Assembly: GCA_035544215.1 (NCBI GenBank)
Contig: DATKHY010000003.1
Location: 248,001 to 312,000, forward strand
Length of the DNA stretch: 64,000 nt
From: Candidatus Binatia bacterium
GTDB lineage: Bacteria > Vulcanimicrobiota > Vulcanimicrobiia > Vulcanimicrobiales > Vulcanimicrobiaceae
Direction: 5' to 3'
Shown: one piece after another, positions 1 through 64,000 of the stretch
Position numbering within the stretch: position 1 is the stretch's first letter
Layout: the number at the start of each line of letters is the position of its first letter
The notes under the pieces: generated by a model
Databases searched by the model: none
Told to the model about the DNA's origin: nothing
The model's input: the letters and a program-made list of their open reading frames with translations, nothing else
Position numbers and translations under genes: made by a program

Positions 1-30
1 CTCGCGGGTATGCTAGCATGGGTTTCTGGA

Positions 31-54
31 ACGGACCGGCGGTCCGTTTTATTC
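31..54 (+). terminator. Rho-independent terminator of an upstream gene
   Basis: A 7-bp perfect stem (ACGGACC / GGTCCGT) with a 3-base loop is followed by TTTTATT. It lies just before rpmG, so it probably ends a transcript that starts outside the window. A TAGACT hexamer at 65-70 could be the -10 box of a promoter for rpmG, but no good -35 box stands in front of it. Confidence 0.6.
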
Positions 55-73
55 ATGTTGTGGTAGACTACTG

Positions 74-238
74 ATGGCAAAGAAAGAAACGCGTGTAATG
101 GTGGTCCTGGCCTGCACGGTATGCAAGCGCCGCAATTACAACACGCAAAAGAATAAATCGAAGACGACGGATCGGCTGGAGCTCAAGAAATATTGCCGCT
201 TCTGCCGCTCGCACAACCCGCATCGAGAGACCAGATAG
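74..238 (+). CDS. rpmG: 50S ribosomal protein L33
   Basis: A 54-codon gene starting at ATG 74. The product begins [20 protein letters not shown] and has two Cys pairs (CTVC near residues 15-18 and CRFC near 43-46) plus a basic body. These are the features of zinc-type L33, a small protein of the large ribosomal subunit. Gene order rpmG, tRNA-Trp, secE, nusG is common in bacteria. The stop codon TAG (236-238) overlaps the first two bases of the tRNA-Trp acceptor stem, so the mRNA and the tRNA must share one primary transcript that is cut by tRNA processing. Confidence 0.93.
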
Positions 239-312
239 GGCGGTAGCTCAATTGGTAGAGTCCTGGTCTCCAAAACCAGTTGTTGCAGGTTCGAGTCCTG
301 TCCGCCCTGCCA
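237..312 (+). tRNA. trnW: tRNA-Trp (CCA anticodon)
   Basis: A complete cloverleaf can be read. The acceptor stem AGGGCGG pairs with CCGCCCT. The anticodon stem CTGGT/ACCAG holds the loop CTCCAAA (anticodon CCA). The T-arm is GCAGG-TTCGAGT-CCTGT, the discriminator base is G309, and the 3' CCA is encoded. Its 5' end overlaps the rpmG stop codon and secE starts about 20 bases downstream. Confidence 0.97.
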
Positions 313-333
313 GTCTTCGGAAGTGAAACTTTG

Positions 334-555
334 GTGAACGAACAGCAGAAGAGAACGGCCCAGAGCCTCGCAGGCGGCGACTTCGTCCGCGGCGTGATCG
401 CGGAGCTGCGCCGCGTCACCTGGCCCACCCGCGATGAATGGATCTCTGCCACCGTGCTGACGATCGCGCTGGTCGTCGGCATCGGTCTCTTCACGTTCGT
501 CCTTGACCAGCTGTTCGGTTGGCTCTTCACCGTGATCCGCCCAGTAACGGGATAG
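334..555 (+). CDS. secE: Preprotein translocase subunit SecE
   Basis: A 73-residue protein, the short SecE form with one membrane helix. A cytoplasmic amphipathic part carries the conserved motif AELRRVTWPTRDEW (about residues 23-36), followed by a hydrophobic helix (TVLTIALVVGIGLFTFVL). SecE clamps SecY in the protein-export channel. The open frame reaches back into tRNA-Trp, so the start must be later. GTG 334 lies 10 bases after GGAAG (319-323); TTG 331 is the alternative. nusG follows after 5 bases. Confidence 0.93.
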   Translation: MNEQQKRTAQSLAGGDFVRGVIAELRRVTWPTRDEWISATVLTIALVVGIGLFTFVLDQLFGWLFTVIRPVTG

Positions 556-560
556 CGCCC

Positions 561-1295
561 ATGTACGACATCGAACGCCAAGACATCGAGACCGCGGAGC
601 CCGCTGCCAACGAGGCGATCATCGACGATACCCAAATGGGCGACGTCGCCGGCGTGACCGAGGAACCCGTGACCGAGACCGAACTCGCCGAGAGCGAGTT
701 GGTCCAGGCCGAGCTCGTCGAGGGCGAGGCCGACGCGGAAGAGATTTCCGCCAAGCCCAAGGACAACCGCAGCTGGTTCGTCGTGCATACTTATTCCGGA
801 TACGAAAACAAGGTCAAGGCCAACCTCGAGCGGCGCATCCACTCGATGGGCATGCAGGACAAGATCTTCCGCGTGCTCGTCCCCATGGAGGACGAGGTCG
901 AGTTCAAGGACGGCAAGCGAAAGATCACACCCAAGAAGGTCTTCCCGGGTTACGTCTTGGTCGAGATGATCATGGACGATCAGTCCTGGTACGTCGTGCG
1001 CAACACGCAGGGCGTGACCGGCTTCGTCGGCAGCCCGGGCCCCGGCGAGAAGCCGGTGCCGCTGCAGGACAAAGAGGTCAAGACGATCCTCAAGCAGATG
1101 GGCATCGAGGCGCCGAAGCTCAAGATCGATTTCAAGAAGGGCGACCGCGTCAAGGTTACCTCGGGGCCGTTCTTCGACTTCACAGGCGTCGTCGACGAGA
1201 TCGCGCCGGAAAAGGAACGCCTGCGTGCGCTGATCTCGATTTTCGGCCGCGAGACGCCGGTCGAGCTGGAGTTTTTCCAGGTAGAAAAAGTCTAA
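561..1295 (+). CDS. nusG: Transcription termination/antitermination factor NusG
   Basis: A 244-residue protein. Residues 1 to about 65 form an unusually long acidic extension rich in Glu and Ala. The NGN domain starts at RSWFVVHTYSGYENKVKANL (about 69) and a C-terminal KOW domain (KKGDRVKVTSGPFFDFTGVV, from about 192) completes a standard NusG. NusG binds RNA polymerase and links it to Rho or the ribosome. ATG 561 was chosen because it follows the secE stop; an in-frame upstream ATG at 519 lies inside secE. The gene belongs to the secE-nusG-rplK-rplA cluster. Confidence 0.95.
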   Translation: MYDIERQDIETAEPAANEAIIDDTQMGDVAGVTEEPVTETELAESELVQAELVEGEADAEEISAKPKDNRSWFVVHTYSGYENKVKANLERRIHSMGMQDKIFRVLVPMEDEVEFKDGKRKITPKKVFPGYVLVEMIMDDQSWYVVRNTQGVTGFVGSPGPGEKPVPLQDKEVKTILKQMGIEAPKLKIDFKKGDRVKVTSGPFFDFTGVVDEIAPEKERLRALISIFGRETPVELEFFQVEKV

Positions 1296-1311
1296 GTTAC
1301 CGCTGGGTCAT

Positions 1312-1350
1312 GCTTCCCTGAGCTTGTCGAAGGGTCAGCATGACACTGGG
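1312..1350. repeat. Intergenic palindrome with CCTTCGACAAGCTCAGG core
   Basis: Between nusG and rplK lies CCTGAGCTTGTCGAAGG. It is flanked by outward inverted arms, TCATGCTT on the left and AGCATGAC on the right. The whole could fold as a hairpin of the REP type. The same core occurs in intergenic spaces of many environmental bacterial genomes (general knowledge). A diverged relative (CCTGAGCGTAGTCGAAGG) lies at 7338-7355 before rplJ. Confidence 0.6.
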
Positions 1351-1421
1351 AGCCATACCCCAGCGCCCAGGTCCAAAATTGAGGGGGAGAAACGTTCACA
1401 ACGCTTCGTAAGGAGAGATAA

Positions 1422-1847
1422 GTGGCTAAGAAGGTCGTAGGCAAGATCGGCCTACAGATTCCGGCCGGCAAGGCAACGCCCGCGCCGCCAATCGGTCCGG
1501 CACTCGGACCCTACTCGCTCAACATCATGGACTTCTGCAAGCAGTACAACGAGCGTACGGCGTCGCAGGCGGGCATGATCATTCCGGTCGAGATCACGGT
1601 CTTCGAGGACCGCACGTTCACGTTCATCACCAAGACCCCGCCGGCGTCGTTCCTCATCAAGCAGGCCTTAAAGATCGAGTCGGGCAGCAAGGAGCCGAAC
1701 CGCAACAAGGTCGGAAAACTCACGCAGAGCCAGCTCGAAGAGATCGCCAAGGTGAAGATGCCCGACATCAACGCCAACGACATCGACGCGGCGAAGAAGA
1801 TCGTCGCGGGCACGGCCCGCTCGATGGGCGTCGAGGTGGACGCATAA
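1422..1847 (+). CDS. rplK: 50S ribosomal protein L11
   Basis: A 141-residue protein, the normal L11 length. It starts [20 protein letters not shown] and has the proline-rich segment APPIGPALG typical of L11, which binds 23S rRNA at the GTPase-associated centre. Start GTG 1422 is preceded by AAGGAGAG at a good distance. rplA follows one base after the stop, so the two are co-translated. L1 in many bacteria represses this operon through its mRNA leader; no L1 site was identified here. Confidence 0.97.
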
Positions 1848-1848
1848 C

Positions 1849-2550
1849 ATGCCGCAGCACCACGGAAAACGCTTCAAGACGCTCGCCGAGGGCTTCGATG
1901 GCAAGCGCCTCTTCTCGACGCCCGAGGCGATCGCGATCGTCAAGCGCAACGCCAACGCGAAATTCAACGAGACGGTCGAGGCTCACGTCCGGCTCGGCGT
2001 AGACCCGAAGAAAAGCGACCAGAACGTACGCGGCACCGTCCTATTGCCGCACGGCACGGGGCGCACGGTGCGGGTCGTCGCCTTCGCCAAGGGCGACAAC
2101 GCGAAGGCCGCGCAGGAGGCCGGCGCCGACATCATCGGCGACCAAGACCTGATCGATCGCGTTAAGGGCGGCTTCACCGAGTTCGACGTGGCTGTAGCCA
2201 CGCCGGATATGATGGCGCAGGTCGGCAAGGAGCTAGGACGCATCCTCGCTCAAAAGATGCCAAATCCGAAGGCCGGCACCGTCACGCCGAACATCGGCGC
2301 GGCAATCCGCGACATCAAGGCCGGAAAGGTTGAGTTCCGCCTCGACAAGACGGGGATCATCCACGCGATCGTCGGCAAGGCGAGCTTCGACGAAGCGCAC
2401 CTGCTCGAGAACGTCACGACCCTGCTGGACGCGATCGTTCGCGCCAAGCCGTCGGCATCGAAGGGCACCTATCTGCGCAGCGTCACGCTCGCGAGCACGA
2501 TGGGCCCCGGCGTGAAAGTCGACCCCAACCGGGTGAAGGCAACGGCCTAA
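1849..2550 (+). CDS. rplA: 50S ribosomal protein L1
   Basis: A 233-residue protein with hallmark L1 sequences: [40 protein letters not shown] and the C-terminal [16 protein letters not shown]1 forms the mobile stalk of the large subunit at the E-site. It starts one base after rplK. In most bacteria rplJ-rplL follow directly; here the next 4.9 kb holds unrelated genes, and the convergent reverse-strand gene overlaps the rplA stop by 4 bases. Confidence 0.97.
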
Positions 2551-4313
2551 GTAGCGCCCACGTCGCGCAGCCTCGCCTCGAGTTCGGCGATGCGGGCGCG
2601 GGATTTGTCGGCGTCGATATGATCGTATGCCGCGGCCGCGCTGCCCGCGACCGCTTCGAGTAGCCTGCGCTCGTCGGCCGTCAGCGGGAACCCGTTGCTG
2701 CGCGCCCCGTAGAGCACGAAGCCGAAGACCGCGCCGCGCATGACCAGCGGCACGACGAGCGACGGCGCCTTCGCGCCGCCCGGCAGGATTGTCTCCGCAC
2801 GCGGGCGTCCGTCCAGCACGATCGGCCCGAGCTGCGCGCGCAGCTCCACGATCAGCGGATCTTCCGAGTCGATCGTCTCCGCTTCGTGACGATTCCATCC
2901 GCGGTCGGCGGTACGCTCGAACGCGCCGCCGGCGCTGCCCGCGAGAAATAGCGCGGCCGAGTTCAGCCCGAGCACGCGCACCGGTTCGTCGACCAGAAAG
3001 TCGATCAGCGTCCTCTCCGACGACGTGTTCGCGAGCGCCCGCGACGCCGTGTGCAGCGCCTCTTCGGCGCGGCGCTGATCGCGGAAGAAGAACGTGTTGA
3101 GGAAGTCCTCGACACGCCCGTGTATTGCGTTAAGCGAGAAACCGATGAAGAGCGCCGCGAATAGGCTGAGGTAGATCGCGGGCCGCGTGCTCTCGAAGAG
3201 CTGCTCCGCCCACCACTCGAGGATCCCGAAGAGCAGCAGCAGCACGGCTGTGATCGATCCGTAGATTGCTGCCCGGCCGATGACGAACCGAAAGTCGATC
3301 ACGCGTTCCGAGAGGAACCCGTAGACGACGAAGCTGGCTCCCACGAGGCCGAACCACGGCCCGAGTGTATCTGTCCAGTGCTCCAGGTTGAGCAGCACGA
3401 CCGACTGACTCCCGAACAGCGTGTAGAGCACGTTGGCGATCGCCCAGGTGAAGTCGAGAATGGGCGCGAGCGCGATGCCCGCAATCACCCATGTGACGCG
3501 TCCTCGCTCGATCCCGGTAGCGCCCGACGCGATGTACGCGAGCCCGGCGAGGACCACGACGAGTAGTAGGACGTCGGACAGGCTCATGAAGAGCTGGGCT
3601 GGACCGGGTATGCCGTAGCGCTGGAAGACCATCCAGACGATCGGGTCGAGCCACACGAGAAAGGCGACGAGCGAGAGCACCAACGCGAGGCCGAAGAACC
3701 ACGGCCACGCTCGGCTCGGGCGACCGTACAGCCGCTGTGCGAAGATCAGGATCATCAGCTGAGCCAGCGGATAGACGACTTGGATCGCCATGTCGCTTGC
3801 GACGCTGATGGGCCAGCTGGCCAAGTCGAGCGCCGTCTGGTTTGTCTTCACGAGCATCAGGATCGTGTAGAAGTAGAACGCGAGAGTGATGGGGCGCGGC
3901 CGCAGCAGGAACAACGCGCTCGCGAGCGCCAGCGACAAGAAGAAGCTCAATGGAATTCCGACGTCGCGCGTCAGCCGCGCGCGCGGCGAACTGTCGACGC
4001 CGCTGGCGGTGAGTCGCTCCTGGTGGAAGCGGCCATTGCGCGACGCACGAACGGTCATCTGCGCGTCGGTCGGAGCGCCACGGAGAAGCGCGAAACGCTC
4101 GGGTGCAGTCAGCGATTGCAGGTCGATGCGGTCGCCGGTCTGCAAGCCGCCCACGCCCCGCGTGCCGGCCTCGACCGCGATCTGATCGGTGTTGCCCAAG
4201 AAAACGATCGGATAGTAGCCGATATGCGTCGCGTTGTTCTCCACGACGACGAAGACCAGCACCATCAGCACGGTCCCGATCGCGACGACGGCCAGCGAGA
4301 GGCGGTCGCACAC
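2547..4313 (-). CDS. Multi-pass membrane protein with PDZ-like and GAF domains (sensor-like)
   Basis: About 588 residues from GTG 4313; the frame is open to ATG 4418, but that start would overlap the upstream carbonic anhydrase by 77 bases. In order: a first membrane helix, a periplasmic stretch with a PDZ-like segment (VGGLQTGDRIDLQSL), about eight membrane helices, a linker (EDFLNTFFFRDQRRAEEALH), a GAF-like domain (FERTADRGWNR ... SLVVPLVMRGAVFGFVLYGA) and a short coiled coil. The layout resembles the sensory half of membrane histidine kinases, but there is no HisKA or ATPase domain. Signal and partner are unknown. It lies downstream of the carbonic anhydrase on the same strand. Confidence 0.75.
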   Translation of the reverse strand: MCDRLSLAVVAIGTVLMVLVFVVVENNATHIGYYPIVFLGNTDQIAVEAGTRGVGGLQTGDRIDLQSLTAPERFALLRGAPTDAQMTVRASRNGRFHQERLTASGVDSSPRARLTRDVGIPLSFFLSLALASALFLLRPRPITLAFYFYTILMLVKTNQTALDLASWPISVASDMAIQVVYPLAQLMILIFAQRLYGRPSRAWPWFFGLALVLSLVAFLVWLDPIVWMVFQRYGIPGPAQLFMSLSDVLLLVVVLAGLAYIASGATGIERGRVTWVIAGIALAPILDFTWAIANVLYTLFGSQSVVLLNLEHWTDTLGPWFGLVGASFVVYGFLSERVIDFRFVIGRAAIYGSITAVLLLLFGILEWWAEQLFESTRPAIYLSLFAALFIGFSLNAIHGRVEDFLNTFFFRDQRRAEEALHTASRALANTSSERTLIDFLVDEPVRVLGLNSAALFLAGSAGGAFERTADRGWNRHEAETIDSEDPLIVELRAQLGPIVLDGRPRAETILPGGAKAPSLVVPLVMRGAVFGFVLYGARSNGFPLTADERRLLEAVAGSAAAAYDHIDADKSRARIAELEARLRDVGAT

Positions 4314-4341
4314 GAAATCTATGGCGGACTTCAGAAGCCCG

Positions 4342-4959
4342 CTATGCGAACGTGACGCTTCCCGTGCGAATGCTATAGATTCCACCGACCACCTGTACGT
4401 CGCCGCGCTCGGCCGCATCGCCGATGATGCGCGAGCGGGCGAGCACGGCCTTCACGGTGAGTTCGACGTTCTCGGCGACGGCGCTTGCGTGCCAATCGCC
4501 GGCGACACCGCCCGTCGCCAGGACCGCCGGAACGAGGGCGTTGACGAGCTCTTGGATGTTCCCCGGCTGCTCGACGCCGTCCCGTACGTAGTTCAACGCG
4601 GCTCCTACGGCGCCGCAGCTCTCGTGGCCGAGCACGACGACGAGCTTGGACTTCAGCGCCTCGACGGCGTATTCAATCGAGCCGAGCCCGTCTGCGTTCA
4701 GGAAGTTTCCCGCAACGCGAACGACGAACAAAGATCCCGGCTCCTGGTCGAAGATGATCTCGACGGGAACGCGCGAATCGGAGCATCCCAGCACGACCCC
4801 GAACGGACTCTGGCTGTTCGCCAGGCCTGCGATGCGGGCGGCGAACGGCTCGCCGCGCAGCACACCGGCCACGAAACGCGCGTTGCCGGCTTTGAGCCGC
4901 TCGAGCGCGTCCGCCGGGTTCAGCTGCGACATGCGGACGCTTTCTTGCGGGTGTAACAT
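4342..4959 (-). CDS. Beta-class carbonic anhydrase
   Basis: A 205-residue protein (196 if ATG 4932 is used). It converts CO2 and water to bicarbonate. The zinc ligands are visible: C59 and D61 in GCSDSRVP, and H112 and C115 in LGHESCGA. The Asp/Arg pair is in CSDSR. Length and motif spacing fit plant/bacterial beta-CA. It is the first gene of a reverse-strand pair with the membrane GAF protein, between rplA and an insertion element. A CO2/bicarbonate role for the membrane protein is possible but not shown. Confidence 0.9.
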   Translation of the reverse strand: MLHPQESVRMSQLNPADALERLKAGNARFVAGVLRGEPFAARIAGLANSQSPFGVVLGCSDSRVPVEIIFDQEPGSLFVVRVAGNFLNADGLGSIEYAVEALKSKLVVVLGHESCGAVGAALNYVRDGVEQPGNIQELVNALVPAVLATGGVAGDWHASAVAENVELTVKAVLARSRIIGDAAERGDVQVVGGIYSIRTGSVTFA

Positions 4960-4996
4960 ACTTGACTAAAGTAGATCATTCCGGTAAGATGGTTGC

Positions 4997-5942
4997 ATGG
5001 ACAAGCAGCCGATTCCTAAGACGATGCTCGAAGCGGTTCGGCAATTCGCTGACCCGCAGAAGGCACATGACTTCTTCGTTCAGATTCGCTTTCCGAACGG
5101 AGTAGCTTGCCCCCGGCTCGGCTGCGGCTCGCCGGCGGTCGCCTATATGCCCAAGGTATGGCGTTGGTACTGCAACGACTGCAAGCGGCAATTCTCGGCC
5201 AAGGTAGGCACTGTTTTTGAGGACTCCCCGATTCCGCTCACCAAGTGGCTTCCCGCTGTTTGGTTGATCGCAAGCAACCGCAACGGCATCTCGTCTTACG
5301 AAATAGCTCGTGGCCTTCAGGTCACGCAAAAGACGGCCTGGTTTATGCTCCACCGGATTCGGGAGATGATGGGCGACCATTCGGACGAGATGCTGACGGG
5401 CACCGTTGAGGCCGACGAAACATATATCGGTGGCAAGTGGAAGAACCGCTCGAAGAAGGATCGCGCCGGAACCCGTACTCGGACCTCGGTTCGGTTTGAC
5501 AACAAGACGCCCGTATTCGGCATTGTGCAGCGCAAGGGCCGCGTTCGCGCCTGGTCCGTTCCAGACCGCAAGTTGACAAAGACAATCTTGCCGAAGCTGC
5601 GTGAGAGCATACACCACGACGCCACGGTTTACACGGACGCCGCCACGCTCTACACATATTAACGAGTTTTTTCTGAAACACTCGGCGGTGAGCCATCACC
5701 TCGAAGAGTACGTGCGAGGCGACGTTCATACAAACAATATCGAGGCGTTCTGGGCGGTTTTAAAGCGCACGATCGGAGGAACCTATACGCACGTTCACCC
5801 GCGCCACTTAGACCGCTACCTTGCCGAGCAGGTCTATCGGTTCAACGAGCGCGAGAACGCGGATGGACCGCGCTTCGCCAAGGTTACGAAGGGTGCGGAT
5901 GGCAAGCGGCTGACGTATAAGGCGCTGATCGCCAAGAATTAG
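4997..5942 (+). pseudogene. IS1595 (ISXO2-like) family transposase, frameshifted
   Basis: The first frame (4997-5662) carries the N-terminal zinc ribbon (CPRLGCG ... YCNDCKRQF), the helix-turn-helix region (SSYEIARGLQVTQKTAWFML) and the first two catalytic Asp positions (VEADETYIGG and VYTDAAT). It ends at TAA 5660. The rest continues in the +1 frame to 5942: SAVSHHLEEYVRGDVHTNNI, which includes the third catalytic-site motif (HTNNIEAFW). Removing one T near 5658 restores one continuous protein. I see no convincing slippery site, so this looks like a disabling one-base insertion or a sequencing error rather than programmed frameshifting. Confidence 0.85.
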
Positions 5943-5947
5943 CTCTG

Positions 5948-6724
5948 ATGCCTGAGGACTTTCGTGGCCCGTTCCTAAAGCTGGAGCGGGCCAAGACACA
6001 TATCTCGGACCTGAACGATCTCTTGAAGCGTTTTATTAAGCTCCACGCTTATAAGGCCGTCGCGGACTTTGACCTTGAGCCCGGTCGGATTACCTGGGTC
6101 GCCAGAGGTGAAGGCGGATTTAACCATGATGAATTCGGGCCATTTATCGGAGATGTAATTCACAATCTCCGGGACAGCCTCGACCTTGCTGTGAGCGTCC
6201 TCTGCCGGAACGCCGGCTTGCCAGACACAGGCGTTTCCTTCCCCACTGGATCTTCCCGAGAACGCTTTGAGGAGGCCATCGGTAAGGGATTTAAACCAAA
6301 ACCCTCCGTTACCGCCAAGTTTCCCGCGAATGTTATCGGAGTACTTGAAACGCGGATAGAGCCATACAAACACGGGCACGGGTATTGGCTGCGAACCCTC
6401 CACAATCTCGCAATCCTCGACAAGCATCGGCTCATTGTTCCAACGCTTTTCGGGGTCAGCATGGTCCACATGAAGATTGGTGGCGGTGATGTTCCCGCCC
6501 ATTTCTTTGCCAAGCCTAAACCGATAGAAGACGGTGGACAACTCTACCAGATTAGCCGTGCCCAATGGCCGGAAATCAAGGTCAATGACGAGGCACCCCT
6601 TACCTTGTCGATACAATTCGATAGACGGAGTGGGGAGCTTTGGCACTGGGAAGTTGTGGATGGCCTTATTCGACTCCAAAACGTAACGGAACAAACGCTC
6701 GGCGTTCTCGAATCCTGTCTCTAG
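5948..6724 (+). CDS. Hypothetical protein, possible IS passenger gene
   Basis: 258 residues from ATG 5948, five bases after the transposase stop. No signal peptide or membrane segment. The N-terminal part is helical (RAKTHISDLNDLL) with a recognisable block FIGDVIHNLRDSLDLAVSVL at about residues 65-84. That block is seen in cytoplasmic proteins of unknown function in soil bacteria and looks like a HEPN-type helical bundle; that is inference. Less GC-biased codon use and tight spacing to the transposase suggest it arrived with the insertion element. A 72-residue ORF follows. Confidence 0.7.
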   Translation: MPEDFRGPFLKLERAKTHISDLNDLLKRFIKLHAYKAVADFDLEPGRITWVARGEGGFNHDEFGPFIGDVIHNLRDSLDLAVSVLCRNAGLPDTGVSFPTGSSRERFEEAIGKGFKPKPSVTAKFPANVIGVLETRIEPYKHGHGYWLRTLHNLAILDKHRLIVPTLFGVSMVHMKIGGGDVPAHFFAKPKPIEDGGQLYQISRAQWPEIKVNDEAPLTLSIQFDRRSGELWHWEVVDGLIRLQNVTEQTLGVLESCL

Positions 6725-6741
6725 CCTAGGAGGTTTATTTA

Positions 6742-6960
6742 ATGCCCGTTCCACCGCAACGACCACCGCTTAGCCTGCGACCGGAGAATCCGGCGTATTG
6801 GATTGCAAAGCGCCTTGACGTGATCGAGGATGCTCTTGAACTGATTCTTGAGCAAGGCTCGATAGCTCCAGGCGTAGGGAACGCACGGCGTCTAAAACAA
6901 GTGAAAGAGGCTCTAGCCGCATCGCGTCGATTACGACCGCCGGAGGCGACGGCGCCCTAG
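6742..6960 (+). CDS. Small hypothetical protein (72 aa)
   Basis: Starts at ATG 6742 behind CTAGGAGG (6727-6734), a strong ribosome binding site. A proline-rich N-terminus (PVPPQRPPLSLRPENPAYWI) is followed by a predicted helix (KRLDVIEDALELILEQ) and a basic C-terminal helix. It is not recognised. It follows the 258-residue gene by 17 bases and is probably in the same transcript as the transposase and that gene. Confidence 0.6.
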   Translation: MPVPPQRPPLSLRPENPAYWIAKRLDVIEDALELILEQGSIAPGVGNARRLKQVKEALAASRRLRPPEATAP

Positions 6961-7158
6961 CTACTTTGGCTTTACCTCTTTGGTTCTCAGTTTGGCCTTT
7001 ACGCTGATGCTTTTTCTTTTGGTCCTGACCTTTACGCGTTCGACCTTCTCGGGCGAGGCGTTGACGATCTCGCCCAGGACCTTCTTTAGTTCGTCCAAGG
7101 GGATGAGCGGGTTTAGGGGCTTGGGTTTCACCCGGGGATTGTACCACCAGGGGGTCAA
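6961..7158 (-). CDS. Possible small basic protein (65 aa)
   Basis: A reverse-strand frame that ends directly against the preceding plus-strand gene. The first codon is TTG 7158, with GTG 7131 as an alternative. The product is very lysine-rich at its C-terminus (KVRTKRKSISVKAKLRTK) after a short helix (LDELKKVLGEIV). No good ribosome binding site was seen, and a plus-strand frame overlaps it. It may be a real passenger of the insertion element or a chance frame. Confidence 0.3.
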   Translation of the reverse strand: MTPWWYNPRVKPKPLNPLIPLDELKKVLGEIVNASPEKVERVKVRTKRKSISVKAKLRTKEVKPK

Positions 7159-7199
7159 CGGTGGCGGCTCGATTTAAGTCCTTCATGGACTTTACTCTT

Positions 7200-7475
7200 C
7201 GATATCACACCCTTTCTTGCAAAAGCCTTGCCTTTCCGGCCGCCCTTATGGTAGTCTAGCCGACGGCTCCAGAGACCGTAGCCGGCCGCAAGGCCTTAAT
7301 TTCAACTACATCAGGTCGAAGGCCGAAAGGGCCGTAGTCCTGAGCGTAGTCGAAGGATACCGAGGATGCGCAACGAGATTCCGCTTCGCCGGTCGGCGAC
7401 GCGGCCATCGAGATGGGCGCCCTCGCGAGGGGCGCTTTTTGAATTCGCACACCTCTTGATAGGAAAGCAACGCGC
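7200..7475 (+). promoter_or_regulatory. rplJ-rplL promoter and leader region
   Basis: A 276-base non-coding leader. A possible sigma-70-type promoter reads TTGCCT (7228-7233), an 18-base spacer and TAGTCT (7252-7257). The following 200 bases include several complementary stretches: GGCCGAAAGGGCC at 7325, the CCTGAGCGTAGTCGAAGG repeat, and GCGCCCTCGCGAGGGGCGC just before rplJ. Long structured leaders that bind the L10-L12 complex regulate rplJL in other bacteria. Its presence here fits the separation from rplKA but the L10 site was not proven. Confidence 0.4.
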
Positions 7476-8006
7476 ATGCCGACCGCCCGAAAAGAAGCCG
7501 CCATCGCAGAGCTCAGCCAGAAACTCGCCGCGTCGAAGAACCTGTTTTTTACGGACTATGCCGGACTGAGCGTCGCCGAGATCACCAAACTTCGCGGCGA
7601 GCTTCGCAAGGCCGGTGACACGTACGCGGTCGTCAAAAACACGCTCTTCCGGATCGCAGCCGGCGATCTGGCCGGGCAGCTCGAGGCATTTCTCGCCGGC
7701 CCGACCGGCATCGTCTTCGCGGGAGCCGATCCGGTGGCGCCGGCCAAGGCGCTCAAGACCTTCAGCGACACGGTCAAGAAGGTCGCCGTCAAGGCCGCAT
7801 ACATCGACGGAAAGATCGTCGACGCGGCGCAGGTCGACACGCTCGCTAAAATCCCGCCGAGGCTCCAGCTGATCGCCAACCTTGTGGGGTCGCTCGCCAA
7901 TCCGATTCGCGGGCTCGTCACCGTGCTCTCCGGGAATCAGAGCGGCCTCGTGCGCGTACTCGACGCCATCCGCGAACAAAAAACTAGCGCAGCATCCAAC
8001 GCTTAA
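7476..8006 (+). CDS. rplJ: 50S ribosomal protein L10
   Basis: 176 residues. It begins MPTARKEAAIAELSQKLAAS and contains the L10 pattern FTDYAGLSVAEITKLRGELR followed by YAVVKNTLFRIA. L10 anchors L7/L12 dimers to the ribosome at the stalk base. Start ATG 7476 follows AGGAAAG at a suitable distance. rplL follows after 18 bases. A 4.9-kb block of unrelated genes precedes it, so it cannot simply be read with rplKA. Confidence 0.96.
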   Translation: MPTARKEAAIAELSQKLAASKNLFFTDYAGLSVAEITKLRGELRKAGDTYAVVKNTLFRIAAGDLAGQLEAFLAGPTGIVFAGADPVAPAKALKTFSDTVKKVAVKAAYIDGKIVDAAQVDTLAKIPPRLQLIANLVGSLANPIRGLVTVLSGNQSGLVRVLDAIREQKTSAASNA

Positions 8007-8024
8007 AAGGAATAAAGACACACC

Positions 8025-8396
8025 ATGGCAGTTGCCGAACTCATCGAACAAATCGACAAGCTCACCGTTCTCGAGCTCGCGGACCTCGTGAAGCAGCTCG
8101 AGGAGAAATACGGCGTCTCCGCCGCCGCGCCGGTCGCGATGATGGCCGCCGCTCCGGGCGCCGCCGCGGCGCCGGCCGCCGAGAAGACCGAATTCGACGT
8201 GGTGCTTTCGGAAATCGGGCCGGAGAAGATCAAGGTCATCAAGGCGGTCCGCGAACTCACCAGTCTCGGACTCACCGAGGCCAAGGCCTTCGTCGAGAGC
8301 GCGCCCAAGGCGGTCAAGGAAGGCGTCAATAAAGACGAGGCCGAGCAGGTTAAGAAGAAGCTCGAAGAAGCCGGCGCCAAGGTGGAGATCAAGTAA
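8025..8396 (+). CDS. rplL: 50S ribosomal protein L7/L12
   Basis: 123 residues, normal length. An N-terminal dimerisation part ([20 protein letters not shown]), an Ala/Pro-rich hinge ([12 protein letters not shown]) and the conserved C-terminal factor-binding domain ([20 protein letters not shown], ending GAKVEIK). It forms the ribosomal stalk that recruits translation GTPases. Start ATG 8025 follows AAAGGAATAAA. It forms an operon with rplJ. Confidence 0.97.
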
Positions 8397-8450
8397 ACGC
8401 AGTCCGGAACGAGCGGACCGGCGTGGCTGCAACTGCTGCCGCTCGTCGTC

Positions 8451-8900
8451 GTGGTCGCGGTTCTAGCGATACGCTTGATCCGGCCGCAGCGCATCAGCGT
8501 GACGCGGATGTGGATCACGCCGATCCTTCTCTGCGCGCTCACGGCATGGGCGATTTACGCTAACCAGCTCCTCAACCCGGCGCCGCCGGCGGAGATCGCG
8601 CTGGGGTTGATCGTCGGCGCCGGCGCGGGCATCCCGTTCGGACTCCTGCGCGGTATGCACACCGACGTGCGCCCGACCGATCGGCGCGGCGTGATGTATC
8701 TCGGCTCGTCGTGGGTGACGGTCGCAATTTTTGCCGGCGCATTCGTGCTGCGCTACGGCGCCCGAACGCTGATGCCGCATCGCGGCACTCTCGCGGCGAC
8801 GATCGGCGACGCGCTCCTCGCGTTCGCCATCGCGTTCATCGCGACGAGCTACTTCGTTATCTTTAGAAAGTACGAGAAGCTCACCACGGCCGGCGGCTAG
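8451..8900 (+). CDS. Integral membrane protein, CcdC/DUF1453-like
   Basis: 149 residues from GTG 8451, with about four hydrophobic helices. The central loop GLLRGMHTDVRPTDRRGVMY, between helix 2 and helix 3, resembles the CcdC/DUF1453 membrane family of unknown role. The frame is open back to the rplL stop with coding-like sequence (WLQLLPLVVVVAVLAI) but no ATG, GTG or TTG there, so the N-terminal helix may be truncated at the marked start or begin at a rare CTG. It could be co-transcribed with rplL. Confidence 0.65.
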   Translation: MVAVLAIRLIRPQRISVTRMWITPILLCALTAWAIYANQLLNPAPPAEIALGLIVGAGAGIPFGLLRGMHTDVRPTDRRGVMYLGSSWVTVAIFAGAFVLRYGARTLMPHRGTLAATIGDALLAFAIAFIATSYFVIFRKYEKLTTAGG

Positions 8901-9772
8901 GCGGACGCTGAGCGGAGACGCGCCGGAGTGATGCCTAGCACCTGACGCATGCAACGTGCCATGTGGCTCTGGTTGGCGAAGCCGGCCTGCAGCGCGACGT
9001 CGGCGAGCGGCGCGTGGCCGCCCTGAAGCAGTTCTGTGGCGTATTCGACTCGGCGGCGGATCACGTACTGATGCACCGGCATGCCGACGCTCTGCTTGAA
9101 GAGCGCCTTGAAGCGCGAAGAGCCCACGCCGGCGATGCTTGCTAGCTCGCCCAACGACAGATCGCTCGCGATGTTCGCCCGAATGTAGTCGAAGACGCGC
9201 GCGAGGCGGCGCTGCGGCAGGCTCGCGTTGCCGTTCATCGTTGCAGCGGGAACGTACGCGCGCAACAGGTGCGACGCCAGCGCCAGGCCGAGGCTGTCGC
9301 CGTAGAGACGGCCGAACGGTTCCTCGGCCTCGAGCTCGGCCTTCACCGCCCATCCGATGTGCTCGATGCGCGGGTCGCGGACGTGCAGTTGCGGCGGGAT
9401 CGCGACGCGATCGGGATCGATGCCCAACGACTCGGCCGCTGAAAGCACGAGCGCGGGGCTCAAGTACATCGAGAGCTTGATCGTTGCCGATTCGGTCTCC
9501 CAGACGCGTGGTACGCCGGGCGGCACGATTTTGACGTCCCCGGGCACCTGGAGCCGGCGCAACGTCTCGCCCTCGCACCGGCTCGTGACGAGGACCGGGC
9601 GTCCGACCTGCATGCTGACGTTGTGCCGCACGAACTGCTGCTCGGAGAATCCCGCCGACGCTTCGTAGAGAAAGGCGTCGAAGCCGCTCCAATTCCGCCC
9701 TACACTGCTCTTGCGTACACGGAAGACCATCTCGCGGTCCTCGTGCCGCAGCCACGCGCGCTCTTCCCACAT
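8897..9772 (-). CDS. AraC family transcriptional regulator
   Basis: 291 residues. The C-terminal hundred residues hold the double helix-turn-helix of AraC/XylS proteins: LGELASIAGVGSSRFKALFK, then LADVALQAGFANQSHMARCM and a final VLGITPARLR. The N-terminal part is a cupin-like effector domain with no clear ligand motif. ATG 9730 (MVFRVRK) is an alternative start. It is convergent with the preceding membrane protein (4-base overlap) and divergent from the HAF lipoprotein, which it might regulate. Confidence 0.88.
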   Translation of the reverse strand: MWEERAWLRHEDREMVFRVRKSSVGRNWSGFDAFLYEASAGFSEQQFVRHNVSMQVGRPVLVTSRCEGETLRRLQVPGDVKIVPPGVPRVWETESATIKLSMYLSPALVLSAAESLGIDPDRVAIPPQLHVRDPRIEHIGWAVKAELEAEEPFGRLYGDSLGLALASHLLRAYVPAATMNGNASLPQRRLARVFDYIRANIASDLSLGELASIAGVGSSRFKALFKQSVGMPVHQYVIRRRVEYATELLQGGHAPLADVALQAGFANQSHMARCMRQVLGITPARLRSASA

Positions 9773-9903
9773 GTCGAATTAGGGTTAACGCGACGGCCTC
9801 CCTGGTTGTGACCGTTTGTACTCCAAACCGCCCGAACGTGACAGACGGCGCGCGCGCGAGCCGCTAGGCTTGACGCAAATGCCCGCCTAGGTTGGAGGTT
9901 TGT

Positions 9904-11151
9904 GTGAGAGATCGAGTCGTCATTTGCATCGCCGCGCTGCTCGTCAGCGGCTGTTCCTCGTCGAGCCCCGGAAACGCGACCGTCGTTCCGAATCGCGCGC
10001 TGGCTCCGACTACGAGTGGAGGATACACGGTCACCGTTTTGCCGTCGCTGGGTGGAACGAACAGCGCCGCCAACTCGATCAACGGCCGCGGCTGGCCGAT
10101 GGGCACGTCGTTCCTTTCCGGGAATACCACGATGCACGCTGCGCTGTGGCGCAACGGGAACGTGACGGATCTCGGGACGCTGGGCGGCCCGAACAGCGCG
10201 GTCGAGTGGCCGGTTGAGAACGATAAGGGATACGTTTCCGGGATCTCGGAGACGTCGCACAAAGACCCGCTCGGCGAAAGCACGAGTTGGAGCTGTCACG
10301 CGTTTCTGCCCGACAATGGAAGCTCCGGCGATACGTGCCTCGGGTTTGTTTGGCACGCCGGACACATGCACCACCTTCCGACGCTCGGCGGAAATAACGG
10401 TTATGGCGCCGGCATGAATGAGGACGAGGTCGTAGGCTGGGCCGAAACCAAGCGGCACGACTCGACGTGCATCGCCCCGCAAGTGCTGCAGTTTCTTCCG
10501 ACCGTCTGGCACTTGAGCACGCGCAAGGCTCGCGCCCTTCCGACGCTGACGCTGCGCGGCAAGACCGAGCCGGACGGCGCCGCGACGGCGATTAACAAAG
10601 AAGGCGACATCGTCGGCATCTCGGGCATCTGCGATCAGGCCGTGGGGCGTTTCACCGCGCGCCACGCCGTGCTCTGGAAGAACGACAAGCCGGACGAGCC
10701 CATCGAGCTCCAGACGATCGGCGGAACCGCGTGGAACACGCCGACGGCGATCAACGATGCCGGGCAGATCGTAGGCTTCCTGGATAAAGACCTGAGAGAC
10801 CGCAAAGGCAATCCGAACTTCATCTCGGTGATCTGGACCGATCCGCAGTCGGCGCCGACGAAGATCGGTACGCTGCCGGGCGATAACGTCAGCGAGCCGA
10901 CATCCATCAACAACGAGGGTGCCGTCCTGGGCGTGTCGTTCCCCAGCTCGCACGTCTACGTCTGGCAGAACGGGATGATTACCGATCTGACGAATGTCGT
11001 GCTGCAAGCCTATCCGGAGCTCGAGCCGGTCAGCGTCGGTGGAATCAACGACCGCGGCGAGATTGCCGGACAGGCGTGTCAGCTTGTGAGCGGCAAGTGC
11101 CCATCGTCTGGTGCAACGTTCGTCACGTTCCTAGCGGTACCGAACGAGTAG
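9904..11151 (+). CDS. HAF-repeat lipoprotein
   Basis: 415 residues from GTG 9904, placed by GGAGG at 9894-9898 with five bases between. The signal peptide ends in a lipobox (LLVSGC, Cys about residue 17), so the protein is probably lipid-anchored outside the inner membrane. The rest consists of repeated blocks such as LPSLGGTNSAANSINGRG, DLGTLGGPNSAVEWP, AINDAGQIVGFL and SINNEGAVLGVS. This is the HAF (extracellular repeat) pattern, likely a beta-propeller. Function unknown. Confidence 0.85.
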   Translation: MRDRVVICIAALLVSGCSSSSPGNATVVPNRALAPTTSGGYTVTVLPSLGGTNSAANSINGRGWPMGTSFLSGNTTMHAALWRNGNVTDLGTLGGPNSAVEWPVENDKGYVSGISETSHKDPLGESTSWSCHAFLPDNGSSGDTCLGFVWHAGHMHHLPTLGGNNGYGAGMNEDEVVGWAETKRHDSTCIAPQVLQFLPTVWHLSTRKARALPTLTLRGKTEPDGAATAINKEGDIVGISGICDQAVGRFTARHAVLWKNDKPDEPIELQTIGGTAWNTPTAINDAGQIVGFLDKDLRDRKGNPNFISVIWTDPQSAPTKIGTLPGDNVSEPTSINNEGAVLGVSFPSSHVYVWQNGMITDLTNVVLQAYPELEPVSVGGINDRGEIAGQACQLVSGKCPSSGATFVTFLAVPNE

Positions 11152-11168
11152 CACGCGAAGCCGTCGGG

Positions 11169-11843
11169 ATGCAATGCGCTATCGTCGAGCTTCGACAGTA
11201 CACGCTGCATCCTGGACGGCGCGACGAGCTGATCGAGCTCTTCGAACGGGAGTTCTTGGAGGCCCAAGAGGCTGCAGGGATGGCCCTGATCGGGCAGTTT
11301 CGCGTGCGAGGTAAGGACGATCGCTTCGTTTGGCTGCGCGGCTTCGAGGACATGCAATCCCGCGCCGCATCATTGGCGGCCTTCTACGACGGGCCGGTCT
11401 GGGCGGCGCACCGCGCCGCAGCCAACGCGACGATGATCGATTCGAACAATGTTTTGTTACTGCGGCCGGCGCGCGCGGATTCGGGATTTTGCGTGTGCGA
11501 ATCGTTCCCAAGCGGTTCAGAAGCGCCGTCGGGTAGAGCGTATGTTGCCGGATTGCACTCCTTGCGCGAGTCGGCGCGAGAAGACGATCTTGCGCGAGTC
11601 GAGTCAGCTATCGCCCCGGGCGTCAACTCCGCCAGGGGTTCCATCCTCGCGTGGCACGTAAGCGAGCATAGTCCGAACTCGTTCCCGCGTCTGCCGGTTC
11701 GCGAGGGCGAAAACGTAGTGGTGTGGTTCGCGCGGTTCCCAGACGCGTCGAGCGCCGATGCCTGTCTGGCAGCGCAGCCTACGGAATTTGAACGCGCGGT
11801 AACGCTTAGGTTGATACCGACGCTGCGCTCACGCCTGCGGTAA
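11169..11843 (+). CDS. NIPSNAP family protein
   Basis: 224 residues from ATG 11169. The frame is open further upstream, but that part overlaps the HAF gene. The sequence begins MQCAIVELRQYTLHPGRRDE and continues IGQFRVRGKDDRFVWLRGF. This is the NIPSNAP ferredoxin-like fold, of unclear catalytic role. A second, weaker half (ILAWHVSEHSPNSFPRLPVR ... NVVVWFARFPD) suggests a tandem arrangement. It lies between two unrelated genes and ends three bases before the convergent hppA stop. Confidence 0.8.
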   Translation: MQCAIVELRQYTLHPGRRDELIELFEREFLEAQEAAGMALIGQFRVRGKDDRFVWLRGFEDMQSRAASLAAFYDGPVWAAHRAAANATMIDSNNVLLLRPARADSGFCVCESFPSGSEAPSGRAYVAGLHSLRESAREDDLARVESAIAPGVNSARGSILAWHVSEHSPNSFPRLPVREGENVVVWFARFPDASSADACLAAQPTEFERAVTLRLIPTLRSRLR

Positions 11844-11846
11844 GGA

Positions 11847-13952
11847 CTAGTGCGCTAAGAAGGCGACCAGGAGCAGCGCGACGATGTTGAGCACCTTGAT
11901 CATCGGGTTGATCGCGGGACCCGCGGTGTCTTTGTAGGGATCGCCCACGGTGTCGCCCGTGACGGCGGCCTGATGCGCGGTCGAACCCTTGCCGCCATAG
12001 TGCCCGTCTTCGATGTATTTCTTGGCGTTGTCCCACGCGCCGCCGCCCGACGTAAACGAGATCGCCACGAAGAATCCGGTGACGATCGAGCCGACGAGGA
12101 TGCCGCCCATCATCTGCGCGCCCGTGTCGCCCGGCAGCACGTGGAAGTACGAGAGCAGCACGACGAGTACCGGAACGCCGACCGGGATCAACGCGGGAAC
12201 GATCATCTGGTGCAGCGCCGAGCGCGTCACGATGTCCACGGTGGTCCCGTAGTCCGGGCGCGCGGTGCCTGCCATGATGCCGGGCATCTCGCGAAACTGG
12301 CGGCGCACTTCCTCGACCACCGCCCCGGCGGCCCGCCCGACCGCCTCCATCGAGAGCGATGCGAAGAGATACGGCAGCAGACCCCCGATGAGGAGGCCCG
12401 TGAGCACGAACGGGTTGCCGATCGTGAAGAGGTTACGCACGCCGTCGACGCAGGCGGTCTCCGCGCCGGGGCATTTGTGATTGGTTAACTGTTGCAGGAA
12501 CGACGCGAAAAGAACCAGGGCGGCCAGAGCAGCCGATCCGATCGCGTAGCCCTTAGTTACGGCCTTGGTCGTGTTGCCCACCGCGTCGAGCGGATCCGTG
12601 ACGTCGCGCACGTCGCGCGGCATGTCGGCCATCTCCGCGATGCCGCCCGCGTTGTCGGTGATGGGGCCGAACGAGTCGATCGCGACCACGATGCCTGCCA
12701 TCGAGAGCATCGCCATGACCGCGATGCCGACGCCGTAGACGCCCGACATCGCGTAGCTCACGAGGATCCCGACCACGATGACGATCGCCGGAAGCGCGGT
12801 CGCCTGCATCGAGACGGCGAGCCCTGCAATGATGTTCGTCGCGTGCCCCGTGATCGAAGCCTTCGCGATGCGCTGCACCGGCGGGAACTGCGCTCCCGTG
12901 TAGTATTCCGTGATCAACGTGATCAGGCCGGTGATGGCCACGCCGACGACCGCGCAGATGAAGATGTTCGTGACGCCGACCAGGTCCGTCCCCGCGAAGA
13001 CGCGCTGCGAAACGAAATAGAAGCCGATGAGCGCAAGGACTCCGGCGACCGTCATGCCGCGATAGAGCGCGGCCATGATCTTCGCGCGGCGGACGTGTCC
13101 GACGCCCACGAACATCGTGCCGATGATCGATGCGACGATCGAGACGGCCCCGAGCAAGAGCGGAAAAGTCGTAGCCCCCGGCAGCTTCGAGCCGAAGAGC
13201 AGGTTGCCGAGCAGCATCGCAGCCACGGTCGTGACGCAATACGTTTCGAACAGGTCCGCGGCCATGCCGGCGCAGTCGCCGACGTTGTCACCGACGTTAT
13301 CGGCGATGACGGCTGGATTGCGTGGATCGTCTTCGGGGATTCCGGCTTCCACCTTGCCCACCAGATCGGCCCCTACGTCGGCGGCCTTCGTGTAGATGCC
13401 GCCGCCGAGACGCGCGAAGACCGAGATTAGCGAGCATCCGAACGCGAGGCCTACCATCGCGTTGAGCGAGGTCGCGGCGTCGCCGTCGTTGACGCGCAGC
13501 AAGATCGCGTAGTATCCGGAGACGGCCAGCAACCCCAGGCCCACGACGAGCATTCCGGTGACCGAGCCGCCGCGGAACGCGACGTTGAGCGCCGGAGTCA
13601 GGCCGCCGCGCGCGGCCTCGGCCGTGCGGACGTTGGCCCGAACCGACACGATCATACCGATGAACCCCGCCGCTCCAGACAGGATCGCGCCGATCAGAAA
13701 CCCGATCGCCGCTTCCTTGCCCAGCGTGGGAGCAACGAAGATGACAATCGCGAGCACGATAGCGACGATGCCGATAGTACGGTACTGCCGCTGCAAGAAC
13801 GCCATCGCGCCTTCTTGAATTGCCGCGGCGATCTCGCGCATCCGCTCGTTGCCGGCGGGCTGGGCCAGCACCCAGAACGTGAGCGCGATTCCGTAGAGCA
13901 CCGCGAGGGCGCCCCCGATGAGCCCGCTTACAATGGCTGTCTGTGCGGTCAT
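11847..13952 (-). CDS. hppA: K+-independent membrane-bound proton-translocating pyrophosphatase
   Basis: 701 residues, about 16 membrane helices. It hydrolyses pyrophosphate and pumps H+ across the membrane. The substrate-binding loop [20 protein letters not shown] followed by [20 protein letters not shown] is intact. The family switch motif reads [10 protein letters not shown]. Lys in place of Ala and Thr in place of Gly are the marks of the K+-independent subclass. It starts at ATG 13952. A terminator-like hairpin stands in its leader. Confidence 0.95.
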
Positions 13953-13972
13953 GCTGTTCCTTGAACGGTCGA

Positions 13973-14000
13973 GGTAAAAATACCGGCCCCGGAGGGCCGA
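13973..14000 (-). terminator. Terminator-like hairpin in the hppA leader
   Basis: On the reverse strand CGGCCC-TCCG-GGGCCG is followed by GTATTTTTACC. It stands downstream of the small lipoprotein gene (14107-14550) and about 20 bases before hppA. It probably ends the lipoprotein transcript, or could act as an attenuator for hppA. The remaining 100 bases of this gap (14001-14106) are GC-rich and contain short inverted repeats that I could not match to a known riboswitch. Confidence 0.45.
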
Positions 14001-14106
14001 CCGGCGTGCCTACTCCGGCGGGGCCTGCAAGTCCTATCCGGCCGCTTGCTGGCGCGTGCAGAAGGCCCGCCGCGAGGCGAGCCTCGTCCGTCGCGCCGTG
14101 CTGTTG

Positions 14107-14550
14107 CTACAGCAGCGAGACCCGCACCGTGACGACGAGGCGATCCCCCTTGCCATCTTTCACAGTAAAGTGGCCGCTGCCGAACACGAGCGCAGTGATC
14201 GTGAATGTGGTATTCCGATTGCCCGACAATGGCGAGATCAGGATCAATCCTTGGGTATCGTTCTTGAGCGTGAAGACGTCCTTTTGACTCCCGCCCACCT
14301 CATGGAAGCGGCAGTTGACGATCCCGGCTAAGACGATGCGGATGTGGTCGCCGCAGCTGGAGAAAAGCTCCCCCTGCTCCTCGCCATTCGGCACGATGCC
14401 CCGATCCAAGCTTTGCCGGGACGACATGCCGCTCGACGGGAGGTATGGCGCGCTCCCTGAAGATGCGCCGTGGCACGCAGCCAGAATCAGCGAAAGAACG
14501 GCTATTCCAGTAACCAACCGTAAGCGTTGCTTTTTTGGGTGGTACTGCAT
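14107..14550 (-). CDS. Small lipoprotein of unknown function
   Basis: 147 residues. A basic N-terminus, hydrophobic core and lipobox (LILAACHG, Cys about residue 26) mark a lipoprotein. The mature part has two Cys (SSCGDH, NCRFHE) that could form a disulfide, and a beta-rich end resembling an immunoglobulin-like fold (RNTTFTITALVFGSGHFTV). Start ATG 14550 follows AAGGAG. No family is recognised. Confidence 0.75.
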   Translation of the reverse strand: MQYHPKKQRLRLVTGIAVLSLILAACHGASSGSAPYLPSSGMSSRQSLDRGIVPNGEEQGELFSSCGDHIRIVLAGIVNCRFHEVGGSQKDVFTLKNDTQGLILISPLSGNRNTTFTITALVFGSGHFTVKDGKGDRLVVTVRVSLL

Positions 14551-14575
14551 GATCGTTACTCCTTAGTTAGCACGC

Positions 14576-15862
14576 TTGGGTACCAAGAGAATTCCTGTTT
14601 TTCATAATAAACCAAACGAGGGCGTCCCTGCCATAATTAGCCGATCGGTCCCCTGCGAAGCCGCCGATTTTTTGGTGCTTGGGTGCGGTCCGGCGGGCGC
14701 GACGGCGGCGCGCGAGGGCGCGCGAGCGGGCGTTCGGACGCTCGTCCTCGAGCGCGACGCGGTGGTCGGAGAAAGGCGCGTCTGCGCCGCGGGCTTACGA
14801 CCCGGTTTCTGCGAGACGTTCGATCTTCCGCGAAGCATGATCCACTGCGACACTCCGCGACTCGCTCTGTTCGATCCGGACGGAGCGGAGCACGAACTGT
14901 TCTTCGGGCCGGGGCACACGACCACGCGTGAGGAGCTCGACGGCACGATGGCGGCCCTCGCTGCGCGGGAAGGCGCCGAGATTCGGACGCGAGCGTTGTT
15001 CCGTGCGATCGCTACTGAGGGGGATCGCCGGATCGTCGAATACGCGGATCTGACGAACGGCCGGCGCCGCGCCGTTGCCGCGCGCGTCGTGTTTTTCGCG
15101 CTGGGCGCGACGGCCCGGATGGAAGAGCCGCAGTTCGGGCGCGTCGCGATGCCGGACTGGCGCGACGGGCTGATGACGACGCTCCAATACAGGGTCTATC
15201 CCGAGCGCCCAGCCGCCGCGATCGCCTACCGCAGTCTCGAGCTCCATTACTATTGCGGTCGCGACGGGCGGCTGATCATTGCGTGGATGTTTCCGAAGCG
15301 CGATCACTTGGCGATCGGGCTGGGCGTGATGGGCAAGATCGGCGGCGCGGCGCTGCGCGCCGAGCTCGACGCGTTTACGGCGCGCGTGCGCGCGCGGCTC
15401 TACCCCGACGCCGGAGTCAAGGCCGTCAAGACGGAAGGCCATCTGCTCTACGGCGGGCGAGCGCGGCCGAGCGTCGCAGACGGCGACGTGCTGGTTGGAG
15501 GCACTGCGGCCGGTTTTGTGGACGCGACGAACGGTGAAGGAATCTTCGAAGCCGCGTTGAGCGGGCGGTTCGCGGCCGAAGCCGCCGTGCGTGCGATCGG
15601 ACGCGGCGAGCATGCGGGCGCGCGCTACGCCGCACTGATCGAGCGGCGGTTTGCGCGACGTCTGGCGCATCGCGTGCGGCTGATGCGGTACCTGGAGCGG
15701 CGCCCGCGCCGCTACGCGTTGCTCTTCCAGCAGCTCGCTAGGACTCCGGGGTTGGGCGAGGTATTGCTCAAAGAGGATTGCGAGCGAACGATGAGTGAGC
15801 GCCTGTATCTTTATCGTGAAGCGCTGCGATTTGGTCTTCGCACCTTCGCGTGCCGTGATTGA
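14576..15862 (+). CDS. Geranylgeranyl-reductase-family FAD-dependent oxidoreductase
   Basis: Up to 428 residues. The dinucleotide-binding site FLVLGCGPAGATAAREGARA is near the start. A second FAD motif is DGDVLVGGTAAGFVDATNGE, with EGIFEAALSGR after it, as in geranylgeranyl/digeranylgeranyl reductases and related flavin enzymes that reduce isoprenoid chains. The start is uncertain: TTG 14576 gives about 30 residues before the Rossmann strand, while TTG 14672 would begin at it. The last eight bases overlap the sigma-factor gene, so the two are probably co-translated. Confidence 0.8.
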   Translation: MGTKRIPVFHNKPNEGVPAIISRSVPCEAADFLVLGCGPAGATAAREGARAGVRTLVLERDAVVGERRVCAAGLRPGFCETFDLPRSMIHCDTPRLALFDPDGAEHELFFGPGHTTTREELDGTMAALAAREGAEIRTRALFRAIATEGDRRIVEYADLTNGRRRAVAARVVFFALGATARMEEPQFGRVAMPDWRDGLMTTLQYRVYPERPAAAIAYRSLELHYYCGRDGRLIIAWMFPKRDHLAIGLGVMGKIGGAALRAELDAFTARVRARLYPDAGVKAVKTEGHLLYGGRARPSVADGDVLVGGTAAGFVDATNGEGIFEAALSGRFAAEAAVRAIGRGEHAGARYAALIERRFARRLAHRVRLMRYLERRPRRYALLFQQLARTPGLGEVLLKEDCERTMSERLYLYREALRFGLRTFACRD

Positions 15863-16526
15863 CTCGGGCCTTTCGCGCGAAGAGGCCATTCACAAATACC
15901 TGCATCTAGTCAAATACGTCGCCGGGCGAATTCTGGTGAATCTTCCGGCCAGCGTCGACATCAACGACCTGATCAACGATGGGGTATTCGGATTGATGGA
16001 TGCAATCGAGAAGTACGACAGCTCGCGGACGGTTAAGTTCGAAACATACGCCATCACGCGGATCAACGGCGCGATCATCGACGCGCTGCGCTCGCTGGAT
16101 TGGGTGCCCCGAACGATTCGACAGCGAGCGCGGGAGGTGGACCGCGCATACGAGCGACTCGAGCTCGAGCTCGGGCGCACGCCGAGCCGCGACGAATTGG
16201 CGCGCAAATTAGACCTAACGCCGGAGGAGCTGGACCGGCTCCTGCAGCGCGTCGATGCGCGTTCCATGGTGCCGCTCGAGGCCGCGAGCGCCGTCCTGGA
16301 CGACGAGAGCGACGTGACGGCCGAACTCGAGCGCGAGGAGCTGCGCGCGGAGCTCAGGCAGGCGGTCGACGCGCTGCTGCCCCAGGAGCGCCTCGTCATT
16401 CGCGGTTACTACTTCGGCGGCGAGACGCTTAAGGAAATCAAGACGGCGCTGGGGGTCTCCGAGTCGCGGGTCTCGCAGATCCATGCTCAAGCCGTCCGGC
16501 GGCTGCGACAACGTTTGCGAGGCTAA
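15855..16526 (+). CDS. RNA polymerase sigma factor of the FliA/WhiG type
   Basis: 223 residues from GTG 15855 (an upstream GTG at 15795 is in frame). Region 2 is seen in YLHLVKYVAGRILVNLPASV and FGLMDAIEKYDSSRTVKFET. Region 3 is AREVDRAYERLELELGRTPS. Region 4 carries the helix-turn-helix GVSESRVSQIHAQAVRRL. This fits sigma-28-like factors that direct motility or developmental genes. No flagellar gene or anti-sigma factor is present in the window, so its regulon is open. It overlaps the end of the flavoprotein gene by eight bases. Confidence 0.9.
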   Translation: MIDSGLSREEAIHKYLHLVKYVAGRILVNLPASVDINDLINDGVFGLMDAIEKYDSSRTVKFETYAITRINGAIIDALRSLDWVPRTIRQRAREVDRAYERLELELGRTPSRDELARKLDLTPEELDRLLQRVDARSMVPLEAASAVLDDESDVTAELEREELRAELRQAVDALLPQERLVIRGYYFGGETLKEIKTALGVSESRVSQIHAQAVRRLRQRLRG

Positions 16527-16566
16527 GAGGTCGGTGCGGGGGCGATAGGGTATCGGGTCGGGGTAT

Positions 16567-17511
16567 ATGAGGAACAGCGATTTTGGTCGCCGTGTGATGT
16601 CCTTGTGTGCGGTGCTTGCGCTCACGGGATGCGGCTTCTCCGGCGTCGTGCCCGACCAAGCTTCCGGCGCGATTCGTGCGGCTGCGGCGTCCGATACGTC
16701 GTGGGTTGCGCCCGGCGTCGGGCGCCAGAACCTGCTGTACATTTCCGACGTCGGCACGGGCAAGGTCAACCTCTACTCGTATCCCGGCGGGAAGCTCGTC
16801 GGAGCGTTGTCGGGTTTCCAACGGCCGCAGGCGATGTGCGTTAACAAGGACGGCGACGTCTTCATTCCCGACTTGAACGCCTTCAAGGTCTTCGAATACC
16901 GCCACGGCGCCAAGAAGCGCACGGCGGCGCTGAGCGATCCGGGTCAGGATCCGGACGACTGCGCGGTCGATCCGACTACCGGTGCTCTTGCGGTGGCCAA
17001 CCTCAGCTCACCGTACTCCGGACCAGGCAACGTCATCGTCTACGCGCACGGAAAACGGACGGTATTCAGGGACCCGCAGATTCGCTACTACATGTTCTGC
17101 GGATACGACGATCACGGTAACCTCTACCTGGACGGCATGAGCAGCGGCAACTTCCAGTTCGCCGAGCTTCCGAAGGGCAGCAGGAGCTTCGTAAACATCA
17201 CTCTGGATAAGCATTTTCGGTACGGCGGCGCCGTTCAGTGGGACGGGCACGACGTGGCGGTCGGAGACTATGAGTCGAACGCCATCTATCAGTTCGCGAT
17301 CGATGGCACCACCGGGACGAAGGTCGGAGAAACGCGACTCGGCGGCTCGAACTACGCGATCGGCTTTTGGATTAACGGCTCGAAGGTCATCGGGCCGAAC
17401 GACGACAGCACGAGTGTCATGTATTGGGACTATCCGGGCGGCGGCAGGCACACGAAGCGGATCGGCGGCCTGCACACCCCGTGGGGCGCGGTCGTCAGCC
17501 CGGCGAAGTAA
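16567..17511 (+). CDS. Beta-propeller (NHL-like) lipoprotein, subgroup 1
   Basis: 314 residues. Signal peptide with lipobox LALTGC (Cys about residue 22). The mature part repeats a strand pattern: NLLYISDVGTGKVNLYSYPG, CAVDPTTGALAVANL, FCGYDDHGNLYLDG, VQWDGHDVAVGDYESNAIYQ. The shared phrases mark it as a paralogue of the proteins at 29203, 38675 and 40895. It is probably an outer-surface or periplasmic propeller that binds something; the ligand is unknown. The phosphoesterase gene follows after nine bases. Confidence 0.85.
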   Translation: MRNSDFGRRVMSLCAVLALTGCGFSGVVPDQASGAIRAAAASDTSWVAPGVGRQNLLYISDVGTGKVNLYSYPGGKLVGALSGFQRPQAMCVNKDGDVFIPDLNAFKVFEYRHGAKKRTAALSDPGQDPDDCAVDPTTGALAVANLSSPYSGPGNVIVYAHGKRTVFRDPQIRYYMFCGYDDHGNLYLDGMSSGNFQFAELPKGSRSFVNITLDKHFRYGGAVQWDGHDVAVGDYESNAIYQFAIDGTTGTKVGETRLGGSNYAIGFWINGSKVIGPNDDSTSVMYWDYPGGGRHTKRIGGLHTPWGAVVSPAK

Positions 17512-17520
17512 ACGCGCGGT

Positions 17521-18984
17521 GTGAAAGGCTGCCGGGTCGCCATCCTGTCGGCATGCGTCGCCGCAGCGACGCTGGCCGCCTGCGCCCCGCAGCGGCAGCT
17601 TCAAGACGGGATACCGTCACTAGCCGCCCCACGGGGCCTGCTGCGCAGCGGCTCGGGGAGCTCGCCGATCCAGCACGTCGTTGTCATCGTCCAGGAAAAT
17701 CGGAGCTTCGATAACCTGTTCGCCTTGTTTCCCGGTGCCGACGGCGCGACGCGGGGCAAGATGCGCGTGAAGCGCGGGGGCCGCTGGGTGGACGAGTGGA
17801 CGCCGCTGCAATCGCATCCGCTGGTCATGCCGACGGACGTCCAGCACTGTCACGCCTCGTTCGAGACCTCGTACGACAAGGGCAAGATGGACGGGTTCAA
17901 TCTCGTTCACTACGGCGTCTGCCGGCGTCCGGGCAACGTCGTCGGCACGGCTGTCTATCAGTACGTCGAGCAAGACCAGATTCAGCCGTACTGGGACATC
18001 GCCGAACAGTGGGTGCTGGCGGAGCATATGTTCCAGACTCAGGGCAGCGGAAGCTTCACCTCCCATCAGGACCTGATCCGCGGCGCGACCAGCATCAATT
18101 CGTACGAGAGCATGATCGACGATCCGCACGGTCAGCCGTGGGGCTGCGACGCCCCGCCGAACGCGAGGACGTCGCTGATCACGGCCTCAGGCAAGTACCT
18201 CGAGGGCCAAGGGCCGTTTCCGTGCACGAACAAGTTTCCGTCGTCATCGTATTACACGACGCTACGCGACCTGCTCGACGCCAAGGGCGTACCGTGGAAG
18301 TACTACACGCCGTGCTTCAGCACGTCGGATGGATGCGTGCCCGACAAGAAATGCCCGCTGTGCGCGGGCGATACGTTGAACGCATTCGACCTGATCGCTC
18401 CCGTGCGGTACGGCCCCGAGTGGAGCTCGAACGTCTCGATGCCCGCGACCAACATCTTCAGCGACATCCGCAACGGCGCGCTGCCCGCGGTGTCGTGGGT
18501 GATTCCCGAAGACGACGAGGACGACCACCCCGGAGAGAAGGTCGATAAGGGTCCGTCGTGGGTAGCCAGCGTCGTCGACGCGATCGGAGGGAGCACGTAC
18601 TGGGGATCGTCCGCGATCTTCGTAGTGTGGGACGACTGGGGCGGTTTCTACGACCACGCGGCCCCGCAGCAGTTCCGCGACAACCTCGGCGGGCTAGGCT
18701 TCCGAATTCCGTGCCTGGTCATCTCGCCGTACGCGAAAGCGGGCCAGTCCAGTCAAGGCGGCTACATCTCGCCGACGCGATACGAGTTCGGCAGCATCCT
18801 CCGATACGTGGAGGACAACTTCGGCCTCGGAAACCTCGGCACCACGGACGTGCGCGCCAACAGCATCGGCGACGTGTTCGACTACACGCAGCATGCGCGA
18901 CAGTTCAAGCAGATCGGATCGCGGTATCCAATGCGCTACTTCGAGCGCCGCAGGGCATCGCTGCAGCACGGCGATCCCGAGTAG
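17521..18984 (+). CDS. Phospholipase C/acid phosphatase-family phosphoesterase lipoprotein
   Basis: 487 residues from GTG 17521. N-terminal lipobox (ATLAACAP, Cys about residue 21). The phosphoesterase family signature IQHVVVIVQENRSFDNLFAL is near residue 55, with the later blocks VWDDWGGFYDH (metal ligands) and RIPCLVISPYAK. Such enzymes cleave phosphate esters, often phospholipids, outside the cytoplasm. Substrate not determined. It is placed behind a propeller lipoprotein, the same pairing as at 27800-30159. Confidence 0.9.
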   Translation: MKGCRVAILSACVAAATLAACAPQRQLQDGIPSLAAPRGLLRSGSGSSPIQHVVVIVQENRSFDNLFALFPGADGATRGKMRVKRGGRWVDEWTPLQSHPLVMPTDVQHCHASFETSYDKGKMDGFNLVHYGVCRRPGNVVGTAVYQYVEQDQIQPYWDIAEQWVLAEHMFQTQGSGSFTSHQDLIRGATSINSYESMIDDPHGQPWGCDAPPNARTSLITASGKYLEGQGPFPCTNKFPSSSYYTTLRDLLDAKGVPWKYYTPCFSTSDGCVPDKKCPLCAGDTLNAFDLIAPVRYGPEWSSNVSMPATNIFSDIRNGALPAVSWVIPEDDEDDHPGEKVDKGPSWVASVVDAIGGSTYWGSSAIFVVWDDWGGFYDHAAPQQFRDNLGGLGFRIPCLVISPYAKAGQSSQGGYISPTRYEFGSILRYVEDNFGLGNLGTTDVRANSIGDVFDYTQHARQFKQIGSRYPMRYFERRRASLQHGDPE

Positions 18985-19006
18985 TTAATTCCTCGGTGGG
19001 CCGAGG

Positions 19007-19087
19007 TCAATTCTTGTTGGGATGCAGGAACGTGCGGCCGCGCGGGTAGTCGAACACGAAATCGGAGTGTTTGAGGATTCGGCGCAT
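19007..19087 (-). CDS. 26-codon ORF, possible microprotein or gene remnant
   Basis: ATG 19087 lies behind GGAAGGAG. The product is MRRILKHSDFVFDYPRGRTF plus LHPNKN. A hairpin CCTCGG-TGGG-CCGAGG (18991-19006) follows its stop. It lies in the gap between the phosphoesterase and the reverse-strand lipoprotein gene. It could be a real small protein or the tail of a decayed gene. No family is recognised. Confidence 0.3.
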   Translation of the reverse strand: MRRILKHSDFVFDYPRGRTFLHPNKN

Positions 19088-19117
19088 CTCCTTCCCGGGC
19101 GTCCGGGCGGGAGAAGC

Positions 19118-20053
19118 CTAGGGCGAGCTGCTGGGGGAGGTCGCCGGCGAGGGTGACGGAGACGGGGTCGGCGTCGTGCCGGGCGGGATCGTCGCGCCGT
19201 ACATCGCCAGCAGCCAGATCTGCGTGTGCCGCACCGTCACCTTCGGCACGGAGAACGAGAAGCCGACGGTCTGGCTTTGCGGTGTCGTGAACTTCGAGTA
19301 GTTCGCGAGCAGCTGATCGATGCGCTTTCCGCGGACCACGCTCTCGTTGTAGAGCTGCAGCGCGAAGACGCGTCCGTTGAACTGGATCGCGGGTAGTGTG
19401 TACTGCACGTTGGCGGAGCCGTTCAGATCAAAATCCATGTTGCTCTGCAGCCGTATCGCCACGAGCGGCGTGATGCGCATGAAGAGCGGGTTGGGATTGG
19501 TCATGCTGGGCACGTCGCGCGGCAACGGCTCCAACTGGAGCGTCATCAATCCAGCCGGCGTCGGCGAAGGCGTCGGCGAGTCGTCGCCGCTGTCGTCGGC
19601 GGTGTCGTCGTCGGAGGAGGCGGAGGGCTTAGGCGTCGGCGTCGGGCTCGCCGTCGGCTTGGCAGTGCTTTTGCCGTTGGGAGACGGCGACGGTGAGGCC
19701 GGCGGTATGTTGAAGGCCACCGTGCACGTGTACTGCTGGTTGAACTGCAGGACCGTGGGGCACTTCATCCCGCTCGGACCTTGACCGATGGGATACTGCG
19801 CTTCGTTAGGCGCCATCGTGGCGCCGGGGTTGGCGAGCTCCTCGCGGCCGTTCGGACCGACGGTCGGGCCGGCCAGCGTTCCGCCGTTCATGCTGCTCGA
19901 GAGCCCGCCGCCGTTCATACCACCGATCGAGCCGGGTTGCGTGACGGGCGGCGCCATGTCACCCATGCCGCTGTCGAACCCCGACCCTCCTTGGCACGAA
20001 GCCAACACGAGCGCGAGCGCCGCAAAAACGGCGCGAGCATCACACCTCATCAT
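19118..20053 (-). CDS. Proline/serine-rich lipoprotein
   Basis: 311 residues from ATG 20053, one base after the thrS stop, so it is probably co-transcribed with thrS. Lipobox VLASCQGG (Cys about residue 19). A glycine/methionine-rich section (SIGGMNGGGLSSSMNGG) is followed by a long low-complexity linker of Ser, Pro, Thr and Asp. Next is a beta-rich domain (NVQYTLPAIQFNGRVFALQL), then a second Pro/Ser tail. Function unknown; the linkers suggest a surface-exposed protein. Confidence 0.75.
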   Translation of the reverse strand: MMRCDARAVFAALALVLASCQGGSGFDSGMGDMAPPVTQPGSIGGMNGGGLSSSMNGGTLAGPTVGPNGREELANPGATMAPNEAQYPIGQGPSGMKCPTVLQFNQQYTCTVAFNIPPASPSPSPNGKSTAKPTASPTPTPKPSASSDDDTADDSGDDSPTPSPTPAGLMTLQLEPLPRDVPSMTNPNPLFMRITPLVAIRLQSNMDFDLNGSANVQYTLPAIQFNGRVFALQLYNESVVRGKRIDQLLANYSKFTTPQSQTVGFSFSVPKVTVRHTQIWLLAMYGATIPPGTTPTPSPSPSPATSPSSSP

Positions 20054-20054
20054 T

Positions 20055-21827
20055 TTATTCCTTCGCCTCGACCATTGCATGTAACTCCTCGACGAAGGAC
20101 TCAACCGACGTCGTGCGTTTCTCATCGATTCCGCGCTGATTGACGTTCACGGTGCCGTCTGCAGCCTCTTGTTTGCCCGCGACCAAGATGTACGGCACCT
20201 TCTGGGTTTTCCAGTGCCGGATCTTGTATCCGAGCTTCTCGTTGGCTTCGTCCACCTCGACCCGAAAGCCCGCTCCCCGCAGCCGCGCCGCGACCTCGCG
20301 GCCGTAGCTCGCTTGGTGCTCGGAGATCGGCGTCACGACGACTTGTATCGGAGCCAGCCAGACCGGAAATGCGCCCCCATAGTGCTCGATCAGTATGCCA
20401 AAGAAACGTTCCAACGAGCCGGCAAGTGCCCGATGGATCATCACCGGGCAGTGGTCTTGGCCGTCGGCAGCGCGGTACTTGAGCCCGAAGCGGGCTGGCA
20501 GGACGAAGTCGACTTGGACGGTGCCAAGCTGCCATGGCCGGCCGAGCGCGTCGCGTACGTTAACGTCGAGTTTCGGTCCGTAGAATGCGCCGCCACCCTC
20601 GTCGACCTCAAACGGGAGCTCGTAACGCTCGAGCGCGTTGCGGATGGCCGCCTCGGCGATCGCGTCGGTCTCGGTGCGGTCGGCCTCCGCGCGTCGCGAC
20701 AGCACGTACGCAAACGAGCTGAAGCTGAACGCGCGCATTAGGCGCAATGCTTCGTCGAGCGTCTGTTCGAATTCGCCCTGAAGCTGCTCCGGCGTGCAGA
20801 ACAAATGCGCGTCATCCTGCGTGAATCCGCGGACTCGCGTGAGGCCGTGCAACACACCGGAGCGCTCGAAACGGTACACGGTTCCGAATTCCGAGAACCG
20901 TAACGGAAGATCGCGGTAGCTGCGCAAGCGGCTCTGATAGATGAGGATGTGACCGGGACAGTTCATCGGCTTCAGGCGAAAGCGCTGGTTCTCCACCTCG
21001 ATCGGGCCGAACATGCTCTCCGCGAAGTTCTCGAGGTGCCCGGAGATCTCGTAGAGCCGTTCGCTCGCGATGTGCGGCGTCACGACCGGCTGATAGCCGC
21101 GTTCGCGTAATCCTTCGCGAATGAAGTTCTCGATGATATTGCGGACGATCGCGCCGTTGGGATGCCAGAAGACGAGTCCGCCTCCGGCCTCCTCCTCAAT
21201 CGAAAAGAGGTCGAGTTCGGCTCCCAGCCGGCGATGATCTCGGCGTTGCGCTTCCTCGACCCGCGCGAGATAGTCGTCGAGCTCCGCGCGGTCGCGCCAC
21301 GCCGTGCCGTAGATGCGCTGGAGCATCGCGTTGTGCTCGTCGCCGCGCCAATAGGCGCCGGCCACGCTGGTGAGCTTGAACGCGCCGATCCGGCCGGTGG
21401 AGTCGGCGTGGCCGCCACGGCATAGGTCCGTGAACTCGCCGATGGTGTAAAGGGTGATGGGCTGACCGGCAGGGATCTCGCCCGCGATCTCCGCCTTGTA
21501 CGGGTTGCCGTCGAACGCGGCGATGGCCTCGTCGCGCGTCACCTCGCGGCCGGTCATCGGATAGTCGGCCGCTACGATCTCGCTCATGCGGGTCTCGAGC
21601 CGCTCGAGATCCTCCGGCGTGAACGGCGTCCGCCGGTCGAAATCGTAGTAGAACCCGTTTTCTATGGCCGGCCCGATCGTGGGCTTGGCCTCGGGAAAGA
21701 GGTCCTGCACGGCATAGGCCAGCACGTGCGCCGCGGTGTGGCGCAGCTCGGCCAGCGACGGCGCGCGGTCGTCCGATTTGCCTTCCGCGATCATCGGGCG
21801 CGGCTTCGGAGTAAGTAGCTCGGTCAT
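20055..21827 (-). CDS. thrS: Threonyl-tRNA synthetase (without TGS domain)
   Basis: 590 residues. It attaches threonine to tRNA-Thr. The editing domain motif HTAAH is at residues 30-34 with its partner DLCRGGHAD near 140. The catalytic core has MNCPGHILIYQSRLRSYRDL, with the zinc-binding Cys, and CPVMIHRALAGSLERF with its His. The anticodon-binding domain is at the end (KLGYKIRHWKTQKVPYILVA). The usual N-terminal TGS domain (about 60 residues) is absent. The following lipoprotein gene starts one base after its stop. Confidence 0.95.
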   Translation of the reverse strand: MTELLTPKPRPMIAEGKSDDRAPSLAELRHTAAHVLAYAVQDLFPEAKPTIGPAIENGFYYDFDRRTPFTPEDLERLETRMSEIVAADYPMTGREVTRDEAIAAFDGNPYKAEIAGEIPAGQPITLYTIGEFTDLCRGGHADSTGRIGAFKLTSVAGAYWRGDEHNAMLQRIYGTAWRDRAELDDYLARVEEAQRRDHRRLGAELDLFSIEEEAGGGLVFWHPNGAIVRNIIENFIREGLRERGYQPVVTPHIASERLYEISGHLENFAESMFGPIEVENQRFRLKPMNCPGHILIYQSRLRSYRDLPLRFSEFGTVYRFERSGVLHGLTRVRGFTQDDAHLFCTPEQLQGEFEQTLDEALRLMRAFSFSSFAYVLSRRAEADRTETDAIAEAAIRNALERYELPFEVDEGGGAFYGPKLDVNVRDALGRPWQLGTVQVDFVLPARFGLKYRAADGQDHCPVMIHRALAGSLERFFGILIEHYGGAFPVWLAPIQVVVTPISEHQASYGREVAARLRGAGFRVEVDEANEKLGYKIRHWKTQKVPYILVAGKQEAADGTVNVNQRGIDEKRTTSVESFVEELHAMVEAKE

Positions 21828-22014
21828 CCTTCGCAGCTCGGAGGCTTTAGTTGTCCTTAGAATGACAAGCTAGCCTAGGACGGGCCTGGGGAGGGCGGCG
21901 TAACCGTCGGCCCCGCCGGCCTTAATATGGGGTTAATCGAGCTGCATTACAACTAAGACACCCCTCGAATTTTATGACTCAGGGCGCCTTCTCTTCGCCA
22001 AAGGAGCTTTTTCA

Positions 22015-23043
22015 GTGACAGGATCGTGGATTCGCCGTTTCGGGGCGTTGGCCGTGGCCACGGCCTTATGCGCGCCGGCGGCAGCCGCAACGCAGCTTAC
22101 CGGAGCCGGGTCGAGCTTCGACTATCCGTTCTTTTCCAAAGCCTTCTACATCTACAGCCAGAAGAATCCCGACGTAACGGTCAATTACCAGTCGATCGGC
22201 AGCGGCGGCGGTATTCAGCAGTTCACGGCAAAGAACGTCGACTTCGGCGCAACGGACGTTCCGATGAACGCCGACGAGCTCGCGCGCGCCGGGCAACCCG
22301 TCCTCCAGATTCCGGTGACGCTTGGCGGGGCGGCGATCGCCTACAACCTGCCGGGTGTGAACGCAACCCTTCGGCTCACGCGCCAGGTGATCGCCGACAT
22401 CTATCTCGGCAAGATCCTGAAGTGGAACGACCCTCAGATCGCCCGGCTCAACAAGGGCGTGAACCTGCCCGACACGGCTATCATCGTCGTGCATCGCTCC
22501 GACGGCTCGGGGACGAGCTACATCTTTACCGACTTCCTGAGCCACGTCTCGCCGGAGTGGAAGAGCAAGGTCGGCACCGGCAAGAGCGTGTCGTGGCCGG
22601 CCCCGAGCGCCGTCGGCGCGAAGGGTAACGAGGGCGTAGCCGGCCAGGTGCGCAGCACGCCGGGAGCCATCGGTTATGTCGAGCTGGCGTACGTCGTCGA
22701 GAACAAGATGCCGGCGGCGCTGATTCAAAATCGCGCCGGCAAGTGGGTCGCGTGCGGCGAAGACACAGTTGCCGCCGCGGCCGCTACCAAGCCGGAAGTG
22801 AGCTCGACAAATTTCTCGATCGTCGATACCGCCGGCGCCAACTCGTATCCGATCTCGGGCTACTCGTGGGTCGTGATCTACAAGAAGCCCTCTGATGCGG
22901 GTCGAGCCAAGATGCTGTTTGACGTGCTGACTTGGCTCGTTGGGCCCGCGGGCCAGTCCAATGCAAAGTCCGTCGACTACGTTCCTCTGCCGAAGAACGT
23001 GCAGGCGGCTGCGTTGGGGACGCTCAAACAAATGCAGCACTGA
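22015..23043 (+). CDS. pstS: Phosphate ABC transporter, substrate-binding protein
   Basis: 342 residues. A signal peptide (FGALAVATALCAPAAAATQL) without lipobox indicates a periplasmic soluble protein. PstS motifs: LTGAGSSFDYPFFSKAF, FGATDVPMNADELA and IIVVHRSDGSGTSYIFTDFL, the last forming part of the phosphate-binding pocket. Start GTG 22015 follows AAAGGAG. First gene of pstSCAB. The 190 bases before it (21828-22014) should hold the promoter; no clear Pho box was recognised. Confidence 0.96.
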   Translation: MTGSWIRRFGALAVATALCAPAAAATQLTGAGSSFDYPFFSKAFYIYSQKNPDVTVNYQSIGSGGGIQQFTAKNVDFGATDVPMNADELARAGQPVLQIPVTLGGAAIAYNLPGVNATLRLTRQVIADIYLGKILKWNDPQIARLNKGVNLPDTAIIVVHRSDGSGTSYIFTDFLSHVSPEWKSKVGTGKSVSWPAPSAVGAKGNEGVAGQVRSTPGAIGYVELAYVVENKMPAALIQNRAGKWVACGEDTVAAAAATKPEVSSTNFSIVDTAGANSYPISGYSWVVIYKKPSDAGRAKMLFDVLTWLVGPAGQSNAKSVDYVPLPKNVQAAALGTLKQMQH

Positions 23044-23077
23044 CCCTTCAAAGTACGCTCAGGGCAACAGCGGAAGG

Positions 23078-24022
23078 ATGACGGCTGAGCCTCGATTTCG
23101 GCGACTCGCGCGCTTCGTAAGTCCGGCCGACCGCGGCTTTGCCGCGGTCGTTTACGGCGGGAGCATTCTCTTTGCCCTCTTGATCGTCGGCCTGTTCGTC
23201 GAGCTGGTGCTCGGGTCGTGGCCGTCGATCCGGGCGTTCGGACCGTCGTTCATTTGGCACAGCGCATGGGACCCGAACACGAGCAAGTTCGGCGCGCTGC
23301 CGATGATCTACGGGACGGTCGTCACGTCGCTCATCGCGATAGCGCTCGCCGGCTTCGTCGGCATCATGGCCGCCGTCTTCTTGGCCGACTTCGCGCCGCG
23401 CTGGCTCTCGACGCCGCTGTCGTTTCTGATCGAGCTGTTGGCCGCGGTACCCAGCGTCGTGTACGGGCTATGGGGCCTGTTCGTCCTCGCTCCGTTCGTG
23501 CGCACCACCATCGGACCCGCGCTGCAGCACGTGCTCGGGTGGCTGCCGCTCTTCCAGGGACCGATCTACGGCGTCGGTCTGCTGACGGGCGGAATAATTC
23601 TGGCGCTGATGATCGTTCCGACGGTCACGGCGATCTCGCGCGACGTCATCGTGGCGATACCGGGCGATCTGCGCGAGGCGTCGGCCTCGCTCGGCACGAC
23701 GAAGTGGGAAACGGCGACGCGCGTGGTTTTGCCGGCGGCGCGGGTCGGCATCTTCGGCGCGTGCGTGCTCGCGCTGGGCCGTGCTCTCGGCGAGACGATC
23801 GCCGTGACCATGGTGATCGGCAACCGGCCGGAGATTTCCGCGTCGCTGTTTGCGCCTTCGTACACGCTCGCCAGCGTGATCGCTAACGAGTTCACTGAGG
23901 CGACGACCAGTGTCTACATCAGCGCGCTGATCGAGCTCGGGCTGATTTTGTTCTTGGTCAGCATCGTCGTCAACGCGCTAGCGCGGCTCATGATCTGGAG
24001 CGTTCGTGGTTCAGGCGTCTAG
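23078..24022 (+). CDS. pstC: Phosphate ABC transporter permease PstC
   Basis: 314 residues from ATG 23078 behind GGAAGG; the frame is open upstream into pstS but that part is not coding. About six membrane helices. The permease loop that contacts the ATPase reads GDLREASASLGTTKWETATR. It pairs with PstA to form the channel. Its last 17 bases overlap pstA. Confidence 0.95.
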   Translation: MTAEPRFRRLARFVSPADRGFAAVVYGGSILFALLIVGLFVELVLGSWPSIRAFGPSFIWHSAWDPNTSKFGALPMIYGTVVTSLIAIALAGFVGIMAAVFLADFAPRWLSTPLSFLIELLAAVPSVVYGLWGLFVLAPFVRTTIGPALQHVLGWLPLFQGPIYGVGLLTGGIILALMIVPTVTAISRDVIVAIPGDLREASASLGTTKWETATRVVLPAARVGIFGACVLALGRALGETIAVTMVIGNRPEISASLFAPSYTLASVIANEFTEATTSVYISALIELGLILFLVSIVVNALARLMIWSVRGSGV

Positions 24023-24887
24023 CGAGTTATCGCTGCGGTACCAGCGGCTGGGGCGCCGGCGGGTCTTCGCGTCGATCGGCACCGCCCTGACGCTATTCTG
24101 CGCGGCGCTGGCGGCGGCGGCGCTGCTCGCGATTCTCGTCTACGTCATGGTGCAAGGCATCGGGGCGATCAACTGGGCGTTTCTCACGCAGCTGCCGCAC
24201 CCCATCGGCGTTTCCGGCGGCGGCGTCGGGAACGGAATCGCCGGGATGGTCATCGTCATCGGCCTCGCGACCGCGATGGCCGTGCCGCTCGGACTGTTGA
24301 CGGGGATCTATCTCGCCCTGTTCGGTCGCGGGGCGATCCCCGAGGCCCTGCGGTTTCTCTCGGACGTGCTCTCGGGCGTGCCCAGCATCGCGATCGGGCT
24401 CTTCGCGTATGCGGTCTTGGTCGCGCCGCTCAAACACTTCTCGGGCTTCTCCGCGTCGTTCGCGTTCATGATGTTGATGTTGCCGCTGCTCGTGCGCACG
24501 TCGGAACAGGCGATTCGCTCCGTGCCCGCTACCGTGCGCGAGGGAGCGCTGGCGCTCGGCATGTCGAACTTCCGCGCCACGGTGCGCATTGTGCTGCCGA
24601 CGGCGCGGCCCGCGATCATCACGGCGCTTCTCCTTGCGATCGCGCGCGTGACCGGGGAGACGGCGCCGCTGCTCTTCACCGCCTTCGGCACCCAGTTCTG
24701 GGAAATGAATCCAAGCAATCCGATGGCCGTGCTGTCGCTGCAGGTCTTCACGTATGCCATCTCGCCGTACCCGAACTGGCAGCAGCAAGCCTGGGGCGGC
24801 GCGTTGGTACTGATCGTCGCGGTCTTCGTGCTCAGCCTGGGCGCGCGCTTCATGCTGCGCCGCGCCATGCGCGGGCTCGACGCATGA
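24006..24887 (+). CDS. pstA: Phosphate ABC transporter permease PstA
   Basis: 293 residues from GTG 24006, inside the end of pstC. Six membrane helices with the coupling loop [40 protein letters not shown] and [17 protein letters not shown] are typical of PstA. Stop and pstB start overlap (ATGA), which points to translational coupling. Confidence 0.95.
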
Positions 24888-25684
24888 GCACTTCGACTCC
24901 GCTCGGGACCTCGACGATGGCCGACGAGCTGCTCGCGGCCGACGACCTGAGCGCCTATTACGGCGAACGCAAGGCCGTCGGCAACGTCTCGATCGCATTC
25001 CGGCGAAAGGCCGTCACGGCGTTGATCGGGCCATCGGGCTGCGGCAAGACGACGCTGCTGCGCTGTTTCAATCGCATTCACGAGCTGACTTTCGACGCAG
25101 CCGTGGAGGGGCGCGTATTGCTCGGCCGCCAGGACATCTACGCGAGCGACGTCGACCCGATGGCGATCCGCCGCCGTATCGGGATGGTGTTTCAGCGTCC
25201 GAATCCGTTCCCGACGCTCTCGATCTTGGACAATACCGTGTGCGGGCTCCGCGGGCTGTCTGCCCGCCAGCGCTTCGATACGGCGGAACGAGCGCTGCGC
25301 TCGGCGGCGCTGTGGGACGAGGTCAAGGACAAGCTGAAGAGCAGCCCCTTGCGGCTCTCCGGCGGCCAGCAGCAGCGGCTCTGCATCGCGCGCGCCGTGG
25401 CAGCCGAGCCCGAGGTGTTGCTGATGGACGAGCCGACCGCGTCGCTCGATCCGATCGCGAGCGCCGTGATCGAGGAGCTGATGGCGTCGCTCGCCGAGCA
25501 CTTCACCATCGTCGCCGTGACGCACAATATGCAGCAGGCGGCGCGCGTGTCGGATGTGACCGCGTTCATGCTCGCCGACGAAACCGGCGTCGGCCGGCTC
25601 ATCGAGTTCGACGACACGGCCAAGCTCTTTACGACGCCGAGCGATCGCCGAACCGAGGACTACATCACGGGCCGCTTCGGCTAG
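24884..25684 (+). CDS. pstB: Phosphate ABC transporter ATP-binding protein
   Basis: 266 residues. Walker A GPSGCGKT (residues 49-56), Q-loop [15 protein letters not shown], signature [14 protein letters not shown], Walker [14 protein letters not shown] and switch His in [15 protein letters not shown]. It powers phosphate uptake by PstCA. An in-frame ATG 12 codons downstream (MADELL) is an alternative start. No phoU or phoBR gene follows; the operon ends at a terminator. Confidence 0.96.
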
Positions 25685-25695
25685 GCGGCTAAACA

Positions 25696-25736
25696 AAGAG
25701 CGCGCGACGTTTCTGCCGCGCGCTCTCGCCGTTTTG
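25696..25736 (+). terminator. Rho-independent terminator of pstSCAB
   Basis: GAGCGCGCG and CGCGCGCTC form a 9-bp GC-rich stem with a 10-base loop, followed by TCGCCGTTTT. It stands 12 bases after the pstB stop and before the convergent lipoprotein gene. Confidence 0.85.
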
Positions 25737-25746
25737 AGGCGGTGAA

Positions 25747-26769
25747 CTACTTAGCGACCAACGGGATGGAGGCGACGCCGGTCGGACCCGAGTTGCCGGA
25801 GAGGGTGGAGAACGGCGACGTCTGACCGGGTTTGTATCCCACGACGTTGACGTTCTGATTCGACTGGAAGAAATATCCCAAATGGGTGACCCCGTTTTGG
25901 GTCGGGCCGTTTATCCCGCTGGTAATCGTGGTCTCAGGCGATGTCGTGCCGTACTTGTAGACCTGAACGTTGTTTCCGCCGAAGTTTGAGACGTACATCA
26001 GGTCGCTGGGGCCGAACGAGATGCCGATAGTTCCGTTGAGGCCACTCAGCCCCGCGTTCTTCGGCGTCGAAGAGCCTTTGGGAATCTCGAAGACGGCGCT
26101 CGACGTGTCGCACGCCACCCACACGTTGTCATTGCCGTCGACGTTGAGACCGACCGCCTGTCCCTCGGTGCTGAAACTGATCGTCTCATAGGGCGAAGTC
26201 TGGCCTGCCTTGTACGCAGTGATCGTGTTGTTGTTGAGGTTCGACACGAAAACGTTGCCCGCGGAGTCGACGCCGACCCCATACGGGCCGTCGATGCCGG
26301 TGCTGATAGTGAGGCTGGGCGTCGTATGGCCCTTCGGATAAATGGTGATCGTGCTGTTGCCGAGATTGGCCACGTACAGCGTCGAGCTCTTGTCAACGGC
26401 GAGGCCGAACGGAGTGCTGATGCCTGTCGTGATGGAGCCCTTGGGTGACGGATTTACAGTATTCGGATTGTACATCAGGACCTCGTTGGTGGTCGCATCC
26501 GAGGAGAACAAAACCTCAGGATGGTGATGCCTCCTCCTATCGGGCCATACGTGCGGGAGGTTCCGCTGATGCGGGAAGAGGGGCACGAGAATCGGCCCCG
26601 CGACCGCCGGTCCGGGCAACAGGCGCATTCCCGGCGGAACGCGGACCGATTGCGAGCTAAGCGAAGACGACGAGCCGGGCGTGAGGGAACTCGGACTGGT
26701 GGAGCATCCGGCTACGAAAACGAGCGCCACGACTCCGACGAGTGCGCGGCGTGATAGAGCTTCGAGCAT
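25747..26769 (-). CDS. Beta-propeller (NHL/SMP-30-like) lipoprotein, subgroup 2
   Basis: 340 residues from ATG 26769 behind GGAGG. Lipobox VFVAGCST (Cys about residue 22). Repeated propeller units such as GISTPFGLAVDKSSTLYVAN, LGNSTITIYPKGHTTP, GIDGPYGVGVDSAGNVFVSN and LNNNTITAYKAGQTSP run through the mature part. The pattern is shared with 26798 and 36782. Likely extracytoplasmic; binding partner unknown. Confidence 0.85.
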   Translation of the reverse strand: MLEALSRRALVGVVALVFVAGCSTSPSSLTPGSSSSLSSQSVRVPPGMRLLPGPAVAGPILVPLFPHQRNLPHVWPDRRRHHHPEVLFSSDATTNEVLMYNPNTVNPSPKGSITTGISTPFGLAVDKSSTLYVANLGNSTITIYPKGHTTPSLTISTGIDGPYGVGVDSAGNVFVSNLNNNTITAYKAGQTSPYETISFSTEGQAVGLNVDGNDNVWVACDTSSAVFEIPKGSSTPKNAGLSGLNGTIGISFGPSDLMYVSNFGGNNVQVYKYGTTSPETTITSGINGPTQNGVTHLGYFFQSNQNVNVVGYKPGQTSPFSTLSGNSGPTGVASIPLVAK

Positions 26770-26797
26770 GAACTGTCCTCCGAGATGACGATGAGTG

Positions 26798-27772
26798 TTA
26801 GAAGTACTGCCCGTTGCTTAATGCAACACCTTGGCTGCTGCCGAAGACTTCCTCAACGAGCCGCTGCTTGTAGAGTGGGTAATCGGTAACATAGACTGGG
26901 CCATTTAACGTCGAAACGAACAACCTGTTTTCTGACTCCGTGATGGCCAGTTGGACCGGAGTCTGCGGAATCGGGACCTCGAGCTGGGGTGTGCTGTTGC
27001 CTGGCAAAAACTCGTCTATCCGGCTTGCCGCCCCCGTCTCTACTGCGAGAACGATGCCCGAGTTCGCGACGATGAGCCCCTGCGGCTGATCCAACTGCAT
27101 ACCGAGCATCTTTCCCTGCGTGGAGCCTGGCGCAAACGTCTCGATGCTGCCGATTCCGCCGTTTCGGTACGCGACGTAGAGATTGCCCTTCGCGTCGAAA
27201 TCCATCCCGTCGGCTTCGGTGCCACCGGTCTGTAAAATGCGATACACGCTCGTCGTACCATGGCGATATTCGATCACGCCGCCGCTGTCCGCGTTGCTCA
27301 CGAAGAGGTTGCCCTTGGCGTCGACGATCGGGTAGAGCGGGCGGCTCAACTCTTGAGAGTAGGTGGCGAACGGAGTGACGGACCCGCGGCGGTAGGCGGT
27401 GACCGTGTTCGCCATCCAATTTGCGACGTAGAGATTTCCGTGCCGATCGACGTAGAGGCCATAGGGAGAGCCGGCACCGTCGGTGATACGTCCGATCGGG
27501 GGCGAGTTGCGCTCCTCGCGGAAGATGAGGACCTCACTCCCCGCCGCGACGTAGATCAGGTTGCTTCTTTTCTTTACCTCGGGGGAAAGCCAACCGCGCG
27601 CTCGCGGCAGGTGTGGCGCGATCGCCGCCGGAGAGACCACGACGTCCGGCGATCGCAGCGGCGTGTTTGCGCCGTTTGCGCAGGCGGCGAGCAGCGCGGA
27701 GAGCGCGAGCGCGCCGAGCCCGGCGGCTACGCTCGCGTTCAGCGCGCAGCGGCTGAAACTTGTAACGATCAC
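26798..27772 (-). CDS. Beta-propeller (NHL/SMP-30-like) lipoprotein, subgroup 2
   Basis: 324 residues from GTG 27772 behind GAGGAG. Lipobox LLAACANG (Cys about residue 31). Propeller units include GSPYGLYVDRHGNLYVANWM, NTVTAYRRGSVTPFATY and GMDFDAKGNLYVAYRNGGIG. It is a tandem neighbour of 25747 on the same strand and clearly related. It follows the phosphoesterase gene by 27 bases, so the three may form one transcript. Confidence 0.85.
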   Translation of the reverse strand: MIVTSFSRCALNASVAAGLGALALSALLAACANGANTPLRSPDVVVSPAAIAPHLPRARGWLSPEVKKRSNLIYVAAGSEVLIFREERNSPPIGRITDGAGSPYGLYVDRHGNLYVANWMANTVTAYRRGSVTPFATYSQELSRPLYPIVDAKGNLFVSNADSGGVIEYRHGTTSVYRILQTGGTEADGMDFDAKGNLYVAYRNGGIGSIETFAPGSTQGKMLGMQLDQPQGLIVANSGIVLAVETGAASRIDEFLPGNSTPQLEVPIPQTPVQLAITESENRLFVSTLNGPVYVTDYPLYKQRLVEEVFGSSQGVALSNGQYF

Positions 27773-27799
27773 GACGTTGCTCCTCGGTTCCTGTTTAGT

Positions 27800-29161
27800 C
27801 TATTCGTAATCGGGGGCGAAGTAGTCGTCGGGCAGCGGTCGCATGAAGAACTTCGGTGGGAGCGGCGCCTTGATCTCGACGAAGCGCCGCGGCCGCTGGG
27901 AGAAGTCGAAGCAGTCGCCGGCCGGCGAAGTCGCCCGGCGGTCGGCCTCCGCCAGGTTATCGAGGCCCCATAGATCCTCTGCGAAGCGTAACACGCTGGC
28001 CGTCTCGTATTGCACGTGCGAGACGAAATTTTTCTTCGCGTAGGGAGAGATGACCAGTAGCGGAACGCGAAAGCCGAGGCTGTCACGGCCCAGGTACGGA
28101 GGCTTGACGTGGTCGTACAGGCCGCCCCAGTCGTCCCATTGGACGAAGATCGCCGTCGAGTCCCAGAACTTGCTCTTCCCGACCGTGTTGACGAGCGCGG
28201 CCACCCACGACGGCCCGTACCCTCCGGGGCAGTTGACGTGATCCGAATCGTCGCAGACCGGGGTGACCCACGTGAAGGCCGCGAGTTTGCCCGCGCGCAC
28301 CGCCGTGATGAACTTCCAATTCGGCGAGACGACGTCTTTCTTCCAATCGGGTCCGTAGTAAATGTGGCGGACGGCCTGATAGCTCGACCACGTCCCGCCG
28401 GTACCGCTCGAACGGCTGCCGTACTCGCTCGCGTAGAAGCGCCACGGGAGCTTGGCCTTGTCCAGTTCGTCGCCCAGCGTCTGATAGTCGAAGCACACCC
28501 GTTCGTACTTGCCCGCCGTGCGGTGTAGATCGATCGTCGGAACGGTATCGCTGGGGCCGCCCCGACAGCCCCACCAGCTCAACGGAAGGTTGACGGCCCA
28601 CGCGGCCTGCGCCGCGATGATGTATTGATGCGCGACGAAGCTCTCGTCGAGCTGCGACTGAAACATCCGGTCGGCCAACACCCATTCGTGGGCCATGTCG
28701 AAGTACGGTTTCGACTCCTCATGCGGCACGTAGGCGTATTCCGGATATTTGGGTGGGCCGCCGTAGCCGTACTCCTTATTGAAGCCGTTCATGCGGCAGT
28801 CAGTCCCCGGAATGCTCCCCGTGCCGTTGCAATCCGTGAACATCGCGTAATCGGAGTGGTCGAGCTGATATTGCTTCGCTAGACTCCACGGCACGAGCTT
28901 GACCTCCTGGCCGCGCGAGTTCCGGCCATACGCGCGTGTGTCGGCGCCCGGATAGTCCTGGAACAGATTATCGAAGCTGCGGTTCTCCTGCACGATGTAG
29001 ACGATGTGCTGGATTTTGCCCGCACCGGTCGAGTCGAGAGCCTGCAGCGGTGAGCCGTTTTGCATGTACGGCAGGGGTGATCGCGCGCCCAGCGAGCAGC
29101 CCGCCAGAACGATGCCGGCGCAGAGGCGCAACGCAAGGCGCGAGAAGGGCGGGATGCTCAT
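27800..29161 (-). CDS. Phospholipase C/acid phosphatase-family phosphoesterase lipoprotein
   Basis: 453 residues from ATG 29161 (the frame is open upstream, but the signal peptide starts here). Lipobox VLAGCSLG (Cys about residue 21). Family signature KIQHIVYIVQENRSFDNLFQ, metal-binding block VQWDDWGGLYDHVKPPY and FRVPLLVISPYAKK. It is a paralogue of the enzyme at 17521 and probably cleaves extracellular phosphate esters. The propeller gene at 29203 diverges from it with a 41-base gap. Confidence 0.9.
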   Translation of the reverse strand: MSIPPFSRLALRLCAGIVLAGCSLGARSPLPYMQNGSPLQALDSTGAGKIQHIVYIVQENRSFDNLFQDYPGADTRAYGRNSRGQEVKLVPWSLAKQYQLDHSDYAMFTDCNGTGSIPGTDCRMNGFNKEYGYGGPPKYPEYAYVPHEESKPYFDMAHEWVLADRMFQSQLDESFVAHQYIIAAQAAWAVNLPLSWWGCRGGPSDTVPTIDLHRTAGKYERVCFDYQTLGDELDKAKLPWRFYASEYGSRSSGTGGTWSSYQAVRHIYYGPDWKKDVVSPNWKFITAVRAGKLAAFTWVTPVCDDSDHVNCPGGYGPSWVAALVNTVGKSKFWDSTAIFVQWDDWGGLYDHVKPPYLGRDSLGFRVPLLVISPYAKKNFVSHVQYETASVLRFAEDLWGLDNLAEADRRATSPAGDCFDFSQRPRRFVEIKAPLPPKFFMRPLPDDYFAPDYE

Positions 29162-29202
29162 CGCCGGAAGAAGATTCAGTACGGCGGTCGAATCGGTCCT
29201 CC

Positions 29203-30159
29203 GTGAAACGAGCGGCAATTGTCTGGGTGGCCGCAGCATTGCTGGCGGCCTGCAGTCCGGCACAGGATGCCATGCAGCCGACCGGAGCCTTCGGCGCATC
29301 GTTCAACGCCCGCGGGCAGTCGCGGATGCTGCCGGAAGCGCGCAGCGAGAATCTGCTCTACATCGGTGACGCCGGCAGCGGCGGCGTCTTGGTCTACTCG
29401 TACTTACCGGCGCTGAAGTTCGTAGGAATTCTCAGCGAGCCGCCCGCACCGGGCGGTGAGTGCGTGGACTCGGCGCAGGACGTGTTCATCACGGATGCGT
29501 CCCCGTTCTCGCATGTGACGTATGAGTACGCCCACGGCGGCACGAGTCCGATCGCGATATTCGCCGATCCGGGCGGATCGCCCAGCGCCTGCTCAATCGA
29601 TCCGACAACCGGAGATCTCGCGGTCGCTAGCGTTCGCAGCAACGGCACGACGCACGGGAAGCTCGCGGTCTATAAAGGCGCCCGAGGGACGCCCAAGCTG
29701 TACGCCGACACTTCGTTTAGCGATATGATGTTCTGCGGCTACGACGATGCGGGCAATCTCTTCGTCGATGGCATCGGGCCCGGTTCCGCGTTCCTCATAG
29801 CCGAGCTGCCCAAGGGCGGCAAGGCGCTGACCGAAGTCACGCTGGATCATTCGATCCTGTTTCCGGGCGGCGTGCAGTGGGACGGCAAGGATCTCGCCGT
29901 GGGCGACGACCGTTCTTCTTACATCTATCGATTCGCGGTGAGCGGCTACAAGGGGAAGAGGGTCGGAGCAACGCGCCTGCGGGTCTGGCCGGGGCTTCAT
30001 CAGTTCTTCATCGACGACGGCGTCCTCATCGATCCGACGTATCTGCCGAGCCGCGGCGCCGTCGCGCTCTACGACTATCCGGCCGGCGGCAAGCCGACGC
30101 GGACGGTCACCGGCGTCAGCACTCCCGCCGGCGCCGTCGTTAGTCTCGCCGGAAAATAA
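29203..30159 (+). CDS. Beta-propeller (NHL-like) lipoprotein, subgroup 1
   Basis: 318 residues from GTG 29203. Lipobox LLAACSPA (Cys about residue 17). Sequence phrases NLLYIGDAGSGGVLVYSYLP, CSIDPTTGDLAVASV, FCGYDDAGNLFVDGIGPG and VQWDGKDLAVGDDRSSYIYR match the proteins at 16567, 38675 and 40895. It is divergent from the phosphoesterase and convergent with the DUF2252 gene, whose stop codon directly abuts its own. Confidence 0.85.
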   Translation: MKRAAIVWVAAALLAACSPAQDAMQPTGAFGASFNARGQSRMLPEARSENLLYIGDAGSGGVLVYSYLPALKFVGILSEPPAPGGECVDSAQDVFITDASPFSHVTYEYAHGGTSPIAIFADPGGSPSACSIDPTTGDLAVASVRSNGTTHGKLAVYKGARGTPKLYADTSFSDMMFCGYDDAGNLFVDGIGPGSAFLIAELPKGGKALTEVTLDHSILFPGGVQWDGKDLAVGDDRSSYIYRFAVSGYKGKRVGATRLRVWPGLHQFFIDDGVLIDPTYLPSRGAVALYDYPAGGKPTRTVTGVSTPAGAVVSLAGK

Positions 30160-31581
30160 TTACGGGAGAAAGTCGACGTCCTTGAAATCGCCTGTTTCGA
30201 CCGTGAAGCGTCCGGATCGAATCGCGGCCTGGAACTCGGCGAAGTCTCGTTCGACCTGATCGGCATAGGAGGCCGCGTATCGCGCGATGGCGCGATCGAA
30301 GCGATCCGCGCGGCCTAAGTAGCCGGCGATCGTCGCGGCGTCGCCCGCCTTGGCGTGCGCTCGGGCTAAAGCCCAGCCGCAGACGGCGCCGTAGTCGATC
30401 AGTGTGCGCGGCCGAAACGCGTCGACGTCGACGGATACCTTCATGTCGCGCAGCTGACGGACGTAGTAGTCTTGCGATCCCGAAACCTCGGCCCAGCCCA
30501 AAAAGATGTCGCTGGCGGCCTGCATGAGGCGCTGCCCGGTCACGACGCGCTCGCCCTGGTGTGCGAAGAGAGGCGGGCCGCCGGGCGGCTCGACCACCGA
30601 AGAGCGCGCTTCTTTGATCTGGAGGAAGAGCGGGTCGGTCTCGTCGGCGAGGAACAGCGCCACCGCGCAGCGCGTGCCCACACTTCCGACGCCGACCACC
30701 TTCACGGCGATGTCTTGGAAGGTGTAGTGCTCGAACAGGCGCTGCCGGTCGGCGATGAGCGTCCGGCGATAGCGCTCGAAGAACGCGCGGACCATCGCGT
30801 CCCACTCGTCGACGTACTGATGAAAGTGATACACCAGCGGCGGCTCGTCCAGGATTGTCGCGTGACCGTCGGCGATCGCCGTGAGCTTCGGAAAGATGCG
30901 TTCGGACGTGCGGCTCTGGGCGTAGCGTTCGGCACTCTCGAGGGTGCCGAGCACGTCGGCGTTCCTTCGAAAGAAGGCGCTCAGGTCGTCGAATCCGATC
31001 CGCGCGTACCAGACGTCGAGCGGGGAGAGCTGCGTATATCCAAAAAGCTTCTCGCGGTACGAGGCAACCGCGCCGCGGACCGCATCGCGGGCGATGTCCT
31101 GCGGGAAGCCGCGGTCTCGGCTGGCCAGAACGAGGCTGACCGCGAGGCGCTTGACGTCCCATTCCCACGGGCCGGGATACGTTTCGTCGAAGTCGTTGAT
31201 GTCGAAGATCAGGTTCCGCTCGGGCGTGGCGAAGCCGCCGAAATTCATGATGTGACAGTCGCCGCACAGCTGAACCTTTACGCCGGTCGACGGCGAGGTG
31301 AGGAGGTCACGCGCCTGAACGATAGCGCAACCGCGGAAGAACGCGAACGGCGAACGCGCCATCCGGCCATAGCGTACGGGCACGAGCCCTGGGACACGGC
31401 CCGCGTTCGACTCTTCGATCAGCGCGAGTGCGTCGACCGAATCGGCTCGATGCCACGTGGCCTGGCGAGAGCGTGGACACGAGGTCCGGATCGCCCGGCC
31501 CGCCGCGAGGCGCTGCGCGCGCGTGGTCGGCATGCGCGCCGCTTTCGCCGACCGGCTCGCGGGCTCATCGTCGAGCCGCAA
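30160..31581 (-). CDS. DUF2252 family protein
   Basis: 473 residues (457 if ATG 31533 is used). Family marks: RLAAGRAIRTSCPRSRQATW, SPFAFFRGCAIVQARDLL, LCGDCHIMNFGGFATPER and FDINDFDETYPGPWEWDVKR, then VVGVGSVGTRCAVALFLADE. The HxxNFG and DxND arrangement recalls the aminoglycoside-phosphotransferase/kinase-like fold, so an ATP-dependent phosphotransfer role is possible but unproven. Cytoplasmic, no signal peptide. Confidence 0.88.
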   Translation of the reverse strand: MRLDDEPASRSAKAARMPTTRAQRLAAGRAIRTSCPRSRQATWHRADSVDALALIEESNAGRVPGLVPVRYGRMARSPFAFFRGCAIVQARDLLTSPSTGVKVQLCGDCHIMNFGGFATPERNLIFDINDFDETYPGPWEWDVKRLAVSLVLASRDRGFPQDIARDAVRGAVASYREKLFGYTQLSPLDVWYARIGFDDLSAFFRRNADVLGTLESAERYAQSRTSERIFPKLTAIADGHATILDEPPLVYHFHQYVDEWDAMVRAFFERYRRTLIADRQRLFEHYTFQDIAVKVVGVGSVGTRCAVALFLADETDPLFLQIKEARSSVVEPPGGPPLFAHQGERVVTGQRLMQAASDIFLGWAEVSGSQDYYVRQLRDMKVSVDVDAFRPRTLIDYGAVCGWALARAHAKAGDAATIAGYLGRADRFDRAIARYAASYADQVERDFAEFQAAIRSGRFTVETGDFKDVDFLP

Positions 31582-31707
31582 CTGCTATTCCGCGATACGT
31601 GCGAAGGCTCCATCGGAGTCAGCGAGTAAAGACGGGCTACGCGCCGCTTAGCGGGCACCGTAAGACGGAGAAGGCTAACGGCGCGGTCGTGAACGGAGGA
31701 GGCTGTC

Positions 31708-32448
31708 GTGTTTCAGGGTCGAGTGGCTTTGGTGACTGGCGGTACGCGAGGAATCGGCGCGGCCATCACGGAGATGCTGGCCGCCAGCGGCGCGGCGGTC
31801 GCCGCCGGCTACAATCGCGGAAAGGAAAGCGCCGAGAAGTTCGCGCAGCAAATGACCGGCAAAGGCGCGCAGGTGTCGATACATCAGGGGCGGGTCGACG
31901 ACGCCGACGACTGCAACCGCGTCGCGAAAGAAGTGCTCGATCGCTTCGGGCGCATCGACTACCTCGTGAACAACGCGGGCATCACGGTCGACAAGACGGT
32001 GCGGAAGATGACGGTCGACGACTGGCATCAGGTGCTCAACGTCAATCTCTCTGGCGCGTTTCAAATGACTAAGGCGGTGCTGGAACACATGATCGAGCGC
32101 GGCTCCGGCCGGATCGTGAACATCAGCTCGGTGATCGGCGAGACGGGCAACATCGGCCAGGCGAACTACGCGGCGTCGAAGGCCGGTCTATTCGGATTCA
32201 CCAAGAGCTTGGCGCTTGAGATGGCGCAGCGCGGGATCACGGTGAACTGCGTCGCACCGGGATTCATCGAGACCGAGATGGTAGCCGCGATCCCCGAGGC
32301 CGCGCTCTCCAAGGTCGTCGGAAAGATTCCGCAGCGCCGTTTGGGGCGCCCGGAAGAAGTGGCCCGCGTCGTCCGGTTCCTGCTCGAAGACGAGTCGAAC
32401 TACATCACCGGCGCGGTCTACTCGATCAACGGCGGCCTGGACATGTAG
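31708..32448 (+). CDS. phaB: SDR-family acetoacetyl-CoA reductase/3-oxoacyl-ACP reductase
   Basis: 246 residues from GTG 31708 behind GGAGG. NAD(P)-binding TGGTRGIG (residues 10-17), NNAG motif, catalytic Ser in NISSVIGE and the YAASK motif (Tyr/Lys), ending ITGAVYSINGGLDM. It is placed as PhaB because phaC, a regulator and a phasin follow. PhaB reduces acetoacetyl-CoA to the PHA monomer. FabG function cannot be excluded by sequence. Confidence 0.85.
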   Translation: MFQGRVALVTGGTRGIGAAITEMLAASGAAVAAGYNRGKESAEKFAQQMTGKGAQVSIHQGRVDDADDCNRVAKEVLDRFGRIDYLVNNAGITVDKTVRKMTVDDWHQVLNVNLSGAFQMTKAVLEHMIERGSGRIVNISSVIGETGNIGQANYAASKAGLFGFTKSLALEMAQRGITVNCVAPGFIETEMVAAIPEAALSKVVGKIPQRRLGRPEEVARVVRFLLEDESNYITGAVYSINGGLDM

Positions 32449-32499
32449 GGCGCGAGTGGGGCACAAGGGAGAGGGCGGACCGCTGGGTAAATCTAGCGC

Positions 32500-33255
32500 G
32501 TGAATAGTTTATCTCTCAAAGGACGCGTCGGCATCGTGACGGGGGGCTCGCGCGGCATCGGCGGCGCGGTCAGCACGGTGCTGGCTGAGGACGGCGCGAG
32601 CGTCGCGGTGCTGGGCCTTCCCGAAGACGAAGCCAGGACGCAACGCCTCGCCGCGCACCTCAACGGAGCCGCCGCGCGGCTCGAATTCCACGAGACCGAC
32701 GTCAGTGTTTACGACCGCTGCCGCGAGGCGGTCGCCGCCGTGCTCGCGAGGCACGGACGCATCGATTATCTCGTCAACAACGCGGGGATTACCCGCGATC
32801 ACACCGTCCGCAAGATGACGGTCGACGAATGGGAAGCGGTCCTGCAAGTGAATCTTTCGGGGCCGTTTTTTATGATCAAGGCCGTGCTTGACGCGATGCT
32901 CGAGCGCGGCTTCGGGCGGATCGTCAACATCAGCTCCGTCGTGGGCGAGAGCGGCAACTTCGGCCAGGCGAACTACGCGGCGGCCAAGGCCGGCCTGATC
33001 GGCCTCACCAAGACGGTCGCCCTCGAGGTTGCCAAGAAGGGCATCACCGTCAACGCGGTCGCTCCGGGCTTCATCGACACCGACATGACCAAGGCGATGC
33101 CGTCCGAGGCGATCGAGAATGCGATCGCGCAGACGCCCAAGCGCCGTCTCGGCCAACCCGAGGAGGTCGCCCGGCTGGTGCGCTTTCTGCTCGACGAGAA
33201 GGCAGGCTACATCACGGGCGCCGTCTACAACATCAACGGCGGCTGGTACATGTAA
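32500..33255 (+). CDS. phaB: Second SDR-family acetoacetyl-CoA reductase
   Basis: 251 residues from GTG 32500. GGSRGIGG nucleotide site, VNNAGITRDHTVRKMTVDEW, NISSVVGESGNFGQANYAAA and ITGAVYNINGGWYM. It is closely similar to the gene just upstream, so it probably arose by tandem duplication with later divergence (for example in residues 35-60). phaC begins immediately after the stop codon without a gap, so the two are translationally linked. Confidence 0.87.
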   Translation: MNSLSLKGRVGIVTGGSRGIGGAVSTVLAEDGASVAVLGLPEDEARTQRLAAHLNGAAARLEFHETDVSVYDRCREAVAAVLARHGRIDYLVNNAGITRDHTVRKMTVDEWEAVLQVNLSGPFFMIKAVLDAMLERGFGRIVNISSVVGESGNFGQANYAAAKAGLIGLTKTVALEVAKKGITVNAVAPGFIDTDMTKAMPSEAIENAIAQTPKRRLGQPEEVARLVRFLLDEKAGYITGAVYNINGGWYM

Positions 33256-34992
33256 GTGAACATCGCACCGGAAGAACTCCGTTACGGCATCGACGTCACC
33301 GGCCTGGATCCGGCGTCGCTGAGCGACGCCTTGCGCGCCGTGGTCACCGACGTGATGATGGATCCCTTGCGGATGGGGACGTGGCTCACCGGCCTTGCGC
33401 TCGCGGAGCAGAACGTCGCGATGAACATGCTGCGCCGCTTGGGTGGACAGCCCGACGACGCGAGCGCATCCGCTCCGATAGACAAGCGCTTCGCCGAACC
33501 CGAATGGCGCGACAACCCACTCTTAGCCGGCCTCGTCGAAGATTATCAGGCGCGCACGAAGGCGGCGCTGCAGCTCGTCGACGCGACACGCCTGCCCGAG
33601 GCGACGCGGCGCAAGGCGCGCTTCGCGATGCAGCTCATGTGCGACGCTTTCGCGCCGAGCAACGTGCCGTGGCTCAATCCGGGCGTCGTCAAAGAGGCGA
33701 CCGAGTCGGGCGGCCTCAGCCTCGTTAGGGGACTGCAAAACTTCCTCGATGACGTCGCCAACAACGGCGGATATCCGCGCCAGGTGGACCGCTCGGGCTT
33801 CGAGCTGGGCGTCAACATCGGCGCGACGCCCGGGCGAGTCGTGTTCCGCAACGCGCTCATCGAGCTGATCGCCTACGAGCCGCAGACGCCGCAGGTGCAC
33901 GAGCTTCCTCTGCTGTGCAGCCCGCCGTGGATCAACAAGTTCTACATCATGGACTTAGCGCCGGGGCGGTCGTTTGTCGAGTGGGCCGTTCAGCACGGCC
34001 ACCAGACGTTCATGATCTCGTACCGCAATCCGGACGAGGCCATGGCACGGTACACGATGGACGATTACCTGCGCGAGGGTGTGCTCCCCGCGCTCGACGT
34101 CGTCCAGGAGATCACGGGTGCCCCGCGCGTGAACGTCGCGGCGCTGTGCCTGGGCGGTACGCTGGCGCTGATCGCGTTAGCGTACCTCGCAGCACACGGG
34201 CAGGGCGACCGGATCGCATCTGCGACACTGACCAACACGCTCGTCGACTTCAGCATCCCGGGCGACCTGGGCGTCTTCACCGACGAAGAGACGATCGCGC
34301 GGCTCGAGCAGCGCATGCGCGAGCGCGGATATCTCGACCCCGCCGAGATGGCGCGCACGTTCGACTGGATGCGCTCGAGCGATCTGATCTGGAGCTACGT
34401 CGTCAACAATTGGTTCAAGGGCAAGCAGCCGCCGGCGTTCGACATCTTGGCATGGAACAACGACCCGACGCGCATGCCGGTCGCCATGCACTCGCAATAC
34501 CTGCGGGCGTGCTACCTTCATAACGCGATCGTGAAGCCCAACGCGTTCTCGATCGACGAAACGCCGATCGATCTCGGAAAAATTCTGACGCCGCTCTACG
34601 TGCTGGGAGCCGAGAACGACCACATCGCGCCGTGGCGCGCGACCTACCTGACGACGCAACACGTCGGCGGCGAGTCGAAGTACGTGCTCACCAACTCCGG
34701 GCACATCGCGGGAATCGTCAATCCGCCCGGCGGCAAGAAGACGTGGCACTATACGAAGCCGCGCGCGCCGCGGGGAGAGAGCGCCGACGAGTGGCTGGAG
34801 ACCGCCGACCGTCACAACGGATCGTGGTGGATCGACTGGGCCGAGTGGGCCGAGGCCCACGGCGGACGGCTGCGGGCGCCGTACCCGCTGCCGCAGGGCG
34901 AGCCCGCACCGGGCCGCTACGTGCGCAATGAGTCCGGAGAGCCGTTCGATAGTGCTTGCGCGCAGGGGAGTCGAAGCATAGCTCGGTCATGA
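33256..34992 (+). CDS. phaC: Poly(3-hydroxyalkanoate) synthase
   Basis: 578 residues, the class I length. Polymerises hydroxyacyl-CoA into storage polyester on granules. The lipase-like box LCLGGT holds the catalytic Cys at about residue 298. The Asp is in GAENDHIAPW (about 455) and the His in NSGHIAGIVNPPG (about 483). The start is GTG 33256 directly after phaB. The regulator gene starts inside its stop (ATGA). No phaA thiolase is in the window, so acetoacetyl-CoA must come from elsewhere. Confidence 0.94.
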   Translation: MNIAPEELRYGIDVTGLDPASLSDALRAVVTDVMMDPLRMGTWLTGLALAEQNVAMNMLRRLGGQPDDASASAPIDKRFAEPEWRDNPLLAGLVEDYQARTKAALQLVDATRLPEATRRKARFAMQLMCDAFAPSNVPWLNPGVVKEATESGGLSLVRGLQNFLDDVANNGGYPRQVDRSGFELGVNIGATPGRVVFRNALIELIAYEPQTPQVHELPLLCSPPWINKFYIMDLAPGRSFVEWAVQHGHQTFMISYRNPDEAMARYTMDDYLREGVLPALDVVQEITGAPRVNVAALCLGGTLALIALAYLAAHGQGDRIASATLTNTLVDFSIPGDLGVFTDEETIARLEQRMRERGYLDPAEMARTFDWMRSSDLIWSYVVNNWFKGKQPPAFDILAWNNDPTRMPVAMHSQYLRACYLHNAIVKPNAFSIDETPIDLGKILTPLYVLGAENDHIAPWRATYLTTQHVGGESKYVLTNSGHIAGIVNPPGGKKTWHYTKPRAPRGESADEWLETADRHNGSWWIDWAEWAEAHGGRLRAPYPLPQGEPAPGRYVRNESGEPFDSACAQGSRSIARS

Positions 34993-35360
34993 GCGACGAG
35001 GAGAAGGGCGGCACGGGCGCAGCCTGGCGCAGCCTCGGGGACTTCATCCGCAGCCAGCGAGAGCTAGCCAACCTCTCGATGCGCCAGCTCGCCGAGATCG
35101 CGAAAATCTCCAATCCGTACCTGAGCCAGGTCGAGCGGGGCCTCTACAAACCGTCGGCGGACGTGCTGAAAAACATCGCCAACGCACTGCACATGTCGGC
35201 CGAGACCATGTACGCGCAGGCCGGCCTGCTCGACGACTCGCCCGACCGGGACGAGAGCCACCATGGCGTCGAGCACGCGGTGAAGCTCGACCCGCAGCTC
35301 ACCGTCGACCAAAAAGAAACGATCATTCGGATCTACCGGAGCTTCATCGGCCGCGAGTAA
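34989..35360 (+). CDS. XRE-family helix-turn-helix regulator of the PHA locus
   Basis: 123 residues from ATG 34989, which overlaps the phaC stop. The HTH is clear: LSMRQLAEIAKISNPYLSQV followed by ERGLYKPSADVLKNIANALH. The C-terminal 50 residues are acidic (DDSPDRDESHHG) and have no known domain. Position between phaC and the phasin gene suggests that it controls PHA genes, perhaps the phasin promoter at 35397, as PhaR/PhaQ-type regulators do; this is inference. Confidence 0.85.
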   Translation: MSDEEKGGTGAAWRSLGDFIRSQRELANLSMRQLAEIAKISNPYLSQVERGLYKPSADVLKNIANALHMSAETMYAQAGLLDDSPDRDESHHGVEHAVKLDPQLTVDQKETIIRIYRSFIGRE

Positions 35361-35396
35361 GCGATGGCTCCCCTGCCAGCTGCGGGAGGCGCGGGG

Positions 35397-35426
35397 TTGA
35401 CAGGCACAGCACGTGCTTGGTATACT
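35397..35426 (+). promoter_or_regulatory. Sigma-70-type promoter of the phasin gene
   Basis: A perfect -35 box TTGACA (35397-35402), an 18-base spacer and a -10 box TATACT (35421-35426). It is one of the two closest consensus promoters seen in this window. The spacer contains the palindrome AGCACGTGCT (35408-35417), a possible operator. Transcription would start near 35433 and give a leader of about 35 bases before the phasin ATG. Confidence 0.8.
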
Positions 35427-35466
35427 TAGCACACGCACCGCAACCGAGAGGAGAAATCGTTTCACC

Positions 35467-35793
35467 ATGTCCGTCAACGTATCCGAGTACATGACCAAGT
35501 TTCAGGAAGAGGGGCTCGCCGCGATCAAGCAGACGCAAGATGCCAGCCTCAACGCCATCAAGTCGTTCCGCGAGTTCACCAAGGAGATGACCGAAAAGCC
35601 GGGCAGCATGCCCGCCCTCGAGAACATCCCGACGCCGACCCAGCTCGTCGAGCTCTCGTTCGGCTTCGCCAGCCAGCTGCTCGAGCTGCGTAAGGCCTTC
35701 ACGCTGAAGATCGCCGAGATGGTGGTCGACACCCAGAAGCAGGCCGAGGCGAACTTCAAGGCCGCGACGCCCAACCGCCCCGTCGGCAAGTAA
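35467..35793 (+). CDS. Phasin family protein (PHA granule-associated)
   Basis: 108 residues from ATG 35467 behind GAGAGGAGAA; the frame is open upstream but that part covers the promoter. Amphipathic helices (YMTKFQEEGLAAIKQTQDAS and PTQLVELSFGFASQLLELRK) and no Cys fit small phasins that coat PHA granules. It has its own promoter and terminator, so it can be expressed far more strongly than phaBC, which is usual for phasins. Confidence 0.85.
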   Translation: MSVNVSEYMTKFQEEGLAAIKQTQDASLNAIKSFREFTKEMTEKPGSMPALENIPTPTQLVELSFGFASQLLELRKAFTLKIAEMVVDTQKQAEANFKAATPNRPVGK

Positions 35794-35817
35794 ACTCGCA
35801 ACAACCTGTGGGATCCG

Positions 35818-35847
35818 GACCGCTCGCATAACGCGAGCGGTCTTTTT
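35818..35847 (+). terminator. Rho-independent terminator after the phasin gene
   Basis: A perfect 10-bp stem, GACCGCTCGC and GCGAGCGGTC, with loop ATAAC, followed by TTTTT. It ends the PHA locus 24 bases after the phasin stop. Confidence 0.92.
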
Positions 35848-35871
35848 CATGCCGCCAAGAAGCACGGCGCC

Positions 35872-36726
35872 ATGAGCGTCGCGCGCACGATGACTATCGG
35901 AGGCACGCTTACCCTCAACCGCATGGGCTTCGGAGCGATGCGACTGTGCGGCAAACATGTCTGGGGCTGGCCCGAAGACCGTGAGAACGCGCTGCGCATC
36001 CTGCGGCGCGCCGTGGACCTCGGCGTGAACTTCATCGACACCGCCGACGCGTACGGTCCGCATCTGAACGAAGAGCAGATCGCGCAGGCGCTCTACCCGT
36101 ACCCACCGAGTTTGGTGATCGCGACCAAGGGCGGCTCGACTCGTCCAGGCCCGACCGAGTGGAGGCGCGACGGCCGGCCCGAGCACTTGATCGAGGCCTG
36201 CGAGGGCAGCCTGCGGAGGCTGCGGCTGGATTGCATCGACCTGTATCAGCTCCACGCCGTGGATCCGAGGGTCCCGCTCGAGGAGCAAGTCGGCGCGTTG
36301 CGCGGGCTTCGCGATGCCGGCAAGATTCGGTGCGTTGGCTTGTCCAACGTCAACCTCGAGCAGCTGCGCCACGCCGAGCGCGTCGTAGAGATCGCATCCG
36401 TCCAAAACAACTACAACCTCGGCAACCGCTCGAGCGAGCCGGTCCTCGAGCATTGTCAGGAGAACGAGATTACGTTCATCCCGTATTTCCCGCTCGACGC
36501 AGGCGACATCGGTGAGATCGACGCTCTCGAACGGGTAGCGGCGGCTCACGGCGCGACGATCTTCCAAGTGGCGCTGGCGTGGCTGCTGCGCCACTCGCCG
36601 GCCACGCTGCCGATTCCGGGTACGTCCTCGCTCGAGCACCTAGCTGAGAACGTCGCGGCCGCCAGCTTGACGTTGACGGACCAGGAGTATGCGGCCCTCG
36701 AACGCGTCGCTTCTCCCGCAGGGTAG
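35872..36726 (+). CDS. Aldo/keto reductase
   Basis: 284 residues from ATG 35872. NADPH-dependent carbonyl reductase fold. Catalytic Asp and Tyr in FIDTADAYGP (Tyr about residue 63), Lys in VIATKGG and His in LYQLHAVDP. The C-terminal cofactor site reads TLPIPGTSSLEHLAEN. Substrate cannot be told. It stands alone between the phasin terminator and a lipoprotein gene. Confidence 0.9.
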   Translation: MSVARTMTIGGTLTLNRMGFGAMRLCGKHVWGWPEDRENALRILRRAVDLGVNFIDTADAYGPHLNEEQIAQALYPYPPSLVIATKGGSTRPGPTEWRRDGRPEHLIEACEGSLRRLRLDCIDLYQLHAVDPRVPLEEQVGALRGLRDAGKIRCVGLSNVNLEQLRHAERVVEIASVQNNYNLGNRSSEPVLEHCQENEITFIPYFPLDAGDIGEIDALERVAAAHGATIFQVALAWLLRHSPATLPIPGTSSLEHLAENVAAASLTLTDQEYAALERVASPAG

Positions 36727-36781
36727 AAGAAGCAGGCCCGCAAAGAAATCCGGCCTCTCGCTCGACTACAACGGAGGCCCC

Positions 36782-37783
36782 ATGTACCAGAAAGCTTCGC
36801 GCTGGGCGCTCGCGGCGTCCGCGCTCTTTGCTATCGCCGGATGTGCCGCGGGGACCGGATCAACGTCACCCGCTGTTCAATCCCAGTCGCCGTATTCTCA
36901 AATCGTGCATCGCGGGATGCCGTTCGCACCCGCCGTTCATCACATTGTCACGCCGAATTCGATTCACGCGACGTATTCGACGTTAAGGTCGCTCGTGTTC
37001 GAAGGCGACCAAAGCGAAGCCGCCGTCAACATCTATCGGACCATCAGGCTTCCGAGCAATCCCGCGCCGATCGCGACGATTCACGTCTCGGCCGGTTGTC
37101 CCTACGGAATGGCGCAGGACAAGAGCGGTACGCTGTTCGTCGCCGACAATTGCGGCGGCAACGACGTGGAGGAGTACGCCAAAGGTTCGACCACGTTGAA
37201 GACTAAGATCACGACGGGAGTCAGCAATCCGCTCGGCCTGGCCATCGATGCGAGCGGAACGCTCTACGTCAGCAACTACCCCGCAACGATCACCGAGTAT
37301 CCCGCGGGCAGCACGACACCTTCGAAGACGATTACGTGCAGCTGCATGTCCGATCCGTTCGGGCTCGCGCTCGATGCCAGCGGCAACTTGTACATTGCGG
37401 ACTTCGGAGCTACGAAGGTGTTCGAATTGCCCGCTGGCTCGACGACCCTTCAGGACCTCGGCCTCCAAGATCTCAGCGAGCCGTTGGGCGTCGCTATCGA
37501 CATTAAGACCCAGGTCATGTGGGTCACGGACGGTGCCGGTAAGAAGGTCGAAGTCTATAAGCTCGGCTCGACCACGCCATTTCAGACGATCACCGGGTTC
37601 TCGGACCCGTACGCGGTCAGCATCGAGAACGTTGGTAGACCGCATGGGACGGTGGTCCAGTCGGATCTCTACGAGACCGGCCCGTATCCCGTCGACGCGT
37701 ACAAGGTGGGGCAGTACACGCCATACGCCAAGCTCACCAACGGCGTAACGCTCCCGACGGGGCTGCTTATCGCGAAGCCATAG
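36782..37783 (+). CDS. Beta-propeller (NHL/SMP-30-like) lipoprotein, subgroup 2
   Basis: 333 residues from ATG 36782 behind GGAGG. Lipobox AIAGCAAG (Cys about residue 20). Propeller units: CPYGMAQDKSGTLFVADNCG, NPLGLAIDASGTLYVSNYPA, DPFGLALDASGNLYIADFGA. Related to 25747 and 26798. Downstream, 37784-37928 is a 145-base gap that includes CTTTAAATAG near 37835, possibly a promoter for the next gene. Confidence 0.85.
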   Translation: MYQKASRWALAASALFAIAGCAAGTGSTSPAVQSQSPYSQIVHRGMPFAPAVHHIVTPNSIHATYSTLRSLVFEGDQSEAAVNIYRTIRLPSNPAPIATIHVSAGCPYGMAQDKSGTLFVADNCGGNDVEEYAKGSTTLKTKITTGVSNPLGLAIDASGTLYVSNYPATITEYPAGSTTPSKTITCSCMSDPFGLALDASGNLYIADFGATKVFELPAGSTTLQDLGLQDLSEPLGVAIDIKTQVMWVTDGAGKKVEVYKLGSTTPFQTITGFSDPYAVSIENVGRPHGTVVQSDLYETGPYPVDAYKVGQYTPYAKLTNGVTLPTGLLIAKP

Positions 37784-37928
37784 CGGACTCCGTCATAGGG
37801 ATGGCGAGCTCGGTTAAGCGGGCCCGCCTTCCCCCTTTAAATAGCAGCCAAGCTGGCTGAGATGGGCACCGCTCGGTCGAACAGTCAGCGCCGGAGAGAG
37901 AGTTCGCTCTTAAAGAGCGGGGAGCAAT

Positions 37929-38462
37929 ATGATTACCCTACGTTTAGACCACGTATTGAACGTGGGCTTGAGCACTTTGTTATTGACGGGGTGCAGCGCC
38001 CAGTTTGGGACGCCGGCCACGCCGATGGGACTCACGTCGGTGCGGCAGTCCGATATCCGGCCGGCGTCGTCGCTGAAGACGAGCTTCAGCCTGCAAGATG
38101 AGATCCTGTCGGGCTCGTACAGCGGGGCCTGCGCGCACTCGAGGTTCGAGTTCGTCGCATACGGTCGCGCGATCGGACCGATCAAGGGGACGTTCCTGGC
38201 GTACGGTTCCTGGAAGGTCGGCCCCTTCGAATGGCAGTTTCAGGAACAGTTCAAGATAAAAGCGCGCACGAAGACCATTGAGGGTTCGGTCGTCGGCACG
38301 CAAGATGGCGGCAGATCGACGTGCGAAGACTTCAAGGACAAGCCGCTGTTCTATTTTGCCCATCACCAAGAGGGACGCTTACGCGCCGTGATCGGACACG
38401 ATCACTTCAGCCGCGTATTCCTCGAGCAGTTCGAACGCGGAGTCAAAGGCGGCGCTACCTAG
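37929..38462 (+). CDS. Lipoprotein of unknown function (177 aa)
   Basis: ATG 37929 lies behind GGGGAGC. Lipobox LLLTGCSA (Cys about residue 22). The mature part is beta-rich (SLQDEILSGSYSGACAHSRF, KGTFLAYGSWKVGPFEWQFQ) with two or three Cys that may pair. It resembles no family I know. It stands alone between two propeller genes, with 38463-38674 downstream holding no coding frame that I trust. Confidence 0.7.
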   Translation: MITLRLDHVLNVGLSTLLLTGCSAQFGTPATPMGLTSVRQSDIRPASSLKTSFSLQDEILSGSYSGACAHSRFEFVAYGRAIGPIKGTFLAYGSWKVGPFEWQFQEQFKIKARTKTIEGSVVGTQDGGRSTCEDFKDKPLFYFAHHQEGRLRAVIGHDHFSRVFLEQFERGVKGGAT

Positions 38463-38674
38463 CGGTTTGGAAAAGCTCCGGTCCATCGCCCAAAAAGGAT
38501 GTAGACCGGAGCCCTTCTCCCTATGACCGCGTTATCGGCGGCAGAGTAAGGAACGTATCTAGAGCTCGGATCGTCTCAGTGAGTGATGACCCGCGCCATC
38601 GAGCTGCCGCAGCGCGCGAAGGCGTTAACGCAACTCGACGTTGAGTTAGAATCGCGCTCGTCGCGCTCGCTTGC

Positions 38675-39631
38675 CTACTGCGGAGAGATCGACACGGCAA
38701 CGCCGTCGCCGCGTCCCGTTCGATGCAATACTTTGAAGGGCTGACCGCCGGCGGGATAGGCCCAGACCATGACGGTCGGCTTGAGCGAGTTCGCACCGAC
38801 GATGTCGCCGCCCGCGATCCAAAACGACGCCATCCCGGCCGAGCCGTAAAACTCCGCCGCACCGACGTTCTTAGCATTGGTTCCGCTGATCTTCAAGAGG
38901 AAGATCGTGCTTGCGCCGTTGCTGATCGCCAGATTCTTGCCGTCCCAGCGAACGCCCCCGGGCGTGGCCGTCTCGGAAACCGGCGGCATCTTGATCCTTT
39001 CGAAACCGCCGGCGCCGGCGGGCAGCTCGATCAATGCGGCGCGCGACTGGTTCAGTTTGGTCACGCCGTCGACGAACAGGTTGCCTTTGTTATCGAAATC
39101 GCACGCGACGCGGTCGAAGCCATTCGGGAAGGAATAGTACGTCGGCGTGCCGTGCGCGCGACGAAAGATCGCCAGCTGCGTCGACACTACCGCGAGGTTC
39201 CCCGTCGTCGGGTCGACCGCACATTGGTCGGCAGAACCCTTCACGCTGAGCGTCTTGATCGGCGTCTTGCCCGCGTGAGCATATTCGAGGATACCCGAGC
39301 TCGACGGGTTGGACGTGCCGTTCGTGACGAACACGTGTCCCCTGCGATCGGCACATTCGCCGTGCGGAAACGTCAGCGCGGATTTGTCGACCTTGGTCTT
39401 AAACCGTCCCTTGGGATACGTATAGATGAGGACGTTGGGATTCGAGTTCTGCAGGCTCGAAACGTAGAGCAGGTTCTGCTCGGATGTGTCGTTGCCCAAA
39501 CCGAGCGCGCTCGTTCCCGCGCCGGAAGAAACGACAGGTGGCCCCTGCGTGAGCGTCTGCCCGGCGCACGCGGCCAACAGAATCACGAGCCCGGCCGTCA
39601 AGTAGCGACGGCCAACCCCCAAAAGCATCAT
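38675..39631 (-). CDS. Beta-propeller (NHL-like) lipoprotein, subgroup 1
   Basis: 318 residues from ATG 39631 behind GGAGG; the open frame continues upstream to 39682. Lipobox LLAACAGQ (Cys about residue 22). Shares NLLYVSSLQNSNPNVLIYTY, CAVDPTTGNLAVVST, DFDNKGNLFVDG and VRWDGKNLAISNG with the paralogues at 16567, 29203 and 40895. Function unknown, probably extracytoplasmic. Confidence 0.83.
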   Translation of the reverse strand: MMLLGVGRRYLTAGLVILLAACAGQTLTQGPPVVSSGAGTSALGLGNDTSEQNLLYVSSLQNSNPNVLIYTYPKGRFKTKVDKSALTFPHGECADRRGHVFVTNGTSNPSSSGILEYAHAGKTPIKTLSVKGSADQCAVDPTTGNLAVVSTQLAIFRRAHGTPTYYSFPNGFDRVACDFDNKGNLFVDGVTKLNQSRAALIELPAGAGGFERIKMPPVSETATPGGVRWDGKNLAISNGASTIFLLKISGTNAKNVGAAEFYGSAGMASFWIAGGDIVGANSLKPTVMVWAYPAGGQPFKVLHRTGRGDGVAVSISPQ

Positions 39632-39920
39632 CAAAACGTACCTCCTACGGGGACGCTTCGACGCGAAACGCGGCGCTCCCACAAGGAGTGCGCTAGGGCG
39701 GCGTTGCAGCGTCGTACCCTCCAGGAAAAGGACGTAGTTGCGGCTGCCAAACAGCCTCGGGATCGCGACACCTGCAAGAAGTTTTGATGTTCTCCGCGAT
39801 GGCGCAACAAAGTGCCTTTGTCGCTGCTCGCATCTGAGGACTCGGGCTTCAGACTTTTTTCATCAACCTTGCTTAGGCTCTGCCGCATTGAGTCTCTCTG
39901 CCTCACAAGGAGAACCGCGC

Positions 39921-40370
39921 ATGCAGTTTTTGCAACTGATTCGAATCGTCGCCGTTGCCATAATCGCGATGGTTGGCTCAGCCGGAGTCGCTACGGCTCA
40001 CAGTTACTACGGTAGTCCCGCAAATATGATGTTCCCACTGGCGCGCGGCTACAGCGGTAACTGGCCAGTGACCATATCTCATTCGCAATTCGACAACGGC
40101 ACGGATTGCCTGACGTTGAACGGTTCGGGTAATGGTGGTTCTGCGTCACTGGTCACCGGCCGCACAAAATATCCTTACGGCTCATTCCTTGTTCTCAACG
40201 GCATCCTCGTGGTGAACATCACAGAGCCACTGTATGGTCAGAACGGCTCCTTGTTTTTCATCGCTCCCGCCAGCCGTGGCCACATCGGTACGGGCGTCTT
40301 CGAAGACGATAGAGGCGGGTCCAGCTTCGACGCCGGTGACCTGACGTTCGGCGCGAAGAACGGCTGCTGA
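39921..40370 (+). CDS. Small secreted protein (149 aa)
   Basis: ATG 39921 lies behind CAAGGAG. A signal peptide (LIRIVAVAIIAMVGSAGVAT, cleavage after ATA) precedes a glycine- and asparagine-rich beta domain (CLTLNGSGNGGSASLVTGRT). One Cys pair is possible (Cys near 58 and the last residue). Not recognised. The 290 bases before it (39632-39920) include repeats and CTTTTTTC but no recognised riboswitch or gene. Confidence 0.7.
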   Translation: MQFLQLIRIVAVAIIAMVGSAGVATAHSYYGSPANMMFPLARGYSGNWPVTISHSQFDNGTDCLTLNGSGNGGSASLVTGRTKYPYGSFLVLNGILVVNITEPLYGQNGSLFFIAPASRGHIGTGVFEDDRGGSSFDAGDLTFGAKNGC

Positions 40371-40446
40371 ACCCCGCCGGGGCGCTTACCGCTGCGCCGT
40401 AGCCATGGCAGTGGGAATGGTTAGGTTCTGGGCGTACTAAACGATC

Positions 40447-40797
40447 ATGCTGCTAGCCATCATGCACGGATTGTTATTGGCGCAGGCGACGCCGTCGCCG
40501 TCGCCGCTTCCGACTGGGCCTTGCCAGCACGAAGTCGCTATCGTCATGCCTGTTATGCCGGAACTCCCGAAGTCGCTGAATCCAGCAGGGCCATTTCGCG
40601 TAGCGGCGACAGTCTTGGTCGGCCCTGACGGGTCGGTGGAAAACGCCACGATCTCGCACCCTAGTGGGTACTCCGCTGTTGACGCTGCGGTTATTAAAGC
40701 CGCTCGTGCATCGACCTACAGTCCGAAGGTGGTCGACTGCAAACCGGTGGAAGGCCGTTATTTGTTTTGGACGGATGTTCAGCCTGGACCACCATAG
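40447..40797 (+). CDS. Stand-alone TonB C-terminal-domain protein
   Basis: 116 residues. A short hydrophobic N-terminus (MLLAIMHGLLLAQA) and a Pro/Ser linker precede a TonB C-terminal fold: VAATVLVGPDGSVENATISH, then SAVDAAVIKAARASTYSPKV. TonB normally spans the periplasm to outer-membrane receptors; here there is no long linker and no ExbBD neighbour, so it may be a secreted domain with another use. Confidence 0.75.
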   Translation: MLLAIMHGLLLAQATPSPSPLPTGPCQHEVAIVMPVMPELPKSLNPAGPFRVAATVLVGPDGSVENATISHPSGYSAVDAAVIKAARASTYSPKVVDCKPVEGRYLFWTDVQPGPP

Positions 40798-40894
40798 GTT
40801 CAGAGTCCGCCGCCACTTCAACTACCTGAAGGCCGTAGCGCCGGCGCTTGCGTGCGTAAAGCCTCGCAAGTTCGCATCAGTCTAAAATCTCGAG

Positions 40895-41830
40895 TCAGTG
40901 GCTCGACGCGACGCTGACGGTCACCGCACCTCCAACGCCCCGCATGAGTTTGGTGGCAAGTTCGCCTTTGGGATAGTTCCAAATCGCCTCGCCGCCGTCG
41001 TGCGTACCGATAATTTTGTCGCCTTGGATCCAAAACTGATGCAATTGGCCCCCCGCGCGAAACAATAATGTGAGGTGGACCAAGTCTCCGTAGCTACCCG
41101 ATATGCTGAACTGGTAAATCGGCGCAGGAAATTTTCCGGTGAACCGGCCCGACGCGATTGCGATATCGTGGCCGTCCCACATGAGGTCGGAAGGCTTATT
41201 GATGGACTTACCCAGCGTAATGTTTGTGAACGTGCTGCTTCCGGCAGGAAGTTCAGCAAGCTGATAGCTGCCGTCGTTGCCGTCAACAAAGAGATTGCCC
41301 GATCCGTCGTAGGCGCAAAAATTTATGAGACCAAGGTCCGAATCGGTGTAGGTCGTCGGGAGGCTCCAGCCGCTAGGGCTGGGCCTAAACACTTCAAGTT
41401 TGCTGTAGGTGGCGGTTGCGAGGTTTCCCGTAGTCGGATCGATCGAACAACCAGATGGAAAGTCATAGATCGTATTGATTGTGGCAATCGGAGAAGAGCC
41501 GCCGTGCGCGTATTCTAGGATTTCATTCTGAAAATATTCGGGGATGAAGACATCGCCCGCGGCGTCGCTGCACATCCCATAAACGCTGCCAAAGTTTCCC
41601 AAGGGAGCCACAAACTTGCCTCGTGGGTAGGTATAGATCTTCACGATCTCGCCATCGGTAACATAAAGAAGATCCTGCCCCGACAGGTTCGGACGCATCC
41701 GCGAACCGTTGTGATCGGCGTGCATCGCGCCCGGCGCGCCAAGCGGCGGCTGCGCTCCGCCGCAGCCTGATAGCACCGCCACGGTTGCAAGAACACCGAA
41801 AGCGTAGCGGCCGAAAGGTGAAATAATCAT
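40895..41830 (-). CDS. Beta-propeller (NHL-like) lipoprotein, subgroup 1
   Basis: 311 residues. Lipobox VLSGCGGA (Cys about residue 23). Shared phrases: DLLYVTDGEIVKIYTYPRGK, CSIDPTTGNLATATY, FCAYDGSGNLFVDGNDG, LMWDGHDIAIASG. Fourth member of subgroup 1. It uses more AT-rich codons than its paralogues, in line with the accessory region that begins to its right. Confidence 0.83.
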   Translation of the reverse strand: MIISPFGRYAFGVLATVAVLSGCGGAQPPLGAPGAMHADHNGSRMRPNLSGQDLLYVTDGEIVKIYTYPRGKFVAPLGNFGSVYGMCSDAAGDVFIPEYFQNEILEYAHGGSSPIATINTIYDFPSGCSIDPTTGNLATATYSKLEVFRPSPSGWSLPTTYTDSDLGLINFCAYDGSGNLFVDGNDGSYQLAELPAGSSTFTNITLGKSINKPSDLMWDGHDIAIASGRFTGKFPAPIYQFSISGSYGDLVHLTLLFRAGGQLHQFWIQGDKIIGTHDGGEAIWNYPKGELATKLMRGVGGAVTVSVASSH

Positions 41831-42025
41831 TCCGCTTGTCCTCTCCGACTTGTCGCAGCGTGTTTGGATTATACAACGGTTCGGGGAGGAAGGGGTCCCA
41901 GGCCATTCCGCCCACCGGGACCCGGCGTGAACCGGAGCGAACGCCCGTTCGCCTCATGGCCAGACCGCCGCAATACGAACGGAAGCTGGACGATCCCGAC
42001 GTCGACGAAGCTCACAATCGAAACC

Positions 42026-42193
42026 GTGCTGAAGCAACTAGGTCCGCAGCAGCGGGCTCGTGTGCTCGCATGGCTTTGCACGCATTACGACGATGGGGGC
42101 CAGCGCTACGGCACAATCAAGAGGCGACGGATCGCGCAAGACGGTGACGAGTATTGGCTCGTCCGTGTCCCGATGCGAATTCTTAGGACGTGA
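42026..42193 (+). CDS. Small ORF related to the one at 47492
   Basis: 55 residues from GTG 42026 (the frame is open further left). LKQLGPQQRARVLAWLCTHY-DDGG, then IKRRRIAQDGDEYWLVRVP. It resembles the 67-residue ORF at 47492-47695 (KRLGPEDRAHL, LYYDDRG, TRRRKR), so it probably belongs to a small conserved family carried in this accessory region. Its stop overlaps the start of the next frame (GTGA at 42190). It may be a remnant. Confidence 0.4.
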   Translation: MLKQLGPQQRARVLAWLCTHYDDGGQRYGTIKRRRIAQDGDEYWLVRVPMRILRT

Positions 42194-42345
42194 CGCATGG
42201 CAGCGCTCCGCGTAGGCGTCGCTGGCGCGGAGTTTGGAACGTTAGAGGTCCGGCGTGCGTGAACTGCGGTAGCTCTGAGCGCACTCGGCGAGATCGGGGC
42301 TACTGCGCGCGTTGCTTTCCCTGGGCTGAGCACCTCCGAATTCAT
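42190..42345 (+). pseudogene. Zinc-ribbon-like fragment (CxxC motifs)
   Basis: Starts at GTG 42190, coupled to the preceding stop. It codes CVNCGSSERTRRDRGYCARC, two Cys pairs 14 residues apart, as in small zinc-ribbon proteins of phages and islands. After about residue 52 the frame continues as low-quality sequence to 42519 that looks non-coding. The reading is that a small zinc-ribbon gene was truncated by a junction near 42350. Confidence 0.35.
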
Positions 42346-42562
42346 GGAGACGTGGGCCGAAGAAGACCCGCGTACCTGGCGAACATGTTCGTTTTGGGGA
42401 ATGTCGCTCGAGCCGGTGCTGCAGGCGTGTCATCGCCGCGGTTACGCGGTGGACGCGCGTCTCAGCGGTTTGCGCCGCCGTCGCCATTTCGTTCAAGACG
42501 CGCGCACCGTTGCTCGTGAAGCGCATCATTACGCTGATGAGCCAGGATTCACCGAAGGCCAT
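42242..42562 (-). pseudogene. Fragment resembling the start of a phage tail tape-measure protein
   Basis: The reverse-strand ATG 42562 has a strong ribosome binding site (AGGAG, nine bases before). The first 55 residues (MAFGESWLISVMMRFTSNGA, VLNEMATAAQTAETRVHRVT) are Ala-rich and helical, similar in style to tape-measure N-termini. The remainder of the frame is Arg/Ser-rich and looks out of frame, and the gene is far too short. I interpret it as a decayed prophage piece; the identification rests on style only. Confidence 0.3.
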
Positions 42563-42714
42563 GGTTATGTTCTCCTAGTTAAAGAGCCGCGCAGCGGCCT
42601 CATGCGCCGCCTTCATCCCGGCGGGAAGCTACAACGCGCTGTCGAAACCTCGGTCGCCTTAGAAAGTGGACAAGCTGCGGGCCGTTGCGGCCCGCGCGAA
42701 AGGTTGGGTTTCTC

Positions 42715-43209
42715 GTGAGAAACGCTCTGATTCTACTCGCTTTGGTCGTTGGACTCGCCGCACCGGTTAGTGCGCAGCCGATGACAGGCATGGCGGCCCT
42801 GCAGTATTACGTCGGCACCTGGTCATGTATGGCCGGGCCGATCGGAAGTCCGCCCAGCAAAGCGACGGCAACCTTTACTATTGACTCCGGCGTCATGCGG
42901 GAATGGGTCGCCGTACCAGCGCAGGGCAAGATGACGAGCCCCTACGCTCTCAGCATTTCAACCACTTACGACGCGAAGAACGGTCGCTACGTCGAAACGT
43001 TTCTTGACAACGGGGCCAACTGGACGGTTTCGACTGCGCAGCCATGGACTGGGAATACCGAGCAATGGACGGATCAGTCGTCAGGCGACGGCAAATTAGG
43101 CCACAGTCAAACCGTCCGCACTGACCAGAACAGCTTCACCTTTACCGGCTATCCCACGGTAACTAGCACGAAGCCGGTCTTTCAGGGGACGTGCAACCGC
43201 TCGTCGTAG
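42715..43209 (+). CDS. Secreted DUF1579-like protein
   Basis: 164 residues from GTG 42715. Signal peptide LILLALVVGLAAPVSAQ with cleavage near AQP. The start of the mature domain, ALQYYVGTWSC, and the pattern of beta strands (YVETFLDNGANWTVSTAQPW) resemble DUF1579/lipocalin-like proteins that begin FxGxW. The larger protein at 54326 repeats the same opening three times. Function unknown. Confidence 0.65.
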   Translation: MRNALILLALVVGLAAPVSAQPMTGMAALQYYVGTWSCMAGPIGSPPSKATATFTIDSGVMREWVAVPAQGKMTSPYALSISTTYDAKNGRYVETFLDNGANWTVSTAQPWTGNTEQWTDQSSGDGKLGHSQTVRTDQNSFTFTGYPTVTSTKPVFQGTCNRSS

Positions 43210-43271
43210 ATTAGCCGATCATTTGAGTGCAGCATCGGCGTTGGCCGCCGTGCCCTAATACACGGCTTCGT

Positions 43272-43791
43272 ATGAGCGAGGCCGTTGTTGCGTTTAGCTT
43301 CATCGAATCGGAACGTGATGTCGCGTGGCGACCTCGTATTCGTAGGGCCTAACGGCTTGCCCTAGCGCTCCTTCCAGGGGAATACGTTGGCGTGCGTTTG
43401 CCGCCGCGTGTGGCAACGCCTGACATATGGTGGCTTAATCTCCAGAGCGCTGAGGCAGCTTTTACATTCCGTGGTTATAATCTCCCACCCGGTCTTTCGG
43501 GAGTGGCTTCAGAATCCAGAGCATCCCAAATACTTTCGGTACGCTGGCCACTTCTGGGGCGTCGCTCCTGGCACTCGTCCGAGCGTAATCCGCACCAGAA
43601 TCAATCATGTAGATCAGACACTCAGATCAGCCGACATGCTGTTACAAGAAAGAGACGTCGAGGCGATATCGGCCCAACATGGCAGGAAGCTATTTGACCG
43701 CCGAGACATCGAACGTGCGTTAGAGTTCCACAACGCCTTGAAAAGCCGATTTCGTAAGGACCTCGCGACCCTGAAGGTAATGATCGACTGA
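43272..43791 (+). pseudogene. Decayed gene split over three frames
   Basis: Coding-like pieces follow one another in different frames. First MSEAVVAFSFIESERDVAWR (from ATG 43272), then GEYVGVRLPPRVATPDIWWL (to about 43480), then FREWLQNPEHPKYFRYAGHF through LQERDVEAISAQHGRKLF to a stop at 43791. Two frameshifts, near 43350 and 43485, would join them into one protein of about 170 residues. No family is recognised. The last frame alone is open from TTG 43387 and could still be translated. Confidence 0.35.
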
Positions 43792-43806
43792 GGTAATGAT
43801 CGACTG
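43775..43806 (+). repeat. Perfect 16-bp tandem duplication
   Basis: AGGTAATGATCGACTG occurs twice head to tail (43775-43790 and 43791-43806). The first copy overlaps the stop of the decayed gene. It lies 62 bases left of the outermost tRNA-Val fragment and is probably a slippage or recombination scar. Confidence 0.9.
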
Positions 43807-43868
43807 AATGAGTCGGCTTGTGTGTTCTGCGGGAAGGGCGCTTGCGTTAGTATACGGCGTTTTAATGG

Positions 43869-43913
43869 TGGGCGGTACATGGATTGAACATGTGACCTCT
43901 TCCGTGTCAAGGA
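43869..43913 (-). repeat. Attachment-site copy A: 3' part of tRNA-Val
   Basis: A 45-bp stretch identical to 51776-51820, which is the 3' part of tRNA-Val(GAC), from the anticodon stem-loop to the discriminator base. The 5' part of the tRNA is missing. To its right, GAGACCCATTCGTGCGGCG matches the right flank of copy B. It marks the outer (left) end of a tandem island array. Confidence 0.9.
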
Positions 43914-43982
43914 GACCCATTCGTGCGGCGCTGCACAAATCGGGCGTGCATAGTACGCATTTTGAGCATAGTGTGCGGTACC

Positions 43983-44002
43983 GTTGCTACCGGGTTGCTA
44001 CC
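43983..44002 (+). repeat. Paired GTTGCTACC in the left arm of island 1
   Basis: GTTGCTACC occurs at 43983-43991 and 43994-44002, an 11-bp period. Matching pairs lie at 47460 (second unit GTTGTTACC) and 51680/51692, and a single copy at 47262. Repeats spaced about one helical turn apart in both arms of an element suggest arm-type integrase binding sites. The same bases could also be vestigial coding sequence of a lost integrase 3' end. Confidence 0.55.
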
Positions 44003-44311
44003 TGGCAAGGTCGGAAGCCCTTGGCGCTCACGTTAGACCCAGAGCCTCACGTTTTGCGGTGATTGCGCCTCCTAGTTGGCCTTTGAAGCCTTAGTGCTAA
44101 TCAGGTGAAAGACGGACGGGGCAGTCCCGCTACGGCGAAATTCGCCACAAACGTCTTTCCCGACGGACCCCAGCAGGGGGAAACCAACTCCGCCGCTCAA
44201 ACTGGCACAAGGGAAGGCAATTCCTTGAATCGTTTTCACGGTTTTTCTACGGCCGACGATATGTCGTCGCTCGGCTCACTACTAAGACGGCGTAAACCTC
44301 CTTTACCCAGC

Positions 44312-45571
44312 ATGAAAATCATCAGACTACGGTTCCTTCTATGCGCTTCGACTATTGCGACGCTGTGCGTCGCTTGTACTCCTCACAGTGACACATCTCC
44401 CTTAGCGAAGTTCGGGCAGGCGTGTACCCTTCGGCCCGGCTTGCGGCCGAACAATGCGAAACTAAGGAGCGCCCTAACCGACAATCGGCGGTGGGCGCTC
44501 GCAAACCGGCACCAGGTTAGTAACGCAGACATTCCTACGTCGGTATACCTCGGATTTCGTTACCCGCCGGTGCGATCTATGTCTTCGGGACGGGCCCGAC
44601 CCGCGACGCTATGTTACGCTGATCTTTCGCATCGCGATTTTTCGCATCTCGCTTTTTCGCATCTCAATCTTTCGTATGCGAACCTCGCTGGCGCCAATCT
44701 ATCGTACGCAAATCTGACAGGGGCTAATCTTACGGCTGCCAACCTAGTAGGCGCCAACGTTGACTTTGCAAATCTTTCGCGGGCAACTCTTTCGTACGCT
44801 GCATTGGACAATGCTGACCTGCTAGGCACGAACCTAGCAAACGCTACTTTTACACATACTGACCTCAGTTATGCGGATTACGAGCCCGCAGCGGAGCCTC
44901 CTAGTGCTACCGTCGTGCATATTTTCGGCCTTGAAACTCTAAAAACAGCTCACGATAGGGACGTGACGGGAATGGTTCAGCTACGGAAGCTGCTTGCTGA
45001 TGCGGGATTCGTGCAGGACGTTCGCGCTATAAGCTCGGCCATCCAACGAAACACTACGGCCTACTATCAAGGTTCGTCGTTTTCGTGGGGTAGTCTTTCC
45101 GCGTTGGGGCGGTTCATTGCATTCGACATAACGACAGCCTACGGACTATCCCCGGAGCGCGCCCTGAAACTCATTTTTATACTCGGCAGCTTACTTGTGC
45201 CAGTTTATATGCGAGCAATTATCACGACCAGTTCCGAAACCAGCAGCTTAGCTGGAATCTATAAGGACTTGCCGGTCAGTGAACCCGATGCAAAGAACGA
45301 GTCGCGAACGAAAGACGATGGCGCACATAAACGGCTCCGCGCGACGGGGTGGCATGCATTTTGGTGGGCGGCCTATTTTTCGCTGCTATCGTCGGTAAAC
45401 ATCGGTTTCGAGCAGTTTACGCCTGGAGAGTGGATTCGCCGCCTTCAGCTGACGGAATACACCTTGCGGCCAGTTGGATGGGTTCGCGTAGTGTCCGGGG
45501 CGCAGTCTCTCCTAAGCGTTTACCTCCTGGCCATATGGGTGCTTACGCGCTTTGGGAACCTCTTTCAGTGA
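44312..45571 (+). CDS. Pentapeptide-repeat lipoprotein with C-terminal membrane helices
   Basis: 419 residues from ATG 44312. Lipobox TLCVACTP (Cys about residue 22). About 17 pentapeptide repeats follow (SHRDFSHLAFSHLNLSYANL, AGANLSYANLTGANLTAANL, and so on, about residues 105-195), which form a right-handed quadrilateral beta helix. A linker and two to three membrane helices come after (ALKLIFILGSLLVPVYMRAI and GAQSLLSVYLLAIWVLTRFG). Pentapeptide solenoids joined to channel-like helices are known; a lipid anchor on the same chain is odd. The upstream 300 bases (44011-44311) hold no recognised signal. Confidence 0.75.
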   Translation: MKIIRLRFLLCASTIATLCVACTPHSDTSPLAKFGQACTLRPGLRPNNAKLRSALTDNRRWALANRHQVSNADIPTSVYLGFRYPPVRSMSSGRARPATLCYADLSHRDFSHLAFSHLNLSYANLAGANLSYANLTGANLTAANLVGANVDFANLSRATLSYAALDNADLLGTNLANATFTHTDLSYADYEPAAEPPSATVVHIFGLETLKTAHDRDVTGMVQLRKLLADAGFVQDVRAISSAIQRNTTAYYQGSSFSWGSLSALGRFIAFDITTAYGLSPERALKLIFILGSLLVPVYMRAIITTSSETSSLAGIYKDLPVSEPDAKNESRTKDDGAHKRLRATGWHAFWWAAYFSLLSSVNIGFEQFTPGEWIRRLQLTEYTLRPVGWVRVVSGAQSLLSVYLLAIWVLTRFGNLFQ

Positions 45572-45670
45572 CTGTCATCAAAGCTCATAAAAGCGGATAG
45601 GGCGAGCCAAGGTTTCACAGGTACGTACCTATGGCACGCCGAAACGCTGAGCGTAGTTGTTTTGCGCTCT

Positions 45671-47017
45671 TTAGTCGCTATCGCCCGAACTAACAGATAA
45701 TGTAGCCGAGGCAAATCGCGGCCTTAGCTCAGTCAACGTCCGTCCCGTTAGCAACGACACGACGACTAACACCACAGTTACGGCTGTTGCGGTTACTGAG
45801 GCGGCGCCAATGCCTCCCCAATACTCGATAACTAAAAGAGAAGAGGCTACCGGCGGGAGTATCAAAATCGCGATGGTGCTTGCCACAATCGAAAAAGGAT
45901 TACTAAAGAGGCCGACCCAGGGATATGATTCTATTGAGGAATTTGGCAACTCGGACATCTTGAGACTTATAACGAACATCTGAAGGAGGGATAGCAAATA
46001 GAGTGCGGCTATAAGAATCGCTATCGGGCCCACAAGTAGCACGACACGTTGGTCGACTGTCAGCCCGAACAAACTTATTGACTGCCGCGAGTTATCAATT
46101 CTATCCTGAAGATAGGCTACTGCTTGCGCCGGCGTCTTTAGTGACACGTCATTCCAAAATAGTCGCAGTTCCGAAAGCAGTGCCTTTTCTTTCGAGTTGC
46201 CAAACACAATGCGCTCGTTATCCGGTTCAAACTTCCTTAGCCATTGCTGCGGCGTTGCAGGACTCGTCATGGACGCGCTGGACGCGTAGAAAACCGTTAA
46301 CGGAACGCGCTCTACGAATGACCACGTCCTAGGGCCATCGAACCAGTAGACGTGCAACAGGCCGTCCTTTACATCGTTGTGGTGCAAAAATACCGTCACG
46401 TTTTCATCGGGGCTAAACGCGTCCTCGACAACCGATGGGAGCGGAGCTAGGGGTATCACCTCTTTTTCGTTCCTAGCGAGTGTCACGGAGAGAACCACGG
46501 CGGCGACGGCCGCAGAAGAGGGAATCCTTCGACAGGGTGCCCATCTGTGCTGGTCGTCAACGCACGCGCCGTCAATCGCGGTTCTTGCGACAGTCTTCCA
46601 AGGGTCCCACTCTAACTTTTGCTTTAGCAGAGCAGGCTCGACTCCCATTCCAGTAGATGACGCGTCAGAAAAAAACTCATAAATCTCTTGTAGTGTGGCG
46701 GTCCTATCATCCGGTACATAGATAAGAAGCGGGAAATCGACCCTCATTGACTTTGACTGCCACCGGTTCTTAGCAAAGCCGGTGCGAAGCGAATCCGTCG
46801 GGCCAGGTACCAAATTATGAAGTAATACTTTTCCTACTACTTGGATGTAGCTGGTGGGGAGGCCAGCATAGTCTACGCTGCGCAGCGCCGTCGCTTCGGT
46901 TAGCGCTTGTCTTAGCGAAGCAACTTCATTCGGCGACAAGGCAAAAAGCAAGACCGCGGCCGAGACTAGCATTAAGACAAGATGGCCGTTTCTAATGGCT
47001 CCGAGAAAGCTATTCAT
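45671..47017 (-). CDS. Membrane protein with large extracytoplasmic domain
   Basis: 448 residues. One N-terminal helix (LVLMLVSAAVLLFALS), then about 290 residues that are probably outside (FPLLIYVPDDRTATLQEIYE, VTVFLHHNDVKDGLLHVYWF), then four helices (VVLLVGPIAILIAALYLLSL, FSIVASTIAILILPPVASSL, SVTATAVTVVLVVVSLLTG). No family is recognised. It is convergent with the pentapeptide gene (99-base gap) and is the second cargo gene of island 1. Confidence 0.7.
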   Translation of the reverse strand: MNSFLGAIRNGHLVLMLVSAAVLLFALSPNEVASLRQALTEATALRSVDYAGLPTSYIQVVGKVLLHNLVPGPTDSLRTGFAKNRWQSKSMRVDFPLLIYVPDDRTATLQEIYEFFSDASSTGMGVEPALLKQKLEWDPWKTVARTAIDGACVDDQHRWAPCRRIPSSAAVAAVVLSVTLARNEKEVIPLAPLPSVVEDAFSPDENVTVFLHHNDVKDGLLHVYWFDGPRTWSFVERVPLTVFYASSASMTSPATPQQWLRKFEPDNERIVFGNSKEKALLSELRLFWNDVSLKTPAQAVAYLQDRIDNSRQSISLFGLTVDQRVVLLVGPIAILIAALYLLSLLQMFVISLKMSELPNSSIESYPWVGLFSNPFSIVASTIAILILPPVASSLLVIEYWGGIGAASVTATAVTVVLVVVSLLTGRTLTELRPRFASATLSVSSGDSD

Positions 47018-47261
47018 TGCCTGGTGCGATGATTCGGCTTTCGTCCGCCTTTATCCTCAAGGAAAAGCCTTCAACTCAGTGTGCGCGGCCAGCAGTTGCC
47101 GGTGCCCTTCGTGAGCCGAATGTATGCCATGTCGGCGCGACGGGCATCGTTTACAAGCGGTAGATACGAGGCGACAACTTCTCGGTCGGCGTCCGAGAGG
47201 CGCAATCGTTCCGCCTATCGGGTCTCCGGCGCACAAGCACCGGCCCCGCGCTCATCGCCGC

Positions 47262-47270
47262 GTTGCTACC
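47262..47270 (+). repeat. Arm repeat GTTGCTACC at the right end of island 1
   Basis: A single GTTGCTACC followed by AGCGCGAAAATCGACCTC. The right end of the next island has GTTGCTACC at 51692 followed by CGGGCGCAAAATCGACGCC, the same layout relative to the terminator and the tRNA fragment. The rest of the gap 47018-47345 has no trusted gene. Confidence 0.55.
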
Positions 47271-47301
47271 AGCGCGAAAATCGACCTCTTCCGCAAGAAA
47301 C

Positions 47302-47339
47302 AAAAAAAGGCCCGCATCGCTTTATGTGACGGGCCTTTT
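47302..47339. terminator. Terminator next to attachment copy B
   Basis: GGCCCG and CGGGCC with a 15-base loop, flanked by A7 on the left and T4 on the right, so it can work in both directions. It sits immediately left of copy B, as the homologous hairpin sits left of the intact tRNA-Val. It therefore travels with the element end. Confidence 0.75.
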
Positions 47340-47345
47340 CAAACT

Positions 47346-47390
47346 TGGGCGGTACATGGATTGAACATGTGACCTCTTCCGTGTCAAGGA
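47346..47390 (-). repeat. Attachment-site copy B: 3' part of tRNA-Val
   Basis: The same 45 bp as copy A and the intact tRNA. The left flank (terminator, AAACT) matches the left flank of the intact tRNA; the right flank (GAGTCCCATTCGTGCGGCGG) matches that of copy A. It is therefore a junction between two elements integrated one after the other at the same tRNA. Confidence 0.9.
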
Positions 47391-47459
47391 GTCCCATTCG
47401 TGCGGCGGTGCGTGGAACGAGCGCGCATAGTGTGCATTCTGAGCATAGTGTGCGGTGCC

Positions 47460-47479
47460 GTTGCTACCGGGTTGTTACC
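47460..47479 (+). repeat. Paired GTTGCTACC/GTTGTTACC in the left arm of island 2
   Basis: Units at 47460-47468 and 47471-47479, again with an 11-bp period. Together with the preceding GAGCATAGTGTGCGGT they align with the left arm of island 1 (43965-44002). Confidence 0.55.
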
Positions 47480-47491
47480 CGCGCCCGACGC

Positions 47492-47695
47492 TTAGTCAGC
47501 GGTCACCGCGTTGGAATCTTCACCAGCCAGTAGGGCCACTTCGTCAATGGTGACGCGCTTGCGCCTGCGCGTGATTTGAGGCGAGAACATCATGCCACGG
47601 TCGTCGTAGTACAACGCGAGCGAGGCCGTCAGATGGGCCCTGTCCTCGGGCCCAAGTCGCTTGACCATCGCCTTGAGCGCCGCCGGGGTCGCCAT
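47492..47695 (-). CDS. Small ORF (67 aa) related to the one at 42026
   Basis: From ATG 47695. KRLGPEDRAHLTASLALYYD-DRG, then ITRRRKRVTIDEVALLAGED. The order LGP, RA, YYDD, RRR is shared with the 55-residue ORF at 42026. Cytoplasmic, no signal peptide. It is the first cargo frame inside island 2. Function unknown. Confidence 0.5.
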   Translation of the reverse strand: MATPAALKAMVKRLGPEDRAHLTASLALYYDDRGMMFSPQITRRRKRVTIDEVALLAGEDSNAVTAD

Positions 47696-47761
47696 AGGGT
47701 TGTCGTCCTCGTAACCGTACCCCGGCGGCCTGACCGAGGGGACGGGTGTTCGGCCCGCATG

Positions 47762-48406
47762 TTAGCGGGCCGGAACCTGCGAAATGGCGGACGCCATGCC
47801 GCTGAGCACCGCCTTGGCGGTTTGCCCGGTTAACACTAGGTCCCCGTCTTGGTCTGCTCCCGGGAGAACCCCGGTTGGATATTGCGCATCGGCGTTCTCG
47901 ATGTAGAAAATAATTATTTCGCCTGCACCGTTTCTATCCGAGACACGCGCTAAACGCGCGGTCCTAAAAAGACGCGGCACTACGTAACCGCTCCTCGTCA
48001 GCGCGGCTCTAGTAACACCGGCTTCGCGAGTCGGAAACGCTTTTGACTCGGCGTCGTCGTCGTATACGTATGTGCCCAGGCGATATACGTCGGCGCCGAA
48101 TTTGAACGGAGGCTTAGACGGATAAACGAACTTGAAAGTCTCGCCGAGCCTCACATGCTCAAACTGGATAATAACTAGGTGTTGGATATGATTCGAGGCA
48201 TCGGCCTGCACGAAGACTCGACGGTCTACGTCCGTTGATTCCAGCGAAAGTCTAATCGGCGGCTGCGGAACGTATCCATCAGCCACCTGTAGGGCAATGG
48301 CGGGATTCGCCGTTGATGTAACGAGTAGGCCCGACTGTGTGACAACGCCGACGTTATTTGCCAGGAGCAAACTTGTTGCAAACGTCAGCCAACCTGCGTT
48401 TAGCAT
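47762..48406 (-). CDS. Secreted protein of unknown function (214 aa)
   Basis: From ATG 48406. A hydrophobic start (LNAGWLTFATSLLLANNVGV) suggests a signal peptide. The mature part is beta-rich (VDRRVFVQADASNHIQHLVI, YRLGTYVYDDDAESKAFPTR). It is AT-richer than chromosomal neighbours. No family is recognised. Its 5' end lies against the degenerate junction described at 48512. Confidence 0.65.
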   Translation of the reverse strand: MLNAGWLTFATSLLLANNVGVVTQSGLLVTSTANPAIALQVADGYVPQPPIRLSLESTDVDRRVFVQADASNHIQHLVIIQFEHVRLGETFKFVYPSKPPFKFGADVYRLGTYVYDDDAESKAFPTREAGVTRAALTRSGYVVPRLFRTARLARVSDRNGAGEIIIFYIENADAQYPTGVLPGADQDGDLVLTGQTAKAVLSGMASAISQVPAR

Positions 48407-48511
48407 ATATACAATCCGCCATTTGGGTTATTGGCTCAGAACGACCTTTTTCCGCGATTAAGAGTAGCGCCGTCCATTTGGAAAGACATGGCAGCGGCGT
48501 TTTGCTTCCTC

Positions 48512-48705
48512 TTGAACACGTGACCTCTCCATTGGCATGCGGCCGAGGCGAACAGTCATTGTTAGTGCCTCCGTCAGAAAGGTTCGACGGCGCGGGGACG
48601 TTCCCAGCCCGGAGGCTTGCGGCGTTCGAGTCGCCTCGACTTTGCGCCCTTCTGAGCCCCAATTTGTCAAGGAGTTCCGCTGATGCGGCGCTCCGTAAAT
48701 CTTCG
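48512..48705. repeat. Degenerate, split attachment-site-like sequence
   Basis: TTGAACACGTGACCTCT (48512-48528) matches the inner part of the 45-bp repeat with one mismatch. TGTCAAGGAG (48665-48674) matches its end. After it, TGCGGCGCTCCGTAAATC resembles the flank of copy A (TGCGGCGCTGCACAAATC). The two halves are 136 bases apart instead of four. It looks like an old third junction with an insertion. Confidence 0.45.
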
Positions 48706-48708
48706 CGC

Positions 48709-49644
48709 ATGTTGAGTGCAGCGAAACTTGCAGCTAATCGAGCAAACTCACTGCGGAGCAGCGGTCCGCGAACAATCGCCGGTAGCCGCGCGTCATCGAC
48801 GAATGCAACGCGGCACGGACTCTCAGCGACGAGCGTCGTGGTTATTCGAGGCGTGGAGAATGAAACCGACTATGAGGCGCTGGTAGCGGATGTCATTGCG
48901 GACCTACGGCCGGTAGGTGCCGTCGAAACGTTGCTCGTCGAAAGAGTGGCGCAGCTATTCTGGCGCCTTCAACGCGTGCTGCGTTTTGAAACCGAGCGTT
49001 TGTCGCAGCAAAGTTGTGAAGCCGCAAGCTCGTGCGTAACCCTTGAGGAGACCGTCAAAGATGGAGCACTGCGCGAACGGTTCTGTTCGGCCTTGGGCCA
49101 CCTTTTTTTGCCTGAGGCGTCCGAGCTTGAGCCGGAGACGGTCGGAACCATCTTCGAGGCGTTTAGAGACTGCCAAAGCGAGGCCCAGCGGCGAGTGTTT
49201 CGCGAAACGGAACACGGTTGGCTATCGGCTGTGAGAGAGCCAGGCGCGCGCGTTACGGTCGGCGACGTTCTTCGATTCTTGCGGGCCGCCGAGGAGCGCC
49301 TCCAGGCTTTAGGGCCGGTCGCCCTGGGGAGTCCAGTGTCGCCCCTTGAGAAACCACAGCCGAACCTCATCGCGACGGTCTACAGCTACTACCTGGGCAC
49401 GGAGCGGCTTTGGAGTCGCTTTGATGGAGAAGCGATTCGCGGGTTCGACAGGCGCATTACGGACGCGCTATTGCTACAGCTCGGTGCTGTTGGCCTAGTC
49501 GACCGCTACGAACCTCGCCTGCGTAAAGACCTCACGAACACCCTGCGCGACCTAGCAGACCTTCAGGATAGGCGCCGACGTTGGCGCCGGGGAACCGCCG
49601 CGGCCGAGGAGCGGCTTACCATTGCCGCGATACCTCAACGCTAG
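48709..49644 (+). CDS. Island protein with ANRANxxxSxGPRTxxG N-terminus
   Basis: 311 residues from ATG 48709; the frame is open to 48358 but that part covers the degenerate junction. The start KLAANRANSLRSSGPRTIAG followed by SRASSTNATRHGLSA is a hallmark of a widespread uncharacterised family common in mobile regions of soil bacteria (usual form ANRANAQKSTGPRTPEGK). The middle is helical (YEALVADVIADLRPVGAVET) and the C-terminus basic. Role unknown; no catalytic motif was seen. The gap 49645-49848 holds nothing recognised. Confidence 0.75.
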   Translation: MLSAAKLAANRANSLRSSGPRTIAGSRASSTNATRHGLSATSVVVIRGVENETDYEALVADVIADLRPVGAVETLLVERVAQLFWRLQRVLRFETERLSQQSCEAASSCVTLEETVKDGALRERFCSALGHLFLPEASELEPETVGTIFEAFRDCQSEAQRRVFRETEHGWLSAVREPGARVTVGDVLRFLRAAEERLQALGPVALGSPVSPLEKPQPNLIATVYSYYLGTERLWSRFDGEAIRGFDRRITDALLLQLGAVGLVDRYEPRLRKDLTNTLRDLADLQDRRRRWRRGTAAAEERLTIAAIPQR

Positions 49645-49848
49645 TTTGGCTTCGTTCTGCGAAACGCGTTTCGCGCACAAACCCTGACCGCAGTCGGGGC
49701 GGCTAGGCAGCAGGAGGCCGCTCGGTCCCGGTAGTAGAGCGGGCGCCTGGGGTGCGGCCCGCGTTGCCGCTCCTCATCCCAACGACAATACCTAAGCCGA
49801 TTTCAACTGCGATGGCGTGTGGGGCAGCGTCCCTTAGTCGCACGTGTC

Positions 49849-50457
49849 TCAAATCCGTGTGAAAGGCATCATTTCCGCAACATCCTCGTCCCAACCGTTG
49901 CGGATGCAGTAGTTTCGTAACTGAACGACCCGCTCAAACACGGACTCGTCAAAACCTTGGTAGACTTCGATGACTGGACGCAGAGCTCGATATGAGTTGA
50001 GGGCAACGTCGCCCACATATTCGGCAATCATTTCTCTGTTCAGCGCCGAGTGCTGGAAAATGATGCCAATGTCCTCAAGAGTATAGAGCACGTCGATTGC
50101 AGCGTCGCGAAGCTCGGGCCAATCAGGGCCAGCAAGAGTCAATCGCTTGTCGGCGCCGATAGAAACCCCCTCGAACCGCTTTCTATCCCTGCGACAAAGT
50201 TCGTAGTTACGTCCGAACGCTGGGTCATCTATCTTTTCGCAGACTTTTAGGAACACCTCAGCATCTACGGATTTCTTGGTCGTGGCGAGTTGCGGAATCG
50301 CGAACAGACCCACTGCCGCGACGATTGCCGCACTGACCCAAGTACCGTACGCCGCAATCCAATCAGCGGACTTTCCCGTCGCGAAGAAGTGGGAAGGGAG
50401 CCAGCAGAGTATCGCCGCGGACAACAACCCCAGGAGAACCCACAAGCGTATATCCAT
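49849..50457 (-). CDS. DUF4760-like membrane-anchored protein
   Basis: 202 residues from ATG 50457. Two N-terminal helices (LWVLLGLLSAAILCWLPSHF and YGTWVSAAIVAAVGLFAI) followed by a cytoplasmic helical domain (FLKVCEKIDDPAFGRNYELC, LYTLEDIGIIFQHSALNREM). The layout matches DUF4760 proteins, of unknown function and frequent in accessory regions. Divergent from the next gene, with the probable promoters between. Confidence 0.7.
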   Translation of the reverse strand: MDIRLWVLLGLLSAAILCWLPSHFFATGKSADWIAAYGTWVSAAIVAAVGLFAIPQLATTKKSVDAEVFLKVCEKIDDPAFGRNYELCRRDRKRFEGVSIGADKRLTLAGPDWPELRDAAIDVLYTLEDIGIIFQHSALNREMIAEYVGDVALNSYRALRPVIEVYQGFDESVFERVVQLRNYCIRNGWDEDVAEMMPFTRI

Positions 50458-50578
50458 AATGTCAGCCGCGTTCTTTTACGAACGCTCGGTTGCCTAGGCA
50501 CCCTCGTCCGGAGTAGCAAATTGGTCAAGCTCGGTAGGAATTTGACACCAAGTGGTTTCTGATGCTAGAGTAGCGTCC

Positions 50579-51325
50579 GTGAAGCACAGTCTCAGCCTGT
50601 CGAATGAGGTGGGGGAGCGCCTAAGGGAGGTGGCCCGGACCATCGACGCCACGCCCTCGTCGCTGGCGGACGTTGCCCTCAAGAAGCTATTTGAACACTC
50701 GCCAAAGGAGATAGCGATAATGCTTGCCCGATACAGACTGGACCGAAGGGCGCCAACAAGAGAGTGGTGGCAGCGTTCATTTTGGACACTCCTTGCTGAG
50801 CGCATGGGGACGTTCGACCCGATTAGTAATCCATATGTCGCTCGCGATTACGAGGACTACTACCTCGTATTGCTCCGAAATAGCATTGCGCGCGACGACA
50901 AAGAGGATGAGCCGCTCCATATTCACCTCGGACCGCGCGCGGGAAGCAACGGGCCCAATGGCGGATGGCCGTTTTCACGCGAGACATCGCCCGTTCAGGC
51001 GGCAGAACAAGTGGCGAGCGAACTCAAACGGCTCGGCGTCGCGATGGATTATGAGGGGCGAATCAACAAGGTTCGCGGGATTCTGGCGGAGCGACTAGGT
51101 TCAGACGGTGACAACAGCGACCGCTTTGGTAACGCGCAGTTTCATCCTGCGATGGTCTACGGTGCAGAAGGCGAGCGCGGCATGATGGTATGGAACCTCC
51201 TCAGACTGAACAGCTCGACGCATCCACGGACCGATGTTCACTTCCATTGGCGGTCGAGCACGGCAACGCAGATGGCTGAGCAGCTTCTAACTGCCTATGA
51301 GAAGCTGATGTCATCTCCTAGCTAA
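50579..51325 (+). CDS. Hypothetical protein with ribbon-helix-helix-like N-terminus
   Basis: 248 residues from GTG 50579 (GTG 50552 is also in frame). The N-terminus KHSLSLSNEVGERLREVART plus IDATPSSLADVALKKLF has the beta-helix-helix look of small DNA-binding RHH domains. The rest (EWWQRSFWTLLAERMGTFDP, DEPLHIHLGPRAGSNGPNGG) is not recognised. It could be a fused toxin-antitoxin-like or regulatory protein; that is speculation. No signal peptide. Confidence 0.65.
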   Translation: MKHSLSLSNEVGERLREVARTIDATPSSLADVALKKLFEHSPKEIAIMLARYRLDRRAPTREWWQRSFWTLLAERMGTFDPISNPYVARDYEDYYLVLLRNSIARDDKEDEPLHIHLGPRAGSNGPNGGWPFSRETSPVQAAEQVASELKRLGVAMDYEGRINKVRGILAERLGSDGDNSDRFGNAQFHPAMVYGAEGERGMMVWNLLRLNSSTHPRTDVHFHWRSSTATQMAEQLLTAYEKLMSSPS

Positions 51326-51340
51326 CCAAATGCCTGTGCG

Positions 51341-51601
51341 CTAGGCTCCCAAAGCATCCCGGACACGCTGACGGAGCTTGGCGACGTGGTCTAAGGCGGC
51401 TAAAGCAACGGCATTATTGGGCGCCGTCGTTAGTAGCTGCTGTGCCGTCGCCTCATATTGACCAATGACGGTAGCTTCCCTCAAACCTTGCTGCTTTCCA
51501 AGATTCGGATTCCTAGCGTTCTGCTCAAGCTCGTTGACCATAGCTTCAGCGCCGCCAGCCTCTTTCTGAAGTCGTTCGCGAAGGTTCTCTACGAAATCCA
51601 T
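51341..51601 (-). CDS. Small helical protein (86 aa)
   Basis: From ATG 51601 (ATG 51607 is two codons upstream). MDFVENLRERLQKEAGGAEA and GLREATVIGQYEATAQQLLT are strongly helical and Glu/Gln-rich; the end LDHVAKLRQRVRDALGA is basic. It looks like a coiled-coil protein. No family is recognised. Convergent with the previous gene and the last cargo frame before the tRNA-Val end. Confidence 0.55.
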   Translation of the reverse strand: MDFVENLRERLQKEAGGAEAMVNELEQNARNPNLGKQQGLREATVIGQYEATAQQLLTTAPNNAVALAALDHVAKLRQRVRDALGA

Positions 51602-51679
51602 GCCCACGTTGCCATCGCCTCACTGTCGGTTCGGGTGCTGCCTTAGCCAGGCACGTGATACCTTTCGCACCGACTGCGC

Positions 51680-51700
51680 GTTGCTACCTGCGTTGCTACC
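51680..51700 (+). repeat. Paired GTTGCTACC in the right arm of island 2
   Basis: GTTGCTACC at 51680-51688 and 51692-51700 (12-bp period), 31 bases before the terminator and 76 bases before the tRNA-Val 3' end. Same unit and orientation as in the left arms of both islands. Confidence 0.55.
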
Positions 51701-51730
51701 CGGGCGCAAAATCGACGCCTCCCAGCATAA

Positions 51731-51769
51731 GAAAAAAGGCCCACATCGCCTTATTTGACGGGCCTTTTT
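51731..51769. terminator. Terminator downstream of tRNA-Val
   Basis: GGCCC and GGGCC around a 17-base loop, with A6 on the left and T5 on the right. On the minus strand it stands six bases after the tRNA 3' end and ends its transcript. A near copy sits beside repeat B (47302), so this terminator was brought by the integrated element. Confidence 0.75.
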
Positions 51770-51775
51770 CAAACT

Positions 51776-51847
51776 TGGGCGGTACATGGATTGAACATGT
51801 GACCTCTTCCGTGTCAAGGAAGCGCTCTCCCACTGAGCTAACCGCCC
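51776..51847 (-). tRNA. trnV: tRNA-Val (GAC anticodon), integration target
   Basis: Complete cloverleaf on the minus strand. Acceptor GGGCGGT/ACCGCCC, D-arm TAGCTCAGTGGGAGAGC, anticodon stem CTTCC/GGAAG with loop TTGACAC (GAC), T-arm ACATG-TTCAATC-CATGT, discriminator A. CCA is not encoded, unlike in most other tRNAs of the window. Its 3' 45 bases are repeated at 47346 and 43869, so it is the attachment site of the island array. Confidence 0.96.
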
Positions 51848-51924
51848 TTAATCCGTAGCGCGCGGGAACGGCCCAGACTTCGAATTCCGGCGCGCGGGCC
51901 CTGCTCGCATCGAATTTTTTCGAT

Positions 51925-51954
51925 TTGACAAGCCACTTTAGTGCATGATAGAGT
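51925..51954 (+). promoter_or_regulatory. Sigma-70-type promoter
   Basis: TTGACA (51925-51930), an 18-base spacer and TAGAGT (51949-51954), preceded by an AT-rich stretch (GAATTTTTTCGA). It points to the 29-codon ORF that starts at 51990. Confidence 0.6.
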
Positions 51955-51989
51955 TTCGCGTATTACTCATTCCGGTTATAGGAGGCACG

Positions 51990-52079
51990 ATGAATAATAT
52001 TCTTCAGCTGTGCTCCCCCGCGACGCAAGTCGTCGGCGGGTCGACGTGCCTTGGACCTTCGGAGGATCGGCCGGCGTAG
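51990..52079 (+). CDS. 29-codon ORF, possible leader peptide or microprotein
   Basis: ATG 51990 lies behind GGAGG (51981-51985). The product starts MNNILQLCSPATQVVGGSTC and ends LGPSEDRPA. It has a good promoter and ribosome binding site upstream and a terminator-like hairpin at 52106 downstream, so it is likely to be transcribed and translated. Two Cys and a small size could suit a leader peptide, small membrane-associated peptide or modified peptide; nothing decides between these. Confidence 0.45.
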   Translation: MNNILQLCSPATQVVGGSTCLGPSEDRPA

Positions 52080-52105
52080 ACGTCTGTCGGCATCTCGACC
52101 TCACG

Positions 52106-52136
52106 AAGGCCTCCGCGATCGACCGGGGGCCTTTTC
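52106..52136 (+). terminator. Terminator-like hairpin
   Basis: AAGGCC and GGCCTT form the outer stem and CCG/CGG an inner one, followed by TTTTC. It lies between the 29-codon ORF and the 65-codon ORF at 52173, so it would either end the first transcript or attenuate the second. Confidence 0.5.
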
Positions 52137-52172
52137 ATTTCTATTACTTCACGCTGAACAACGAGGCGAATC

Positions 52173-52370
52173 GTGGACTCTTGGCTCAATGCCGAAATTC
52201 GGAAACGCCGTGAGGACGCCTTGGAAAACGCCCGCCGCGGCAGGCTCGCGAGCCTGGCCGCGCGCGGACGAAGTACGAGGGTTCGCACGCGCATCGCTGC
52301 CGGCGCACAGGCGGCGAGCGACGCGCTGGCCGCGCTCGCGCGCAGCCTACGCGACGGCGAGACCGCATAA
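52173..52370 (+). CDS. Small basic helical protein (65 aa)
   Basis: GTG 52173 follows GAGG by six bases. MDSWLNAEIRKRREDALENA and TRIAAGAQAASDALAALARS are helical, the first half strongly basic. Not recognised. It ends directly against the convergent TPR gene. It may be transcribed from the promoter at 51925 through the hairpin at 52106. Confidence 0.45.
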   Translation: MDSWLNAEIRKRREDALENARRGRLASLAARGRSTRVRTRIAAGAQAASDALAALARSLRDGETA

Positions 52371-53852
52371 CTACCACGGAAGGGCGTCGGCGCCGAAGGT
52401 GTCGGCGCCCTCCCACTCCGCTTGAAATCGCGCGTGTGTGGCCGCGGCTTGCGCGGCCTGTCCCCGTGCCGCCAGAGCGATCGCTAAGCCGTAGAGCGCG
52501 CGCGGATCGTTTGGGTATGCCGCGAGCGCGCTCGCAAAGGCGGAAACCGCTCCGGCGAAATCTCCTTGTCGCAACGCGAGTGCGCCCAAGATCTCGTCCG
52601 CCGGAAACAAGGGGATCAGCTCGCCGCTGAATTCCGCCCGTTGGTTGTCGCGAGCGCGTCCGATCCAACTCGCGGCGTCGTCGGGCTTCCCGTCGGCGGC
52701 TGCGGCCTCGGCTAGGAAGAGCTGCGGCACATAGCCTTGCGAGGTGTTCCCGGACGCGACTTGTTTCGCGATCGCTCGTGCCTCCGCGGTGCGTCCCAAG
52801 CGCAGCGCGGCCCAGCCGCGCACGCTCGGGTAGCCGAAGGCGCCGTCGCTCGCAGCGTAGGCGGCCCCGTAACGTCCGAACCGCAGCGCCGTCACCGCAT
52901 CGAAATCTTGATCGAACGCACCCGCCATGCGCTGCGCCCAGCTGCGCGCCGCGGCGTAGTTTCCGAGCATCATCGCTGCGGAGTATCCGACGGCCACGTC
53001 GTGCTTGGCGTAGCGGCGCGCGTGCTCCCCGTCCAAACCGCCGGGGAGCTCGCCGAGCAGCGCGAAGGCGCGATCGCTCGACGCGAGGGCCGCGCGATAC
53101 TCTCCCGCCTCGATCCAGTAATGCGCCGGCATGTGCGCGAGGTGCTCGGCCTCGGGCGGAAACTTGGTGGCATCCAGCCGTTGCGCGCAAGCTCGGGCAG
53201 GAGCGCGATCCGGTGCGAGGTCGTAGAGGTGGATGCAGAGATGGTTGGCCATCGCGCTCCTTGGATCGCCGCGCAAGACGCTCGTGACGAGCTCGAGCGC
53301 TTCGCGCGACGTCTCCGATGCGAGCGCGCCATTGCTCCATGCGAGGCCGCCTTCCTCGAGGAGCGCCTCGGCTGCGATCAGCCGAGCGTTCTCGGCCCCG
53401 GACTCGCGCGCGAACTGCAGCATGGCTTGGCCGTACGCGGCGTCGTTCGCCTGCCAGTCGGCGAAGCTCCCGCGATAGCGGCGAGCCAGAATCGCGATGA
53501 GCTCACGCTCGCGGACTGTTGCGCCCGCGGCCAGCGAGGTCGCTTTCCGGATCGCCAGCGCTCCGCGGTCGAAGCGCTGCGCGGTCATTGGCGTGTTCAG
53601 ATCCGGGCCGCTTGCGAGCGCGACGCCCCAGAGAGCCATCGCCAGACGCGGATCGAGCGCCGCGGCGCGTGCGAACGACAGCGCGGCGTCGTCGCCGTTG
53701 TAGGCATAGTAGAGGAAGAGGCCGCGGTCGACCGCGGTCTGCGCCTGCGGATTAGCGGTCGAGACCGGCAGGTGAACCGAGGTGGCAACCGGCACCACGG
53801 CCGCGAGAACGACGGCGACGAGACTCACGGAAAACTCTTCCACGAGCGTCAC
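52371..53852 (-). CDS. Secreted TPR-repeat protein
   Basis: 493 residues from GTG 53852. An N-terminal hydrophobic segment (SVSLVAVVLAAVVPVATSV) is a signal peptide or anchor. TPR-like helical pairs cover the rest: LFLYYAYNGDDAALSFARAA near residue 50, YWIEAGEYRAALASSDRAFA, LRQGDFAGAVSAFASALAAY and LYGLAIALAARGQAAQAAAT near the end. NHLCIHLYDLAPDRA and LAHMPAHYWI are conserved in this TPR group. Likely a protein-protein scaffold outside the cytoplasm; partner unknown. Confidence 0.82.
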   Translation of the reverse strand: MTLVEEFSVSLVAVVLAAVVPVATSVHLPVSTANPQAQTAVDRGLFLYYAYNGDDAALSFARAAALDPRLAMALWGVALASGPDLNTPMTAQRFDRGALAIRKATSLAAGATVRERELIAILARRYRGSFADWQANDAAYGQAMLQFARESGAENARLIAAEALLEEGGLAWSNGALASETSREALELVTSVLRGDPRSAMANHLCIHLYDLAPDRAPARACAQRLDATKFPPEAEHLAHMPAHYWIEAGEYRAALASSDRAFALLGELPGGLDGEHARRYAKHDVAVGYSAAMMLGNYAAARSWAQRMAGAFDQDFDAVTALRFGRYGAAYAASDGAFGYPSVRGWAALRLGRTAEARAIAKQVASGNTSQGYVPQLFLAEAAAADGKPDDAASWIGRARDNQRAEFSGELIPLFPADEILGALALRQGDFAGAVSAFASALAAYPNDPRALYGLAIALAARGQAAQAAATHARFQAEWEGADTFGADALPW

Positions 53853-53925
53853 CGCGGTTCGTGCTGGACAGCGCGCGCGATGGTAGGGTAAGATTCGGTT
53901 TTGTCCAAGGAGCCGTCACCGGTAC

Positions 53926-54000
53926 GGGCGCGTAGCTCAGCGGGAGAGCATCCGCTTCACACGCGGGGGGTCGCTGGTTCGAGCCCAGCCGTGCCCACCA
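53926..54000 (+). tRNA. trnV: tRNA-Val (CAC anticodon)
   Basis: Acceptor GGGCGCG/CGTGCCC (one G-T pair), D-arm TAGCTCAGCGGGAGAGC, anticodon loop TTCACAC (CAC), T-arm CTGG-TTCGAGC-CCAG, encoded CCA. First of a three-tRNA cluster. Confidence 0.95.
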
Positions 54001-54022
54001 CGCCGAGCCGGTAACCGGTCTT

Positions 54023-54099
54023 GGCGCTGTAGCTCAGTTGGTTAGAGCGTCGCCCTGTCACGGCGAAGGTCGTGGGTTCGAGCCCCATCAGCGTCGCCA
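54023..54099 (+). tRNA. trnD: tRNA-Asp (GTC anticodon)
   Basis: Acceptor GGCGCTG/CAGCGTC, anticodon stem CGCC/GGCG with loop CTGTCAC (GTC), T-arm GTGGG-TTCGAGC-CCCAT, encoded CCA. Spacer of 22 bases to the preceding tRNA-Val. Confidence 0.95.
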
Positions 54100-54149
54100 T
54101 CGTCACGAGCGCATCGCACACCACCATGCGATGCGCTCGCAAATCGCGT

Positions 54150-54225
54150 GCCAAGGTAGCTCAGTTGGTAGAGCACGCGCCTGAAAAGCGCGGTGTCGCC
54201 AGTTCGATTCTGGCCCTTGGCACCA
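54150..54225 (+). tRNA. trnF: tRNA-Phe (GAA anticodon)
   Basis: Acceptor GCCAAGG/CCTTGGC, D-arm TAGCTCAGTTGGTAGAGC, anticodon stem CGCGC/GCGCG with loop CTGAAAA (GAA), T-arm GCCAG-TTCGATT-CTGGC, encoded CCA. Confidence 0.96.
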
Positions 54226-54232
54226 CGGTGCC

Positions 54233-54260
54233 GAGAGGCCCGCCAGCCGGGCCTCTCTTT
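54233..54260 (+). terminator. Terminator of the Val-Asp-Phe tRNA cluster
   Basis: GAGAGGCCC and GGGCCTCTC form a perfect 9-bp stem with loop GCCAGCC, followed by TTTC. It lies seven bases after tRNA-Phe. Confidence 0.85.
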
Positions 54261-54325
54261 CATTGGGCAACGGGATGACCGTCACGAGGGCGGTTCGGTC
54301 GAAGGGCGACGTCCTCGCCACAAAC

Positions 54326-55756
54326 TTAGGGCGAGAGTTTGGTGTGGGTATTGAGCCACTCGTTGACCCAGGTCTTTCCACCATCGTCCGAAACGGCTTC
54401 ATCGTCGTGCGCCGTTCGCGCTGCGCTTGGGAAGAACCGGAAGCGACCGAGCACCATCTTGCCGTCGACTCGTTCCATCCCATAGAAGTCGCCTTGACCG
54501 TTGGTGAAACCGCCGTACATCGGATCGCTCAGTGCACCGTCGCCCTTGGAGGCAAAACTTAAGGTCCATTGCTTGCTTTGCGGCAAATACATGCGCAGGG
54601 CGAGAAACTCGTAACGCCTCGTCGGAGCGTGGGCGTCGATCATCGCGTAGTTCGCCGCGCCGCTCCAAATTTTGTGGAGTACCACCGTCCCGTTTAGCTC
54701 GATCCGTGCGGTCGATCCGGCGAGCGGACGAAGGCGACGTGACATGTGAATGTTCCAGCTGCCGAACTGCCAATCGAAACCATGCTGCGCAACGGGAAAC
54801 GCCGGGATTGGCGCTGATGCGGGCTCGCTAGCGTCGCTCGAAAGACGCGTGAGGTCCGCGACGAAATTCGGTTTCCAGCTTTGGCCGCCGTCGCTCGACT
54901 CCGATTGTTCGAAGTGGTAGCCATTCGACGGTGAGGTCACATAGCGTTGGTGTAGGAACACCGTGTGGCCGTGGTCGGTCTCTTGATTGTAGAAGTCGCC
55001 GACGCCGCCGGCGAAATGACCAACCATCGGAGCTCCGACGGTACCATCACGGCGGTTAGCCCAGTACAAGCTCCACTCGTGACTCCTTGCGTCGTAGAGG
55101 CGCATCGTCATCCCTTGCAAACTCGGCGAGAGTATCTCCTCAATATCACCGTTGCCGTCCCAGAGATTACGGTTAACCACGGTCCCCGTAATGTGCACCC
55201 AATTCGACCTATTCCAGTAGGCGATATGCGTTCGCCAGCTGCCGAGTAAGAAATCGAAGTCATGGCCACCATCTCCCATGATGTTCGCATTGGCGACGCG
55301 AGTGAAGTTTTGCGTCAACGTCGTCGCCCAGGTCTTGCCGCTGTCGGCCGAGGCCTGTTCTTCGGTACGAAACGACGTCGGCGTGATGTTCGAATACACG
55401 ATGCGTTGGCTCCCTGCGGTGAAGACCCCGCGCCCGTTTTCGAACGTCCCGATGAGCGGCGCATCAAAAGTGCCGGTCCCGGCTTTGGTCCAATAGACGC
55501 TCCACGTACCCGTCATGGTGCCGTAGAGGCGCATCATAAGCCCGGTAAAGTGCGGCGTAGGATTTTGCGCCTGGAGCTGTGCGAGGCTCGCGCCGTCCCA
55601 AAGCGTGCGCACGATGTGCCGGTAGCAGCACGGACCGCCGTCAATTGTCCACGTGCCGTCCTCGAAAGCGAAGTCGTGGCTTCCGTCTCGAGATGCGGCC
55701 GGGGTGGTCGCGATCAGCAGGGAGGCGAGCAGAAGAAGCCACCGGATGTTTCTCAT
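54326..55756 (-). CDS. Secreted protein with three DUF1579-like repeats
   Basis: 476 residues. Signal peptide WLLLLASLLIATTPAASRDG. Three similar domains follow, each opening HDFxFxxGxW: SHDFAFEDGTWTI, GHDFDFLLGSWRT and HGFDWQFGSWNIH. Each continues with LWDGA/NLWDGN/KIWSGA, MRLY, WSLYW-like and GxFxxGxGxF segments. Such folds are lipocalin-like barrels. Ligand unknown. Divergent from the MocR-type gene. Confidence 0.8.
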   Translation of the reverse strand: MRNIRWLLLLASLLIATTPAASRDGSHDFAFEDGTWTIDGGPCCYRHIVRTLWDGASLAQLQAQNPTPHFTGLMMRLYGTMTGTWSVYWTKAGTGTFDAPLIGTFENGRGVFTAGSQRIVYSNITPTSFRTEEQASADSGKTWATTLTQNFTRVANANIMGDGGHDFDFLLGSWRTHIAYWNRSNWVHITGTVVNRNLWDGNGDIEEILSPSLQGMTMRLYDARSHEWSLYWANRRDGTVGAPMVGHFAGGVGDFYNQETDHGHTVFLHQRYVTSPSNGYHFEQSESSDGGQSWKPNFVADLTRLSSDASEPASAPIPAFPVAQHGFDWQFGSWNIHMSRRLRPLAGSTARIELNGTVVLHKIWSGAANYAMIDAHAPTRRYEFLALRMYLPQSKQWTLSFASKGDGALSDPMYGGFTNGQGDFYGMERVDGKMVLGRFRFFPSAARTAHDDEAVSDDGGKTWVNEWLNTHTKLSP

Positions 55757-55809
55757 GCCCCGATTCTATGGCAGGAGCGGCCCCTTGTAACGTGCCACTT
55801 CTCGCCCAT

Positions 55810-57237
55810 ATGAGGGAGCCGCTTTTGGTCGAGCCGCTCTTTCCCGACCGGAGTAGCGGCGAACCGCTCGCAATGCAGCTTGCACGACGGCTACGTACGG
55901 CGATTGACTCCGGCGCGATTCCTGCGCGCACGAAGATGCTCGGCTCGCGCGAGTTGGCTAAGCGGCTCGGCCTGGGACGCAATACCGTCGCACTGGCTTT
56001 TGAACAATTGACGGCGGAAGGCTATCTCCAAACACGGCGAGGGTCGGGGACGTTCGTCGCACTGCCGCTTCTCAAGCGCCACCAAGTCGTCCGAACGAGC
56101 GTCGTTTCCGACGATGCTGCGAACCGGCAAAGCGCGGCCCTGCGGTCGCATTTTTGCGTTGCCGCGGGACGCGGGCCGTTACGGCCGGGCATGCCCTTCT
56201 TGCCGGCGTTTCCGTTGAACACGTGGAAACGCTGTGCGCGAGAGGCGCTGACCGTCTACGATCGCGGTTTGGGGTACGGGCCGGCATACGGTACCGATGC
56301 GTTGCGCGGGGCAATCGCGCAGCACGTCCGCCAGTTTCGGGGCATCAGCGCAGATCGGGAGCAGATCATTGTCGTCGAAGGAGCGCAGGCGGCGATACAT
56401 CTCGCAGCACTCGTTCTCACGAAAGCTGGCGATACAATCGCGATAGAGGATCCCTGCTATGCGTTGGCGTGCGCGGCATTCCACCTTTTGAACTTGCGCC
56501 TTCATGCCGTTCCGGTTGATGAAGAGGGGTTGCGCACGGATGCGTTAACGCGCCACGCGCGTTGCGTGTTCGTAACACCGACACATCAGTTTCCACTCGG
56601 CGGTACGTTGCCACTCGCGCGGCGATTGGAACTCCTCGAGTGGGCCCAAGAGCGCGACGCCTATGTGCTGGAGGACGACTACGACAGCGAGTTCACGAGT
56701 CGAATGCGCCCGTTGCCGGCGCTGCAGAGCCTCGACCGGCACGAGCGCGTAGTTTACATCGGCAGCTTCAGCAAGAGCCTTGCGCCGGCACTGCGTGTGG
56801 GCTTTCTCATCGTGCCGCCGCATCTCGCGCGAGCGTTTCGCGCCGCCCGTGCGAGCAGTAGTCTTGGCGTCGCCCTGCATCTTCAGGAGACACTGGCGCA
56901 CTTTATCGACCGTGGCCACTTTGCGCGCCATCTTCGCCGGATGAACGGGCGCTACGACCGCAAGCGTACTATCCTCGCGCGAGCGCTCGAGCCGCTATCG
57001 GGGCGCGGATATACACTCGGGCCGACGCAGGTTGGCTTGCACTTCTCGCTACGCGCCAACCGCAAGTTCGACGATCGTGCGCTCGCGTTTGTCGATGACG
57101 ATCACCGCGTGCTCGCGCTCTCTTCGCTCTGTATCGAGCGCAAAGATTGCTTCGGGTTTGCCCTTGGATTTACGAATGGAACGGACGACGAAATCGCTCA
57201 AGCTGCAGACAGGTTTGTGCTTTGGGTGACACGGTAG
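55810..57237 (+). CDS. MocR/PdxR-type GntR regulator with aminotransferase domain
   Basis: 475 residues from ATG 55810; the frame is open upstream, but that region is antisense to the neighbour. N-terminal GntR winged helix (SRELAKRLGLGRNTVALAFE, QLTAEGYLQTRRGSGTFVAL), then a class I aminotransferase fold. The PLP lysine is in GSFSKSLAPALRVGFLI, and PLP-contacting residues lie in ILEDDYDSEFT-like VLEDDYDSEF. Such proteins sense PLP or amino compounds and often control the divergent gene, here the triple-repeat secreted protein; that link is inference. Confidence 0.92.
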   Translation: MREPLLVEPLFPDRSSGEPLAMQLARRLRTAIDSGAIPARTKMLGSRELAKRLGLGRNTVALAFEQLTAEGYLQTRRGSGTFVALPLLKRHQVVRTSVVSDDAANRQSAALRSHFCVAAGRGPLRPGMPFLPAFPLNTWKRCAREALTVYDRGLGYGPAYGTDALRGAIAQHVRQFRGISADREQIIVVEGAQAAIHLAALVLTKAGDTIAIEDPCYALACAAFHLLNLRLHAVPVDEEGLRTDALTRHARCVFVTPTHQFPLGGTLPLARRLELLEWAQERDAYVLEDDYDSEFTSRMRPLPALQSLDRHERVVYIGSFSKSLAPALRVGFLIVPPHLARAFRAARASSSLGVALHLQETLAHFIDRGHFARHLRRMNGRYDRKRTILARALEPLSGRGYTLGPTQVGLHFSLRANRKFDDRALAFVDDDHRVLALSSLCIERKDCFGFALGFTNGTDDEIAQAADRFVLWVTR

Positions 57238-57299
57238 GGACGACCGCGGGTAGTGCCAAGAAAAGACTGCGACGTTGAACGATGATGGAGCATGACGGG

Positions 57300-57989
57300 C
57301 TAGCGGAGCGTGCGGTCGAAAAACTCGAGCGTTCTGCGCCAGGCGGTTTCGGCGTGCTCGGGATGGTAATGGCCGAGGCCGCCCTCGCCGAGCTTGCCGG
57401 TGTTGTAGAAGCCATGCTCGGCGTCGTAGCGATGAAACTCGTACGGCGCGCCGGCCGCTTTGAGCTTGGCCTCCAGTGCGTCGACGTCCTCGATCGCGAA
57501 GAACGCGTCGCGCAGCGCAAAGTGCCCCTGAATCGGGACGCCGATGTTGTTCGGATCGCCGGCCCCCGCCGGGGGATTTCCGTACCAGATGCTGGCCGAA
57601 TCGAACTTCACGCCGTGCATGAGGCAGAGCATCGCCAGGGCGCCTCCCATGCAGAAGCCGATCACACCGACCCGCGGAGCGCCGTGGTCGCGCAGATACT
57701 GCGCGGCGCCGGCGCCGTCTTGCGTCGCGGCGTCGCCGAAGTCCAGGCCCTGCATGAGATGGTTGGCCTCGTCACCGGTCGCGGCGCTGCGTCCGCGAAA
57801 CAGATCCGCTACCAACACGTTGAAGCCGTGCTCGGCGAGCCGATCCGCCGTCGCCTTGATGCGGTCGTCGACTCCCCACCACTCCTCGAACATGACGATT
57901 CCCGGCGCGCGTTCGGGATGCGGCGCTTGCGCGAGGTAACCGGGAGCCGTCTTGCCGTCAGGGCGCGTGAACTCGACGGCGGCTCCCAT
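57300..57989 (-). CDS. Dienelactone hydrolase family protein
   Basis: 229 residues from ATG 57989, whose A is shared with the stop of the upstream gene (TGATG). Alpha/beta hydrolase with nucleophile Cys in VIGFCMGGAL, EEWWGVDDRIKATADRLAEH near the start, and the catalytic His in DAEHGFYN. The family hydrolyses dienelactones or related esters. The actual substrate is not known. Confidence 0.88.
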   Translation of the reverse strand: MGAAVEFTRPDGKTAPGYLAQAPHPERAPGIVMFEEWWGVDDRIKATADRLAEHGFNVLVADLFRGRSAATGDEANHLMQGLDFGDAATQDGAGAAQYLRDHGAPRVGVIGFCMGGALAMLCLMHGVKFDSASIWYGNPPAGAGDPNNIGVPIQGHFALRDAFFAIEDVDALEAKLKAAGAPYEFHRYDAEHGFYNTGKLGEGGLGHYHPEHAETAWRRTLEFFDRTLR

Positions 57990-58348
57990 CAGCGGTGTGC
58001 CGCCGGCGCGACCTCTTCGGCATCTTGGCGTTCGAGGTTCTCGATTCGCTCCGCCAGGAGCCACGCATTCGCGGCTTTTATCTGCTCGGGGCGCACGCGC
58101 GCGACGAACCAGTTGTAGAGCGACTCGTCGGTGAGATTGTTACGCAGGGCTTGGTCGAACTCGGCGCGGGCGATTCCCCAGCGCTCGAGCATGCCCTGGT
58201 CCATCGGACACGGATAGATGTAGTCGTGGATCGTCTCCGCAGCCGATGCGCGGCCCTTGTCGGATACGCGAAGCAGCCAGAGCGCTTCGCCGATGCTCTC
58301 GCGCCCACGGCGCGGAAAAGTCTTTCCATCACGAAAATCGGTAGGCAT
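57989..58348 (-). CDS. DUF5069-like protein
   Basis: 119 residues from ATG 58348 (ATG 58357 is three codons earlier; the open frame reaches 58426). FRDGKTFPRRGRESIGEALW, then DKGRASAAETIHDYIYPCPM and DQGMLERWGI are the pattern of DUF5069. Cytoplasmic, function unknown. Its stop overlaps the start of the dienelactone hydrolase, so the two form a translationally coupled pair. Confidence 0.7.
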   Translation of the reverse strand: MPTDFRDGKTFPRRGRESIGEALWLLRVSDKGRASAAETIHDYIYPCPMDQGMLERWGIARAEFDQALRNNLTDESLYNWFVARVRPEQIKAANAWLLAERIENLERQDAEEVAPAAHR

Positions 58349-58413
58349 GCGCCCCATAATGCACGACCGCTGCGGCGGGTTGCGCCGCGCGGCCAAGCGA
58401 ACGGTGCGTAGAG

Positions 58414-59106
58414 ATGCAAGTTGCAAAGGCGCCGCCGCCGCACGAGCCGCGATGGCACGCCTCGCTGGCCGTCGTGGCGGCGATGCTGTTGTACATCACG
58501 CTTCCGCCACGGCTGACGATCGGCCCAGTGTGGGCCGCGCCCGCGATCGTGCTGCTGCTCCTCATCCCGTTGTCGATTCTGGTGCCGCGGCGCCACCGCG
58601 AGACGCGGCGAACGCGCTTGTGGAGCATCATGCTCATCGCGATCGTGAATTTCTTCAATCTAGTCTCGGTGCTCTTGCTCGTCGGCGGCCTGTTCCGCCC
58701 GGAGAAGGCGGTCCTGCATTCGGCCGCCATTTTGCTGCGCACCGGCGGGCAGATCTGGGCGACCAACATTCTCGTCTTCGCGCTCTGGTTCTACGAGCTC
58801 GACGGCGACGGTCCCGACGCTCGCGCCCACGCCAACTCCGCCACCGAGTTCGAGAACGCGGACTTCCTCTTTCCTCAGATGAGTATCGCCCTCGCCGGTG
58901 GCGCCGGCATGCAGTGCATCGACCGGAACTGGAAGCCTCAGTTCTTGGACTACCTCTACCTGGCGTTCACCAACTCGACCGCCTTCAGCCCGACTGACAC
59001 GATGCCGCTGAGCCGCTGGGCCAAGATCCTCATGACGGTTGAGGCGGTCATCTCCCTGATCACGATCGCGATCGTCGTTGCACGCTCGATCAATGCTATA
59101 TCCTAG
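58414..59106 (+). CDS. DUF1345-like integral membrane protein
   Basis: 230 residues, five to six membrane helices. Family phrases: RRTRLWSIMLIAIVNFFNLV, NILVFALWFYELDGDGP, FLDYLYLAFTNSTAFSPTDT and WAKILMTVEAVISLITIAIV. Similar proteins are widespread and without known function; the block DYLYLAFTNSTAFSPTD recalls pore or loop segments of channels. Divergent from the DUF5069 gene. Confidence 0.82.
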   Translation: MQVAKAPPPHEPRWHASLAVVAAMLLYITLPPRLTIGPVWAAPAIVLLLLIPLSILVPRRHRETRRTRLWSIMLIAIVNFFNLVSVLLLVGGLFRPEKAVLHSAAILLRTGGQIWATNILVFALWFYELDGDGPDARAHANSATEFENADFLFPQMSIALAGGAGMQCIDRNWKPQFLDYLYLAFTNSTAFSPTDTMPLSRWAKILMTVEAVISLITIAIVVARSINAIS

Positions 59107-59199
59107 GCACCCGATTTGCCGGGGGAGCCCAACTCGAAGCCGCGGTTCGGGGTTGTAGGACGGAGTATGAAGCGGCTAGAACCGGAAGGGTCGCCGTGC

Positions 59200-59270
59200 G
59201 CGGGTATGATGTAATGGCAGCCTGCGACCTTCCCAAGGTTGATGCGTGGGTTCGATTCCCACTACCCGCT
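59200..59270 (+). tRNA. trnG: tRNA-Gly (CCC anticodon)
   Basis: Acceptor GCGGGTA/TACCCGC, short D-arm TGATGTAATGGCAGCC, anticodon stem CGACC/GGTTG with loop TTCCCAA (CCC), T-arm GTGGG-TTCGATT-CCCAC, discriminator T. CCA is not encoded. Confidence 0.93.
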
Positions 59271-59368
59271 TGGGGACCCGCGCTGCTTTGCAGCGTGGGG
59301 GCACGTAGGCGCTTGCGCCGTAGTGCCTTTAAGACTTCGGGGTCCCCCATGCGCAAAGCGCATTGGGG
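59271..59368 (+). ncRNA. Highly structured spacer between tRNA-Gly and tRNA-Cys
   Basis: Almost every base is in an inverted repeat. An outer stem GGGGACCC (59272-59279) with GGGTCCCC (59340-59347) encloses two hairpins. The first is CGCTGC-TTT-GCAGCG (59281-59295). The second is GGCAC-GTA-GGCGC-TT-GCGCC-GTA-GTGCC (59300-59327). A third hairpin CCCCA-TGCGC-AAA-GCGCA-T-TGGGG (59345-59368) shares bases with the outer stem, so the two forms exclude each other. It may be a processing spacer, a structured RNA or a palindromic repeat element. Confidence 0.5.
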
Positions 59369-59446
<78 letters not shown>

Positions 59447-59459
59447 GATTTTCCAAGTG

Positions 59460-60413
59460 ATGCGGGTCGCGGTCGTCGGGGCGGGCGCCATAGGCGGCTT
59501 CATCGCCGCTGCCCTGGCGAGAGCCGGGGCGCCGGTAGCGATCGTGGCGCGCCGCGCGCACCTCGCGGCGATCCGCCGCGACGGGCTGCGCGTCGAAAGC
59601 GACCTCGGCGCCTTCACCGTCAAGGTGCAAGCAGGCGACGATCTACGCGAGCTCGGCGTCTTCGACGCGCTCTTGCTGACGTTCAAGGCGCACCACTGGC
59701 CTGAATTCCTACCGCAGCTACGGCCGTTTGCGGAGACGCCGGCGACGATCGTGACGCTGCAGAACGGCGTCCCGTTTTGGTACGTGCGCCAGCCCCCGCT
59801 GCGCAGCGTCGATCCCGGCGGCCTCATCGGCGGCCTCTTCGCTGACGATCGCGTGGTCGGCGGCGTCGTGCACGTATCGGGCGAGCTGCCGGCGCCGGGC
59901 TTCGTTCGGCAGAGCGGCGGCCTGCGCTACGTGCTGGGCCGAACGAGCGGCAGCGATGACGCGCGCGCCGAGTCGATCGTCCGCCTCTTGCGAAACGCCG
60001 GCCTCATGGCGGAGATCGATCCGAACGTTCGCGCGACGGTCTGGCTCAAAGTCGTGAATAATGCGGGCCTCAACTCGGTGAGCGTTCTGCGCCGCGCGCG
60101 GATCAAGCCGATGCTCTCCGACCCTGACGCGCGCGCGCACGTGCGCCGGCTGATGATTGAGGCGCTGCACGTCGGGCAGGCGATGAAGGTCGTGCAAGAC
60201 GTCGACGTGGACGCGCGCATCGAGTACGCCGCTCGGTTGGACGACGTGAAGACATCGATGCTGCAGGATTACGAGCGTGGACGCCGGCTCGAGCTCGAGC
60301 CAATCGTCGGCGCGATCATCGAGCTCGCGGAACGCCACGACGTTACCGTTCCCAACCTGCGCGAGGCGTACGCGGCGCTGCGGCAAGTGGAAACGGCTGC
60401 TTCGCTCGGGTGA
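59460..60413 (+). CDS. panE: 2-dehydropantoate 2-reductase family protein
   Basis: 317 residues from ATG 59460 (GTG 59457 directly before). Rossmann motif VAVVGAGAIGGFIAAALARA at the start, then TLQNGV, the catalytic Lys in WLKVVNNAGLNSVS and the Asp/Ser/Glu region VKTSMLQDYERGRRLELEPI. It reduces ketopantoate to pantoate in pantothenate and CoA synthesis, although relatives act on other 2-keto acids. recG overlaps its stop by four bases. Confidence 0.87.
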   Translation: MRVAVVGAGAIGGFIAAALARAGAPVAIVARRAHLAAIRRDGLRVESDLGAFTVKVQAGDDLRELGVFDALLLTFKAHHWPEFLPQLRPFAETPATIVTLQNGVPFWYVRQPPLRSVDPGGLIGGLFADDRVVGGVVHVSGELPAPGFVRQSGGLRYVLGRTSGSDDARAESIVRLLRNAGLMAEIDPNVRATVWLKVVNNAGLNSVSVLRRARIKPMLSDPDARAHVRRLMIEALHVGQAMKVVQDVDVDARIEYAARLDDVKTSMLQDYERGRRLELEPIVGAIIELAERHDVTVPNLREAYAALRQVETAASLG

Positions 60414-62485
60414 TCGCGCCGTCGCCCGCCGCCGTTGACGTCGGCGACCTGGCCGGAGTCGGACCGAAGACGGCGCCGCTCTTTCGCGAGCTCGGCATCG
60501 ATACGACGCGCGCGCTGCTCGAGTACCTGCCGTTCCGCTACGACGACCTGCGCTTCCCGACGCCTGCGGCTCGGCTCGGCGAAGCGGGCAGTGAGGAGAA
60601 CGCCGTCGGAACTGCCGTCGCCGTCAAGGAGCGGCGCGTCCGTGGGCTCGAGATCGTTGAGGTGGAGCTGACGGACGACGCCGGCGACCGGTTCGTCGCG
60701 AAGTGGATCGGGCGCAATCGCTACGTGTACGGACGCTTCCGGGAAGGGATGCGTCTCTTCGTGCGCGGCCGCGTGGAGCGGAACTTCTCCGGTCTGATCG
60801 TCGGCGTGACGCACTACGCGGTGCTCGCGCAGGGCGAGGAGTACCGCGGCGAAATGGTCCCGATCTATCGCGCCAGCAAGGACTTGGCGAGTCGCAAGAT
60901 TGCGGCGGTGGTGAAGAAGAACCTGCCGCGGCTGCTCGAGTCGTCGCCGGAGGACCCGCTGCCCGCGTCGCTGGCCGCCGCGCGACGTTATCTGCCGCTG
61001 CGCCAGGCGTATCGGGCGGCACACGCGCCGCAGACGCCTGAAGAAGCGCAGCGCGCCCGCGAGCGCTTCGTGTTCGCGGAGTTTCTCACACTGGCGACGG
61101 CGGCACAGCTGCGCCGCAGCGAGCGCGAGCGCGACCACGATGCGCGCGCCCTGCGCGTTCCGTCTGATCTGTTGCAGCGCTTCGAGAACGCGCTGCCGTT
61201 CGCGCTGACGGAGGCGCAGCGCAAGGTGATCCTCGAGATTTGGGCCGACATGCGCCGCGACGTGCCGATGAATCGCCTGTTACAGGGCGACGTCGGGAGC
61301 GGCAAGACGCTGGTCGCGGCAGCCGCGGTGCTGCTGGCAGCGGAGAACGGATTGCAGTCGGCATTGATGGCTCCCACCGAGCTTCTCGCGTGGCAGCACG
61401 CTGGTAAGCTCGCACCGCTGCTGTTGCCGTTCGGACTCGGCGTCGAGGCGCTTTTTGGCAGCCAGAGCGCGCGGTCGCGGTCCGCGGCGCTCGAGAAGCT
61501 CGCGAACGGCGAGGCCGCGCTCGCCGTCGGCACCCACGCGCTCCTCGAGGAACGCGTCGACTTCGATCGGCTTGGGCTCGCGATCATCGACGAACAACAC
61601 CGTTTCGGCGTCGAGCAGCGCGCGCGGCTGCGCGCCAAGGCGATCTCGCCGCACACACTGCACATGACGGCGACGCCTATTCCGCGCACGCTCGCGCAAT
61701 CAGCCTACGCGGATCTCGACCTCTCAATCATCGACGAGCTGCCGCCGGGGCGCACGCCGATCGAGACGTTCGCCGTCCGCACGAGCCGCCTGGAGCGAGT
61801 CTACGACTTCGTGCGCGCCAACGTGGCCAAGGGACGCCAGGCCTACATCGTCGCCCCGGCGATCGACGAGAACGAAGAGGGGACGCTCACCAGCGCCGTG
61901 GCGGAAGCCGAGCGGCTCGCGGCTAATGTGTTCGGCGACCTTCGGCTGGGTCTGTTGCATGGCCGTCTCGCATCGCGCGAAAAGGAGGAAACGATGGCGC
62001 GCTTCGTGCGCGGGGAGCTCGACGTTCTCGTCTCGACGACGGTCGTCGAGGTGGGCGTCGACGTCGCCAACGCTACGACAATGGTTGTGCTGGATGCCCA
62101 CCGCTACGGCCTCGCGCAGCTGCATCAGCTGCGCGGACGCGTGGGCCGCGGCGCCGCGAAGTCGTATTGCGTCCTCGTCTATCCGGACGACGCAGCCGAC
62201 CGGGAGCGCCTCGAGATTTTGACGGGGACCACCGACGGCTTCGAGATCGCCGACGAGGATCTGCGTCTGCGCGGCCCGGGCCATCTGGCCGGCACGGTTC
62301 AGTCCGGCGCGGCCGACCTGCGCTTCGGCGACCTCGTTCGCGACATCGACGTCTATCGTGCGGCCAAGAATGCCGCCGAGGCGATCGTGGCGCGGGATCC
62401 GCAGTTGGGACGCCCGGAGCACGCCGGGCTGCGCCTGGCGCTCGAGTCGCAGCCCAGCACTCGCGCGCTGGTGATCTCGTCATGA
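60410..62485 (+). CDS. recG: ATP-dependent DNA helicase RecG
   Basis: 691 residues from GTG 60410. The N-terminal wedge domain begins with GVGPKTAPLFRELGIDTTRA. Helicase motifs follow: QRKVILEIW, Walker A LLQGDVGSGKTLVAAAAVLL (about residue 295), MAPTELLAWQHA, DEQHRFG, MTATPIPRT, VSTTVVEVGVDVANAT and HQLRGRVGRGAAKSYCVLV. It remodels stalled replication forks and branched DNA. The following peptidase gene starts inside its stop (ATGA). Confidence 0.96.
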   Translation: MIAPSPAAVDVGDLAGVGPKTAPLFRELGIDTTRALLEYLPFRYDDLRFPTPAARLGEAGSEENAVGTAVAVKERRVRGLEIVEVELTDDAGDRFVAKWIGRNRYVYGRFREGMRLFVRGRVERNFSGLIVGVTHYAVLAQGEEYRGEMVPIYRASKDLASRKIAAVVKKNLPRLLESSPEDPLPASLAAARRYLPLRQAYRAAHAPQTPEEAQRARERFVFAEFLTLATAAQLRRSERERDHDARALRVPSDLLQRFENALPFALTEAQRKVILEIWADMRRDVPMNRLLQGDVGSGKTLVAAAAVLLAAENGLQSALMAPTELLAWQHAGKLAPLLLPFGLGVEALFGSQSARSRSAALEKLANGEAALAVGTHALLEERVDFDRLGLAIIDEQHRFGVEQRARLRAKAISPHTLHMTATPIPRTLAQSAYADLDLSIIDELPPGRTPIETFAVRTSRLERVYDFVRANVAKGRQAYIVAPAIDENEEGTLTSAVAEAERLAANVFGDLRLGLLHGRLASREKEETMARFVRGELDVLVSTTVVEVGVDVANATTMVVLDAHRYGLAQLHQLRGRVGRGAAKSYCVLVYPDDAADRERLEILTGTTDGFEIADEDLRLRGPGHLAGTVQSGAADLRFGDLVRDIDVYRAAKNAAEAIVARDPQLGRPEHAGLRLALESQPSTRALVISS

Positions 62486-64000
62486 CCGTTGTCGGCCGGG
62501 TGCTGGTCGCCACGGTGGTGCTGATTTGCGCCGCGGTTCCGGCCGGCGTCGGAGCGGCCACCGACGTCGCCCGTGCGACGCTTCCGAACGGACTGCGCGT
62601 TATCGTCGTGCGAGACACTCTCGCGCCGGTCGCTACCGCGATGCTCGACTATCAGGCCGGCTCCGACGAGCAGTGGATTCCGGGTTTGGCCCACGCGACC
62701 GAGCACATGATGTTCCGCGGTAGCGCGACGCTGTCGTCCTCCCAGCTCATGGACTCGGTCAGCGTCACCGGCGGCGACTTCGACGCTCAGACGCAGCCCA
62801 CGACTACGAGCTACTTTTTCACGGTTCCGTCGGTCGATTTGGACATCGCGCTGCGCGCCGAGCGTTCGCGCGCCACCGGATTGTCGATTTCGCCTGAGCA
62901 GTGGAATCAGGAACGCGGCGCCATCACACAAGAAGTCCAGCAAGACAACAGCAACGCGTTCTACCGGCTCTTCGTCAGGATGCAGGACCGCCTCATCGGC
63001 GGAACGCCGTACGCCAAGAACGGGCTGGGCACCGTAGCGGACTTCGCCCACACCGTGACGGCGACGCAGATACGCCGGTTTTACGAGCGCTGGTACCATC
63101 CCAACAACGCGGTTTACGTCATCGCGGGCGACGTAGACCCGGCGGCCACGATCGCACAGGTTCGCGCGCTGTTCGGCGGAATTCCGCGGGCGGGGCTTCC
63201 GGCGCGCTCGGCCGTTCGCCTGGGGCCGCTGAAAGCGGCGACGTACCACGATACGTCCGATCAGCCGTTCACCGTCGCCGCGCTGGGGTATCGCTTCCCG
63301 GGCTACGACAGCCCCGATTACGCCGCGGGTCAGATTCTCGGCGACGTGCTCTCGAGCGAGCGCAGCACGTTCGGAGGACTGCCGTTTACAGGCAAGGCGC
63401 TTGCAACGCAGTTCGTCGTTCAAGAGTACCCGAAGGTTGGGATCGCGCTCGCGGCGGGAGTCGTCCCGGTGACGACGCGGCCCGAGACGATCGACCACGA
63501 GATGCGCGCGATACTCGAGCAGTATCGGAGCGCCGGCGTGCCTCCCGATCTCGTCGCCGCGGCGAAGCTTCGCGAAGTCTCGCAGCTCGAGTTCAATGCC
63601 AATTCGATCGAGGGTCTCGCAGAGGAGTGGAGCGACGCCGTCGCCGTGCAGGGGTTGAGCTCGCCCGACGACATGATCGCGCGCTTCGAGAAGGTCACGA
63701 CGGAGGATGTGAATCGCGTCCTGCGGACCTACGTCGACAACGACCGAGCCGTGGTCGCGTATGCCGTACCCAAGAATGCGGGCGCGGCGAGCAGCGGCGG
63801 CGCAATGGCAAAAGAGAACGTTTCCGTTCCTCCCACCACGCATCAGGCGCTGCCGAGCTGGGCGCAGCGCGTCCTCGATCGGCTCGCCGTCCCGGAGCAG
63901 ACGCTCAATCCCGTCGACATGCGCCTCGCCAACGGCATTCGGCTGATCGTTCAGCCCGAAAGCATCAGCCATACCATCGTCGTGGATGGATCCGTCGACA
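62482..64000 (+). CDS. M16 family zinc peptidase (insulinase-like), truncated by the window end
   Basis: At least 506 residues; no stop before 64000. Signal peptide VLVATVVLICAAVPAGVGAA. Zinc-binding HxxEH motif as HATEH (residues 71-75), preceded by the usual LPNGLRVIVV start of the family. The distal zinc Glu is probably in ERGAITQEVQQDN. A second M16 domain begins near 63900 (LAVPEQTLNPVDMRLANGIR), as in two-domain periplasmic forms. It degrades peptides outside the cytoplasm. Translationally coupled to recG. Confidence 0.92.
   Translation, partial: MTVVGRVLVATVVLICAAVPAGVGAATDVARATLPNGLRVIVVRDTLAPVATAMLDYQAGSDEQWIPGLAHATEHMMFRGSATLSSSQLMDSVSVTGGDFDAQTQPTTTSYFFTVPSVDLDIALRAERSRATGLSISPEQWNQERGAITQEVQQDNSNAFYRLFVRMQDRLIGGTPYAKNGLGTVADFAHTVTATQIRRFYERWYHPNNAVYVIAGDVDPAATIAQVRALFGGIPRAGLPARSAVRLGPLKAATYHDTSDQPFTVAALGYRFPGYDSPDYAAGQILGDVLSSERSTFGGLPFTGKALATQFVVQEYPKVGIALAAGVVPVTTRPETIDHEMRAILEQYRSAGVPPDLVAAAKLREVSQLEFNANSIEGLAEEWSDAVAVQGLSSPDDMIARFEKVTTEDVNRVLRTYVDNDRAVVAYAVPKNAGAASSGGAMAKENVSVPPTTHQALPSWAQRVLDRLAVPEQTLNPVDMRLANGIRLIVQPESISHTIVVDGSVD

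Follow-up and report, generated by a model that had tools for sequence, protein, structure and literature searches.

A probable palindromic mobile element of about 100 bp between tRNA-Gly and tRNA-Cys genes in a family of Candidatus Eremiobacterota (Vulcanimicrobiota)

The question raised by this locus is what occupies the highly ordered spacer between the genes for tRNA-Gly and tRNA-Cys in the window, the 64,000-nt stretch of DNA that was analysed. A preliminary description saw more order here than a processing spacer needs, and offered a palindromic repeat element, a regulatory RNA or an RNase substrate as readings. The spacer is very probably one copy of a dispersed palindromic mobile element of about 100 bp that lacks a gene of its own: copies with a conserved structure are dispersed, some lie inside genes, relatives differ in their presence or absence, and direct repeats flank some of them. 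The features of the locus are the following.

59200..59270, plus strand: tRNA-Gly(ccc), directly 5' of the element
59271..59370, plus strand: palindromic element, matched by model R1 over positions 1-101 of 101 with 106.1 bits
59272..59279, plus strand: 5' strand of the enclosing P1 stem, GGGGACCC, from fold and alignment
59280..59296, plus strand: P2 hairpin, GCGCTGC-TTT-GCAGCGT; in other copies both arms are hypervariable and covary
59300..59327, plus strand: P3 hairpin, whose symmetric internal loop is GTA/GTA here and G-N-A opposite G-N-A across the family
59328..59338, plus strand: linker, TTTAAGACTTC, TTTnAAA-like across the family
59339..59347, plus strand: GGGGTCCCC, the P1 3' strand, whose CCCC is able to close P4 instead
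59349..59368, plus strand: P4 hairpin with the closing TGGGG (ATGCGC-AAA-GCGCAT TGGGG); in relatives' dxr/accC copies its outer arm is host coding sequence
59372..59446, plus strand: tRNA-Cys(gca), directly 3' of the element

The 98-nt spacer has a folding energy of -54.5 kcal/mol, whereas its dinucleotide shuffles average -41.7 (sd 3.4; z -3.77) and none of 200 is equally stable, which bears out the strong fold first described. In the plus-strand fold, P1 encloses P2 and P3, and P4 forms the 3' hairpin. The self-repeating hairpin of the preliminary description, GGCAC-GTA-GGCGC with GCGCC-GTA-GTGCC, is found at 59300-59327, and the competition that it saw between the last hairpin and the enclosing stem is recovered as two alternatives, the minimum free energy and centroid folds, one with the extended 3' hairpin and the other with the enclosing GGGGACCC/GGGTCCCC stem. 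The partner of the CCCC at 59344-59347 is either 59272-59275, in the enclosing stem, or 59365-59368, at the foot of the last hairpin. Rfam over 59195-59450 returns nothing at or above the gathering score except tRNA; at a relaxed threshold, matches besides tRNA are weak and far under that score.

Comparison with related genomes identifies the stretch as an insertion and not as a native tRNA-processing spacer. The neighbourhood is old, with a match to the tRNA-Gly/tRNA-Cys region in 89 of 99 family genomes, and the spacer measures 1-32 nt in 23 of the 27 distinct loci parsed, the remaining spacers being 101 nt (the window), 91 nt (G065), 94 nt (G064) and 1203 nt. Used alone as a query against the 99 genomes, the spacer matches unrelated loci at 73-85% identity over nearly its full length (G040, G041, G073). 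That the Gly-Cys pair has a regulatory or processing spacer of its own is rejected because most orthologous spacers are so short. A site-specific regulatory RNA is unsupported, since among the 27 loci the element stands there only in this genome. The missing CCA of tRNA-Gly was considered as an insertion scar and rejected, because 8 of 16 distinct tRNA-Gly genes lack an encoded CCA anyway.

The spacer could possibly be an RNase substrate. A rival reading, in which the element serves as a processing signal for RNase III or for RNase P/RNase E and helps to part tRNA-Gly from tRNA-Cys, is very improbable. It draws on the sense orientation of the element between two co-directional tRNAs and on the orientation shared with the nearest tRNA in 24 of the 30 copies that have one within 400 bp, but it is contradicted by the short spacers of the other Gly-Cys pairs and by the copies in rnpB and in protein genes. 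Read as a mobile element, the window copy would be a largely neutral passenger with little or no function, presumably co-transcribed with both tRNAs and removed during tRNA processing.

Within the genomes and contigs searched, the element occurs in a single family of Candidatus Eremiobacterota, a name that the NCBI taxonomy resolves to Vulcanimicrobiota. At E<=0.01, covariance model R1, built from eight copies, matches at least 66 of 99 family genomes and at least 27 of 38 genera, with 1-12 matches per positive genome; these counts follow strict filters and may be low, and the weakest matches may include chance ones. Among the matches listed, 33 of the 99 family genomes have none at this threshold. 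At E<=1e-4, R1 matches 45 of 149 genomes of the phylum; all 45 belong to the family, and the 50 genomes from outside it give no match. A loose pattern, which recovers 58 of 132 known matches, gives 41 stretches in GTDB r220 contigs, 40 of them from Eremiobacterota (35 so titled and five from isolate REEB354) and the last from Buchananella, where R1 gives no match; an exact core pattern gives none in these contigs. Carriage by phages or plasmids is rejected, with no match in either by distant blastn and none in viral contigs by pattern scan. No published description of this element or of Eremiobacterota palindromic elements was found in a search by titles and the starts of abstracts.

In the window's own genome, where the preliminary description had proposed to look for the same palindrome, there is one further copy, truncated and beside tRNA-Gln, so that the genome holds one full and one truncated copy only. 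The truncated copy (34.3 bits) lies at about G000:C3:422091-422182, within L332 (G000:C3:422050-422300), between the end of the tRNA-Gln gene and its repeat. The sequence preceding it resembles an inverted piece of tRNA-Gln, an arrangement also seen at L093. Head-to-tail tandem copies occur at L139 and L142, the second copy at L139 starting exactly where the first ends.

Copies are frequent beside tRNA genes, with a tRNA gene within 60 bp of 25 of 122 copies compared with 0-4 of 111-115 when positions are shifted by 700 or 1200 bp. In several copies the terminal GGGG doubles as the G-run at the 5' end of a tRNA-Ala or tRNA-Ser gene, element and gene overlapping there.

Nine genomes (G003, G009, G015, G016, G064, G065, G066, G067 and G071) have the element within RNase P RNA, the Rfam match spanning or touching it. 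From the aligned sequences and the known fold, we take these copies to lie in helix P9, except in G003, where the copy is near the 5' end. RNase P RNA is found in 88 of 99 genomes, with matches mostly of 327-426 nt without a copy and of 439-590 nt with one, except in G003 and in G066, where the contig cuts it. At L166 and L185 (G066 and G064), one RNase P RNA gene holds two inverted copies, reaching about 580 nt in G064. At L269 (G056) and L262 (G078), a P9-like hairpin, CCCCAAAA...TTTTGGGG, resembles a solo 3' hairpin of the element and is perhaps a remnant of it, whereas at L331 (G018) the same helix carries a different insertion (..CTTCGACAGGCTCAGGGTGAC..), unrelated to the element by eye.

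Copies in protein genes are read through in long open frames, an open frame alone being weak proof in GC-rich DNA, and it is the antisense frame that is usually open (..GAPPxAARPP..). Family models place several copies within proteins. Dxr with an internal element scores 366.6 bits against TIGR00243 (L123), and PF13288 spans the element in L122; ValS with an internal element, in one genome, matches NF004349 over 14-905 with the element at 211-243; and the element extends the C-terminal end of AccC at four loci (L109, L121, L147, L149), as placed by family models, other AccC genes being without it. Among 23 Dxr loci examined, of which 2 gave no motif, in-frame copies occur in six genomes from four genera (G005, G011, G040, G055, G064, G066); G010 has a truncated copy, and by eye there are remnants in further genomes. 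Among 34 AccC loci, 14 without the motif were dropped. At MnmE, GcvPB, LGT, RimP and MlaD the copies may be intergenic, because the family match starts only downstream of the copy. The names ThiG, MqnA and MetX are our presumptive reading of the proteins alone, without such a match in NCBIfam or Pfam.

In dxr and accC, the outer P4 arm consists of host codons (Y-P-K/N-R-L and L-P-N/K-L-L) whose residues are also present in genes without the element; the opposite arm complements the host arm, changing in step with it. The folding strand in dxr, accC and valS is the non-coding strand. In the dxr gene of L317 (G073), the element's place in the same Dxr loop is taken by a REVSGCH-like tandem repeat, also in frame, which makes this loop a hot spot for insertion. 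In genus g31, the element-free accC end at L341 (G065) and L340 (G064) keeps a palindrome, perfect in G065, at the position that the 3' hairpin of the element occupies in other genera; it would be either a remnant or a pre-existing target.

Covariation in relatives was the check that the preliminary description had named. An input of 126 of 213 loci (sets of 100 and 27, with L187 in both) gave 132 matches, 122 of them distinct, and the covariation set comprises 107 copies in 105 distinct rows. Standard pairs fill 96.1% of pair cells in the 107 copies against 75.4 when shuffled, and 22 of 29 pairs have two-sided changes. The covariation score is 0.504 against 0.150 for shuffled alignments (0/500 reaching it) and 0.04-0.09 for slid ones; the alignment was fitted to the model and leans towards the structure. 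From the same alignment, RNAalifold recovers P2, P3 and P4, with compensatory change in 20 of 22 pairs, but not P1, which is nearly invariant with three cells of two-sided change.

An alternative fold, in which P2 and P4 are lengthened through the same G/C runs, scores equally (96.6%, 0.503) and has somewhat more two-sided change in the lower P4 pairs, so both conformations can, on this modelling, form in most copies. The conservation in relatives that the preliminary description asked for holds for either pairing: in other copies, enclosing-stem cells are 92.8% paired and those of the extended last hairpin 95.2%. The mutually exclusive structures of the preliminary description thus stand as a property of the sequence, while their use as a switch does not follow: the hairpins are strongly supported by covariation and switching hardly at all, because the stem feet are nearly invariant. 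Its reading as a palindromic repeat element gains support from dispersal, covariation and insertion within genes together.

The pairs also carry a strand signal. G-U outnumbers A-C by 46:3 in P2, 80:2 in P3a and 15:8 in P4, and because of the large excess in P2 and P3a the plus strand is the folding strand, at least for P2 and P3. The P3 loop has G in 99 of 105 and A in 102 of 105 on its 5' side, and G in 94 of 105 (with ten gaps at this position) and A in 101 of 105 on its 3' side; two sheared G-A pairs could form in this G-N-A/G-N-A loop. The ends of the element are G-runs in nearly all 105 distinct copies.

This polarity, together with the nearly invariant internal loop, is what would be expected of a trans- or cis-acting regulatory or structural RNA gene that lies between the tRNAs by chance and is kept for an RNA function such as tRNA or mRNA processing. 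Such a gene has very little chance of being the explanation, given that the element has neither a fixed site nor a fixed neighbour, occurs in several copies per genome, yields no R1 match in a third of the family genomes at the threshold and among the matches listed above, and folds from the non-coding strand in dxr, accC and valS.

A second possibility accepts a mobile element and attributes the covariation mainly to correction of the DNA palindrome by template switching rather than to selection on the fold. It is compatible with the preferred reading and, as the main source of the covariation, unlikely. Arms that vary wildly yet match, even where one arm is host codons, speak for it, as does the small G-U excess in P4, whereas the strong excess in P2 and P3a is unexpected from a strand-symmetric DNA process.

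Direct repeats give a view of the insertions themselves. With 250-base flanks compared and four short-flank copies left out, a direct repeat flanks the element in 20 of 118 copies against 3 of 122 controls. In 11 of the 118, the right repeat begins 0-3 bases past the element and the left one ends 0-52 bases before it, with lengths of 19-78 bp and 89-100% identity; repeats of this type, abutting the 3' end, number 0 in the 122 controls. For the other 98 copies no direct repeat passes the threshold, which would overlook duplications of a few bases. At tRNA-Arg, tRNA-Val, tRNA-Gln, tRNA-Ala and what we take to be a fliG-like gene from its protein, the gene end stands intact as the left repeat, the right one being a displaced fragment. 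The repeat hits at L073 and L195 are merely neighbouring tRNA-Ala genes. A host origin of the outer P4 arm at every site was rejected: it applies to dxr and accC but fails at fliG, whose repeated gene end does not include the hairpin.

The element has been inserted at G-runs next to tRNA genes, within RNase P RNA, and within protein genes or at their ends, mostly as single copies that add up to 1-12 per positive genome; in the protein genes the antisense frame is usually the open one, so that the host gene survives. The mechanism proposed for its movement is tentative and would sooner prove wrong than right. The element would move, or have moved, as a non-autonomous unit, with some enzyme acting on its folded single strand, which would be joined at GGGG with a target duplication of variable length, the outer P4 arm often being the target itself. 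Signs of recent transposition, in the form of near-identical copies or of closely related genomes making an empty/filled pair, were not seen; the element may be extinct, because its copies have diverged.

No carrier enzyme tracks with the element among the families searched in the 99 genomes, Y1_Tnp (the IS200-type transposase), present in 4, and RVT_1 (reverse transcriptase), present in 11, both absent from the window's genome. A resident reverse transcriptase was considered and shows no clear association, with an R1 match (E<=0.01) in 9 of the 11 RVT_1 genomes against 66 of 99 overall. The scarcity of Y1_Tnp largely refutes a REP/RAYT (REPIN-like) system moved by an IS200/IS605-type tyrosine transposase, which is highly improbable: GTAG/GGAG tetranucleotides flank P3 like the REP tags described in PMC3733652, but the unit is about 100 bp with several helices, and its GNAG is internal to P3 and not terminal.

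A more specific form of the movement, and an improbable one on present evidence, is a SINE-like bacterial element whose folded plus strand would be copied into new sites under the guidance of the hairpin, by target priming or strand switching. The inner arm of the 3' hairpin would be complementary to the target beside the junction, as in dxr and accC, and the 3' end would be precise at GGGG with target duplications varying over 19-78 bp, which would leave the tRNA genes and fliG intact upstream of the insertion.

Among known systems, ERIC, NEMIS and CIR MITEs are described in PMC2229807 as small non-autonomous repeats with highly base-paired transcripts. The element is likewise small, non-autonomous and highly base-paired; it differs in having no target duplication of fixed length, the repeats where present measuring 19-78 bp. 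As to the terminal inverted repeats of MITEs, its P1 is an inverted repeat of 7-8 bp, but P4 lies outside it. REP/REPIN sequences with RAYT are also short palindromes with comparable tetranucleotides beside a hairpin, whereas the element is several times longer than the 20-40 bp given for REP in the source text, carries its tag away from the termini and is found in a family where 95 of 99 genomes lack the transposase family (Y1).

The closest likeness is to the Rickettsia palindromic elements (RPE), described in PMC2229807 and PMC10969869 as palindromes of 105-146 bp that lie in frame in protein genes and are also reported in tmRNA and RNase P RNA. The element is similarly a palindromic unit, of about 100 bp, that is dispersed in the genome, in frame inside conserved protein genes (Dxr, ValS, AccC) and inside an RNA gene (rnpB). 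It ends in GGGG, unlike the RPE of R. conorii, for which PMC3733652 describes a CGTC tag at one end. It also belongs to another phylum, has a multi-helix fold with the G-N-A/G-N-A loop and is abundant beside tRNA genes. We therefore regard it as RPE-like and not as an RPE, because the ends differ and the two are compared by their descriptions alone.

Wolbachia palindromic elements, reportedly protein-coding palindromes in another bacterium, resemble it by description in that property. To our knowledge, gene-invading in-frame palindromes are known mainly from the intracellular Rickettsia and Wolbachia, with genome decay as one explanation. The phylum in question is represented mostly by genomes from soil, with assemblies of 1.4-5.4 Mb, and the same life style there, in RNase P RNA, tRNA flanks and essential proteins, would make the phenomenon convergent and not bound to endosymbiosis. 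With more than 100 copies, empty sites, covariation between host and element and long direct repeats, the family turns the movement of palindromes without a transposase into a testable question.
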